DNA of 43,114 bases from an uncultured Alphaproteobacteria bacterium (GTDB lineage: Bacteria; Pseudomonadota; Alphaproteobacteria; Rhodobacterales; Rhodobacteraceae). Under the pieces are notes generated by a model that was given only the letters and a program-made list of their open reading frames with translations, was not told the DNA's origin and made no database searches. Below, piece by piece: positions 1 through 43,114 of this stretch. Position 1 is the first letter of the stretch, and the number at the start of each line of letters is the position of its first letter. Location of the stretch: the NCBI GenBank assembly GCA_902625475.1, contig CACOBR010000010.1, positions 1-43,114 on the forward strand. Direction: 5' to 3'. The position numbers and the translations under genes were made by a program.

Positions 1-1583
1 GCAAAAACATGAGAACCAGCTGATAATTGTAAAGTATCAGAACCAGCACCACCATCTAAAACATCAAGGTTACCTTCACCTGAATTAATAATAGTAAAAG
101 TATCTTTACCACTACTTCCTTTAAAGTTATCACTCCCCGCACCACCTGTAAGATTAAACCCACCAGATGATGACAAACTTAGATCTATTGTACTTCCAGT
201 AGAAGCAGCAATTAGATTAGCTGTTCCTAAACTACTTGTAGTATCAGTTGAAGTATATGAAGAAAGAGGTTCTGTTGTAATTTCAGTACCAGAAGACAAA
301 ATAAAAATATCCCCCGTATTTAAATCACTTATCTTTATTTTTCCACTTAATACAACAAAAGTATCATTGCCTCCATTTCCTTTAACAGTCTCGGTATCTG
401 CACCTAATGTGATATAATCATCAGCAGAAGTACCACTAATATTTAAATTAGGATTTCCGCCGCCGCCGCCGCCGCCGCCGCCTCCTCCTCCTCCTCCTCC
501 TCCTCCAGAGGAATAATTGGCAGTTTGAGTATCAACAGCAGCATCCACCATACTATCTAACTGAAAATCAACTGAATTTGATCCAGAGCCATTCAATTCA
601 CTTTTTGCGGCCTGTAAAATCTGGCTTGATAATTGACTATCTAAACTAAAAATCGCTTTGGACTGATTATCTGAAAGACTCGACGCAGTTTTTATTTTTT
701 CATTTACGTTTTCAGCAGCTTCAATACCTTTATCCAATACCGCCTCAAATGCAGTATTTGAAGTAACATCATTAATAAGTACTGACTTAGCATTATTTTT
801 GATTTCATTTAAAACTGTGCTATCAGATAAGCTTAATGAATCATTACTGTTGCCATCATTTATTTCATTTATAACAGCACTTGAAACAGCACCTACTGCT
901 TTATCAAATGCAATATCTTTATTTGCACCTGTACCTTCAGCAGCGGCCGATATCGTTGAAACTGTTGAAATAATCTGGTTTGCTACTTTTTCTGAAATAA
1001 GTGCTAAATCTTGATCTACACCAGCAGCAAACGGGTTAAAACTAGTAATATCTACCCCAGTTAATCCAAGAGCATTAGCCACTTCAGAATTTGAAATTGA
1101 GGGTGATGATTTTTTTATTTCAACTAATAGCGTAGTAGCTGGTGTTACAACACTTGAACCGCCTGGAGCTTTTAGTTTTATACCGGATACATTTTCACCA
1201 GTGAAGGAGTCTGTGGTTTGTGAATCTGAAATTGAAACAAAATTGGCTGAAGGATCGTTAGAGTTTAATACAAAACTTCCATCTGCTGCAGTTCTTGTAC
1301 TAGGCTCTCCCGCACTCAAAAGTCCATCGTTATTATAATCTGCAAACACTAAAGCATTATGAAGGGGACCTTTTACTACAGTTCCTGTAATATTTGGCAA
1401 ATTTGAAGGAGGTTGTGAAGGTGATATTACACCACTACCATTACCACTACCACCGCCACCACCGCAACTGGCAAGCGTAAGCATTGTTGCTGTTAATATA
1501 AAAGCTTCTTTTGATTTATTAGAGCGAGCAACTGTGAGAGCTCTGTAGCTTATTGAATTTTTAAATTTTTTTGATAAATCCAT
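1..1583 (-). CDS. Large surface lipoprotein with RTX-like glycine/aspartate repeats (partial, C-terminus beyond left edge)
   Basis: The minus strand is open from an ATG at 1583 to the left edge (527 codons, no stop). Residues about 27-40 form a hydrophobic stretch ending in a lipobox-like L-A-S-C followed by five glycines, so an outer-membrane lipoprotein is likely. A segment beginning I-T-G-T-V-V-K-G-P-L with an N-N-D-G-L calcium-loop-like motif resembles the carboxypeptidase-regulatory/SdrD-B-like modules common in such lipoproteins. A long Ser/Ala/Asn-rich part without cysteines follows, then a run of 17 glycines, then motifs such as G-N-G-G-N-D-T-F and G-G-A-G-S-D-T-L, which match hemolysin-type Ca2+-binding (RTX) repeats. 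Role inferred: secreted or cell-surface adhesin-like protein. Its true length is unknown because the 3' end lies outside. No clear Shine-Dalgarno precedes the ATG. Confidence 0.8.
   Translation of the reverse strand, partial: MDLSKKFKNSISYRALTVARSNKSKEAFILTATMLTLASCGGGGGSGNGSGVISPSQPPSNLPNITGTVVKGPLHNALVFADYNNDGLLSAGEPSTRTAADGSFVLNSNDPSANFVSISDSQTTDSFTGENVSGIKLKAPGGSSVVTPATTLLVEIKKSSPSISNSEVANALGLTGVDITSFNPFAAGVDQDLALISEKVANQIISTVSTISAAAEGTGANKDIAFDKAVGAVSSAVINEINDGNSNDSLSLSDSTVLNEIKNNAKSVLINDVTSNTAFEAVLDKGIEAAENVNEKIKTASSLSDNQSKAIFSLDSQLSSQILQAAKSELNGSGSNSVDFQLDSMVDAAVDTQTANYSSGGGGGGGGGGGGGGGGGNPNLNISGTSADDYITLGADTETVKGNGGNDTFVVLSGKIKISDLNTGDIFILSSGTEITTEPLSSYTSTDTTSSLGTANLIAASTGSTIDLSLSSSGGFNLTGGAGSDNFKGSSGKDTFTIINSGEGNLDVLDGGAGSDTLQLSAGSHVF
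457..506. repeat. Trinucleotide microsatellite (CCG)8(CCT)8 encoding polyglycine
   Basis: On the plus strand there are eight perfect CCG units (457-480) followed directly by eight CCT units (481-504) and CC. Read on the minus strand within the lipoprotein gene this gives 17 consecutive Gly codons: a block of GGA, then a block of GGC, then one GGA. It forms a hinge between the Ser/Ala-rich part and the RTX-like part. Gain or loss of units keeps frame, so linker length could vary between strains. The GC-rich block stands out sharply from the surrounding AT-rich DNA. Confidence 0.9.
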
Positions 1584-1879
1584 TTAATAGAACCACTACT
1601 TTAAGATATTGAATAAGAAAAATTCAGTTAAAGATTTTTTTTTAACCACCATGACCAATGAAAAAGAAGTTTTAAAAACTCTCTTTAAAATCATAATAAA
1701 AAAGGAAAATTCAATAATACAAAATGAAACTTTCAAACTTGTCATTAATAACCCTAGGAATTCGTTAATCATTTCACGAATTAAAATAACGACAAACTAA
1801 TTTAAAAATTTAGATATATTTTTAATAAATGGTAAATAAACTCTTTTTTAAAGAAACTTTTTAGAAATAATAGAAAGTC
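1584..1879. other. Intergenic, AT-rich, no supported gene
   Basis: This 296-base gap separates the start of the lipoprotein gene from the stop codon of thyX; both lie on the minus strand. It must carry the lipoprotein promoter and the end of the thyX transcript. A 63-codon plus-strand frame here (TTG at 1609) is Lys/Asn/Ile-rich, lacks a ribosome binding site and resembles no family I know. I see no repeat or RNA gene. Confidence 0.5.
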
Positions 1880-2797
1880 TTATTTATGGTCTTTTCCTAT
1901 AATCTCACAGAATTCCTTCCATTCTCTTTTTCCCATTCCAGAATTATCTTGGGAAATATCTTCCCCTTTTATCAACCTTTTTATACAAGAAAGACCGTTA
2001 GAAGATAAATGGCTACTATTTAGTTGGTATTGCTCAAAAGCTTCAAATGCAAAAGGAACCCACTTTTTAACTAATTCAGCTATTTTTTCCGCATAAACTC
2101 TAATTTCATACTGTGCGTGTAAGTCATTTCTCAACCTTATAAAATTGAATAGATTATGCAAATCTGTTTTCCAATACCATTGAGTATAAATATTTGTAGG
2201 CAAATTCATTCTTGCCAACTCTCTAGCTAAACCTTTTTTATTTTCTTGAGATAACATTTTTTCATAACTTTTATAGCTTCGCAAACTGTCACTTTTTAAA
2301 ATTTGGATTACTTTGTTAGCCTCTTCTCCCTCTAAAACATCTCCACGGCCTTGGTTATTAGAGCTAGATTGAGATGCTAAATTTTCAGATTTAGGTATAT
2401 AAAATTCGTTATCTAAAATAGAATATCGAGCTGAATATTCATTAACATTTGCGGTCCTATGTCTTATCCACTGTCTAGCCACAAAAACAGGTAATTTAAC
2501 ATGAAGTTTTATCTCACACATTTCAAACGGAGTAGAGTGCCAGTGTCGCATTAAATAAAAGATTAAGGATTTATCATCTCTAGATTTTTTTGTTCCCTCT
2601 CCATAAGACACTCTTGCAGCTTGAACTATTGAGGTATCATTCCCCATATAATCAATCACCCTAACAAATCCATGATCTAAAACTTTATGTATTAAATAAA
2701 GATTTTCCTCCATACCTTCTGATATTGATCTTCGTGTTTTATTAAAATTATTCCTTTGATTTTTAATATCTTCTTTTTGCTCTTCTGATAAACTCAT
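1880..2797 (-). CDS. thyX: Flavin-dependent thymidylate synthase ThyX
   Basis: ThyX methylates dUMP to dTMP using methylene-tetrahydrofolate, NADPH and FAD, replacing ThyA. The 305-residue protein carries the ThyX signature [15 protein letters not shown] (family consensus RHRxxSxNxxSxRY; here the fifth position is Ala rather than the usual Ser, as in many alphaproteobacterial copies). Upstream, [14 protein letters not shown] and A-A-R-V-S-Y-G are also typical. Length and N-terminal extension match the alphaproteobacterial subfamily. It is divergent from gloA with a 68-base shared upstream region. No ThyA is visible in the window. Confidence 0.96.
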
Positions 2798-2865
2798 TTT
2801 AATTCCAACTAAAATAGATTCGTAAAACTTTGAATTATTGATTTATAAACTGAGGATTTTATAAA

Positions 2866-3294
2866 ATGAAGATCAAATATTTACATACAATGGTTAGAGT
2901 AAAAAATATTGAGCAATCTTTAGAATTTTACTGTAACCTCTTAGGACTGAAAGAAATAAGAAGAAAAAATAGTGAGGAAGGAAAGTTTACACTAGTTTTT
3001 TTAGCTGCACCAAAACAAGAAGAAGTCTGTGTTGAATTGACTTATAATTGGAATTCTAATGAAAATTACACAGAGGGAAGAAATTTTGGTCATCTTGCGT
3101 TTGAGGTAGAAAATATTTATCAAATTTGTGAAAAATTACAAAAAGCGGGTATTATTATAAATCGTCCTCCTAGAGATGGTAGGATGGCATTTATACGTTC
3201 ACCAGATAATATCTCAATTGAATTGTTGCAAAAGGGTAATGCCCTCCAAAGTAAAGAACCATGGAAATCTATGGGAAATGTTGGCCATTGGTAA
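2866..3294 (+). CDS. gloA: Lactoylglutathione lyase (glyoxalase I)
   Basis: Glyoxalase I isomerises the hemithioacetal of methylglyoxal and glutathione to S-lactoylglutathione in the cytoplasm. At 142 residues it is the normal bacterial size. The four metal ligands of the vicinal-oxygen-chelate fold are in place: His7, Glu57, His76 (in F-G-H-L-A-F) and Glu119 (in I-S-I-E-L-L), close to E. coli GloA H5/E56/H74/E122. A short C-terminal extension ending G-N-V-G-H-W follows the domain. The stop codon lies only four bases before a good promoter for ssrA, so the two genes are packed but probably transcribed separately. Confidence 0.93.
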
Positions 3295-3297
3295 TAC

Positions 3298-3326
3298 TTG
3301 AAAAAAAAAATAAATTATAGCATAAT
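3298..3326 (+). promoter_or_regulatory. Sigma-70-type promoter for ssrA
   Basis: A -35-like TTGAAA at 3298-3303, a 17-base spacer, and a -10-like CATAAT at 3321-3326 would start transcription near 3333, just ahead of the tmRNA acceptor piece. Position and spacing fit, although the region is so AT-rich that chance matches are possible. Confidence 0.5.
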
Positions 3327-3332
3327 AAGTTG

Positions 3333-3628
3333 TTCTTAGAACTATGGTAATAAACGCGCATGTAATAAACGGATCGGACCCGGGGGCGGTACCCGGCGGC
3401 TCCACCAGTTTTTAGGGGGCCGAAATAGGATCGACGGACGTCTAAAGATGTTAGCTTTTACTCGGCGGGATTGCCACCGTTATCGGCGCAAAAATAATAA
3501 TTGCAAATGACAATTATGCTCCAGTAGCAGTTGCTGCCTAAGCAGTAATTAAACTGGAAATTAAGTCCAATCTTCTAGCAAAGATTGGCGGGGTTGTAGG
3601 CACCTGGCAACAGAAGCCTACACTATTA
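3333..3628 (+). ncRNA. ssrA: Transfer-messenger RNA, circularly permuted (two-piece, alphaproteobacterial type)
   Basis: The gene order is reversed relative to one-piece tmRNA. The 3' acceptor half comes first: a T arm with stem CCGGG / CCCGG around a 7-base loop (about 3379-3397), then CGGCTCC and the CCA tail ending at 3407. A short intervening loop follows (3408-3415), then the 5' acceptor strand GGGGCCG at 3416-3422, which pairs with CGGCTCC including one G-U. The tag frame begins with GCA at 3503 and ends with TAA at 3539-3541, giving A-N-D-N-Y-A-P-V-A-V-A-A after the charged alanine. Downstream stems (3568-3575 with 3582-3589; 3595-3601 with 3616-3622) fit pseudoknot elements. The pre-RNA is expected to be cut into acceptor and coding pieces. 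Outer ends are estimates. Confidence 0.93.
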
Positions 3629-3679
3629 ACTTTTGAAATTAACTTTATATGAGAATAATTATTTTTTTTTGGATACATA

Positions 3680-4156
3680 ATGACTTTTACAATTAACTAT
3701 GAAGAGATAGTCAAGGATTCTTTAAAGAAAGCTATAAAAGGACTTTTGCAGAATGTATCATTGAAAGGATTACCAGGAGATCATCATTTTTATATTTCTT
3801 TTATAACAAATTATCCAGGTGTTAAAATTGCTGAATGGATGATGAAAGATTACCCCAATGAAATGACTATTGTTATTCAAAACTGGTTTGAAAATTTACA
3901 TGTAGATGATAAGGGATTTAGTATTGTCTTAAATTTTAAAAACCAGCCTGAAAAAATGACTATACCTTTTGAATCGATTATCAGTTTTTCAGATCCCTCA
4001 GTTAATTTTTCTTTACAATTTGAGGGTTCTGTAAATCAAAATCTAGAAACTATAATGGATATAAAAGAGAAAGATTCGCAAACACAATCCGACAAAGATG
4101 ACTTAGAATCAGAGCAAAATAATAACATAATTCAATTTGAAAAATACAAAAAATAG
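3680..4156 (+). CDS. sspB: SspB-type ClpXP adaptor protein
   Basis: SspB tethers ssrA-tagged proteins to ClpXP. The 158-residue protein has the compact SspB fold region (about residues 5-115; motifs such as D-H-H-F-Y-I-S-F, the N-W-F-E-N-L segment and M-T-I-P-F-E-S-I) followed by an acidic, Gln/Asp/Ser-rich flexible tail ending in a short hydrophobic and basic patch (I-I-Q-F-E-K-Y-K-K), the usual site for docking to the ClpX zinc-binding domain. It resembles the alphaproteobacterial form rather than E. coli SspB. It lies about 50 bases downstream of the tmRNA gene, whose tag keeps the N-D-N-Y core that SspB reads, and 30 bases upstream of fumC. Confidence 0.85.
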   Translation: MTFTINYEEIVKDSLKKAIKGLLQNVSLKGLPGDHHFYISFITNYPGVKIAEWMMKDYPNEMTIVIQNWFENLHVDDKGFSIVLNFKNQPEKMTIPFESIISFSDPSVNFSLQFEGSVNQNLETIMDIKEKDSQTQSDKDDLESEQNNNIIQFEKYKK

Positions 4157-4186
4157 GATTAAGAGCATTTTTTAAAAGTATAAATT

Positions 4187-5581
4187 ATGACAAATTATAG
4201 AATTGAAAGTGATAGTTTTGGAGATTTGAAGGTTCCCCAAGATAAATATTGGGGAGCACAAACACAGCGTTCTATAATTAACTTTCCAATTGGCTGTGAA
4301 AAGCAACCTATTTCAATTATTAAATCACTAGGTTTTATTAAAGCTGCTTGTGCAAAAATTAATATTAAACAAGGCAAAATTGATCCAACAATTGGTGAAG
4401 CAATTATTAAAGCATCTTTGGAAGTAGCTAATGGAAAATTTAATGATCACTTTCCCTTGGTTATTTGGCAAACTGGGTCAGGCACTCAATCGAATATGAA
4501 TGCAAATGAAGTAATAGCTAATAGAGGTATTGAATTGCTTGGAGGGGAAATAGGATCAAAAAATCCTATCCATCCAAATGATCATGTAAATTTATCACAA
4601 AGTTCTAATGATACTTATCCTACAGCAATGCATATTGCTGTAGCACAAACAACACAAGATCTTACTCTCCCTGCTTTAGAAGAACTGCTAAAAGAGCTTG
4701 TTGAAAAGTCAAATTCTTTTTCAAAAATTATTAAAATTGGGAGAACACACACACAAGATGCAACACCACTTACATTGGGACAAGAATTTAGTGGCTATGC
4801 ACATCAAGTTGAAATGGGAATTAAAAGAATAAAAAATTCACTAAATGATGTTTTTTATCTGGCACAGGGTGGTACGGCTGTTGGAACTGGAATTAACACT
4901 AAGAAAGGCTTTGACAAGCTCGTTTCAGAAGAAATAGCTCGACTCACAAAAATACCATTCCTTACTGCTCCAAATAAATTCGAAGCTTTAGCTAGTCATG
5001 ATGCATTAGTAAATTTCTCAGGGTCAATAAGAGGAATGGCAGCATCTATCTTTAAGATTTCGAATGATATTAGATTCCTTGCATCAGGACCAAGATGTGG
5101 TTTTGGAGAATTAAGCTTACCAGAAAATGAGCCTGGAAGTTCTATAATGCCTGGTAAAGTAAATCCAACACAAATAGAGGCTTTAACTATGGTTTGTTCA
5201 CAAATTATAGGAAACGACGCTGCTGTAGGATTTGCTGGAAGTCAGGGTCATTTTGAACTTAATGTCTTTAAACCAGTAATTGCATACAATATTTTGCAAT
5301 CATTGCAATTATTAGGTGACGCTACTTCAAGTTTTACGATTAGATGTTTAAAAAATGTTTTACCTAATGAAAGTAAAATATCAAGTTTAATGTGGGGAAG
5401 TCTTATGTTAGTTACTGCCTTAACTCCTAAAATAGGATATGATGCTGCTACTAGAATTGCTAAATCAGCACACCTAAATGGGACAACACTTGAAGATGAA
5501 GCAATAAAATCAGGTTTAATTGATAAAGAAACATTTACTCAAATAGTAAGACCTGAAAAAATGATCAATCCTAGTGACTGA
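4187..5581 (+). CDS. fumC: Class II fumarate hydratase
   Basis: This TCA-cycle enzyme reversibly hydrates fumarate to L-malate and is a cytosolic homotetramer. The 464 residues match the family length. The superfamily signature [11 protein letters not shown] lies at 317-327 and contains the catalytic serine (Ser318). His188 in G-R-T-H-T-Q-D is the proposed partner, and G-S-G-T-Q-S-N-M-N at 97-105 is diagnostic of fumarase C rather than aspartase. It is convergent with iorAB, with 8 bases between the stop codons, and may be co-transcribed with sspB. Confidence 0.96.
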
Positions 5582-5589
5582 TGATAAAA

Positions 5590-8500
5590 TTATTCAGCAG
5601 CAGCAAGCTTAATTTTATTAAATTCTTTTAACTTACTGTAAAGAATTTTTCTTTGCAGATAGTGATTATCTATAGATTTAACCTTGACGGGTCCAAAACC
5701 CAAAACTTTAGAGGGCAGTCTAGCAATCTCAATTAATATTTTTTTATTTTGTTGATTAAAGTTATTAAAAATAAAGATTAAGTCATTTTCATAGCTTTTC
5801 AACAATTCAATTTCCATCTTTCTTTCTTTTGAAAAACTAAAGATATCAACTATTGAATTACGAAAAGGTTTTAAAAAAATTAATAAATAAAAAATAAAAT
5901 AAGCCCAACTTCCGAACTTAAACTTTTTAGGTCGACCGTTGATTTTTATAAAACTTAAAATAGGAGGTGCTAAGAAAAATTTTATGTTTTTATATTTTTG
6001 AAAATTTAAATCTAAATTTTCTTTTAAATATTTTATATGAAGTCGAGCAACCTCAATTTCATCCTTATTGTATAAAACATTGAAGTAGCCTTCTGAAACA
6101 GCTTTTCCAAGCTCCTTATCTAGTTTAGTGTAATTGTTTACTTTATTTTTAAAATTGTTGGCATATTTATAGCCTGCATAATCTTTCAATCTTTCGTATC
6201 TAAACGTAGAAGAATCTTTATACAGGCTTTTTTTCACTTCAATTTTAAAATTTTGATTTTTATTAAGACTTACATCATTTATATAAAGATTTCGTCCTAG
6301 GTTAAATGCATTTAAATTCATTTCTGATTTTTTTGAATTAGCTTCAATTGCTAAACGAATTGATTTAAATTTTAAAGGAATAAGTCCTGCTTGAAATGCA
6401 TATCCAAACAGGACTAAGTTAGAATAAATAGTATTGCCTAGATTTAATTTTGATGATTCTGTAGAATTTAGAAACCATATATAATTTTTATTGAAATTTG
6501 AAATTAAAGACTTTTTCATATTACTTGATTTAATTTCAAGTTGAGGATTTCTTGTGAAATCTCCAGTAATTAATTCATTATCGTTACAGATAAGGGCTGT
6601 ATTAAATCTATTGGCTAATTTAATAGTTTTTGTTGAAGCAGTTACAACTAAATCTCCTCCTATAATAACATTAGCATGACCTTCATCTACTCTAATTGAA
6701 TTAATTTCCTCAGAGTAGTCGGCAATTTTGCAATGAACATGCACTTCTCCCCCTTTTTGGGCTAAACCTGCCATTTCCATTATTCCAACATATTTTTTTT
6801 CAGCTTTTGCAGCCAGTGCTAGTAATGTACCCATTGTTACAATACCGGTTCCACCAATTCCTGCAAAAACAATATTATAAGTTTTTTCAATTTTTAAATT
6901 AATTTTAGGTTCTGGAATATTATTAAATGCCTCAATTAATTTATTCTCATGTTTTGCTAGACCTGGTTCTAATGATACGAAACTAGGACAGAATCCCTTC
7001 AGACAAGAAAAATCTTTGTTGCAACTAGATTGGTCAATATATCTTTTTCTACCTAATTTTGTTTGCAAAGGTAAAATTGCCACGCAATTTGATTGAATTC
7101 CACAATCACCACAACCTTCACAAACTTCAGGATTTATAAAAAGAGTTTCTTTGAGGTTTGGAAAAGTGCCAAGTTTTCTTCTCCTTCTTTTTTCTGCTGC
7201 GCAAGTTTGAATGTAAACTATTGCAGAAACACCTCTTATTTTTTGCATTCTTTTTTGTACAGATAACAATTGATCTCTTGGTTGTAATTCAACAAATTTA
7301 TTATAAGTTTTGAAATCAATATCTTCTTTAGGGTCATAAACGCCAATTATTTTTTTTACTCCAAAAGCATTTAATTCATTTATTATTTTTAGAGGATCTA
7401 AAGAACCATCATTCTTTTGTCCTCCAGTCATTGCTACTGCGTCATTAAAAAGTATTTTATAAGTAATATTAATTTTAGCAGCTACAGAGGCTCTAATAGC
7501 TTGTAAACCTGAGTGATTATAAGTTCCGTCACCAATGTTCTGAAAAATATGATTTCTCTTTGAAAATTGTGCTTCACCAATCCAGTTAGCACCTTCACCT
7601 CCCATGTGTGTATACCCAATAGTAGATCTATCCATCCACTGAACCATGTAGTGACATCCAATACCTGCATATGCTCTTGATCCATCAGGAATAACTGTAG
7701 AACTATTGTGAGGACAACCCGCACAAAAGTAAGGTTTTCTAGGATCATAATTAAGATTCAATTTTAAAAAATCCTTCTCTGGTTCTTCCGAAGGAAAATT
7801 TCTTAATTTTTTGTTTGTAACTTTATAAACAAAGTCAGAAATTACTTTTAAAATCTGATTAGGATTTAGTGCATATGAGGACGGGAATAACTTGTTTCCT
7901 TTTTCATCAAATTCTCCATATACATGTGGGCGATTATTTTCATTAAAAAGTATATTTTTTATTTGATCTTCTAAAATTTTTCTCTTTTCTTCAACTATGA
8001 TTATTGTTTTAAGGTTCTTTGCCCATTTTTTAAAATTTTGGTCTTCTAAGGGCCAAATTACTCCAACTTTATAACAAGTAATTCCAAATTCTTTACACCG
8101 AGTTTCATCTAGACCAAGCATTGCTAATGAACTCATCAAGTCTAACCAATTTTTACCAGCAGAAACAATACCAAGAGTAGATTTTTGATTTTTAAATAAT
8201 TCTTTATCAATATTGTTTTTTCTAACAAAATATTTGACCGCAGGAAGTTTTTGATTATGTATTCTTTCCTCTTGGTCATATGGTGTATCATTTAATTTTA
8301 TGCTATGTTTACCTGAAAATTTTTCATTGGTATCTTTATGTATTAAAATGTTAGCTGGACTTACATTTACAATTTCTTTTACTTCAACAGTATCCTTGAT
8401 ACATTTTAATCCTACCCAAACTCCAGCGTACCTGCTTAATGACCAACCATAAATAGAATAATCTATAATTTCTTGTACACCAGAAGGAGAAAAAATTGGG

Positions 8501-9015
8501 ATCATGGTGTCTATCAGTCCGTAGTCTGATTGATGTAAAGTGGTAGAACTCTCACCTGTGTGATCGTCCCCCATGACCATTACAACTCCTCCATACTTAC
8601 TTGTACCAGCTAAATTGGCATGCCTTAAAGCATCACCAGACCTATCAACTCCTGGTCCTTTGCCATACCATAAACCAAAAACTCCATCATATTTTCCTTC
8701 ACCATTAAGATTACTTTGTTGAGCACCCCACAAAGCAGTAGCAGCCAAATCTTCGTTAAGTGCTTCGTTAAAAAAAATAGAACTTTCTTTTAATTGAGTA
8801 TTTTTTTTATTAAATTCTTGATCTACACTTCCTAAAGGTGAACCTCTATAGCCAGTTACATAACCAGCAGTACTAAATCCTAAAAACTCATCTCTTGCTT
8901 TTTGGATTAAAGTTGCTTGAACTAAAGCTTGGGTTCCTGAAATTAAAATTTCGCTAACTCCAGTATTAGAACCTTTATTATTTTTAAAGATTTTATCCCC
9001 CAAAGAATTACCCAC
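5590..9015 (-). CDS. iorAB: Indolepyruvate:ferredoxin oxidoreductase, fused IorA-IorB
   Basis: The enzyme oxidatively decarboxylates aryl 2-oxo acids (from Phe, Tyr, Trp transamination) to aryl-CoA, passing electrons to ferredoxin. At 1141 residues it is the usual fused proteobacterial form. An N-terminal pyruvate-ferredoxin-like domain is followed by a C-x2-C-P-H-N site near residue 425. The TPP-binding G-D-G-T-Y-N-H-S segment lies near 493 and T-G-G-Q shortly after. A cysteine-rich [4Fe-4S] segment (C-E-G-C-G-D-C and later Cys residues) spans about 632-680. The IorB gamma domain follows, opening with a G-I-G-G-T-G-I-V-T nucleotide-like motif near 715. It stands alone, convergent with fumC. 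Confidence 0.95.
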   Translation of the reverse strand: MGNSLGDKIFKNNKGSNTGVSEILISGTQALVQATLIQKARDEFLGFSTAGYVTGYRGSPLGSVDQEFNKKNTQLKESSIFFNEALNEDLAATALWGAQQSNLNGEGKYDGVFGLWYGKGPGVDRSGDALRHANLAGTSKYGGVVMVMGDDHTGESSTTLHQSDYGLIDTMIPIFSPSGVQEIIDYSIYGWSLSRYAGVWVGLKCIKDTVEVKEIVNVSPANILIHKDTNEKFSGKHSIKLNDTPYDQEERIHNQKLPAVKYFVRKNNIDKELFKNQKSTLGIVSAGKNWLDLMSSLAMLGLDETRCKEFGITCYKVGVIWPLEDQNFKKWAKNLKTIIIVEEKRKILEDQIKNILFNENNRPHVYGEFDEKGNKLFPSSYALNPNQILKVISDFVYKVTNKKLRNFPSEEPEKDFLKLNLNYDPRKPYFCAGCPHNSSTVIPDGSRAYAGIGCHYMVQWMDRSTIGYTHMGGEGANWIGEAQFSKRNHIFQNIGDGTYNHSGLQAIRASVAAKINITYKILFNDAVAMTGGQKNDGSLDPLKIINELNAFGVKKIIGVYDPKEDIDFKTYNKFVELQPRDQLLSVQKRMQKIRGVSAIVYIQTCAAEKRRRRKLGTFPNLKETLFINPEVCEGCGDCGIQSNCVAILPLQTKLGRKRYIDQSSCNKDFSCLKGFCPSFVSLEPGLAKHENKLIEAFNNIPEPKINLKIEKTYNIVFAGIGGTGIVTMGTLLALAAKAEKKYVGIMEMAGLAQKGGEVHVHCKIADYSEEINSIRVDEGHANVIIGGDLVVTASTKTIKLANRFNTALICNDNELITGDFTRNPQLEIKSSNMKKSLISNFNKNYIWFLNSTESSKLNLGNTIYSNLVLFGYAFQAGLIPLKFKSIRLAIEANSKKSEMNLNAFNLGRNLYINDVSLNKNQNFKIEVKKSLYKDSSTFRYERLKDYAGYKYANNFKNKVNNYTKLDKELGKAVSEGYFNVLYNKDEIEVARLHIKYLKENLDLNFQKYKNIKFFLAPPILSFIKINGRPKKFKFGSWAYFIFYLLIFLKPFRNSIVDIFSFSKERKMEIELLKSYENDLIFIFNNFNQQNKKILIEIARLPSKVLGFGPVKVKSIDNHYLQRKILYSKLKEFNKIKLAAAE

Positions 9016-9604
9016 TTAAAATTCTATTTTAATAAAATTTGAAAATACAGAAAATTAATCACATATAATAGGATAATGCAAAATAACAATCAATATTATT
9101 TCACTATTTTATATAAATCTTAAACAAAAAATCATTAAGACAAAATATTTAAAAAAAAGTAGATAATTTTTTTGCTTGAAAGGAAATATTTACTTCATCA
9201 ACAATTCCAAGCTCAAATAAATTTGAACAGATTATATAATTATTACAATTTCTTATAATCTTACTTTTAATTAGATTTTTTTTAGTCTATTTATCCAAAT
9301 TGTAAAAGAATTTTTATATCCAATAAACTCTAACACATTAGTCGATTCAATATTTGGAGTTTTATTAAACTTATTAATATTTAGATTTCTTGGAGTTTTG
9401 AGTAAATCCCCATATATTAATTGCTAATTTACTAAATTAACATTATTTTATACCTTTTCCTTTAGGATTGATGATATAAATAATATATCAACGATTAGAG
9501 CTACAGCATTATCAATAAATTAATATTAAAATTAGCATTTTAAATAAGGTATTATGTAGTTATGTATCAAATTAAAAAAATCGTAAAAATTTTAGAAAAG
9601 CCAC
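9016..9604. other. AT-rich intergenic region with a possible short coding remnant
   Basis: This 589-base gap lies between the divergent iorAB and TPR-methyltransferase genes and must hold both promoters. The only coding-like stretch is 9275-9427 on the plus strand: 50 sense codons after a TAG, ending in TAA, with a hydrophobic V-L-L-N-L-L-I-F-R-F-L segment but no ATG or ribosome binding site. No tRNA, repeat or convincing hairpin was found. Confidence 0.4.
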
Positions 9605-12073
9605 ATGGAAAATGATGTAAAAAAAATAGTAAAGATCTTTAATTTAGGCGATTATTTAAATGCAATTGAAATGTCAAAAGTTTTTTTAAATAAATATCCA
9701 AAAGAATATTTCATTTGGAATATTCTAGGTATATCTTTGGCCACAATCGGAAAGATTGATAAAGCAATAGAAGTTTTTAAAAAAGTAATTTTGCTTAATT
9801 CTAATTTTATTGAGGCTTATTTAAATTTAGGAAAAGCATTAAATACAATAGGGGATTTTGATCAAGCAATAAAAATTTATAATCAAATCTTATCTATAAA
9901 TCCTTATACTACAAATGCTCACTTTTCTATTGGAGATATACATTATAATAAAGGAAATTTTGAACAAGCAATTGAATCATATTATAAAGTGTTAGCTATA
10001 AAACCTGACAATGTAGAAGCATTTAATAGTATTGGTACAGCCCTTAAAAACCAAAAAAAATTTAGTGAATCAATAGATTTCTACAATAAAGCAATAGCTT
10101 TAGATCCTAATTATGCAGAAGCTTACAATAATTTAGGAACAGTACTTTATGAAAAAGAGGACCACAAAAAAGCATTAATAGCTTACAACAAAGCAATAAA
10201 AATAAATCCTGAATTTGCTCAAGCATACTATAACAAAGCCAATATACTTAAATTATACGATAAGAAAAAAAGGGCTAAGGCGAATTTTAAAAAAGCTATA
10301 TCATTAAAAAATAATTATCCAAAAGCATACAATAATTTAGGAACAGTTTTTCATGAAGAAAATAAGTTAGAGGATGCTATTTTCTACTATAAAACAGCAT
10401 TAACACAAAAAACAAATTATCCCGAAGCCTACTTTAATCTCGGAAATGCATTCTTAGATCTTGAAGAATTTGAGGAGGCTATTGAGATGTATAAAAAGGC
10501 TATTTTTCTAAGACCAAATTATTATAAGGCCTTTGTAAATATAGTGTTCGCACTTAAAAATGCTAAAATAAATAAGGCTGATCCTAGTCTGCAATCGGTT
10601 ATTTTGAAAGTACTTGAAACAAAAGACATAGTTAGACCAATGACAATTTCTATTCCAGCCATTAATCTTTTGAAATTAGACACTAAATTATCAAAATTGT
10701 TAAAAACATTTAAAGAAAAAAACTCAAAATTACTATTGAAAGAACTTCTTATTTCTTTATCAAAAATACCGCTTTTATTAGAATTAATGAGTAGTTGTCC
10801 TTTACCAGATTTAGAATTTGAAAATTTTTTTAAAAATTTACGATCCTTAATATTACACTCTATTTCTAAAATTGATGATAACCCTCAAATCTTAACTTTT
10901 CAATCAGCATTAGCTCTTCAATGTTTTACCAACGAATATATTTATTGTGAAAATGAATATGATTCAAAACACCTTCAAATTCTAGAGGATAAAGTAAAAA
11001 AAACACTTTTAAATGGAGAACAACCTAAATCACATGTAATTTTATGTTTAGCAAGTTTTAAAGCTTTACATGAAAATGAATGGTGTGAACTTTTGGAACC
11101 TAACTCATCTATAAGGAAAGTGTATTTAAGACAAGTGGTTGAACCAAAAAAAGAAGAAATTTTAAAAACAAATATTTTAGAATTTAAAAGTATTACAAAT
11201 AATATATCAAAATTAGTTAAGAAACAATATGAAGCAAGACCTTATCCACGATGGGTTAACTTAGGATCTAAAAAAAATTTAGAAATCAAGAAAATTGAAC
11301 ATCTATTAGATATCAAACTGTATAATTATGATATTAATGAAGTAAATAACCCAAAAATATTAATAGCTGGTTGCGGGACTGGTCAGCACTCTATGGAAAC
11401 AGCACTAAGATTTCCAAAATCAAAGGTGTTAGCTATTGACCTAAGTAAAACAAGCCTAGCTTATGCTATACGCAAGACTAAAGAACTAAAAATAAAAAAT
11501 ATTGAATATATGCAAGCCGATATATTGGATATGAAAGAATTCAATTCTGATTTTGATATAATTGAAAGTTCAGGGGTTATTCATCATATGGAAAATCCTC
11601 TATTAGGGTGGGAAATCTTGACTAGATTACTAAAGGTAGGAGGTATTATGAATATTGGCCTTTATAGTAAATTAGCCAGAAGAAATATTTCTTTAACAAG
11701 AAAGGAGATTGCCAATCAGAAGATAAGTTCTGAAAAAATTGCAATAAGATCGTTTAGAGAGAAAATTTCAAACTCAAATAAACAGCATCATCGGGATTTA
11801 TTAGGTATGGCTGATTTTTATAGCTTAAGTGAAGTAAAAGATCTACTTTTTCATGTTCAAGAAAAAAATTTTACTATACCTTTCATAATAAAATCTTTAA
11901 GTAAATTTAATCTAAAATTTTGTGGCTTTGGCGATAAAACAATCACAAAAAAATTTATGAAAATGAATTCCAAAAATGATCTATACAACTTAAACAACTG
12001 GAAAAAATTTGAAGAGGATAATCCAACAACTTTTAGTGGGATGTACCAATTTTGGTGTCAAAGAGATTTCTAA
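9605..12073 (+). CDS. TPR-repeat protein fused to a SAM-dependent methyltransferase
   Basis: The 822-residue protein has two parts. Residues about 1-320 are some nine tandem 34-residue tetratricopeptide repeats with the usual W/L-G-Y-A-F-A-P spacing (for example Y-N-N-L-G-T-V and A-I-x-x-Y-x-K-A-I). A helical linker with two cysteines follows (about 330-560). Residues about 580-700 are a class I methyltransferase: motif I is I-A-G-C-G-T-G-Q-H-S, motif II ends V-L-A-I-D-L-S, and motif IV region is S-S-G-V-I-H-H-M. It is cytoplasmic, with no signal peptide. TPR-methyltransferase fusions occur in marine Alphaproteobacteria, but the methylated target is not known to me. It is monocistronic, with a weak hairpin after the stop. 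Confidence 0.85.
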   Translation: MENDVKKIVKIFNLGDYLNAIEMSKVFLNKYPKEYFIWNILGISLATIGKIDKAIEVFKKVILLNSNFIEAYLNLGKALNTIGDFDQAIKIYNQILSINPYTTNAHFSIGDIHYNKGNFEQAIESYYKVLAIKPDNVEAFNSIGTALKNQKKFSESIDFYNKAIALDPNYAEAYNNLGTVLYEKEDHKKALIAYNKAIKINPEFAQAYYNKANILKLYDKKKRAKANFKKAISLKNNYPKAYNNLGTVFHEENKLEDAIFYYKTALTQKTNYPEAYFNLGNAFLDLEEFEEAIEMYKKAIFLRPNYYKAFVNIVFALKNAKINKADPSLQSVILKVLETKDIVRPMTISIPAINLLKLDTKLSKLLKTFKEKNSKLLLKELLISLSKIPLLLELMSSCPLPDLEFENFFKNLRSLILHSISKIDDNPQILTFQSALALQCFTNEYIYCENEYDSKHLQILEDKVKKTLLNGEQPKSHVILCLASFKALHENEWCELLEPNSSIRKVYLRQVVEPKKEEILKTNILEFKSITNNISKLVKKQYEARPYPRWVNLGSKKNLEIKKIEHLLDIKLYNYDINEVNNPKILIAGCGTGQHSMETALRFPKSKVLAIDLSKTSLAYAIRKTKELKIKNIEYMQADILDMKEFNSDFDIIESSGVIHHMENPLLGWEILTRLLKVGGIMNIGLYSKLARRNISLTRKEIANQKISSEKIAIRSFREKISNSNKQHHRDLLGMADFYSLSEVKDLLFHVQEKNFTIPFIIKSLSKFNLKFCGFGDKTITKKFMKMNSKNDLYNLNNWKKFEEDNPTTFSGMYQFWCQRDF

Positions 12074-12401
12074 AGAATTTAAAGTGATAATTAAAATAAA
12101 AATCACTTCTTATTTAATTTTTAAAAAAAGCTTATTAACCTCAACCTCAATTTATGAATTTTATTTATGGTTTAAAAGGTCAAACTCATGGCATTAGAAA
12201 ACAGATTAAGTAAACCATTATCGGAATAATCTTATATTTTTTTTGACCATTTCAGAAACAAATAATTTCATAAATTAAACTATTATAATCAATAAAAAAA
12301 GAATGTCCTAGTTATAGAGAAAATAATATTAATAGAGGTAAAAATTGGTGAGGGGTCTTAAGTCAGAGAAAAATAACCTTTTTAATATGGATAAACTAAC
12401 A
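12074..12401. other. AT-rich intergenic region between the methyltransferase gene and tRNA-Tyr
   Basis: The region holds a hairpin just after the methyltransferase stop and otherwise only AT-rich sequence. A 62-codon plus-strand frame that begins inside the upstream gene and ends at 12197 has no family resemblance and overlaps the hairpin, so I do not call it. The 3' trailer of the minus-strand tRNA-Tyr transcript would lie at the right end, but no clear terminator is visible for it. Confidence 0.4.
12082..12115 (+). terminator. Weak hairpin terminator after the TPR-methyltransferase gene
   Basis: A 7-base perfect stem AAGTGAT (12082-12088) / ATCACTT (12102-12108) encloses a 13-base A-rich loop and is followed by a T-rich stretch with interruptions. 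It sits 9 bases after the stop codon. The stem is AT-rich and the U-tract imperfect, so termination may be inefficient. Confidence 0.4.
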
Positions 12402-12487
12402 TGGTGGAGGGGATAGGATTCGAACCTATGTAGGGTTTCCCCGACGGAGTTACAGTCCGTTGCATTTGACCGCTCTGCCACCCCTCC
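12402..12487 (-). tRNA. tRNA-Tyr (anticodon GTA), CCA encoded
   Basis: Read on the minus strand the gene starts GGAGGGG and ends CCCCTCC-A-CCA, a perfect 7-base acceptor stem. The anticodon arm is ACGGA / TCCGT around the loop C-T-G-T-A-A-C, with GTA at 12451-12453. A long class II variable arm (a GGGGAAACCC-type hairpin) precedes a T arm with the loop TTCGAAT. The long variable arm plus GTA identify tyrosine. The CCA tail is genomically encoded. Confidence 0.97.
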
Positions 12488-12602
12488 TTAAAAATATATT
12501 GGTAAAATTAAATTTACATATATATTATTACTTCCTGTATTAAATTTTTGAAAGATTTATTCAAGTATTTTTTTGAACATTATATCTAGACCATTATAAT
12601 TT

Positions 12603-13061
12603 ATGAAATACATTTTGATTATATTCCTATTTTACTCCACCAGTGTGAATGCTGAAACATGTAAATGGTGGTATCAGAGATATGGGTGGAAAAATTTTAA
12701 TCTGAGTAAAGTTGAAGTTTGCCTAAAAAATGGATCACCTGTAGTAGCAGATGTAGAAGGTGGAGAAAGTCCCCTACATATTGCTGCTGAGGTTAATAAC
12801 GATCCAGAAGTATTATTGAGGTTAATTAGAGCAGGTGCAGAAATTAATGGTAAAACCAGCAAAGGATGGACTCCCCTTCATAGCGCAGCTAGATTTAATC
12901 CAAACCCGGAAATTCTTTTAACTTTAATTGATGCAGGAGCGAATATAGATTCTAAAACAAATTCTGGAAAAACATTTATATACTGGATGGAAAAAAATTC
13001 TAAATTAAAAAAAACAATTGGATATATCGAATTATTAAACTTATACGATAGGTCACAATAA
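12603..13061 (+). CDS. Small secreted ankyrin-repeat protein
   Basis: The 152-residue protein begins with a short signal peptide (hydrophobic I-L-I-I-F-L-F-Y, likely cut after V-N-A near residue 17). A region with two cysteines follows, then two clear ankyrin repeats with the T/S-P-L-H-x-A-A core (S-P-L-H-I-A-A at about 56-62 and T-P-L-H-S-A-A at about 90-96), and a third, degenerate repeat. Ankyrin repeats bind proteins, and the likely site here is the periplasm. It has no operon partner: tRNA-Tyr lies behind it on the other strand and a structured spacer follows. The partner and function are unknown. Confidence 0.75.
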   Translation: MKYILIIFLFYSTSVNAETCKWWYQRYGWKNFNLSKVEVCLKNGSPVVADVEGGESPLHIAAEVNNDPEVLLRLIRAGAEINGKTSKGWTPLHSAARFNPNPEILLTLIDAGANIDSKTNSGKTFIYWMEKNSKLKKTIGYIELLNLYDRSQ

Positions 13062-13082
13062 AAAAACTAAACAATTTCTGAA

Positions 13083-13130
13083 TAGGTACGTTATTTATGC
13101 TTAGATCACAGTTTCATATTTATGTACCTA
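13083..13130 (+). other. Long-range inverted repeat upstream of a terminator; possible small RNA
   Basis: TAGGTAC at 13083-13089 and GTACCTA at 13124-13130 form a perfect 7-base stem around a 34-base loop. The element begins 21 bases after the ankyrin gene stop and ends 10 bases before a strong terminator. Together they could be the 3' end of the ankyrin mRNA, or a separate RNA of about 90 bases. No homology to a known riboswitch class was recognised. Confidence 0.3.
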
Positions 13131-13140
13131 CAATGACTTT

Positions 13141-13171
13141 AGCCAGGTTTTAATACTTGGCTTTTTTTTTT
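13141..13171 (+). terminator. Rho-independent terminator
   Basis: AGCCA (13141-13145) pairs with TGGCT (13158-13162), with an extra G-T possible inside, and is followed at once by ten T residues to 13171. It is the best terminator on this side of the tRNA and isolates the ankyrin gene (and any small RNA) from rlmB. Confidence 0.75.
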
Positions 13172-13212
13172 GCAATGATGTATGTTTAAAAAAATTTAAA
13201 ATTTCCATTGTC

Positions 13213-13998
13213 ATGATTAAATACAAGTCTAAATCTTCAAAGTACAAAGCTTCTAAAACAAATTATAACTCAAATAAAAAAATCTGGCTTTATGGTTATC
13301 ATTCTGTAATAGCGGCTATAGAAAATATAAACAGAAAAAAATATCGACTTGTTTGTACAAAAAATGCATTAAATAAAGTCAGTAATGATATAAATAAATT
13401 AACTTTAAATACAAGCATTATAGATACCAAAGATTTTTGCAATTTCTTAAATGAAAGTGCTGTTCATCAGGGATTAGCTTTAGAAGTAGCCCCTCTTAAA
13501 AGAAATAATATAAATGATATTTTTTGTGAACAAACTAATAATGATATAATAATTATTTTGGACAGAATTAAGGATCCTCAAAATGTAGGAGCTATAATTA
13601 GATCTGCTGAGATATTAGGATGTAAAGCAATAATAGGTTCAACTTATCACTGTGCTCAGGAAACTGGGGGATTAGTAAAAGCAGCATCAGGGGCGTTTGA
13701 AAGATTGCCTTATTATAGTGTTACAAATATATCAAATATCCTACAAACCCTTAAAGAAAATGGCTTCTTGATTATTGGATTAGATCAAAGTGGGAATGTT
13801 TCAATAGCTGATTTACTTAAAAATTTGAAAAAACAACCAATAGCATGTATTTTAGGTTCAGAAGAAAAAGGAATGAGATATCTGACAAAACAAAAATGTG
13901 ACCATTTAGTTAAAATTAATACGAAAAGTAATTTTAATATATTAAATGTATCAAACGCAGCAGCTATTACCCTTTTTGCAATAAGAGAGTTTTTATGA
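13213..13998 (+). CDS. rlmB: 23S rRNA (guanosine-2'-O)-methyltransferase RlmB / TrmH-family SPOUT enzyme
   Basis: This SpoU-family enzyme 2'-O-methylates an RNA guanosine using SAM. The 261 residues comprise an N-terminal RNA-binding substrate domain (about 25-95; G-Y-H-S-V-I-A-A-I and H-Q-G-L-A-L near its end) and a C-terminal knotted SPOUT domain. All three motifs are present: D-P-Q-N-V-G-A-I-I-R-S-A near 120, C-I-L-G-S-E-E-K-G-M-R near 214 and the final N-V-S-N-A-A-A-I. RlmB (G2251 of 23S rRNA) is the best guess; TrmH-like relatives cannot be excluded. Its stop overlaps the start of the CoA-binding gene, indicating translational coupling. Confidence 0.88.
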   Translation: MIKYKSKSSKYKASKTNYNSNKKIWLYGYHSVIAAIENINRKKYRLVCTKNALNKVSNDINKLTLNTSIIDTKDFCNFLNESAVHQGLALEVAPLKRNNINDIFCEQTNNDIIIILDRIKDPQNVGAIIRSAEILGCKAIIGSTYHCAQETGGLVKAASGAFERLPYYSVTNISNILQTLKENGFLIIGLDQSGNVSIADLLKNLKKQPIACILGSEEKGMRYLTKQKCDHLVKINTKSNFNILNVSNAAAITLFAIREFL

Positions 13999-14486
13999 TC
14001 AATAAACTTAATGATAATGAACTACGACTTCTTTTAAAAAAAATAAATGTTATGGTTATGATTGGTGTATCCGCCAGTCCTTTAAAAGCCTCGTTTTTTG
14101 TAGCAAGGTATTTTGTCTTGAGAGGAATTTCAGTGATACCTGTAAATCCAAATTATGAAGGACAATATTTGTGGGGAGAAAAAGTTTTAGGTAAAATTTC
14201 TGACATACAGCCAGACAAAAGAATTGACTTAATTGATATATTTAGACCTACGAAAGAAGTTCCAGATATAGTTGATGATACAATAAAATACTTAAAACCG
14301 TTAGGGTGTGAAACTGTATGGATGCAAATAGGTATAAAAAATATACAAGCAGCGCTTAAAGCAAAAAAAAATGGCTTGAATGTAATTATGGATAAATGCC
14401 CAAAAATCGAAAACCAAAGATTATTTGGAGAATTGAGAGTAGCAGGATTTAATACTAAGATAATTTCCTCAAAAATAGAGCTTTAA
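13995..14486 (+). CDS. CoA-binding domain protein (YccU-like)
   Basis: The 163-residue protein is a single Rossmann-type CoA-binding domain of the YccU family. It shows V-S-A-S-P-L-K-A-S-F near the N-terminus (a variant of the usual G-x-S-x-x-P nucleotide loop), V-I-P-V-N-P-N-Y near residue 50 and F-R-P-T-K-E-V-P near 83, the last being highly typical. It overlaps rlmB by four bases (ATGA) and lies 9 bases ahead of metY, so it belongs to the same transcript. A link to sulfur metabolism is often suggested by its proximity to O-acetylhomoserine sulfhydrylase genes; its biochemical role is not established. Confidence 0.85.
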   Translation: MINKLNDNELRLLLKKINVMVMIGVSASPLKASFFVARYFVLRGISVIPVNPNYEGQYLWGEKVLGKISDIQPDKRIDLIDIFRPTKEVPDIVDDTIKYLKPLGCETVWMQIGIKNIQAALKAKKNGLNVIMDKCPKIENQRLFGELRVAGFNTKIISSKIEL

Positions 14487-14495
14487 TAAAAATCG

Positions 14496-15773
14496 ATGAT
14501 AAAAAGTAAATACAAATTTGATACTCTTCAGATACATGCTGGGTCAAGACCAGATCCTTCTACTGGAGCTAGACAAGTCCCTATATATCAAAATACTGCT
14601 TATGTTTTTAAGAGCATACTACATGCTGAAGCTTTATTTGATCTTAAAGAGTTAGGTCATATTTATAGTAGATTATCCAATCCAACTGTATCAGTACTGC
14701 AAGAAAGAATTGCTGCTTTGGAGGGTGGAATTGGCGCTGTTTGTACTTCCTCGGGCCATGCAGCACAAATATTAGCATTATTTCCATTAATGTCTCCAGG
14801 AGATAATATCATTGCATCTACAAGACTGTATGGTGGGACAATTCAGCAATTTACAAATACTATAGAAAAGTTTGGATGGGCAGCAAAATTTGTTGATATC
14901 GACGATAATGACAAATTAAAAAAATCTGTCGACGAAAAGACTAAAGCAATTTTTTGTGAAAGCATTTCAAATCCTGGTGGTCACATTACTAATCTTGTTG
15001 AAGTGGGCAGATTATCAAAATCATTCAAAATACCCCTTATTGTGGATAATACAGCTGCATCACCATTTCTATGCAATCCAATCAATTTTGGAGCTAATTT
15101 AATTGTTCATTCCACTACAAAATATATGTCTGGTAATGGTACTTCTTTGGGGGGTGCTGTAGTTGACAGTGGGAATTTTGATTGGTCAGAATCAGGAAAA
15201 TTTAAATCCCTTTCTGCAGAAGAACCTGCATATCATGGTTTAAAGTTTCATGACACTTTTGGACCATATGCCTTTATAATATACAGTATAGCAGTTAGCC
15301 TTAGAGACTTAGGAATGACAATGGCACCACAAAATGCTTTTCAGACACTTTTAGGATTAGAAACTCTTTCTTTAAGAATGAAAAAGCATGTGAGCAATGC
15401 ACGTAAAATTGCAAACTGGCTTGAACAACACCCCAAAATTGATAAAGTGACTTATGCTGGGCTTAAATCTTCAAAATACTATGATCTTGCAAAGTCAGTA
15501 TTACCTAAAGGTGCTGGTGCATTATTTACAATATCACTGAAAGATGGGTATGAGGCTTGTATCAAAATGATAAACAAATTAAACCTTTTTAGTCACGTTT
15601 CTAATCTAGGAGATACTAGATCTCTTATTATTCATCCTGCATCTACCGTCCATAGGCAGTTAACTGAACAACAACAAATCAATGCTGGTTTAACTCCAAA
15701 CGTCATTAGACTTTCAATTGGAATTGAGGACCCAAAAGATTTAATAGATGACCTAAAGCAAGCATTGGAATAA
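14496..15773 (+). CDS. metY: O-acetylhomoserine (thiol)-lyase
   Basis: This PLP enzyme makes homocysteine (or methionine) from O-acetylhomoserine and sulfide (or methanethiol). The 425 residues match the Cys/Met-metabolism PLP family, long (MetY) type. Diagnostic features are the start F-D-T-L-Q-I-H-A-G, Y-S-R-L-S-N-P-T near 57-64, the cofactor-phosphate site S-S-G-H-A-A near 85-90, and the PLP lysine Lys209 in H-S-T-T-K-Y. It is third in the rlmB-yccU-metY transcription unit. No SAM-responsive leader is visible in the 9-base spacer before it. Confidence 0.94.
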   Translation: MIKSKYKFDTLQIHAGSRPDPSTGARQVPIYQNTAYVFKSILHAEALFDLKELGHIYSRLSNPTVSVLQERIAALEGGIGAVCTSSGHAAQILALFPLMSPGDNIIASTRLYGGTIQQFTNTIEKFGWAAKFVDIDDNDKLKKSVDEKTKAIFCESISNPGGHITNLVEVGRLSKSFKIPLIVDNTAASPFLCNPINFGANLIVHSTTKYMSGNGTSLGGAVVDSGNFDWSESGKFKSLSAEEPAYHGLKFHDTFGPYAFIIYSIAVSLRDLGMTMAPQNAFQTLLGLETLSLRMKKHVSNARKIANWLEQHPKIDKVTYAGLKSSKYYDLAKSVLPKGAGALFTISLKDGYEACIKMINKLNLFSHVSNLGDTRSLIIHPASTVHRQLTEQQQINAGLTPNVIRLSIGIEDPKDLIDDLKQALE

Positions 15774-15813
15774 ATTTTGATTAGGAAATTTAAACAAGAA
15801 AATAATCCCTAAA

Positions 15814-17463
15814 ATGCTATATAATAGAAAATTTTTTCTCAATTTAAAAAGTGATGTTATTTCACTTGTTGTAAGTGATCATAATAACCAACATGTTTTG
15901 GATAGTTTTGACCCAAATGAACCTGCAGCGAGTGTCAATTTAAAACAATTGTTTAATCTAGCAAAAGCCCTTAACTCAAAAGTTCCAAAAATTGAAGTCA
16001 ATATTCCTGAAAATTTACTTAAAAATGAGACTTTAATTACAAATAAACCAATTTCTAATAATGAAGCTATAGAAATTATAAACAAAAGAAATACTGACAA
16101 CAAAAGTGGAATTATATCTCTTAATTTTGCAAATATAGGAAATAGGGCAACCTCTATAACATATATTCAAATTTCCTTAATAAATGAAGTAAAAGAATTT
16201 GTTGAAAAAGCTGGCTTCATAATTACAAAATTTAATATTGGTAATTACAGCTTTTTTAATAAAAATACAAATAAAATTAACTATAAATATTTTAAAACTT
16301 TTTATAATTTTTATATCAGAAGTTTTTCAAGACCCATTTTAGGTTTGATCCTATTATCATTTATTGGATTTATGACCTTATCTTTTATAGTTGAAAATAA
16401 GAAAAAATATCATGAACCACAGATAAGGTTAGAACCAACAACTATAAAGGTAGACCTAAAGCAATTTAATGAAAATCTTAAAATTAATTTCTCAAATGAG
16501 CCAATTTCTAAAGATGAATTATCATCAATTAATATTTCTTCAAAAGGATATGATAAAATTGAGATTAAGTCTAATTCGGATAATTTAAAAAAATTACCTA
16601 TATTAAATACAGCTACTAAAGATATCCCATTTAATAAGATCTATACTTCTAACGAAATTTTGCTTGGGAATGACTTAAATCACAAAAAATTGCAGACTAA
16701 ATTAGTAAATACTAAAGAAACAATAAGGAACAAAATTTCAAATTTATCTAAAGTTCAAAGTTTAAAAAACTTTACAAATTATAAAATTTTATTTGTAGTA
16801 CGAAATAATGAAAATTTATCCCATCAGGGAAAAAAATTAAGCACAGATTTTAAAAAAATTATTGCAGCTTATAATCCTGAAATAAAGGCTTTAAATCAAT
16901 CAATAGATAAAGAAACTCAAGAAAAATCTAATAGTAAATTAATCCTACAAAATGACCCAAATGTTAAAAAAAATAAAGTAAATGAAAAATATCCTGAATT
17001 AGAAACATCTGTAGTAGAATATGCGATTAAGATATCGCCATACAAAAAGCCTTTAATTATTAATAGTATAAAGATTTTAAGTGAACCTACTCTTTCAAGT
17101 GGTGCACTCGTTTTTACTAAAGTACCAAAAAAAAGACCTGATTATTTTAAAGATTTGAAAATTATAAAACCATCTCAAATAAAAATAACAGCCAAAGCAA
17201 CAAGGGCACCAAGTATCCCTGAAAAAGCATCTGTTGGTTATAATTCAACAAAAAGAAATCTTATTGACTTAGAAAGAACTAACTTGATTGGTATTGTTGG
17301 TAAGTCATCCAATCCAAGTGCACTATTAAGATTATCCAATGGAAAAATCATAAAAATAAAAGTTGGGCAATGGTTTGAAGGTTGGAGAGTATATGCAATT
17401 GATAGTGATAAGATTCACGTTGAAAATGGATTTAAACAGGAAATATTACGAATGCCAGGTTAA
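15814..17463 (+). CDS. Single-pass membrane protein with a GspC/PilP-like C-terminal domain
   Basis: The 549-residue protein has an N-terminal cytoplasmic part (1-170) whose last segment, V-E-K-A-G-F-I-I-T-K-F, is reminiscent of PilM/GspL-type assembly proteins. One transmembrane helix (about 174-193) follows, then a long Lys/Ser/Asn-rich linker of low complexity. A small beta domain (488-549) carries G-I-V-G-K-S, A-L-L-R-L-S-N-G-K-I, V-G-Q-W-F-E-G-W-R-V and a closing I-L-R-M-P. This C-terminal pattern is shared by PilP and the GspC homology region. Inference: an inner-membrane component of a type II secretion or type IV pilus-like machine. No other such gene is present in this window. It ends convergent to the oxidoreductase gene. 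Confidence 0.6.
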   Translation: MLYNRKFFLNLKSDVISLVVSDHNNQHVLDSFDPNEPAASVNLKQLFNLAKALNSKVPKIEVNIPENLLKNETLITNKPISNNEAIEIINKRNTDNKSGIISLNFANIGNRATSITYIQISLINEVKEFVEKAGFIITKFNIGNYSFFNKNTNKINYKYFKTFYNFYIRSFSRPILGLILLSFIGFMTLSFIVENKKKYHEPQIRLEPTTIKVDLKQFNENLKINFSNEPISKDELSSINISSKGYDKIEIKSNSDNLKKLPILNTATKDIPFNKIYTSNEILLGNDLNHKKLQTKLVNTKETIRNKISNLSKVQSLKNFTNYKILFVVRNNENLSHQGKKLSTDFKKIIAAYNPEIKALNQSIDKETQEKSNSKLILQNDPNVKKNKVNEKYPELETSVVEYAIKISPYKKPLIINSIKILSEPTLSSGALVFTKVPKKRPDYFKDLKIIKPSQIKITAKATRAPSIPEKASVGYNSTKRNLIDLERTNLIGIVGKSSNPSALLRLSNGKIIKIKVGQWFEGWRVYAIDSDKIHVENGFKQEILRMPG

Positions 17464-17494
17464 GGTTTCATATTTTTAAATAAAATTTAGTAAT

Positions 17495-18643
17495 TTAAAT
17501 GGTATCTAGATTTATCCATTTTGAATTATTATTACTTGAATAAACACAACTATTTATGAATTTCATTATATGTAATCCATCATCTTCATTAGGCAAAATT
17601 TTTCTAATATCTTTTGAACCATTTTTATTTCTAATTAAATCTGCAAAATCAGAATAAAGTTGAGCAAATGCCTCTATATATCCTTCAGGATGTCCTGGAG
17701 GAATTCTTACATTTGCAAAAGAACCTTTTGAAGGAGTAAAACTAGCTCTGGTTAAAATTTGTTTGTGATGACCAACTTTGTTAAATTCAGCCTGATTTGG
17801 GTTTTCTTGATTCCACTTTAATGAAGCTTTTTCACCATAAATTGAAATACTTAAATTATTTTCTTCTCCAACAGCAATTTGAGAAACAGATATTGAACCT
17901 TTTACACCATTTTCCATCCTAAGAAAAATAGAAGCATCATCATCTAGTTTTCTACCTTTAACAAAAGTAGAAAGATCTGCTGCGACTGATTGTAACTTAA
18001 TTCCTGTAATAAACTCTATCAAGTGTAACGTATGACTGCCAATATCTCCTACCCCACCAGCGGCACCACTGCGTTTTGGATCTGTTCTCCACTCTGCTTG
18101 TTTGTTATTTCCTGTATCTTCTTCTTTAAGCCCTAACCACCCCTGTAAATAGGAACCTCTGACAGACCTTATGTTTCCTAATTCACCATTTTGAACTAGT
18201 GATTTCAATTCTCTAACCAAAGGATAGCCTGAATAGTTATGGGTAATTAAAAAATGTAAGTCATTTTTTTTAACAGCATTGTATAAATTATACGCTTCAT
18301 CCATTGTTGCAGTCATAGGTTTATCGCAAATTACATGAATACCTTGTTCTAAAAAAGCAATTGCTGGTTTTGAATGCATATGATTTGGAGTAACAATAGA
18401 AACAACTTCAATTCCATCTTCTCTCTTAGCTTCTTCCTCAGCCATAGTTTTAAAATCTGGATAACTACGGTTTAAGTCCAGATTTATTTCATTAGCTGAA
18501 ATTTTTGCTTTTTTAGGAGTTGAAGACAAACAACCAGCAACAAATTCATACTTATCGTCCATTCTTGCAGCCATTCTATGAACTGCACCAATAAATGCAT
18601 CTTTACCCCCACCAACCATTCCTAATCTAATTTTATTTTTCAT
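17495..18643 (-). CDS. Gfo/Idh/MocA-family NAD(P)-dependent sugar oxidoreductase
   Basis: The 382-residue protein has an N-terminal Rossmann fold with G-M-V-G-G-G-K-D-A-F-I-G near residue 8 and the conserved C-D-K-P (the EKP motif with Asp) near 109, which carries the catalytic lysine. G-G-V-G-D-I-G-S-H-T-L-H near 197 supplies the Asp and His of the second catalytic motif. Family members oxidise or epimerise hexoses, inositols and their derivatives; the substrate cannot be read from sequence. It follows the isomerase gene with a 5-base gap or less, and the pair is divergent from the ABC transporter/DhaKL operon, so all may act on the same compound. Confidence 0.88.
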   Translation of the reverse strand: MKNKIRLGMVGGGKDAFIGAVHRMAARMDDKYEFVAGCLSSTPKKAKISANEINLDLNRSYPDFKTMAEEEAKREDGIEVVSIVTPNHMHSKPAIAFLEQGIHVICDKPMTATMDEAYNLYNAVKKNDLHFLITHNYSGYPLVRELKSLVQNGELGNIRSVRGSYLQGWLGLKEEDTGNNKQAEWRTDPKRSGAAGGVGDIGSHTLHLIEFITGIKLQSVAADLSTFVKGRKLDDDASIFLRMENGVKGSISVSQIAVGEENNLSISIYGEKASLKWNQENPNQAEFNKVGHHKQILTRASFTPSKGSFANVRIPPGHPEGYIEAFAQLYSDFADLIRNKNGSKDIRKILPNEDDGLHIMKFINSCVYSSNNNSKWINLDTI

Positions 18644-18648
18644 TTATA

Positions 18649-19704
18649 CTATCCAATACCTAAAATTAATTTATTTGTATTTTCATCAACACCAGATTCT
18701 GCAAAATCATCAAATGCTTTTTCAGTAACTTCAATTATATGTTGATTTATAATTTTTGAGCCTTCTAATGCTCCCTGTTCTGGACTTTTAATACAACACT
18801 CCCATTCCAAAACAGCCCAGCCATCAAAACCATATCCAGATAACTTTGAAAAAATAGCTTTAAAATCTACTTGTCCATCACCAATTGATCTAAATCTACC
18901 CGCTCTTTTTAACCAATTTTGAAATCCCCCATAGACCCCTTGTCTCCCAGAAGAGTTGAATTCAGCATCTTTGACATGAAACATTTTAATTTTGTCATGA
19001 TATATATCAATATGATCTAAATAATTTAGTTGCTGTAAAACAAAATGACTTGGATCATAAAGCATATTGCATCTTTGATGATTATCTACTTTTTCTAAAA
19101 ACATTTCAAAAGTAATGCCATCATGAAGATCCTCACCTGGATGAATCTCATAACATAAATCAACACCATTTTCCTCAAAAGTATTTAAAATTGGTTTCCA
19201 CCTTTTTGCAAGCTCGTCAAAAGCCTCTTCTATCAAACCCTTAGGTCTCTGAGGCCATGGATAAACATAAGGCCAAGCTAGCGCACCAGAAAAAGTTGCA
19301 TGAGCTTTAAGCCCAAGGTTGTTTGAAGCAACAGCAGCTTTATGTAATTGATCCTCTGCCCACTCTCTTCTTTTCTTTGGATTATTTCTTACTTTTTCAG
19401 CTGCAAAACCATCAAAAGGAATGTCATATGCTGGATGAACAGCTACCAGTTGACCTTGTAGATGAGTAGATAATTCTGTCAGTTTTAAGTTATGTGATTG
19501 TAGAATACCAAGAACTTCTTCGCAATAAGTTTTACTTTCAGAAGCTTTTTCTAAATCAAAAATTCTATTATCCCATGAAGGTATTTGAACACCTTTATAA
19601 CCTAAGTCTGAAGCCCAGTTTGCAATACTTGGCAAGCTACAAAAAGGTTCTTTGTCATCTGCGAATTGTGCAAGAAAAATTCCTGGTCCTTTGATTGTTT
19701 TCAT
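18649..19704 (-). CDS. Sugar phosphate isomerase/epimerase-family TIM-barrel protein
   Basis: A TIM-barrel (xylose isomerase-like/IolE-EC family) of about 351 residues. The metal-ligand segments C-Y-E-I-H-P-G-E-D, Y-D-P-S-H-F, F-H-V-K-D-A-E-F and V-L-E-W-E-C-C follow each other in the expected order. I prefer the ATG at 19704, since AGGA lies 7-8 bases before it; an upstream in-frame ATG at 19725 has no ribosome binding site. Members of the family often pair with Gfo/Idh oxidoreductases in sugar or inositol catabolism, as here. It could be an isomerase, an epimerase or a dehydratase. Confidence 0.85.
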   Translation of the reverse strand: MKTIKGPGIFLAQFADDKEPFCSLPSIANWASDLGYKGVQIPSWDNRIFDLEKASESKTYCEEVLGILQSHNLKLTELSTHLQGQLVAVHPAYDIPFDGFAAEKVRNNPKKRREWAEDQLHKAAVASNNLGLKAHATFSGALAWPYVYPWPQRPKGLIEEAFDELAKRWKPILNTFEENGVDLCYEIHPGEDLHDGITFEMFLEKVDNHQRCNMLYDPSHFVLQQLNYLDHIDIYHDKIKMFHVKDAEFNSSGRQGVYGGFQNWLKRAGRFRSIGDGQVDFKAIFSKLSGYGFDGWAVLEWECCIKSPEQGALEGSKIINQHIIEVTEKAFDDFAESGVDENTNKLILGIG

Positions 19705-19845
19705 GCTTAAGGTCCTTTTCATCATTTTTAAAAAAAAATTAATTATTTGATTATTTTGTATTTTTCTATTTTTTCAACATTTTTTTACTAGTTTTTTTTT
19801 TTAAAATCATCATAATTAAGTTTCATAATATCAATTGGAGGGAAT
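19705..19845. promoter_or_regulatory. Divergent promoter region of the sugar/polyol locus
   Basis: About 140 bases separate the isomerase start from the binding-protein start. The region is poly-T/poly-A rich and must drive both units. A strong Shine-Dalgarno GGAGGG at 19837-19842 precedes the ATG of the binding protein. No regulator gene is next to it and I could not define an operator. Confidence 0.45.
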
Positions 19846-21159
19846 ATGAGAAATAAAATAGCGATTTTAGTTTCTTCTATTGTGTTTGCATTATCCTCAA
19901 CACAAGCAGTTAAATCTGAGAGTATTACTCTAGGATGGGCAGCTTGGGATCCTGCTAATGCACTAGTAGAACTTAGTAAAGATTTCACAGCACAAACCGG
20001 AATTGAAGTAAATTTTGAATTTGTCCCTTGGCCAAATTTTGCTGATAGGATGCTTAATGAATTAAATAACAAAGGGAAGACTTTTGATTTATTAATTGGT
20101 GATTCACAGTGGATCGGTGGTGGTGCAACTTATGGTCACTATGTGAAACTTAATGATTTTTTTGATAAAGAAGGCATATCAATGAATGACTTTTCAGATG
20201 CGACAGTATATGCCTATTCTACTTGGCCGAAAGGTAGTGAGAATTATTATGCATTACCTGCTATGGGAGACGCACTCGCTTGGGCTTATCGAAAAGATTG
20301 GTTTGACAGACCTGAACTAAATTCAGAATTCAAAGCGAAGCATGGTTATGATTTAGGAGTACCTGAAAATTGGGATCAACTTTATGATATGTGTACTTTC
20401 TTTCAAGGCAGAGAAATTGACGGTCAAGTAAGATACGGAGCTGCAATTAATACTGAAAGAGGATCTGAGGGAATTACCATGGGTGTAACAGCCGCTATGT
20501 ATGCTTGGGGTATGCAATATGAAAATCCAAGCAAACCATATGATATGGAAGGTTATTTCAATGCACCTAATGTTGTAGAAGCACTTGAGTTTTATAAAAA
20601 AATGTATGAGGATTGTGCTCCTCCAGGACATTCAGACGCTTATATGGTAGCTAACTTAGATGCCTATAAATCTGGTCAAGTTGCATTTCAAATGAATTGG
20701 TATGCTTTTTGGCCTGGTGTTTCAAAAGAGGATGCAGATGGAAGAGTAACTGGATTTTTTGCAAATCCATCACAAAAAGTTTCTGCTGCGACTCTTGGAG
20801 GACAAGGTATTTCAGTAGTTAATTATTCAGACAAGAAAGATTTAGCTCTACAATACATAAAGTGGTTTGCTCAGCCTGACGTACAGCAAAAATGGTGGGA
20901 TTTAGGAGGTTATTCATGTCACAAAGACGTTCTTGGATCTCCAGATTTTGTAAATTCCGCAGTATATGCTCAGGGATTTTTAGATTCCATGGGTATTGTT
21001 AAGGATTTCTGGCAAGAACCAACATTTGTAGAATTAATGTTACCTATGCAAGAGCACGTACACGATTACGTTGTTAATGGCAAAGGTTCAGCAAAAGAAG
21101 CTCTCGATAAGATCATTGAAGAATGGGTTGAGGTCTTTGAAGCTGACGGTAAACTTTAA
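19846..21159 (+). CDS. ABC transporter periplasmic sugar/polyol-binding protein (family 1)
   Basis: The 437-residue protein has a signal peptide (M-R-N-K-I then a hydrophobic stretch, cleavage near residue 23) and the two-lobe family 1 solute-binding fold: S-I-T-L-G-W-A-A-W-D at the mature start, F-E-F-V-P-W-P-N-F near 65 and F-D-L-L-I-G-D-S near 82. Many tryptophans suggest stacking on a sugar or polyol. It is the first gene of the transporter operon. A terminator-like hairpin just after it suggests much more of this protein than of the membrane parts. The ligand is unknown; DhaK/DhaL downstream points to a small ketose or polyol. Confidence 0.9.
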   Translation: MRNKIAILVSSIVFALSSTQAVKSESITLGWAAWDPANALVELSKDFTAQTGIEVNFEFVPWPNFADRMLNELNNKGKTFDLLIGDSQWIGGGATYGHYVKLNDFFDKEGISMNDFSDATVYAYSTWPKGSENYYALPAMGDALAWAYRKDWFDRPELNSEFKAKHGYDLGVPENWDQLYDMCTFFQGREIDGQVRYGAAINTERGSEGITMGVTAAMYAWGMQYENPSKPYDMEGYFNAPNVVEALEFYKKMYEDCAPPGHSDAYMVANLDAYKSGQVAFQMNWYAFWPGVSKEDADGRVTGFFANPSQKVSAATLGGQGISVVNYSDKKDLALQYIKWFAQPDVQQKWWDLGGYSCHKDVLGSPDFVNSAVYAQGFLDSMGIVKDFWQEPTFVELMLPMQEHVHDYVVNGKGSAKEALDKIIEEWVEVFEADGKL

Positions 21160-21173
21160 TCAATTTATTTAAC

Positions 21174-21208
21174 ATAAGGGGTAGTTAAACTACCCCTTAT
21201 TTTTTTTT
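21174..21208 (+). terminator. Intra-operon terminator/attenuator after the binding-protein gene
   Basis: A perfect 11-base stem ATAAGGGGTAG (21174-21184) / CTACCCCTTAT (21190-21200) with a 5-base loop is followed by eight T residues. It stands 14 bases after the binding-protein stop and just before the first permease ATG at 21211. Partial read-through would give the usual excess of binding protein, and the stem should also protect the upstream mRNA from 3' exonucleases. Confidence 0.88.
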
Positions 21209-21210
21209 AA

Positions 21211-22116
21211 ATGAAAAATAAGATTATTCATAAAGCTAAGGGATTATCTGACAGAGCAGTAGCTTGGATTTTCATTACTCCAACATTACTACTACTGCTC
21301 GCTATTAATATATATCCATTAATATATGCCATTAGTATGTCCTTTACTAATTTTTACGCCAACAAGTTAGGAAGAGAAATCAAATGGGTAGGATTAAAGA
21401 ACTATGCTAAAATTCTTGGAAAAGAAGCTATTTGGGAAAGGATGCAAATTACAGCCAGCTTTATGTTTTGGACGCTATTATTACAAGCTATTATAGGTTT
21501 AAGCCTAGCTTTATTATTAAATAAAAAATTTAAAGGAAACGAACTACTCACAACACTCATTGTATTACCAATGATGTTATCTCCTGCAGTAGTTGGTGTT
21601 TTTTGGACTTATCTATATAACCCTCAAGTAGGCTTATTTAATTATATAGTAAACTTTTTTTATGACTTTGGATCTTTTGACATGATTGGAAGTAGTACTC
21701 TTGCACCCTGGGCAATTGTAATAGTTGATACTTGGATGTGGACACCTTTTACAATGCTAATTTGCCTTGCTGGGTTAAGATCTATACCAAATTATCTATA
21801 TGAAGCTGCAGAGGTAGATAGAGCTAATAGACTGCAACAATTTATATATATTACATTACCTTCTGTATTACCTTTCCTTTTATTAGCCCTTTTATTTAGG
21901 GGCATTGAGAATTTTAAAATGTTTGACATGGTTGTAGAATTAACATCTGGAGGTCCTGGATCTGCAACAGAACTTGCATCGATACAATTAAAAAGAGAGG
22001 CTTTTGAAAAGTGGAAGACAGGGTACAGCTCTGCTTACGCAGTCATATTATTCGTAACTATTTTTGGATTTGGAAACGTCTATGTAAAAGTCATGAATAA
22101 GATTAAGGATAGATAA
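21211..22116 (+). CDS. ABC transporter permease, MalF-like
   Basis: A 301-residue inner-membrane protein with six predicted helices and the EAA loop E-A-A-E-V-D-R-A-N-R near residue 197, which docks to the ATPase. The N-terminal helix segment L-L-A-I-N-I-Y-P-L-I-Y-A-I is typical of carbohydrate-uptake-1 permeases. Its stop overlaps the start of the next permease by one base (TAATG), so the two are translationally coupled. The start is only 3 bases after the terminator T-tract, leaving almost no room for a ribosome binding site, which suggests low translation unless read-through transcripts refold. Confidence 0.9.
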   Translation: MKNKIIHKAKGLSDRAVAWIFITPTLLLLLAINIYPLIYAISMSFTNFYANKLGREIKWVGLKNYAKILGKEAIWERMQITASFMFWTLLLQAIIGLSLALLLNKKFKGNELLTTLIVLPMMLSPAVVGVFWTYLYNPQVGLFNYIVNFFYDFGSFDMIGSSTLAPWAIVIVDTWMWTPFTMLICLAGLRSIPNYLYEAAEVDRANRLQQFIYITLPSVLPFLLLALLFRGIENFKMFDMVVELTSGGPGSATELASIQLKREAFEKWKTGYSSAYAVILFVTIFGFGNVYVKVMNKIKDR

Positions 22117-23063
22117 TGGTTGATACCTCTAGATCACCTACTGAATCAAGTGGCTTTTCAAGGAAATTAGCTGCATTAATTATTATTATTTATGCTGTGG
22201 TTACACTAATACCTATTACATGGATAATTCTTACTGGATTTAAAAGCGTTACAAGCTCAATTACATATCCCCCAGAGGTATTTTTTGAACCCTCATTAGA
22301 GGGATATGTCAATCTTTTTACTACAAGAACAAGACAATCACAAGAATATCTAGAAGCTTTACCTCCGCCTGAAACTTGGTATGAAGAATTAGTTAGAAGT
22401 AGAGAAATGGTCATAGCTGGCCCATCTAAATTTTTTGGACGTTATGCAAACTCGCTTATTATTGGTTTTGGGGCAACTTTTCTTTCTGTTTTTTTAGGGG
22501 CTTTAGCTGCTTATGCATTTTCTAGATTCAAAATTCCTCTTAAAGATGATCTTATGTTTTTTATTTTATCTACCCGAATGTTCCCTCCAATCGCTGTAGC
22601 TGTTCCCATTTTCATTATGTATAGAAAGATTGGCTTAGGAGATACACATCTAGGTATGATAATATTATATACTGTTGTAAATTTAAGTCTTGCAGTTTGG
22701 TTGCTCAAAGGTTTTATGGATGAAATTCCAAGAGAATATGAAGAAGCAGCCATGATAGACGGATATACAAGAATGGGAGCCTTCTTTAAAATAGTTTTGC
22801 CTCAAGCAACAACAGGTATCGCTGCAACAGCTATTTTTTGTATGATTTTCTCCTGGAATGAATATGCATTCGCCGTATTACTGACACAATTTAATGCCCA
22901 AACAGCTCCCCCGTTTATTCCAACCATAATAGGGGAAGGTGGTCAAGACTGGTCAGCTATAGGGGCTGGAACAACTTTATTTTTAATACCAGTAATGATT
23001 TTCACGGTAGTTTTAAGAAAACATCTTTTAAGAGGAATTACCTTTGGTGCGGTAAGAAAATAG
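22116..23063 (+). CDS. ABC transporter permease, MalG-like
   Basis: The 315-residue second permease has six predicted helices, a periplasmic loop of about 85 residues after helix 1 (longer than in MalG), and the EAA loop Y-E-E-A-A-M-I-D-G-Y near 208. The C-terminal L-R-G-I-T-F-G-A-V-R is characteristic of the MalG/UgpE group. It forms the heterodimeric pore with the preceding permease. A 60-residue membrane protein gene follows within 20 bases. Confidence 0.9.
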   Translation: MVDTSRSPTESSGFSRKLAALIIIIYAVVTLIPITWIILTGFKSVTSSITYPPEVFFEPSLEGYVNLFTTRTRQSQEYLEALPPPETWYEELVRSREMVIAGPSKFFGRYANSLIIGFGATFLSVFLGALAAYAFSRFKIPLKDDLMFFILSTRMFPPIAVAVPIFIMYRKIGLGDTHLGMIILYTVVNLSLAVWLLKGFMDEIPREYEEAAMIDGYTRMGAFFKIVLPQATTGIAATAIFCMIFSWNEYAFAVLLTQFNAQTAPPFIPTIIGEGGQDWSAIGAGTTLFLIPVMIFTVVLRKHLLRGITFGAVRK

Positions 23064-23077
23064 AGAGCTTGGAAAAT

Positions 23078-23251
23078 ATGTTAAAGAAAATTTTTAGAAG
23101 GGTTATTTGGGAAAATTTATCAATAGCCATAATTTTAATAGGTGTTTTTATGCTTTTACAACCTTTCCATATGATACTTTATTCTTACTCTTTTATTGTT
23201 ATCCTTGTTGGTACTATAGGATTTGTTATCACCAGCCATTTTCCAGATTAA
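23078..23251 (+). CDS. Small two-helix membrane protein of the transporter operon
   Basis: A protein of 57 residues from the ATG at 23078 (an in-frame TTG at 23069 would add three). It has a basic N-terminus (K-K-I-F-R-R), two hydrophobic helices (about residues 14-29 and 34-51) and ends S-H-F-P-D. It lies between permease and ATPase genes, with the stop codon one base before the likely ATPase start. Comparable tiny membrane proteins sit at this position in rhizobial glycerol-type (GlpU) and related polyol ABC operons. It may assist or regulate the transporter; its function is not shown. Confidence 0.7.
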   Translation: MLKKIFRRVIWENLSIAIILIGVFMLLQPFHMILYSYSFIVILVGTIGFVITSHFPD

Positions 23252-23252
23252 A

Positions 23253-24341
<1,089 letters not shown>

Positions 24342-25349
24342 ATGGCATCAATAAAGCTTGAAAATGTTTATAAGAATTTTGGGAAAATACCCGCCCTTAA
24401 GAATCTTAATATAGAAATTTATAATGGTGAGTTTTTTGTTCTGTTAGGTCCGACAGGTGCTGGAAAAACTACTACTCTAAGAATTATTTCTGGGTTAGAG
24501 CAACCTGATAGAGGAAAAATTTTTTTTGATAAAGACATAATGAATGATGTACAACCTGCCTTTCGTGACACCTCATATGTTTTTCAACAATTTTCTCTTT
24601 ATCCACATTATTCCGTGTATGACAACTTAGCTTTTCCACTTCGCTCACCATTACGTAAAGAAAAGAAAGAAGTTATAGATAAAAAAGTGACTGAAATTGC
24701 AAAACTCCTTAAAATTGATAATAAACTCAAAAATAAAGCTACTCAATTATCAGGTGGTGAAATGCAAAGAGTTTCGTTGGGAAGAGCATTAGTTAGAAAT
24801 CCAAATATCTACCTAATGGACGAACCACTATCCTCTTTAGATGCAAAGTTGAGAGAAGAGTTAAGGATTGAACTCAAAAAAATCCAAAAAGACCTAAATG
24901 CTACTATTCTTTATGTTACACATGATCATGTTGAAGCTACAACTATGGCAGATAGGATTGGAGTTTTAAAAGATGGAGTTCTATCGCAAATAGGCACCCC
25001 AGAAGAGATCTATGATAATCCTAACTCAATTTATGTAGCAAATAGGCTTGGGTCTCCTAAGATAAACATATTTGATTTAGGCAAAACAAAAATTCCATCA
25101 AAAAATAAAGCCACTCATGCCGGAATAAGGCCAGAAGATATTTCAATTACAAATAAAGGGCATTATGATGTTTATATTGAAACAGTTGAGTTATTAGGAG
25201 CAGAAACTGTCATTTCTTTTAAATCTGATAATATAAACGGAATGATTTTAACTCAAACATCAGATACTTTTGAGGAAGGGAAAAAAATTAAGATTGCTCT
25301 TAATAATAAAAAAATGCTTTATTTTGATAATAATGGAATGAGAATTTAA
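24342..25349 (+). CDS. ABC transporter ATPase 2 (MalK/UgpC-like)
   Basis: The 335-residue ATPase starts at the base after the previous stop codon. Walker A is G-P-T-G-A-G-K-T-T, Q-loop V-F-Q-Q, signature L-S-G-G-E-M-Q-R, Walker B Y-L-M-D-E-P, D-loop S-S-L-D-A-K and H-loop V-T-H-D-H. The C-terminal TOBE region (H-A-G-I-R-P-E near 263) is shorter than in ATPase 1. Being clearly different from ATPase 1 in sequence, it is not a recent duplicate. DhaL follows two bases after its stop. Confidence 0.9.
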   Translation: MASIKLENVYKNFGKIPALKNLNIEIYNGEFFVLLGPTGAGKTTTLRIISGLEQPDRGKIFFDKDIMNDVQPAFRDTSYVFQQFSLYPHYSVYDNLAFPLRSPLRKEKKEVIDKKVTEIAKLLKIDNKLKNKATQLSGGEMQRVSLGRALVRNPNIYLMDEPLSSLDAKLREELRIELKKIQKDLNATILYVTHDHVEATTMADRIGVLKDGVLSQIGTPEEIYDNPNSIYVANRLGSPKINIFDLGKTKIPSKNKATHAGIRPEDISITNKGHYDVYIETVELLGAETVISFKSDNINGMILTQTSDTFEEGKKIKIALNNKKMLYFDNNGMRI

Positions 25350-25351
25350 CT

Positions 25352-25972
25352 ATGAATTCAGAGAATATATTTTTAGCACTCAAAAATATAAAAAAAACTA
25401 TTGATATAAACAAAGATGAAATTGAAAAGTTGGATCAAGCTATCGGTGATGGTGATCATATTTTCAATATACAAAGGGGTTTAAACGAAGCCTTGAAACT
25501 TGAGACCGAGCTTTCAAGTTTATCTCCTGAAGAAGTATTTAAAAAAATAGGAATGAAAATAATGACTACAGTAGGAGGATCCTCTGGTGCATTATTCGCA
25601 ACATTATTAATGGGTATGGCTAAAAAATATTCTAAAGAATTAAATGATTTAGAGAATCTTGCGGCTATGTTTTATGAAGGTGTAGAAGCAACTAAGAAAA
25701 GGGGAAAGGCAGACTTAGGGGAAAAAACTATGCTTGATGTCTTAATTCCAGTTTCTCTATCATTGAATAAACTCAAAAATGAAAAAGATATAAAAAAAGT
25801 TGCTGAAAAAATTAAAATGGTTGCAGAAGAAGGTATGTTATCTACCAGAGATATAATGGCGACCAAGGGGAGAGCATCCTTTTTAGGAGAAAGAGCAATA
25901 GGTCATATAGATCCAGGAGCTAGATCTTCTCAACTTGCTATAAGTGCAATATGTGACGAATATATAAATTAG
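25352..25972 (+). CDS. dhaL: DhaL-type nucleotide-binding subunit of a dihydroxyacetone-family kinase
   Basis: The 206-residue protein has the DhaL helical barrel. The Mg-ATP/ADP-binding aspartates fit D28, D33 and D35 in L-D-Q-A-I-G-D-G-D-H, matching E. coli DhaL D30/D35/D37. G-G-S-S-G-A-L-F near 75-82 and the C-terminal T-K-G-R-A-S-F-L-G-E-R-A-I-G-H-I-D-P-G-A are classic. The residue after D-G-D-H is Ile where Gly is usual. It donates phosphate to the substrate on DhaK. No DhaM or other PTS protein is encoded nearby, so the nucleotide may exchange directly with ATP (inference). Confidence 0.92.
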   Translation: MNSENIFLALKNIKKTIDINKDEIEKLDQAIGDGDHIFNIQRGLNEALKLETELSSLSPEEVFKKIGMKIMTTVGGSSGALFATLLMGMAKKYSKELNDLENLAAMFYEGVEATKKRGKADLGEKTMLDVLIPVSLSLNKLKNEKDIKKVAEKIKMVAEEGMLSTRDIMATKGRASFLGERAIGHIDPGARSSQLAISAICDEYIN

Positions 25973-25982
25973 GGGAAAAAAA

Positions 25983-26975
25983 ATGAAAAAATTTGTTAAT
26001 AATGTTGAAGAAATTCTAACTGAGAGTTTATCAGGGTTTCAAAAAGCCCATCCAGACATAATTAAAGTAAACTTTACTCCAGACTTTATATTCAGAGCTA
26101 AAAAACCAGCCGGTGATAAAGTATCCCTAATATCTGGCGGTGGTTCAGGTCATGAACCTCTCCATGGAGGATTTGTGGGTCATGGAATGCTTGATGCTGC
26201 ATGTCCTGGTCAAGTCTTTAGTGCCCCTACCCCTGATCAAATGGAGGCTGCTGCTAATGAAGTCCATAATGGAAAAGGTATTTTATTTATAGTTAAAAAT
26301 TATTCTGGGGATATCATGAATTTTGAAATGGGTGCTGATATGATTGATTATGATCATGAGACTATCCTCGTAAATGATGATGTAGCAGTTGAAGACTCTA
26401 CTTTTACAACTGGAAGAAGAGGTGTTGCTGGTACCATGATAGTTGAAAAAACAGTAGGTAGTCTCGCTGAAACTGGTGCATCTTTAGAAGAGTGTAAATT
26501 ATTTGGTGATCATGTGAATAATGTTACAGCGTCAATGGGAGTTGCATTTACAAGTTGCACTGTACCTGCAGCTGGCAAACCTACTTTTGAAATTGGTGCT
26601 GAAGAGATGGAATTTGGGGTAGGAATACACGGTGAACCTGGTAGAAAAAGAGAGAAAATAAAAACGGCTAATGAACTCACTAATGATATAATAAATAGTA
26701 TTCTTGAAGATCTTAAACCAGACAAAAATGAAGAAGTTTTGATGCACGTTAATGGGTTTGGCGGAACACCTTTAATGGAACTTTATCTATTATTTGAAGT
26801 TGGTCAAAAGATTTTAGAGAAAAAAGGAATAAATGTTGTCCGTTCTCTAGTAGGTAATTATACAACTTCACTTGATATGGCAGGTGCATCTTTTTCAATT
26901 ACAAAACTAGATGAAAAAATAACTCAGCATTGGGATTCTGCAGTACATACTGCAGCATTAAGATGGAAAATTTAA
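25983..26975 (+). CDS. dhaK: DhaK-type substrate-binding subunit of a dihydroxyacetone-family kinase
   Basis: The 330-residue protein binds a short ketose by a hemiaminal link to histidine. All key residues are seen: His57 (G-S-G-H-E-P), Asp110 (S-G-D-I-M-N-F) and the covalent His216 (G-I-H-G-E-P-G), aligning with E. coli DhaK H56, D109 and H218. It is the last gene of the operon and lies 10 bases after dhaL, with a Shine-Dalgarno-like AGGGG just upstream. The gene order is L then K, reversed relative to E. coli. Substrates known for this family include dihydroxyacetone, erythrulose and related ketoses; which applies here is unresolved. Confidence 0.93.
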   Translation: MKKFVNNVEEILTESLSGFQKAHPDIIKVNFTPDFIFRAKKPAGDKVSLISGGGSGHEPLHGGFVGHGMLDAACPGQVFSAPTPDQMEAAANEVHNGKGILFIVKNYSGDIMNFEMGADMIDYDHETILVNDDVAVEDSTFTTGRRGVAGTMIVEKTVGSLAETGASLEECKLFGDHVNNVTASMGVAFTSCTVPAAGKPTFEIGAEEMEFGVGIHGEPGRKREKIKTANELTNDIINSILEDLKPDKNEEVLMHVNGFGGTPLMELYLLFEVGQKILEKKGINVVRSLVGNYTTSLDMAGASFSITKLDEKITQHWDSAVHTAALRWKI

Positions 26976-27097
26976 AATTATTTTTTTAATTAAAATTATA
27001 AAAAAATCCTAAAAAAAAAAACCTTAATATATTTTCTATTGACTTAGGAATATTTTAGATTAATTGGTGGATTCAATAAAGTATAGGGGTTATCGAT

Positions 27098-28030
27098 ATG
27101 GAAAGTGAACGTTTAGGTATTCTGTTAATACTTTTAGGAATGAGCTTGTTTTCCATACAAGATATTTTTATAAAACTTATAATTTACGATACTTCAATAC
27201 TTCAAATACTTGTTTTTAGAGCACTTTTAGGTATTGTATTTTTAACTGGATATCTTTATTTAAATAAAAAAAAAATAACATATACATCAAATTACCCCAT
27301 TATTGCTATAATACGTGGTACATTATTTTTTTTAGGTTTTATTTTTTTCTATATTTCCCTTACAAAAATATCTTTGGCTGAAGCAAACGCTTTATTTTTC
27401 ACAAATCCTATTATAGTTACTTTTCTTTCAGTTTTTATACTAAAAATCCCAATCGGAATTCATAGAGTATTAGCAATTATAATTTGTTGCATTGGAACTC
27501 TACTTATAATTAAACCGTCTATTTATAATTTTAATTGGTATATTTTATTACCAATTTTTACTGCTTTTTCTTATGCATTAAGTATGGTTTTATCAAAAAT
27601 TACTAGTGATAAAGATAATTCTTTTCAACAATCTTTTCACATTTATCTGGGTGGTGTTATTTTAGGATCTTTACTTTCAATTGTTTTAACAAATCAATAT
27701 GCATCCAGCGCGGATCTACTAAATATTCTATCGAAGAAATGGATTTTTACAGATTTAAATATAATATATCAATTTTTAGTAATAGCTGTTTTTGGTACTG
27801 CTGGTATTTTCTGCTTAGTTACTGCTTATAGAATCGGATCACCTTCTGCAAATGCACCATTTGAGTATGTTTTGTTGATATATGCTTTAATTTCTGGCTA
27901 TATCATATTTAATGAAATACCAGACATTTATTCATTAATAGGAATGATACTGATAATAATGAGTGGTATTTATGTTTTTATTAGAGAAAGCCTTAACAAT
28001 CGACTAATTGCAACAATTAAGTCGAGATAG
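27098..28030 (+). CDS. DMT-superfamily transporter (EamA-like)
   Basis: The 310-residue inner-membrane protein has about ten hydrophobic helices in two EamA halves. Each half shows the usual features: an early G-M-S-L-F-S-I-Q-D, S-L-T-K-I-S-L-A-E-A-N-A-L-F-F-T-N-P-I near the end of the first half, and A-Y-R-I-G-S-P-S-A-N-A-P-F-E-Y near 250 in the second. DMT proteins usually export amino acids, metabolites or small compounds; the substrate is unknown. It is transcribed alone, convergent with the glutaminyl cyclotransferase gene. Confidence 0.87.
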   Translation: MESERLGILLILLGMSLFSIQDIFIKLIIYDTSILQILVFRALLGIVFLTGYLYLNKKKITYTSNYPIIAIIRGTLFFLGFIFFYISLTKISLAEANALFFTNPIIVTFLSVFILKIPIGIHRVLAIIICCIGTLLIIKPSIYNFNWYILLPIFTAFSYALSMVLSKITSDKDNSFQQSFHIYLGGVILGSLLSIVLTNQYASSADLLNILSKKWIFTDLNIIYQFLVIAVFGTAGIFCLVTAYRIGSPSANAPFEYVLLIYALISGYIIFNEIPDIYSLIGMILIIMSGIYVFIRESLNNRLIATIKSR

Positions 28031-28083
28031 AAATAAAATTAAAATTAAAATTAAAACTTAAAATATTTGGTAAGTTAAATGTA

Positions 28084-28854
28084 CTATATGTCTAATAAGT
28101 AAATAAAATTCCAGTTTTTTCCAGTTATAAAAATTTTATCGTTTACCTTATCCCAAGCAATACCATTTGCAACATCTTCAATTTCTGTTTGCTCACTAAT
28201 CTTGCTTATATCAAAAATATTTGTTACCATTCCAGATAATGGATTGACTGTTATAATATCGTTACTTTTCCATATGTTAGCCCAAATCTCACCTCTTATG
28301 AATTCTAATTCATTAATATAAATCAGTTTATTCCCATTGATAGAAACAGAAATAGTTTTTTCAATCTCAAAGTTCTTTGGATTTAAATAGTAAATTTTTT
28401 CAGAACCGTCACTTAATATTAATGATTTTCCATCATTAGTTAATCCCCAACCTTGCCCATATATTTTAAATTCATCCAGTAATTTGAAATTATTAATATC
28501 ATATACAAAACCCTTATTAGATTTCCATGTGACTTGAAAAATTTTATTATCATAAATAGTTAGACCTTCACCAAAGTATTTGGATTGCAGTTTGTTAAAA
28601 TTTGTAACTTTACCAGTATGTTTATTTATCTTTCTGATTTCAGAGGTACCCCACCCTCCTGTACTTTCAAAAAAATGATCATTTTGATAGACTAACCCTT
28701 GTGTAAATGCACTTGGGTCATGTTTATATTTTTTTATGATATCAGCTTTACTTAATGCTCTTTTTTCTACTACTAATTGAGTAATAGAGTCTGAAGGTAT
28801 TAAGAAAAAAGTAAAAAAATAAAAGAAAATGATATTTATTATCTTTAAAATCAT
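28084..28854 (-). CDS. Glutaminyl-peptide cyclotransferase (plant-type beta-propeller)
   Basis: The 256-residue protein has an N-terminal hydrophobic signal or anchor (about 5-25) and the plant-type glutamine cyclotransferase fold. Typical segments are the opening H-D-P-S-A-F-T-Q-G-L-V-Y, S-T-G-G-W-G-T-S, the E-G-L-T-I-Y-D-N-K-I-F-Q-V-T-W repeat, G-Q-G-W-G-L-T and W-A-N-I-W-K-S-N-D-I. It forms pyroglutamate at protein N-termini, probably in the periplasm, which protects secreted proteins from aminopeptidases. It is convergent with the DMT gene and divergent from the following ABC operon. Confidence 0.9.
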   Translation of the reverse strand: MILKIINIIFFYFFTFFLIPSDSITQLVVEKRALSKADIIKKYKHDPSAFTQGLVYQNDHFFESTGGWGTSEIRKINKHTGKVTNFNKLQSKYFGEGLTIYDNKIFQVTWKSNKGFVYDINNFKLLDEFKIYGQGWGLTNDGKSLILSDGSEKIYYLNPKNFEIEKTISVSINGNKLIYINELEFIRGEIWANIWKSNDIITVNPLSGMVTNIFDISKISEQTEIEDVANGIAWDKVNDKIFITGKNWNFIYLLDI

Positions 28855-29032
28855 TATGTCTATAAATTAAAACAAATTATAATATGATTAAAGTTTAAAC
28901 ATATTTAAATAAGTTTACGTAAAAAAAAGTAACTGTATACTTTAATATGTTTTTAAATAAAAATATATTTAGTCTGTAAAAAAATTTTACAAACTGACAA
29001 AAAATATTTTTCATATAAGAAAGGAAAAAAAA

Positions 29033-30037
29033 ATGCGTAATTTTCTTTTAGGAACGATGATATTATTTTGTTCCTCATTTTATAGTTTTGCTGAAACTAA
29101 AATGTCTTTTGCATTAGATTGGAAATTTGAAGGGCCAAGTGCACCATATTTTTATGCCATTGATCAAGGTTTTTTCAAAGAAGAAGGTATTGAAGTAGAA
29201 ATTTCTCCAGGAAAAGGTTCCTTAGATGCAATACCTAAAGTTGCAACTGGAGCCTTCCCGATAGGATTTGCCGATATCAACAGTGTTGTTAAATTTATTG
29301 ACAAAAATCCAGGAGCTCCTGTTACTGGAATTATGATGGTTTATGATAAACCACCATTCGCTATAGCCGGAAGAAAAAGTCTTGGTACTAGTTCTCCAAA
29401 AGATTTAGAGGGAAAAATTTTAGGAGCTCCACCTCCAGATGGAGCATGGGCTCAATTTCCTGCATTTGCAACTGCAAATAATCTTGATGTAAATAAAATT
29501 ACGGTTGAACCTGTTGGCTTCCCAACACGTGAACCAATGTTAGCAGAAAGTAAGGTTGACGCAATTACTGGATTTTCATTTTCAATGTTTTTAAACTTGG
29601 TAAGGTTAGGAGTCCCTGAAGATGATATTACAATAATGTTGATGGCAAATAATGGCTTAGAACTTTATGGAAACTCCATTATTGTAAATACTGATTTTGC
29701 AGAAAAAAATTCAGATTTAGTTACTGGTTTTTTAAGAGCTGTTGCAAAAGGTTGGAAGGCAGCAATTGAAAATCCAGAAGATGCAGTTAAAAGTATGATA
29801 AAAAGGAACCCTGCAGCAGATTTAGCATTAGAGACTAGACGCTTAAAATTAGCAATAGAAGGAAATGTTCTTACAGCGAATACTGAATCTAGTGGAATGG
29901 GAAATATTGATGAAGGAAGAATGAGGAAGGCTTTAAGCCAATTAGCTGAAAATTTTAAATTTGAAAATTCTCCTAATATGTCACTTTTTTTTACCGATCA
30001 ATATCTTCCTAATGATGGAAGTCTAATGATAAAATAA
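29033..30037 (+). CDS. ABC transporter substrate-binding protein, NMT1/SsuA-like
   Basis: The 334-residue protein has a signal peptide (cleavage likely after S-F-A near residue 20) and an NMT1/THI5-like fold: L-D-W-K-F-E-G-P-S-A-P-Y-F-Y-A-I-D-Q-G-F-F-K-E-E-G near the mature start, G-A-F-P-I-G-F-A-D near 81 and V-G-F-P-T-R-E-P near 163. Such proteins bind sulfonates, taurine, pyrimidine or flavin precursors; the ligand is unresolved. A good Shine-Dalgarno AAAGGAAA precedes it. No TPP or FMN riboswitch is visible in the 170-base AT-rich leader. Confidence 0.88.
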   Translation: MRNFLLGTMILFCSSFYSFAETKMSFALDWKFEGPSAPYFYAIDQGFFKEEGIEVEISPGKGSLDAIPKVATGAFPIGFADINSVVKFIDKNPGAPVTGIMMVYDKPPFAIAGRKSLGTSSPKDLEGKILGAPPPDGAWAQFPAFATANNLDVNKITVEPVGFPTREPMLAESKVDAITGFSFSMFLNLVRLGVPEDDITIMLMANNGLELYGNSIIVNTDFAEKNSDLVTGFLRAVAKGWKAAIENPEDAVKSMIKRNPAADLALETRRLKLAIEGNVLTANTESSGMGNIDEGRMRKALSQLAENFKFENSPNMSLFFTDQYLPNDGSLMIK

Positions 30038-30040
30038 AAA

Positions 30041-30072
30041 TTAAAGTAGGTGGATTACTCCACCTACTTTAA
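30041..30072 (+). promoter_or_regulatory. Perfect 14-bp stem-loop between binding-protein and ATPase genes
   Basis: TTAAAGTAGGTGGA (30041-30054) pairs perfectly with TCCACCTACTTTAA (30059-30072) around a TTAC loop. It starts three bases after the stop codon. No strong U-tract follows, so it is more likely an mRNA-stabilising stem that raises binding-protein output than a simple terminator. Confidence 0.75.
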
Positions 30073-30088
30073 TCCTTAATTTGAAAAT

Positions 30089-30859
30089 ATGCACATAGAA
30101 CTTAGAAATGTTTCTCATGAATTTGAACTAGAAACAGGCTTTCTCCCTGTTTTAGAAAATTTATCCTTTTCAATTCCAAAAGGTAAATTTACAGCAATAG
30201 TTGGTCCGTCTGGTTGTGGTAAATCAACTATAACCAGATTAGTTAGTGGACTTATAAAATCAAAAAAAGGCGAAGTATTTATTTCTAACGAAATTGTTAA
30301 TTCACCAAGGTCAACTGTTGGGATGGCTTTCCAAAATCCAGTTCTTTTAGAATGGAGGAATATCTTAGATAATGTAATCCTACCTCTTGAAATAGTATCC
30401 AAAAGTATGAATAGAGTTGAGAAAACAAAACGCGCTAGAGAGCTTCTAAGTTTAGTTGGATTAGCTGAATTTGAAAAAAGTAGACCATCTGAATTATCTG
30501 GAGGAATGAAACAAAGAGCTTCACTTTGCAGATCTTTAGTACATAAACCAGAAGTTTTGATATTAGATGAGCCATTTGGTGCACTTGATGCTTTTACTAG
30601 AGAAGACTTATGGCAAACAATGTTAACATTAAAAAAACAAGAAAGTTTTACTTGTATACTTATTACCCATGACTTAAGAGAAGCAATTTTTTTAGCAGAC
30701 GAAGTTTTAGTACTTTCAGGAAGGCCAGCAACTTTACAGTTTCAACTGGAGACTAAGCTAGGTGATAACAGAAAATTAGATGATTTATATACAAATGAAA
30801 CTACAAAATCACTTTCTATACTTCGCAAACAGATAGAAATAGCACAAAAACACAAATGA
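30089..30859 (+). CDS. ABC transporter ATPase, SsuB/TauB-like
   Basis: The 256-residue ATPase has Walker A G-P-S-G-C-G-K-S-T, Q-loop M-A-F-Q-N-P, signature L-S-G-G-M-K-Q-R-A, Walker B V-L-I-L-D-E-P, D-loop G-A-L-D-A-F-T and H-loop I-T-H-D-L-R-E-A. The Q-loop N-P, signature M-K-Q-R and D-A-F-T-R patterns belong to the nitrate/sulfonate/taurine group, matching the binding protein upstream. There is no regulatory C-terminal domain. Five bases separate it from the permease gene. Confidence 0.92.
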   Translation: MHIELRNVSHEFELETGFLPVLENLSFSIPKGKFTAIVGPSGCGKSTITRLVSGLIKSKKGEVFISNEIVNSPRSTVGMAFQNPVLLEWRNILDNVILPLEIVSKSMNRVEKTKRARELLSLVGLAEFEKSRPSELSGGMKQRASLCRSLVHKPEVLILDEPFGALDAFTREDLWQTMLTLKKQESFTCILITHDLREAIFLADEVLVLSGRPATLQFQLETKLGDNRKLDDLYTNETTKSLSILRKQIEIAQKHK

Positions 30860-30863
30860 CCTT

Positions 30864-31622
30864 ATGACTAGCTATAATAAAATAATAATACCTTTATTAA
30901 GTGTTTTCATTTTTTGTATATTTTGGGAATGGCTTGTTTGGATTAATGGTTGGCCAAATTATAAAATGGCATCCCCATCAGATTTATGGCCTGCTTTTTG
31001 GAAATTTCGTTGGCTTTTCCTGAGTTATGGATGGGATACCCTTTGGAGAACCATGGTAGGCTTATCTCTATCAGTTTTTGTTGGTGTTGGGTTTGGAATA
31101 ATAATGGGATTTTCAAAAACAATGCGTATAGCTTTATATCCACTTTTGGTGGGTTTTAACGCCATTCCTAAAGCTACTGTGGTACCTGTAATTGCACTTA
31201 TGTTTGTAGGCTTTCATGATATGAATACTATTTTAATAGTTATTTTTATTTCTTTTTTCCCTATAGCCGTTTCAATTTCTATTGGCTTATCAACTTTAGA
31301 ACCTGAATATAAAGATATTTTGTTATCATTAGGTGCGACTAAATTTGAAATTTTTTATAAGATAGCATTACCTAAAACATTACCTGAGTTTTTTGGTGCT
31401 CTTAAGGTTTCAGTTACTTTAGCATTTATTGGCACTAATTTGATGGAAATAATAGAACCTCACGGAAAAGGTTTAGGACATCTTTTTGACAGCGGGAAGA
31501 TAAGTGCTGATTATCCATTAATGTTTGCTGTGTTAATTGCCCTTGCCGTGCTAGGCATATTTTTATATTACATTGTAGTCTTGTTTGAAAACATTTTTGC
31601 AGGATGGGCAGAAAGAAATTAA
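30864..31622 (+). CDS. ABC transporter permease, SsuC/TauC-like
   Basis: The 252-residue inner-membrane protein has about six helices. N-A-I-P-K-A-T-V-V-P-V-I-A-L near 102 and the coupling region E-P-E-Y-K-D-I-L-L-S-L-G-A-T near 150 match SsuC/TauC permeases. It completes a three-gene importer with the preceding binding protein and ATPase. The downstream amidohydrolase gene is convergent. No metabolic gene for the imported compound is in the operon. Confidence 0.9.
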   Translation: MTSYNKIIIPLLSVFIFCIFWEWLVWINGWPNYKMASPSDLWPAFWKFRWLFLSYGWDTLWRTMVGLSLSVFVGVGFGIIMGFSKTMRIALYPLLVGFNAIPKATVVPVIALMFVGFHDMNTILIVIFISFFPIAVSISIGLSTLEPEYKDILLSLGATKFEIFYKIALPKTLPEFFGALKVSVTLAFIGTNLMEIIEPHGKGLGHLFDSGKISADYPLMFAVLIALAVLGIFLYYIVVLFENIFAGWAERN

Positions 31623-31679
31623 TAGTTATAAATACATACCATCCCTTTAAATAGATTTTTATTAATAATCAGGTTATTT

Positions 31680-32516
31680 CTATAAATTCCATATATTAAT
31701 GCTATTTTCAAAGAAAAAGCTTTTCTTTTCTTGATGAGACCAATCTTGTGTCATCAAATAAGTGGCGGCTACCCAAGTTTCTAAGCCTCCACCAAGATTA
31801 CATACTGGACTATCACTGCCCCATATAATTCTTTTAATTCCAAAAGAATTAACCACTTGTTCAAAATAAGGCCTTATTTCATCTAAAGTCCATGTCTTGT
31901 TATCACCATAAGCTATAATACCAGAAATCTTACAAAATAAATTATCTCGATGAGCTAATTCAGAAATACTTTTTTTCCAATCATTAAAATCACCATCTTT
32001 TATGTTAGGAACACCACAGTGATCTAGAATAAATGTTACTTTTGGACAGAAATCAATTAGTTGCATTATTTCTGAGTGTTGATGTGGAAATGCACATAAA
32101 TCAAAAGTAAGTTTTGTTTCAGATAATAAATTTACATTTTTTTTAAATTGGTCACTTCCTGCGGTGTTATCTGGTGCAACATGTAATACTCTACGAAATC
32201 CCTTAATTAATTTCTGAGAATCTGCATATTCAATCATATCTTGGAAATTATTTTGTTCTGGTCTACAGGAAGATATAACACCTTTGATAATAGTATCATT
32301 ATTTTCAATCAAATTATGTATCATCTTCGTTTCTTCTTTAATTTGATTTTCTTCAACATCTACTTCCATATGTAAACAAGCACCTATTCCTAAACGACTA
32401 GCCTTAATATGATAGTCTTCATAATGACTTGGTTTATTAAGTAAATCTACTTTATCCAGCCATGGATATTTCAAAATGTCTGGATAAATCAAATGCAAGT
32501 GGGTATCAAATAGCAT
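31680..32516 (-). CDS. Amidohydrolase-2 family TIM-barrel hydrolase (L-fuconolactonase-like)
   Basis: About 278 residues from the ATG at 32516, which has AAGG 7 bases upstream; a TTG two codons earlier is possible. The metal motif F-D-T-H-L-H-L at the N-terminus, the I-L-D-H-C-G-V-P segment and W-G-S-D-S-P-V near the C-terminus are typical of the amidohydrolase-2 (COG3618) group, which includes fuconolactonase and 2-pyrone-4,6-dicarboxylate lactonase. With SMP-30 lactonase, FucU and ribokinase close by, a sugar-lactone hydrolase is likely. The substrate is inferred. Confidence 0.82.
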   Translation of the reverse strand: MLFDTHLHLIYPDILKYPWLDKVDLLNKPSHYEDYHIKASRLGIGACLHMEVDVEENQIKEETKMIHNLIENNDTIIKGVISSCRPEQNNFQDMIEYADSQKLIKGFRRVLHVAPDNTAGSDQFKKNVNLLSETKLTFDLCAFPHQHSEIMQLIDFCPKVTFILDHCGVPNIKDGDFNDWKKSISELAHRDNLFCKISGIIAYGDNKTWTLDEIRPYFEQVVNSFGIKRIIWGSDSPVCNLGGGLETWVAATYLMTQDWSHQEKKSFFFENSINIWNL

Positions 32517-32602
32517 ATTCAAACCTTAAAATTGGTAGTTTTATATTAATTTTAAAATGATACTTATTTAAATTAGTTAGAGAAATTTGATTCAAGAAAT
32601 TT

Positions 32603-33535
32603 CTAAACAATGCAAGATCTTCCATTTACTGCTAAGTAAGCTGAATAAATAGACGTAGTTCCAGCAATAAAAAGTCTATTTAAAGAACTACCTCCAAAAC
32701 AAACATTTGCAACCATCTCAGGAATACGTATTTTGCCTATAAGTTTTCCATCTTTAGAAAAGCAATGAACACCATCTGCAGCTGAAGTCCAAAGCCTATC
32801 TTCAGTATCAAATCGAAACCCATCAAAAAGACCAGCATTACATTCTGCAAATACCTTACTTTCTCCCAATGAACTTCCATCACTGTTTACTTTTATTTTC
32901 CTAATATGTTTAGGACCATTTTTATTATGCGATAATCCAGTATCAGAAATAAAAAGTGAAGTTTCATCATAGTTGAAAGCTAAACCATTTGGTTGTATGA
33001 AATCTGCTGCTACAATTGAAATATTTTTTAAATCCCTATCTATCCTATAAACAAAGCAACCTTCCTGCTCAGAAATAGATTTGATACCTTCATAATCACT
33101 AATAATTCCGTAAGTAGGATCAGTAAACCATATAGAACCATCAGATTTAACAACAACATCATTAGGAGAATTTAATTTTTTATTATTAAATTTATCAGCA
33201 AGTGTTGTGATTGAACCATTATGTTCTGTCCGTGTGACTCTTCTACTTTTATGCTCGCAAGTAATCAATCTACCTTGATGATCAATTGTATTTCCATTAG
33301 AACAATTAGATGGTTTTCTAAAAATGGAAACACTTCCATCAGTTTCATCCCAGCGAAGAATTCTATTATTTGGTATATCTGAAATTAACAAATATTTTCC
33401 TGCAGGAAACCAAACCGGACCCTCTAACCATCTTGCGCCTGTCCACAACCTCTCTACTCTTCCATGACCTGTCAAACAATTTGCAAATTCTGAGGATAGT
33501 ATATCAAAACCTGTTCCTTCTAATTTTCCAAACAA
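32603..33535 (-). CDS. SMP-30/gluconolactonase-family protein
   Basis: A six-bladed beta-propeller hydrolase of 310 residues. Metal ligands are seen as Glu38 (W-L-E-G-P-V-W), Asn183 (Q-P-N-G-L-A-F) and Asp239 (F-D-G-F-R-F-D); the substrate-region Asn125 lies in L-N-S-P-N-D-V-V. These match the Glu/Asn/Asp set of SMP-30. The enzyme would open an aldonolactone, cytoplasmically as there is no signal peptide. It precedes the amidohydrolase on the same strand by about 86 bases and is divergent from the FucU-ribokinase pair. Confidence 0.9.
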   Translation of the reverse strand: MFGKLEGTGFDILSSEFANCLTGHGRVERLWTGARWLEGPVWFPAGKYLLISDIPNNRILRWDETDGSVSIFRKPSNCSNGNTIDHQGRLITCEHKSRRVTRTEHNGSITTLADKFNNKKLNSPNDVVVKSDGSIWFTDPTYGIISDYEGIKSISEQEGCFVYRIDRDLKNISIVAADFIQPNGLAFNYDETSLFISDTGLSHNKNGPKHIRKIKVNSDGSSLGESKVFAECNAGLFDGFRFDTEDRLWTSAADGVHCFSKDGKLIGKIRIPEMVANVCFGGSSLNRLFIAGTTSIYSAYLAVNGRSCIV

Positions 33536-33637
33536 TTAAGCTACCTTATGTATTTTTATTAATAAACTTAAAATATACTAAACCAAATATACCAACTAAA
33601 GAAGTTATATTTTGAAAAAAAAAATTCTAATGTTAAA

Positions 33638-33653
33638 GTTAAATAATTTTAAC
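33638..33653. promoter_or_regulatory. Palindrome GTTAAA-TAAT-TTTAAC, candidate operator
   Basis: A perfect 6+6 inverted repeat with a 4-base spacer lies in the 258-base divergent spacer between the SMP-30 and FucU genes. It is preceded by another direct copy of GTTAAA (33632-33637). Its central location could let one regulator control both sides. The AT-rich background makes chance occurrence possible, and no regulator gene is nearby. Confidence 0.28.
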
Positions 33654-33793
33654 GTTACTTTCATTAAGGTGAACTTCCTAGACAAGATGTAAAACTAACA
33701 GCAGCAAAAAAATCAATTCAGATTTTTAATTATGAAAATAAATTTCTTATTTACTAATTTATAATCAATTTAAGATTGGGAGGATAATAACAA

Positions 33794-34243
33794 ATGTTAA
33801 AAGGAATAAATAGTCTATTGAACGCTGAAGTACTATATGCTCTAAGAGCTATGGGACACGGCGATGACTTAATAATTGCTGACACAAATTTTCCGTCTGA
33901 TAGTGTTTCAAAAGAAACCGTATTAGGAGAATTATTAAGAATAGACGCACCTGCAGCTGAAGTTGTAAAAGCTGTTTTATCTATATACCCTCTAGATACC
34001 TTTGTTGACGATTCTGCCGGAAGAATGGAGGTTGTTGGAGAGCCTGGTTCAATTCTTCCAGTAATGAGCGAGGTACAGTCTGAAGTCAGTGCAGTTGGAG
34101 GTCCAAACCCTATGGTTTCAATTGAACGTTATTCATTTTATGAAAGGGCTAAAAAAGCTTATGCTGTAATACAGACAGGAGAACGCCGATTTTATGGGTG
34201 TTTTGCCTTTCGAAAAGGTGTAGTTGGTCCAGAGGAAAATTAA
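33794..34243 (+). CDS. FucU/RbsD-family sugar mutarotase
   Basis: The 149-residue protein interconverts sugar anomers. The L-L-N-A-E-V-L-Y-A-L-R-A-M-G-H-G-D segment holds the catalytic His22, and A-D-T-N-F-P and the C-terminal F-Y-G-C-F-A-F-R-K-G-V-V fit the FucU branch (L-fucose mutarotase) more than RbsD. A Shine-Dalgarno GGGAGGA lies 7-12 bases upstream. It is immediately followed by a ribokinase gene, so the sugar may be a pentose or deoxyhexose. Confidence 0.87.
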   Translation: MLKGINSLLNAEVLYALRAMGHGDDLIIADTNFPSDSVSKETVLGELLRIDAPAAEVVKAVLSIYPLDTFVDDSAGRMEVVGEPGSILPVMSEVQSEVSAVGGPNPMVSIERYSFYERAKKAYAVIQTGERRFYGCFAFRKGVVGPEEN

Positions 34244-34247
34244 AAAA

Positions 34248-35156
34248 ATGGGTCATGTAGTAATTTTGGGAGTGTTTGTTGCAGATACTGCATATCGTGC
34301 AGAAAGAATGCCTATTATTGGTGAGACAGTTTTAGGAAACTCATTTTCTCTAGGACCAGGTGGCAAAGGCTCTAACCAAGCAGTTGCCGCTGGAAGATTG
34401 GGTGTTAAGGTTTCAATGATAAGCCGTTTAGGCAAGGATGATTTTGGCCAAATGGCCCTCGAAACTTGGAAATCATCAGGAGTAACTCCGTATATTGAAG
34501 AAGACAAAGATAGTTTTACAGGAGCTGCCTACATTTTTATAGAAGAACGTACAGGAGATAATGCTATTATTATTTCTCCTGGTGCAGCTGCAAATATTAG
34601 TCCTGAAGATCTAGAAAATAAAAAAGACCTTATTGTCAATGCTGATGTTTTTATAACTCAACTTGAACAACCATTAGAGGCTGCAAAAAAAGGTTTGGAA
34701 ATTGCAAGATCAGCAGGTGTGAAAACAATTTTAAATCCTGCTCCTGCTGTAAAATTATCTGATGGAATATTATCCTTATGCGATTTTATAACTCCGAATG
34801 AAACTGAAACAGAAACACTCACTGGAGTAAATGTTTCAACATTAGAAGATGCAGATTCAGCTTGCAAAAAATTTATAGAAATGGGTGTAAAAAATCCAAT
34901 CATTACATTGGGTCAAAAAGGTGCCTATTTACATAATCATGGACTGATAGAGAGCTACAAAGTGGGGAAAGTCTTAGAAACTACAGGAGCTGGAGATGCT
35001 TTTAATGGTGGTTTTGCTGCAGCTTTAGCTGAAGGAAAAGATATAGTGGATGCTATAAATTTTGGATGTGCAACTGCAGGTATTTCAGTAACAAGGGCTG
35101 GAACTGCTCCTTCCATGCCAACTAGGGACGAAGTAGAAAAAATTATAACAAATTAG
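34248..35156 (+). CDS. rbsK: Ribokinase-like PfkB-family sugar kinase
   Basis: About 302 residues from the ATG at 34248; AGAGGA lies 11 bases upstream inside the FucU stop region, and an in-frame TTG at 34224 overlapping FucU is less likely. PfkB signatures are G-P-G-G-K-G-S-N-Q-A-V-A-A near 38 and T-G-A-G-D-A-F-N-G-G near 245, which contains the catalytic Asp. G-K-G-S-N-Q and the N-A-D-V-F-I-T-Q-L-E segment favour ribokinase. It phosphorylates a free sugar made available by the mutarotase. The real substrate may be ribose or another pentose. Confidence 0.87.
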   Translation: MGHVVILGVFVADTAYRAERMPIIGETVLGNSFSLGPGGKGSNQAVAAGRLGVKVSMISRLGKDDFGQMALETWKSSGVTPYIEEDKDSFTGAAYIFIEERTGDNAIIISPGAAANISPEDLENKKDLIVNADVFITQLEQPLEAAKKGLEIARSAGVKTILNPAPAVKLSDGILSLCDFITPNETETETLTGVNVSTLEDADSACKKFIEMGVKNPIITLGQKGAYLHNHGLIESYKVGKVLETTGAGDAFNGGFAAALAEGKDIVDAINFGCATAGISVTRAGTAPSMPTRDEVEKIITN

Positions 35157-35201
35157 ATTAAAAATATTTATTATAAGATCTCATGTAATTTATTTTCTGA
35201 A

Positions 35202-36257
35202 ATGATCAATCTTAATCAAGAATGGATTAAACCAAAAAAACCTATACCAATCGTTATATTTGTAGCTTTTTCAATTGTTAACGATGCTCATTTACCAGCC
35301 TATCAGAAGTCAGGTTTTAAAATACTTGGAATTTATGATCCGGATATAGCGAAAGCACAAAATCTGGCAACCAAATTTAATTTAGATATATTTCATAGCT
35401 TAGAAGAAGCAATTGATCAGCAAAAAGTTATCTTTGATTTAGCCACGCCACCCGAAGTGCATGCTGAAATATTAAAAATTTTATCAGAAAAGTCTGGAGT
35501 TTTGGTTCAAAAACCAATGGATAGTAATTTGGATAAAGCAACTAAAATATTAGATATCTAAAATACTAGATCACTAAAGGCTGCTGTGAATTTTCAACTT
35601 AAATTTGCTCCAATGATGATACCTTTTAAAGATGCTATCAACTCTGATTTGCTAGTATCAATTGTAGATTTTGACACTTGGCTAGCATTGGACACACCAT
35701 GGTCATTATGGAAATTTTTGGAAAATTTACCAAGAGTAGAAATTCTTTTACATTTTAAACATTATTTTGATTTTATTAAGTCCATTCACGGTAATCCAAT
35801 TGGTGTAAAAGCAAAAACACTCGGCACTTCTGGAAAAAAAACTTCTAACACTGAAACTGCAGTGATACTAGATTATGGAAAAGATATCAGATTTGCTCTA
35901 ACTATTAATCATAATCATAGTTTTGGCAGAAAATTTCAAGCTTGTTAATTTAAAATTTGTGGGACTAAAGGTGCGGCTAATGTCCATCTTGGAGTAAATT
36001 TAAATTATCCAGAAAGAGAACCTGATAAATTAGAAATAAATTTAGGAGAAAAATGGATAAATATAACTTTAAAAGGATCTTGGTTTATTGAGAGCTTTGG
36101 AAATAGAATGGTACAACTACAACGATTTGTTAGTGGTGAAGAAAGTGAACTTATTGCAGGGGTTGAAGACTCTTGGGACAAAAGGGCGCTTATAGAGGTA
36201 GCCTATAAAAATAATGAAAGTCCAGGAACTTTATTAACAAAATATATAAATAAATAA
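35202..36257 (+). pseudogene. Gfo/Idh/MocA-family oxidoreductase, interrupted by two in-frame TAA codons
   Basis: One reading frame of 352 codons runs from ATG 35202 to TAA 36257, broken only by TAA at 35559-35561 and TAA at 35946-35948; no frameshift is needed. The translation on all three pieces is one Gfo/Idh protein: D-A-H-L-P-A-Y near the N-terminus, V-Q-K-P-M-D (the EKP-type motif with Gln), the A-A-V-N-F-Q-L-K-F-A-P segment right after the first stop, and F-K-I-C-G-T-K-G-A-A right after the second. The nucleotide loop where G-x-G-G-I-V is expected reads V-A-F-S-I-V, so the cofactor site is also degraded. It lies downstream of the ribokinase gene and convergent with the lipoyl gene. Confidence 0.85.
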
Positions 36258-36275
36258 TTATTTAAGTAATAAAAA

Positions 36276-36506
36276 TTATTCTATCGTACAAACAACTTCT
36301 CCTACTTGTACTAAATCACCTTCATTTGAATTTATTTGAGAAATTTTACCACTAGTAGGAGCCTCAATTTCCAAGGATGTTTTTGTAGTGGATATTAAAA
36401 GCACAACATCACCTTGTTCTACATCATCACCTGTTGCAACTAACCATTCTGTTATTTCTGCCTCTGATATTTCATTACCCAGATTTGGTATTATTATATC
36501 TGTCAT
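36276..36506 (-). CDS. Free-standing lipoyl-domain protein
   Basis: The 76 residues consist of a single lipoyl domain with nothing else: I-P-N-L-G-N-E-I-S-E-A at the N-terminus, the lipoylation hairpin S-T-T-K-T-S-L-E-I-E-A-P with Lys42 at the tip, and G-K-I-S-Q-I-N-S-N-E-G-D-L-V-Q-V-G near the end. Thr-Lys-Thr rather than Met-Lys-Met argues for lipoate, not biotin. It lacks the subunit-binding and acyltransferase domains of an E2. It is last in the PfkB-E1-lipoyl operon and follows the E1 by 18 bases, so E1 is its obvious partner. Confidence 0.9.
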   Translation of the reverse strand: MTDIIIPNLGNEISEAEITEWLVATGDDVEQGDVVLLISTTKTSLEIEAPTSGKISQINSNEGDLVQVGEVVCTIE

Positions 36507-36524
36507 TTAAAATTTCCTTTTTAA

Positions 36525-38987
36525 TTATAAACCTTTTTTCGCTAAATCTATAAAATCCCAATCTTTTCGAAGTCCTCTCTTATTTATCCTTTTTTCTGGG
36601 AAAAAATCTCTAAAAATAAGATCTAAGATATCTTCTGATTGTGGAGAATATGTTTTTTCCATATCAGCTCCTGGCGCAATCCAATTAGGCGCACCAATTA
36701 TCATAGGCGATGCTTTAAGATTTTTGAAGGCAAACTTTGAGACGTTTGTAGCAATAGTATTTGCAAAACTACCTCTTTCTACAGCTTCAGAAACAATTAG
36801 TAATCGACCGGTCAACTTTACTGAATTTAACAACATCCCATAATCAAATGGGACTAATGATCTTGCATCAATAATTTCTGCATCAATATCGTGGTTTAAT
36901 AATTCTATACTTGCATCTAATGCCGCATATAGTGAAGCTCCTATTGTAAGGATAGTTATGTCCTTTCCACTCCTTCTTTTTACTGCTTTACCAAAAGGTA
37001 CTGTATAATAGTTTTTTGGTACTCCATTTTCGGTAAATATTTCAACTTTATCATATAACCGCTGACTTTCAAAAAATATCGTTGGATCATTTGAACATAG
37101 AGAACTGGCCATTAATCCTTTTGCATCATAGGGTGTTGCTGGGTATACAATTGACAATCCTGGAATATGTGTAAGTAAGGAAGTCCAATCTTGAGAGTGT
37201 TGTGCTCCATATTTAGAACCAATTGAAGCTCTTAATACAATAGGTAAATTTAATTCACCAGCAGACATAGCTTGCCATTTAGCTAACTGGTTAAAAATTT
37301 CATCTCCTGCCCTTCCAATAAAATCTGAATACATAAGTTCAATTATTGCTCGACCACCTGATATAGCATACCCAATTGCGGTTGAAACTATAGCTGCTTC
37401 AGATATTGGGGAATTAAATAATCTATTAATTGGAATAATATCAGAAAATCCTCTATAAACACCAAATGCACCTCCCCAATCACGACATTCTTCTCCATAT
37501 GCAATTAATGATTTATCCCTTGATAAATGATAAATAATTGCTTCAGCTAGACTATCTCTAAGAGTAATTGCTCTCATTCCAGATAATAAAGAGCCCTCCT
37601 CAGACTTTCCAAATCTTGACTTTTTTTGTAAACTTTTCATTTGATTTACTTCACCCTCATTCTGCAGTAAGTCACTCGTAAGCGTTGAAACACTGATGAC
37701 TTTTTTATTGAATGTAAAATCTCCAATAATTGTGGGGTTTTTTTCAAAATCAATACTTGGAGTTAACTCTCTATCCACGACTTTACTAGTCAGATACTCT
37801 ATTTGATTTTGAACTTTTTCAATCATATTATTTAATTCATTTTTATTTATGATACCTGCTTCTATCATTTTTTTTGAATATTGTTGAATAGGATCAAAAA
37901 ATTTCCAATGCTTGATTTCATCTCTTGATCTATATGCATTAGTATCAGTTGTAGAATGACCAGAGTATCTATAGCATTCAATATCTAGTAATACAGGCCC
38001 ATTACCCTCAATTAATAGTTTTCTTTTTCGGATAATTGCATCAGCAACAGATAGTGGGTCAGATCCATTTATTGTTTCTGCATGCATTTGTTCAGAATTT
38101 ACCCCAGTAGCAATCCTTGATAAACGATCCCAAGACATTGTTTCACCCAAGGTTTGACCACCCATAGCATAAAAATTATTCATAAAACAAAATAACATTG
38201 GTGGATTTTTATTATATGGTTCAGGCCATAAATTTTTATATTGTCCCATAGACGAAAAATTCATTGATTCCCAAACTAAACCACAACCAGTACTTCCATC
38301 TCCTAAATTTGCTATACAAATACTTTCTTCTTGGTTTAAATGAGCATGTAAAGCGGCGCCCATAGCAATACCCGAAGAACCTCCAACAATTGCATTATTT
38401 GGAAATGTACCAAAAGGTGTGAAGAAAGCATGCATTGACCCACCCATACCTTTATTAAATCCTAGTTCACGCATAAAAATTTCAGCTAATACTCCACTAA
38501 GTAAAAACATTTCTGCATCATTAAATTCTTTATCATTTAAATTTTTATGAACATATGAAATTAATTTCCCACCATTATAATATTGCATTATTGAGTTTAT
38601 TTTGTCTCTTCTCAGATTCTTAATAGCTGAAAGACCCTTGGCTATCATTTCACCATGACTTCTATGAGAACCAAAAATTTTATCCTCAGGTTTTAGAGCA
38701 AATGCAGCTCCAACAGCTGCAGCCTCTTGACCTATAGAAAGATGTGCAGGCCCATTATAAGTATAATTTATATTCTTATATGAACCTGTTGTTTTGAATG
38801 AATTAAGCATATTTTCAAATTCACGAACAATATACATATGCCTTAATACTTCTTTCAAATTTTCCTTACCGTGTATCTTTAATTCATCATCAATTGATTT
38901 CTGATATTGATGAATAGGAAGCTCTTTACTTTTTAAAAAGTCTTTAGCAAAAATTTTATTAGGGTCTATATCGATGTTTTTAGGCAT
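36525..38987 (-). CDS. TPP-dependent 2-oxoacid dehydrogenase-like E1, alpha and beta fused
   Basis: The 820 residues combine an E1-alpha-like half (about 40-400; G-P-A-H-L-S-I-G-Q-E-A, S-H-R-S-H-G, the TPP motif G-D-G-S-T-G-C-G then N-N-F-Y-A-M) and an E1-beta-like half (about 485-810; Y-G-E-E-C-R-D-W-G-G-A-F, L-F-N-S-P-I-S-E-A-A-I, S-K-Y-G-A-Q-H-S-Q-D-W, I-V-S-E-A-V-E-R-G-S-F). Relatives include acetoin, pyruvate and branched-chain E1 enzymes. The E1 should decarboxylate a 2-oxo compound (or cleave an acyloin) and reductively acylate lipoate on its neighbour. Neither E2 nor E3 is encoded in the window. It starts 4 bases after the PfkB stop. Substrate unknown. Confidence 0.88.
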   Translation of the reverse strand: MPKNIDIDPNKIFAKDFLKSKELPIHQYQKSIDDELKIHGKENLKEVLRHMYIVREFENMLNSFKTTGSYKNINYTYNGPAHLSIGQEAAAVGAAFALKPEDKIFGSHRSHGEMIAKGLSAIKNLRRDKINSIMQYYNGGKLISYVHKNLNDKEFNDAEMFLLSGVLAEIFMRELGFNKGMGGSMHAFFTPFGTFPNNAIVGGSSGIAMGAALHAHLNQEESICIANLGDGSTGCGLVWESMNFSSMGQYKNLWPEPYNKNPPMLFCFMNNFYAMGGQTLGETMSWDRLSRIATGVNSEQMHAETINGSDPLSVADAIIRKRKLLIEGNGPVLLDIECYRYSGHSTTDTNAYRSRDEIKHWKFFDPIQQYSKKMIEAGIINKNELNNMIEKVQNQIEYLTSKVVDRELTPSIDFEKNPTIIGDFTFNKKVISVSTLTSDLLQNEGEVNQMKSLQKKSRFGKSEEGSLLSGMRAITLRDSLAEAIIYHLSRDKSLIAYGEECRDWGGAFGVYRGFSDIIPINRLFNSPISEAAIVSTAIGYAISGGRAIIELMYSDFIGRAGDEIFNQLAKWQAMSAGELNLPIVLRASIGSKYGAQHSQDWTSLLTHIPGLSIVYPATPYDAKGLMASSLCSNDPTIFFESQRLYDKVEIFTENGVPKNYYTVPFGKAVKRRSGKDITILTIGASLYAALDASIELLNHDIDAEIIDARSLVPFDYGMLLNSVKLTGRLLIVSEAVERGSFANTIATNVSKFAFKNLKASPMIIGAPNWIAPGADMEKTYSPQSEDILDLIFRDFFPEKRINKRGLRKDWDFIDLAKKGL

Positions 38988-38991
38988 TATT

Positions 38992-39951
38992 CTAAAAATT
39001 TTCCTTGTTTATAAAAATTTCAATATCTTCTTTTGAAGGCGGATTACAGCCTATTTTTTTGCAATTCAAAGCTGCTGCAATAGAAGCTTTATCCATCATT
39101 GAAGACAAATCTGGTTTTTTTAAATTTTTGACTAAACCTATATCGAATGTTTTATGATCTATAAACCAGTTCAAGATACTAGCCATATAGGTATCACCTG
39201 CACCAACTGTATCTTTTAAGTCAGAAATTTTTTTACTAGAAATTTTAATTTCAAAATTTGATGTTTTTCCAATAGATCCTTTTTCTCCAAGTGTAAGAAT
39301 AAGTAATTGAGCATTAGTTTTGGATTGAAGGACTTTAAAAGATTGATTTAATGATTTACTTGGATAAATCCATTTTAAATCTTCATTGCTTAGTTTTAGA
39401 ATATCCACATCAAAAAACATTCTTTCTAATCTTTTGATATAATTTTTACGATCTTTTATTAGCATTGGACGTACATTTGGATCCAAACTGGTAATTAATC
39501 CTTTTTGTTTGCATATCTTAAAAAATTTTTCCCAAACTTCAGCATCTTGGCCTTCTATGAGTCCCAAGGAACCAACATGAAAAATTTTTGAATTGATGGG
39601 TAATATATCTAACAAATTTTCTAAATTTACTTTCCTTTCTGCTGTGTCATTTCTATGAAAGCTATAAGACGGAATACCATTTCTTATTGATACCACAGCT
39701 AAAGAAGTTGGATTTGAAATACTCTTTGATAATATTTTTACCCCACTTTCTTTCAACTTAGAAGAAAGTAACTTTCCAAGTGTATCTTTTGATAATGGTG
39801 TAAGATAAGATACTTTTGCACCTAACTTACTTGTAGCTATCGCAACATTATATGGAGAACCCCCAGGATTTGCTAAATAGATTGGGACTCCTTCAGAATT
39901 AAAACTTGAAGAAACTAAATCAATAAGATTTTCTCCACCAATCACAATCAC
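38992..39951 (-). CDS. PfkB-family carbohydrate kinase (fructokinase-like)
   Basis: The 319-residue protein starts at GTG (39951), with GGAG about 7 bases upstream. It opens I-V-I-G-G-E-N-L-I-D-L-V, has the first PfkB signature around N-P-G-G-S-P-Y-N-V-A-I-A (near 28) and the second D-T-V-G-A-G-D-T-Y-M near 248 with the catalytic Asp. S-P-Y-N-V-A is typical of fructokinases and related kinases. It heads the operon with the fused E1 and the lipoyl protein, suggesting that it activates the sugar whose later product the E1 uses (inference). Confidence 0.87.
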   Translation of the reverse strand: MIVIGGENLIDLVSSSFNSEGVPIYLANPGGSPYNVAIATSKLGAKVSYLTPLSKDTLGKLLSSKLKESGVKILSKSISNPTSLAVVSIRNGIPSYSFHRNDTAERKVNLENLLDILPINSKIFHVGSLGLIEGQDAEVWEKFFKICKQKGLITSLDPNVRPMLIKDRKNYIKRLERMFFDVDILKLSNEDLKWIYPSKSLNQSFKVLQSKTNAQLLILTLGEKGSIGKTSNFEIKISSKKISDLKDTVGAGDTYMASILNWFIDHKTFDIGLVKNLKKPDLSSMMDKASIAAALNCKKIGCNPPSKEDIEIFINKENF

Positions 39952-40567
39952 ATAAGAACTCCATAAAAATAAATTATCTTAATGTTAAGAAATAAAACAA
40001 TCAAGCTTACAAGATCTTTCAAAAATTAAATCAACAAATAAACTCATAATGAGTACAATAACTCCAAAAAATAAAACGGGATCGTGACAGCATAACCAAT
40101 ATTAACAAGTGGTATAATTAATAAAATAAAAAATATTAAGTAAAAATTGCCAAAAGTTTATTAAAAAAAATATAGGTTATAAAGATAGGATAAAGAGTAT
40201 TAAACATAAAACTGAAATTGAGGTATTTGAAAGAATGATTTGTTGAAGATCATTTATTTCTTTTGGTCCTAATAACCTCGCCGTTTGACCATTAGCTAAT
40301 TTTTCCCCAGCAATCTGAAGATTTTAGATGCATTATGCTCTAATAGTGAGATTTATGCTTTTAAAAAGAGGCTTGCAGATGTCATCATGGTTAAAAATGC
40401 ATTTGCCGTAGTTGCAACTGCTAAACTTTCTTTGTCCACAAATTTAATCCTCACAATAGGTGTTATACTTCCAACCTAAGTTTATTTAATTAATTGAATT
40501 TATTGTAAATTGTGAATTTAGATTTATAATAATATAATCTAATTTTAATACTATTCTGGAAGATAAT
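39952..40567. other. Non-coding region with a possible degraded membrane-protein gene
   Basis: About 600 bases without an intact gene between the divergent PfkB and GAF genes. On the minus strand, pieces of open frame can be strung together with shifts and stops: I-T-P-I-V-R-I-K-F-V-D-K-E-S ending at a TAA (about 40466-40354), I-A-G-E-K-L-A-N-G-Q-T-A-R-L-L-G-P-K-E running into a hydrophobic stretch (about 40315-40178), then I-P-L-V-N-I-G-Y-A-V-T-I-P-F and G-V-I-V-L-I-M-S-L-F-V-D-L-I. This looks like a decayed integral membrane protein, but the family was not recognised. Promoters for both flanking genes must also lie here. Confidence 0.4.
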
Positions 40568-41389
40568 TTGTCATTTGAAGCGTCACCATTACCTAAGAAT
40601 GAAGAAAGTAGACTACTTGCAGTTGAAAAAACTGGGGTCTTAGACATTGTTAATGAAGAGATTTATAAAGTTTATTGCCACCTTTCTAGACAAATAACTA
40701 AATGCCCAGATAGTTGGGCGAATGTTATTGATAAATATCGCCAATATAATTTTGTACTCGATGGTGAAGATATTAATGATCAAATCAAAGAAGAAAGAAG
40801 ATCTTCACCAAGACCGCTAACATTTTGCCAATATGCTTTAAATAGTACAAGTCCACTTATAGCCAACGATTTAACAAAGCATAAGATATTTAAAAATCAC
40901 CCCTCTGTCTTAAAAATTGATGGACCCAGATTCTATGCAGCATTTCCATTAATAAATTCAGAAGGCTATATTCTTGGGTCATTATGTGTTCGAGATTTCA
41001 GAGTAAGAAGACTTTCAAAAAATATTATAAATTTAATGATAGGTTTATCTAAAAAACTCTCTCACCAATTAGATATCCAAACCGAACAAAGACAACTATC
41101 AATTGAAAGAATTACAAGAGTTATGGAAACATTAGACGAAGAAATAACTAATCTTTCCTTAAGTGAAACTATATCTATATTAAAATGTCTTTCTAATGGT
41201 TTGCTGAGTACTAAGGATCAAAAGAAACTTTTAGATTTAGATCTTATCGATAAAAATTTTAATTTAACTAAAAAATCAAAAGAATTAAAAAATTTTCTCA
41301 AATTGGATGCAGCAGTTTTAAAAAGGATAAAAATGCCAGCATTAAAAACAACTGAAATTGATGAATTATTCAAGGGTTTAGATAAATAA
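40568..41389 (+). CDS. GAF-domain sensor-like protein
   Basis: The 273-residue protein starts at TTG (40568), supported by GGAAGA 4-9 bases upstream and by the typical opening P-L-P-K-N-E-E-S-R-L-L-A-V-E-K-T-G-V-L-D of GAF-containing sensors. The GAF part (about 10-170) includes S-P-R-P-L-T-F-C-Q-Y-A and G-S-L-C-V-R-D. A helical segment (170-205) and a C-terminal tail without kinase, cyclase or GGDEF domain follow, so the output is unknown. The next gene overlaps its stop codon (TAATG), so the two are co-translated and probably interact. Confidence 0.78.
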   Translation: MSFEASPLPKNEESRLLAVEKTGVLDIVNEEIYKVYCHLSRQITKCPDSWANVIDKYRQYNFVLDGEDINDQIKEERRSSPRPLTFCQYALNSTSPLIANDLTKHKIFKNHPSVLKIDGPRFYAAFPLINSEGYILGSLCVRDFRVRRLSKNIINLMIGLSKKLSHQLDIQTEQRQLSIERITRVMETLDEEITNLSLSETISILKCLSNGLLSTKDQKKLLDLDLIDKNFNLTKKSKELKNFLKLDAAVLKRIKMPALKTTEIDELFKGLDK

Positions 41390-41700
41390 TGTATGGGAAG
41401 GTTGTTAATTTAAAATTTGCAAATATGGAAGAAGCAAAATTAGCTGCATCATTTTTTACTGAAAATATAGCATCCAAAATATCTTCTTTAAAAATAATAG
41501 GGTTTAATGTTTTTATTGGAAAACAAGGTGATTTAAATTTATTGGTCAAATTCGAAGATGTTTCTTCTATTAAGTTGTTTGAACAGAAATATCCCCAAAT
41601 AATTGAATCACTTAGAAAAAGTTTGGTGTTTAAGGAATCCGTTTTTGTTGGTGTTTGTGCTTATACTTTTGAGCAAGAAGCAGCACTTACTGAAAAATAA
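41389..41700 (+). CDS. Small protein of unknown function coupled to the GAF protein
   Basis: A 103-residue soluble protein, ATG overlapping the upstream stop by one base. The alternating pattern of strand and helix (V-V-N-L-K-F, a helix with E-E-A-K-L-A-A-S-F-F, N-L-L-V-K-F-E-D, a second helix, V-F-V-G-V-C-A-Y) suggests a ferredoxin-like alpha/beta (ABM-like) fold. There is no recognised catalytic motif. The tight coupling suggests that it is the partner or effector of the GAF protein. Confidence 0.7.
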   Translation: MYGKVVNLKFANMEEAKLAASFFTENIASKISSLKIIGFNVFIGKQGDLNLLVKFEDVSSIKLFEQKYPQIIESLRKSLVFKESVFVGVCAYTFEQEAALTEK

Positions 41701-41719
41701 TTTAAATACTCTACACAAT

Positions 41720-42520
41720 TTAAGAGAATAGAGGATATAAAATAGGAAACCAGTCTATTCTTAATTTTTCTCCATTTTTCATTCCGTGGTTTGGAAAAGG
41801 AGGTGATGTTTTTCCCGACCTCTCTATAAAGCATGCATCGTCTCCAATTAATCTTAAAGAAAATGCTCTTCTCCTATTTTTTGTATTATTACCCCTAGCT
41901 CCATGCAAAGTTTCAAAGTGAAAAGCGACAGCATCTCCTGGCTCCATTTGATATTCTAATATATCCATTTCTTCTAAATCAGGATTGGGAATAGACATAA
42001 ATTGATCTGTTTCATCATAGAAATTTTCTTGAGATAACCACTTAGTGGGTAGTACTTGTTTACCCCATTTATGCGACCTTGCTACCATCCTTAACGACGC
42101 GTCTTTAACAGGATCCAAAGGAACCCAGAAACTCAGAGTTTTTTTTCCGTTTACAAAATAATAAGGACCATCAGAATGCCATGGTGTATCCTTAGAAGTA
42201 CCAGGCTCTTTGACTAATACATGATCATGAAAAAGCTGTACTGTCTGAGATTGCATTAATTTAGCTGCCGCGGTTATAATGTCATTATCAAAAATAGTCT
42301 TCTCAAATTCAGGAATTCTATTCCAGTTACAATAATCGTCAAAAAAACGTCCTTTTTCGTGTTTGTGCAGATTTTCTGCTGCATAAGGACCAGGGTTTTG
42401 AATATTAAATTCAATACCTTTTCTTAAGTTATCAATATGTTTCTTAAAAAGCTTGGGTATAAAAGAAACACCCAATTCCTGAAAATCATCAATCATTTTT
42501 TTTGAGATAATTTCACTCAT
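41720..42520 (-). CDS. Phytanoyl-CoA dioxygenase (PhyH)-family Fe(II)/2-oxoglutarate oxygenase
   Basis: The 266-residue enzyme has the double-stranded beta-helix Fe(II) site: His115 and Asp117 in W-H-S-D-G-P-Y-Y, and distal His206 in F-E-T-L-H-G-A-R, followed by an arginine-rich segment (R-R-R-A-F-S-L-R) that binds 2-oxoglutarate. The substrate is not evident; family members hydroxylate lipids, ectoine, phosphonates and other small molecules. It follows the DUF218 gene by 10 bases on the same strand, likely co-transcribed, and is convergent with the small GAF partner gene. Confidence 0.88.
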   Translation of the reverse strand: MSEIISKKMIDDFQELGVSFIPKLFKKHIDNLRKGIEFNIQNPGPYAAENLHKHEKGRFFDDYCNWNRIPEFEKTIFDNDIITAAAKLMQSQTVQLFHDHVLVKEPGTSKDTPWHSDGPYYFVNGKKTLSFWVPLDPVKDASLRMVARSHKWGKQVLPTKWLSQENFYDETDQFMSIPNPDLEEMDILEYQMEPGDAVAFHFETLHGARGNNTKNRRRAFSLRLIGDDACFIERSGKTSPPFPNHGMKNGEKLRIDWFPILYPLFS

Positions 42521-42530
42521 ATTAATAATA

Positions 42531-43114
42531 TTACTTAAAATAAATCTTTAAACTATAATAAATTCTACCTAATAATTCTCTTACAACAAGAGAGTTATTA
42601 TTCAGAGCACCACTACTGGGAAGGAATGAAAGAAAAGTGAATTTTTGATTACTAGCTCTTTGGTCTACAGAAACAGGAATAACTTTAAATCTATTATCGC
42701 TTATTAATTTTAATGACCTAGGCATATGAAACGAAGATGTTACTAGGGCTATTGTCTCATTATTTTTTATTAATTTTTTTATATTCTTGGCTTCTTCTTC
42801 TGTATTTTTAACTATACTAGTTAGTAAAATATTATCTTCATTAATTCCTCTTTCTATTGCTAGCTTTTTTAACTGTTCACCTTCAGGTATACCGATTGAC
42901 CATGGCAAATAACCCCTCGTAAAAATTATCTTTGAGGATTTTCCCATTTTCATAAGCTGAATTCCAGCCTCAAAACGATCAACGGATTCATTAAATTCGT
43001 AAATAATTTTTTTATTATCAAGCTCAACCGATTTTAACATACCACTCAATACAACAACAGCGTCGACTTTATTAATTTCTGTCAATTTTGAAACTGGATA
43101 GTTTTTTTCTAAAT
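42531..43114 (-). CDS. DUF218-family protein (YdcF/ElyC/SanA-like), partial, 5' end beyond right edge
   Basis: The frame stays open from the TAA at 42531 to the right edge, upstream of the TTG at 43085 that could be mistaken for a start. The extra residues read L-E-K-N-Y-P-V-S-K, which is the expected lead-in to DUF218. The domain shows V-D-A-V-V-V-L-S-G, the E-S-V-D-R-F-E-A-G helix, T-R-G and P-E-G-E-Q, N-T-E-E-E-A near 110 and V-T-S-S-F-H-M-P-R-S. Relatives are inner-membrane or periplasmic proteins tied to envelope integrity and undecaprenyl-phosphate carrier metabolism. The missing N-terminus probably holds one or two transmembrane helices. Confidence 0.85.
   Translation of the reverse strand, partial: LEKNYPVSKLTEINKVDAVVVLSGMLKSVELDNKKIIYEFNESVDRFEAGIQLMKMGKSSKIIFTRGYLPWSIGIPEGEQLKKLAIERGINEDNILLTSIVKNTEEEAKNIKKLIKNNETIALVTSSFHMPRSLKLISDNRFKVIPVSVDQRASNQKFTFLSFLPSSGALNNNSLVVRELLGRIYYSLKIYFK

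Follow-up and report, generated by a model that had tools for sequence, protein, structure and literature searches.

The window, the whole 43,114-nt stretch of an uncultured marine Alphaproteobacteria bacterium (Rhodobacteraceae; assembly GCA_902625475.1, contig CACOBR010000010.1) that was analysed here, contains three adjacent genes for a PfkB-family sugar kinase, a fused E1 alpha-beta and an orphan lipoyl domain. There is a good chance, slightly below even odds, that these genes encode the central part of a system that degrades sugar with the help of lipoate and resembles acetoin dehydrogenase in its build. More tentatively, we propose a lipoate-dependent complex of a new kind. In it, the kinase would supply a phosphorylated ketose, perhaps a 1-deoxyketose phosphate, which the fused E1 would cleave oxidatively; a free lipoyl protein would carry the acyl moiety either to a separate AcoC-like transferase or, in the genus of the window, to the core of pyruvate dehydrogenase, and the products would be acyl-CoA, NADH and a shortened aldose phosphate.

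Results

Layout and conservation of the trio

All three genes are located on the minus strand, with gaps of only 4 bp between kinase and E1 and 18 bp between E1 and lipoyl ORF. The kinase (38992..39951, 319 aa, GTG start) was assigned with Pfam and NCBIfam profiles, the fused E1 (36525..38987, 820 aa) by its Pfam domains, an alignment and an AlphaFold model, and the lipoyl ORF (36276..36506, 76 aa) by PF00364 and the NCBIfam model PRK14875 (AcoC); the codon of its Lys42, in a TTK context, lies at 36381..36383 (minus strand). The coordinates, strand and lengths in the preliminary description were exact, as was its claim that no E2, subunit-binding domain or E3 is encoded nearby: a profile search of the genome's contigs (66% completeness) found neither a canonical E2 nor an E3 in the window (contig C10), and the matches lie elsewhere, for 2-oxoacid_dh and E3_binding on C6 and C16 and for Pyr_redox_dim on C16 and C34. 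The order kinase-E1-lipoyl is identical in five genomes of the same genus (G001, G002, G006, G009 and G011), and the dN/dS values against G001 and G002 are low (E1 0.14, lipoyl 0.05, kinase 0.22); the trio is therefore beyond chance.

The lipoyl ORF and a putative split E2

The lipoyl ORF matches PF00364 with an E-value of 1.1e-19, and its best NCBIfam model is PRK14875, matched over positions 4-77 of 372 with 62 bits, the whole-protein cut-off of 307 bits being out of reach for a single domain. The Lys42-equivalent lysine in the hairpin turn of the domain was present in 51/51 aligned lipoyl ORFs of related loci, and Lys42 is the predicted lipoylation site. An earlier suggested likeness to GcvH or LbpA turned out to be the weaker one, with 22 bits for a GcvH-related NCBIfam model (cut-off 150); in view of this low score and the presence of only one cysteine, C73, we rejected an LbpA- or GcvH-type protein. 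A biotin carrier was likewise rejected, given the TTK/TPK context and the AcoC and E2 lipoyl models scoring best. No Hdr-like neighbours were found among the 13 window proteins scanned.

We compared 80 loci, the best 80 of 234 relatives retrieved with two short patterns, relying on ORF calls from a simple script. These loci are 47-97% identical, and 60 of them form a proteobacterial group, counting a Flavobacteriales-labelled record (L060, 83% identical to the window) that was probably mis-binned. The E1-lipoyl module is rare yet widespread, its family spanning several phyla. Viral contigs gave no match in one search and a single 26% match in another. In the proteobacterial group, a lipoyl ORF follows the E1 within 0.7 kb in 58/60 loci and a canonical E2 was found in none of the 60 stretches examined. 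The E1 family of other phyla often comes with a normal E2 and E3 (canonical E2 in 12 and E3 in 11 of the other 20 loci).

The idea of a stand-alone carrier fits the separate lipoyl ORF beside the E1, but it had missed a partner: in 47/60 proteobacterial-group loci an alpha/beta hydrolase gene follows the lipoyl ORF within 1.2 kb. The two hydrolases that were scanned also had PRK14875 as their top NCBIfam hit, the match starting at position 130 or 121 and ending at 370 or 365, with part-length scores of 185 and 138 bits that do not reach the AcoC cut-off of 307; for all others, the assignment came not from NCBIfam but from a profile derived from 25 of the hydrolases. The AcoC-like motif GHS(L/M)G(G/A) was found in 17/19 aligned rows (11/11 AcoC-type references and 6/8 hydrolases), and one depositor had named the genes for E1, lipoyl protein and hydrolase acoB-aceF-acoC. 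Since the two scanned hydrolases match the catalytic half of AcoC and the window's lipoyl ORF matches its lipoyl half, these profile matches suggest that an E2 of the acetoin dehydrogenase type has been split and that the lipoyl ORF is one of its halves. Of the 13 loci in which no hydrolase was found, three (L085, L102 and L108) break off no more than 300 bp from the E1, and six (L058-L063) come from the genus of the window or close relatives; the other four are L070, L089, L103 and L120.

Sugar kinases and sugar-linked neighbours

The window's kinase matches the PfkB domain with an E-value of 3.2e-34 and contains a DTVGAGD motif, which we take as support for PfkB-family identity; the best named NCBIfam models, fructokinase and 5-dehydro-2-deoxygluconokinase, all remained below their cut-offs. 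The earlier expectation that the fused E1 and stand-alone lipoyl protein are often accompanied by a sugar kinase was borne out in 44/60 proteobacterial-group loci, by members of two mutually unrelated families (PfkB in 39, FGGY in 8), leaving 16/60 with no kinase in the examined stretch; among the 38 loci having >7 kb on both sides, 28 contain one. The FGGY protein of locus L086 matches the xylulokinase model above its cut-off. The PfkB profile found no match in 38 acetoin- or pyruvate-type reference loci, several of which overlap and most of which are shorter (~4-19 kb versus up to 18 kb).

SorC/DeoR-type regulators were found in 29/60 proteobacterial-group loci, plasmid copies of the module are flanked by polyol and sugar genes, and on one plasmid lipA lies beside the module cluster. 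Further neighbours are L-fuconolactonase-like genes in 13/80 loci, with scores short of the model cut-off, and lactonase-like, SGL, mannonate dehydratase, SDR and aldo-keto reductase families; the lactonase-like, mannonate dehydratase, SDR and aldo-keto reductase genes point to possible sugar acids and thus to a possible 2-oxo acid substrate. This census used 139 of 142 ORFs, three having been dropped by hand, and under-counts transporters because it was confined to ORFs whose homologues occur at a further locus and omitted the larger ABC-transporter clusters, along with 15 near-duplicate or short loci. A clostridial GH95 neighbour, seen in 1/80 loci, was given no weight for an L-fucose pathway.

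The fused E1 and the nature of its substrate

The window's E1 carries the E1_dh, Transket_pyr and Transketolase_C domains, all three above the Pfam cut-off, and 12/12 checked positions of the TPP motif and the catalytic His and Glu are in place, presumably with the roles of their human pyruvate dehydrogenase counterparts; four of these 12 vary slightly across the 39-row family. Its AlphaFold model (mean pLDDT 89.0, pTM 0.91) resembles transketolase in overall fold, a match common to the whole superfamily, and transketolase and DXS models match the sequence only distantly. In the E1 tree, from which duplicate loci were omitted and in which four long rows and possible false long-branch joins were flagged, the window family forms its own deep branch outside the clade of E1s adjoining an AcoC-like gene (support 100/100). 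The residue at position 108 is His, as in 14/14 E1s adjoining an AcoC-like E2, while those adjoining a canonical E2 have Tyr (5/8) or His (3/8), counted after removal of the four long-branch reference rows. Ser110 and Glu113 of the window family differ from the reference pyruvate- and acetoin-type enzymes, and its GHS loop is pyruvate-dehydrogenase-like, being present in only two acetoin-type rows.

We think that the substrate may well be a phosphorylated ketose, perhaps a 1-deoxyketose, with a 2-oxo acid as an alternative. According to this alternative, the E1 is a true 2-oxo acid dehydrogenase that oxidatively decarboxylates a (phosphorylated) 2-oxo sugar acid, made by the sugar pathway, onto the lipoyl carrier. 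This reading, which we consider less likely though well worth keeping in mind, agrees with the GHS loop, with the identity of the solved-structure relatives (23/23 with E-values of at most 1e-10 belong to the 2-oxo acid dehydrogenases) and with the sub-cut-off L-fuconolactonase-like genes and the SGL, mannonate dehydratase, SDR and aldo-keto reductase neighbours, but not with the acetoin-type His108, the AcoC-like half of the split E2 or the ketose-kinase-like companions (fructokinase-like, xylulokinase). The ketose-phosphate model is favoured by the latter features and by the lipoyl/hydrolase gene order, the regulators, the plasmid sugar context and the intact TPP sites; it is weakened by the position of the E1 outside the acetoin clade, the GHS loop, the sub-cut-off hydrolase scores, the kinase-less loci, the sugar-acid neighbours and the failure to find LipA in the window genome (66% complete), LipA being present in 6/12 genomes of the genus.

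The missing transferase in the window's genus

The catalytic half of the split E2 was not found in the window's genus, as no AcoC-like half was detected in 12 genomes. A relocated hydrolase was rejected: matches with E-values up to 0.001 occurred in 10/12 genomes with only 23-35% identity and were mostly partial, and the two near full length (23% identity) each have an internal stop. A dedicated E2 elsewhere in the genome was not found in the 12 genomes either; canonical E2 matches number at most two in each, also in the one genome with 97% completeness, and a third canonical E2 was rejected on these grounds. Because of this, borrowing of the E2 and E3 of another complex, as once suggested for the E1, is probably the likeliest solution in this genus, but relatives mostly have their own AcoC-like hydrolase.

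The same absence, together with the canonical pyruvate-dehydrogenase-type complex encoded in the same genome, would also suit an extra E1 of that complex, with an accessory lipoyl protein and an incidental kinase. We regard this as quite improbable, since the family has its own clade and its own residues Ser110 and Glu113 and occurs with sugar genes on plasmids and across phyla. It appears similarly unlikely, if slightly less so, that the acyl group never reaches CoA, with E1 and lipoyl protein carrying out carboligation or aldehyde transfer, or with hydrolysis of the acyl group, so that no E2 is needed. The lack of an acyltransferase gene beside the trio in the genus and the transketolase-like overall fold point in that direction, but most relatives do retain such a partner, be it a canonical E2 or the AcoC-like half, and the fold match is shared by the entire superfamily; the lipoyl group is not known to have a role in plain carboligation.

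The surroundings of the trio have undergone changes. Outside the trio, two in-frame stops interrupt a GFO/IDH/MocA oxidoreductase gene (35202..36257, plus strand) of which relatives have intact copies encoding 351 aa, and comparison with G002 revealed the scar of a ~3.5 kb deletion at 39952..40568, where G002 has a sugar ABC transporter (binding protein, permease and ATPase) and an L-fucose-mutarotase-like gene. The sibling G001 seems to have lost part of the same transporter differently, judged from its ORFs. A neighbouring sugar operon with an RbsD/FucU-family gene and a ribokinase (33794..35156, plus strand) has remained next to the trio in relatives from the same genus. That the trio itself is a remnant of a decaying locus, with its hydrolase lost along with the transporter, is nevertheless very improbable, as none of its three genes is disrupted, their dN/dS values are 0.05-0.22, and the hydrolase-less trio is retained in diverged genomes of the genus such as G006 (E1 69% identical).

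Discussion

For the ketose-phosphate model we envisage the following course. The PfkB kinase would phosphorylate a ketose at its far end, and the thiamine diphosphate bound to the E1 would attack the ketone of the ketose phosphate and split the C2-C3 bond, so that a shorter aldose phosphate would be released and a two-carbon acyl group passed to the disulfide of lipoyl-Lys42. As a mobile carrier, the small lipoyl protein would then deliver the acyl group to an acyltransferase forming acyl-CoA: in most proteobacterial-group relatives this may be the separate AcoC-like alpha/beta hydrolase, whose place in the gene order is observed, and in the window's genus the E2 of the pyruvate dehydrogenase complex would most likely take over. 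A general E3 would finally reoxidise the carrier with NAD+. From a 1-deoxyketose, the substrate class that we tentatively favour, acetyl-CoA and an aldose phosphate would result.

This arrangement resembles the AcoABC acetoin dehydrogenase, whose E2 consists of a lipoyl domain and an alpha/beta hydrolase, in its TPP-dependent E1, its lipoyl carrier, the HR.HG motif in the alpha part and, for most relatives, the AcoC-like catalytic half. It differs in the fused E1 alpha/beta, the separate genes for lipoyl protein and hydrolase, the linkage to sugar kinases, the E1 position outside the AcoAB-type clade and, in the window's genus, the absence of the hydrolase. With the E1 of pyruvate and branched-chain 2-oxo acid dehydrogenases (e.g., 1w85 and 1um9) it shares the fold, the TPP and catalytic residues and the GHS loop, but the trio operon has no E2 core or subunit-binding domain, its context is sugar catabolism, and SHRSHGE replaces the SYRDHGH of the pyruvate-type E1 of its own genome. 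TPP-dependent cleavage of ketose phosphates, the chemistry proposed for the trio, is known from transketolase, phosphoketolase and DXS, none of which is known to use a lipoyl carrier. LbpA and GcvH are stand-alone lipoyl carriers as well, but the window's protein is a 76-aa E2-type domain with a single cysteine and a weak GcvH-related match; LbpA has two conserved cysteines (PMC6067878).

That source counts five characterised lipoate-dependent complexes plus the LbpA sulfur system. Searches of a limited literature collection by title and abstract on the module, its chemistry, the Rhizobium plasmid and AcoC yielded no publication describing the module, nor did a literature search on stand-alone lipoyl proteins, and the passages of PMC3333776 that were read do not mention the module cluster. 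A sugar-phosphate member, if confirmed, would represent a new route from sugars to acyl-CoA and a novel role for a long-known cofactor, and it would demonstrate that the carrier and the transferase of an E2 can exist as separate proteins, the transferase being even dispensable. On Rhizobium plasmids, among other places, there are genes annotated only as 'alpha-ketoacid dehydrogenase subunit alpha/beta' or as 'lipoyl domain-containing protein', and the model predicts functions for these as well.

An operon with a stand-alone lipoyl domain

The trio is encoded on the minus strand and comprises a PfkB kinase (38992-39951; Pfam PfkB, E 3.2e-34), a fused E1 of 820 aa (36525-38987; Pfam E1_dh, Transket_pyr and Transketolase_C) and a lipoyl ORF of 76 aa (36276-36506; Pfam Biotin_lipoyl, E 1.1e-19; Lys42 codon at 36381-36383), with intergenic gaps of 4 bp (kinase/E1) and 18 bp (E1/lipoyl), which confirms the gene positions of the preliminary description. 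Its claim that an E2, a subunit-binding domain and an E3 are absent nearby also proved correct, because none of the respective matches fell on the window's contig (C10): in this genome (1.52 Mb, 76 contigs, 66% complete), canonical E2 matches were restricted to contigs C6 and C16, E3_binding matches were found on C6 and C16, and Pyr_redox_dim matches on C16 and C34.

An apparently dismantled E2 component

Among the 60 proteobacterial-group loci, a lipoyl ORF followed the E1 gene within 0.7 kb in 58 and an alpha/beta hydrolase was located within 1.2 kb in 47; when only the 38 loci flanked by over 7 kb on each side were counted, the numbers were 37 and 32, respectively. The two hydrolases that we scanned against NCBIfam, from loci L071 and L064, both had PRK14875, the model of the acetoin-dehydrogenase E2 AcoC, as top model (positions 130-370 and 121-365 of 372; 185 and 138 bits, below the whole-protein cut-off of 307), and this was also the best model for the window's lipoyl ORF, at positions 4-77. 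As the ORF matches the first part of the model and the hydrolases the remainder, the pair looks, at the sequence level, like a single AcoC cut at its linker. The AcoC motif GHS(L/M)G(G/A) was present in 17 of 19 aligned rows. A canonical E2 occurred in none of the 60 loci versus 12 of the other 20; an E3 was present in 11 of these 20 (gene order in Clostridia: E2-E3-E1). Thus, different acyltransferases accompany one E1 family. We class the module with the complexes of the 2-oxo acid/acetoin dehydrogenase type, as one whose E2 appears to have been taken apart.

At the loci of the window's genus (L058-L063), the alpha/beta hydrolase is absent, and a search of 12 genus genomes returned, in 10, weak (23-35%), mostly partial matches of generic hydrolase type; canonical E2 matches never exceeded two per genome. 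Loci L064-L068, labeled Rhodobiaceae, Rhodospirillaceae, SAR116 or Alphaproteobacteria, share the kinase-E1-lipoyl order and possess the hydrolase, and L064 and L068 form the sister branch in the E1 tree. The simplest history would be that the window's lineage has lost the hydrolase.

A lipoyl gene was not found in the stretches examined of five E1-family loci (L116, L122, L124, L126, of just 5 kb, and L136) labeled Planctomycetota, uncultured bacterium or Methylomirabilota. In a Bauldia MAG (L089), a SorC-type regulator gene follows E1 at a distance of 24 bp, with no lipoyl or hydrolase gene detected in between.

A rare and distinct E1 family

In a tree with a 21-row family sample, the fused E1s formed one clade (support 100/100), separate both from E1s encoded next to AcoC-like genes and from the E1s of pyruvate dehydrogenase. 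All 12 checked TPP and catalytic positions are present in the window's E1 and nearly all are kept across 39 family members. Within the alpha motif SHRSHGE, His108 was conserved in 39/39 family rows, 14/14 acetoin-type rows and 3/8 rows beside a canonical E2 (Tyr in the other five), while Ser110 (39/39) and Glu113 (38/39) separate the family from 22 reference rows. The GHS loop resembles that of pyruvate dehydrogenase and was present in only two acetoin-type rows.

The family is rare, as in an evenly drawn phylum sample of 398 genomes only the window's own genome matched at 1e-150. Within the genus, 9 of 12 genomes, the window's included, had a match at E <= 2.1e-104 (truncated in two by a contig end); in the remaining three, all hits were weaker and fell on other E1-type genes. 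In G041, a genome from the window's taxonomic family, E1 and lipoyl ORF lie at a contig end without an adjoining kinase. A scan of a species-genome collection yielded 234 relatives, and the best 80 of these (L058-L137), which align along all or most of the protein at 47-97% identity and are the loci studied here, carried labels including Alphaproteobacteria, Granulosicoccaceae, Leptothrix, Planctomycetota, Chloroflexota, Clostridia and Methylomirabilota. The module was also found in 16 plasmid records (Rhizobium 12, Agrobacterium 3, Pleomorphomonas 1).

Sugar kinases and a proposed substrate

The window's PfkB profile matched in 39 of the 60 loci and an FGGY kinase was present in eight (either in 44; 28 of the 38 fully flanked loci); the L086 FGGY kinase scored above the model cut-off as a xylulokinase. 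No PfkB match occurred in 38 reference loci, mostly shorter and partly overlapping, around acetoin- or pyruvate-type E1 genes. SorC/LsrR-type regulators were found in 29 of the 60 loci, and one Chloroflexota locus (L117) has a kinase-E1 arrangement. Rhizobium plasmids are annotated with epimerase, sugar transporter, E1, lipoyl, hydrolase, kinase and regulator genes; Agrobacterium pAt15955 with E1, lipoyl, hydrolase, regulator, lipoyl synthase, mannitol dehydrogenase, sugar transporter, xylulokinase and carbohydrate kinase genes; and in Pleomorphomonas a xylulose kinase gene adjoins genes deposited as acoB-aceF-acoC-deoR. The plasmid-borne lipoyl synthase gene lipA of pAt15955 (L201, 18580-19551) adjoins the E1-lipoyl-hydrolase cluster and had no homologue in the best 80 of the 234 loci. 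In the clostridial locus L125, a gene (10485-12797) of family GH95, a family of alpha-L-fucosidases, lies 16 bp after E1; the same stretch also encodes a DeoR-type regulator and a kinase of the FGGY family.

What the analysis shows directly is a conserved gene order, the catalytic residues and the lysine, the resemblance of two hydrolases to AcoC, and a genus that lacks the hydrolase. In the mechanism proposed here, a ketose would be phosphorylated and cleaved by TPP chemistry adjacent to the ketone. The acyl group would be transferred to lipoyl-Lys42; either the AcoC-like protein or the E2 of pyruvate dehydrogenase would then pass it on to CoA, and the general E3 would reoxidise the carrier. 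The types of kinase found favor a ketose phosphate over a sugar acid. A 2-oxo acid as E1 substrate is a viable alternative. The AlphaFold model of E1 is confident (pLDDT 89.0, pTM 0.91); among solved structures it best matches beta subunits of pyruvate and branched-chain dehydrogenases, followed by transketolases, and it gives no evidence on the substrate. For the favored ketose phosphate, the AcoC-like half and the canonical E2s of the window's genome, which from gene context are probably those of pyruvate and oxoglutarate dehydrogenase, argue for acetyl as the transferred group and hence for a 1-deoxyketose phosphate, the weakest step of the scheme.

According to PMC6067878, five lipoate-dependent complexes have been characterised, to which it adds LbpA. 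No description of the module was found in the literature searched, in which subscription papers are thinly covered, and there is a real chance that its chemistry is new.

Gene loss around an intact trio

In the congeneric genome G002, genes for a sugar-binding protein and a permease precede the kinase, E1 and lipoyl genes, and the trio thus ends the operon; a divergent ATPase gene and an L-fucose-mutarotase-like gene accompany it. A deletion scar at about 39950-40570 of the window marks the loss of ~3.5 kb with the sugar ABC transporter and the mutarotase-like gene, both kept in G002. G001, of the same genus, appears to have lost part of this transporter in a different way, so the transporter may be eroding independently. 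A GFO/IDH/MocA oxidoreductase gene (35202-36257, plus strand) is broken by two in-frame stops in the window and intact (351 aa) in genomes G001, G002, G004, G006 and G009; the copy in genome G005 (L052) also appears as two split ORFs. Despite the transporter deletion and the broken oxidoreductase gene, the window's trio is intact and under purifying selection.
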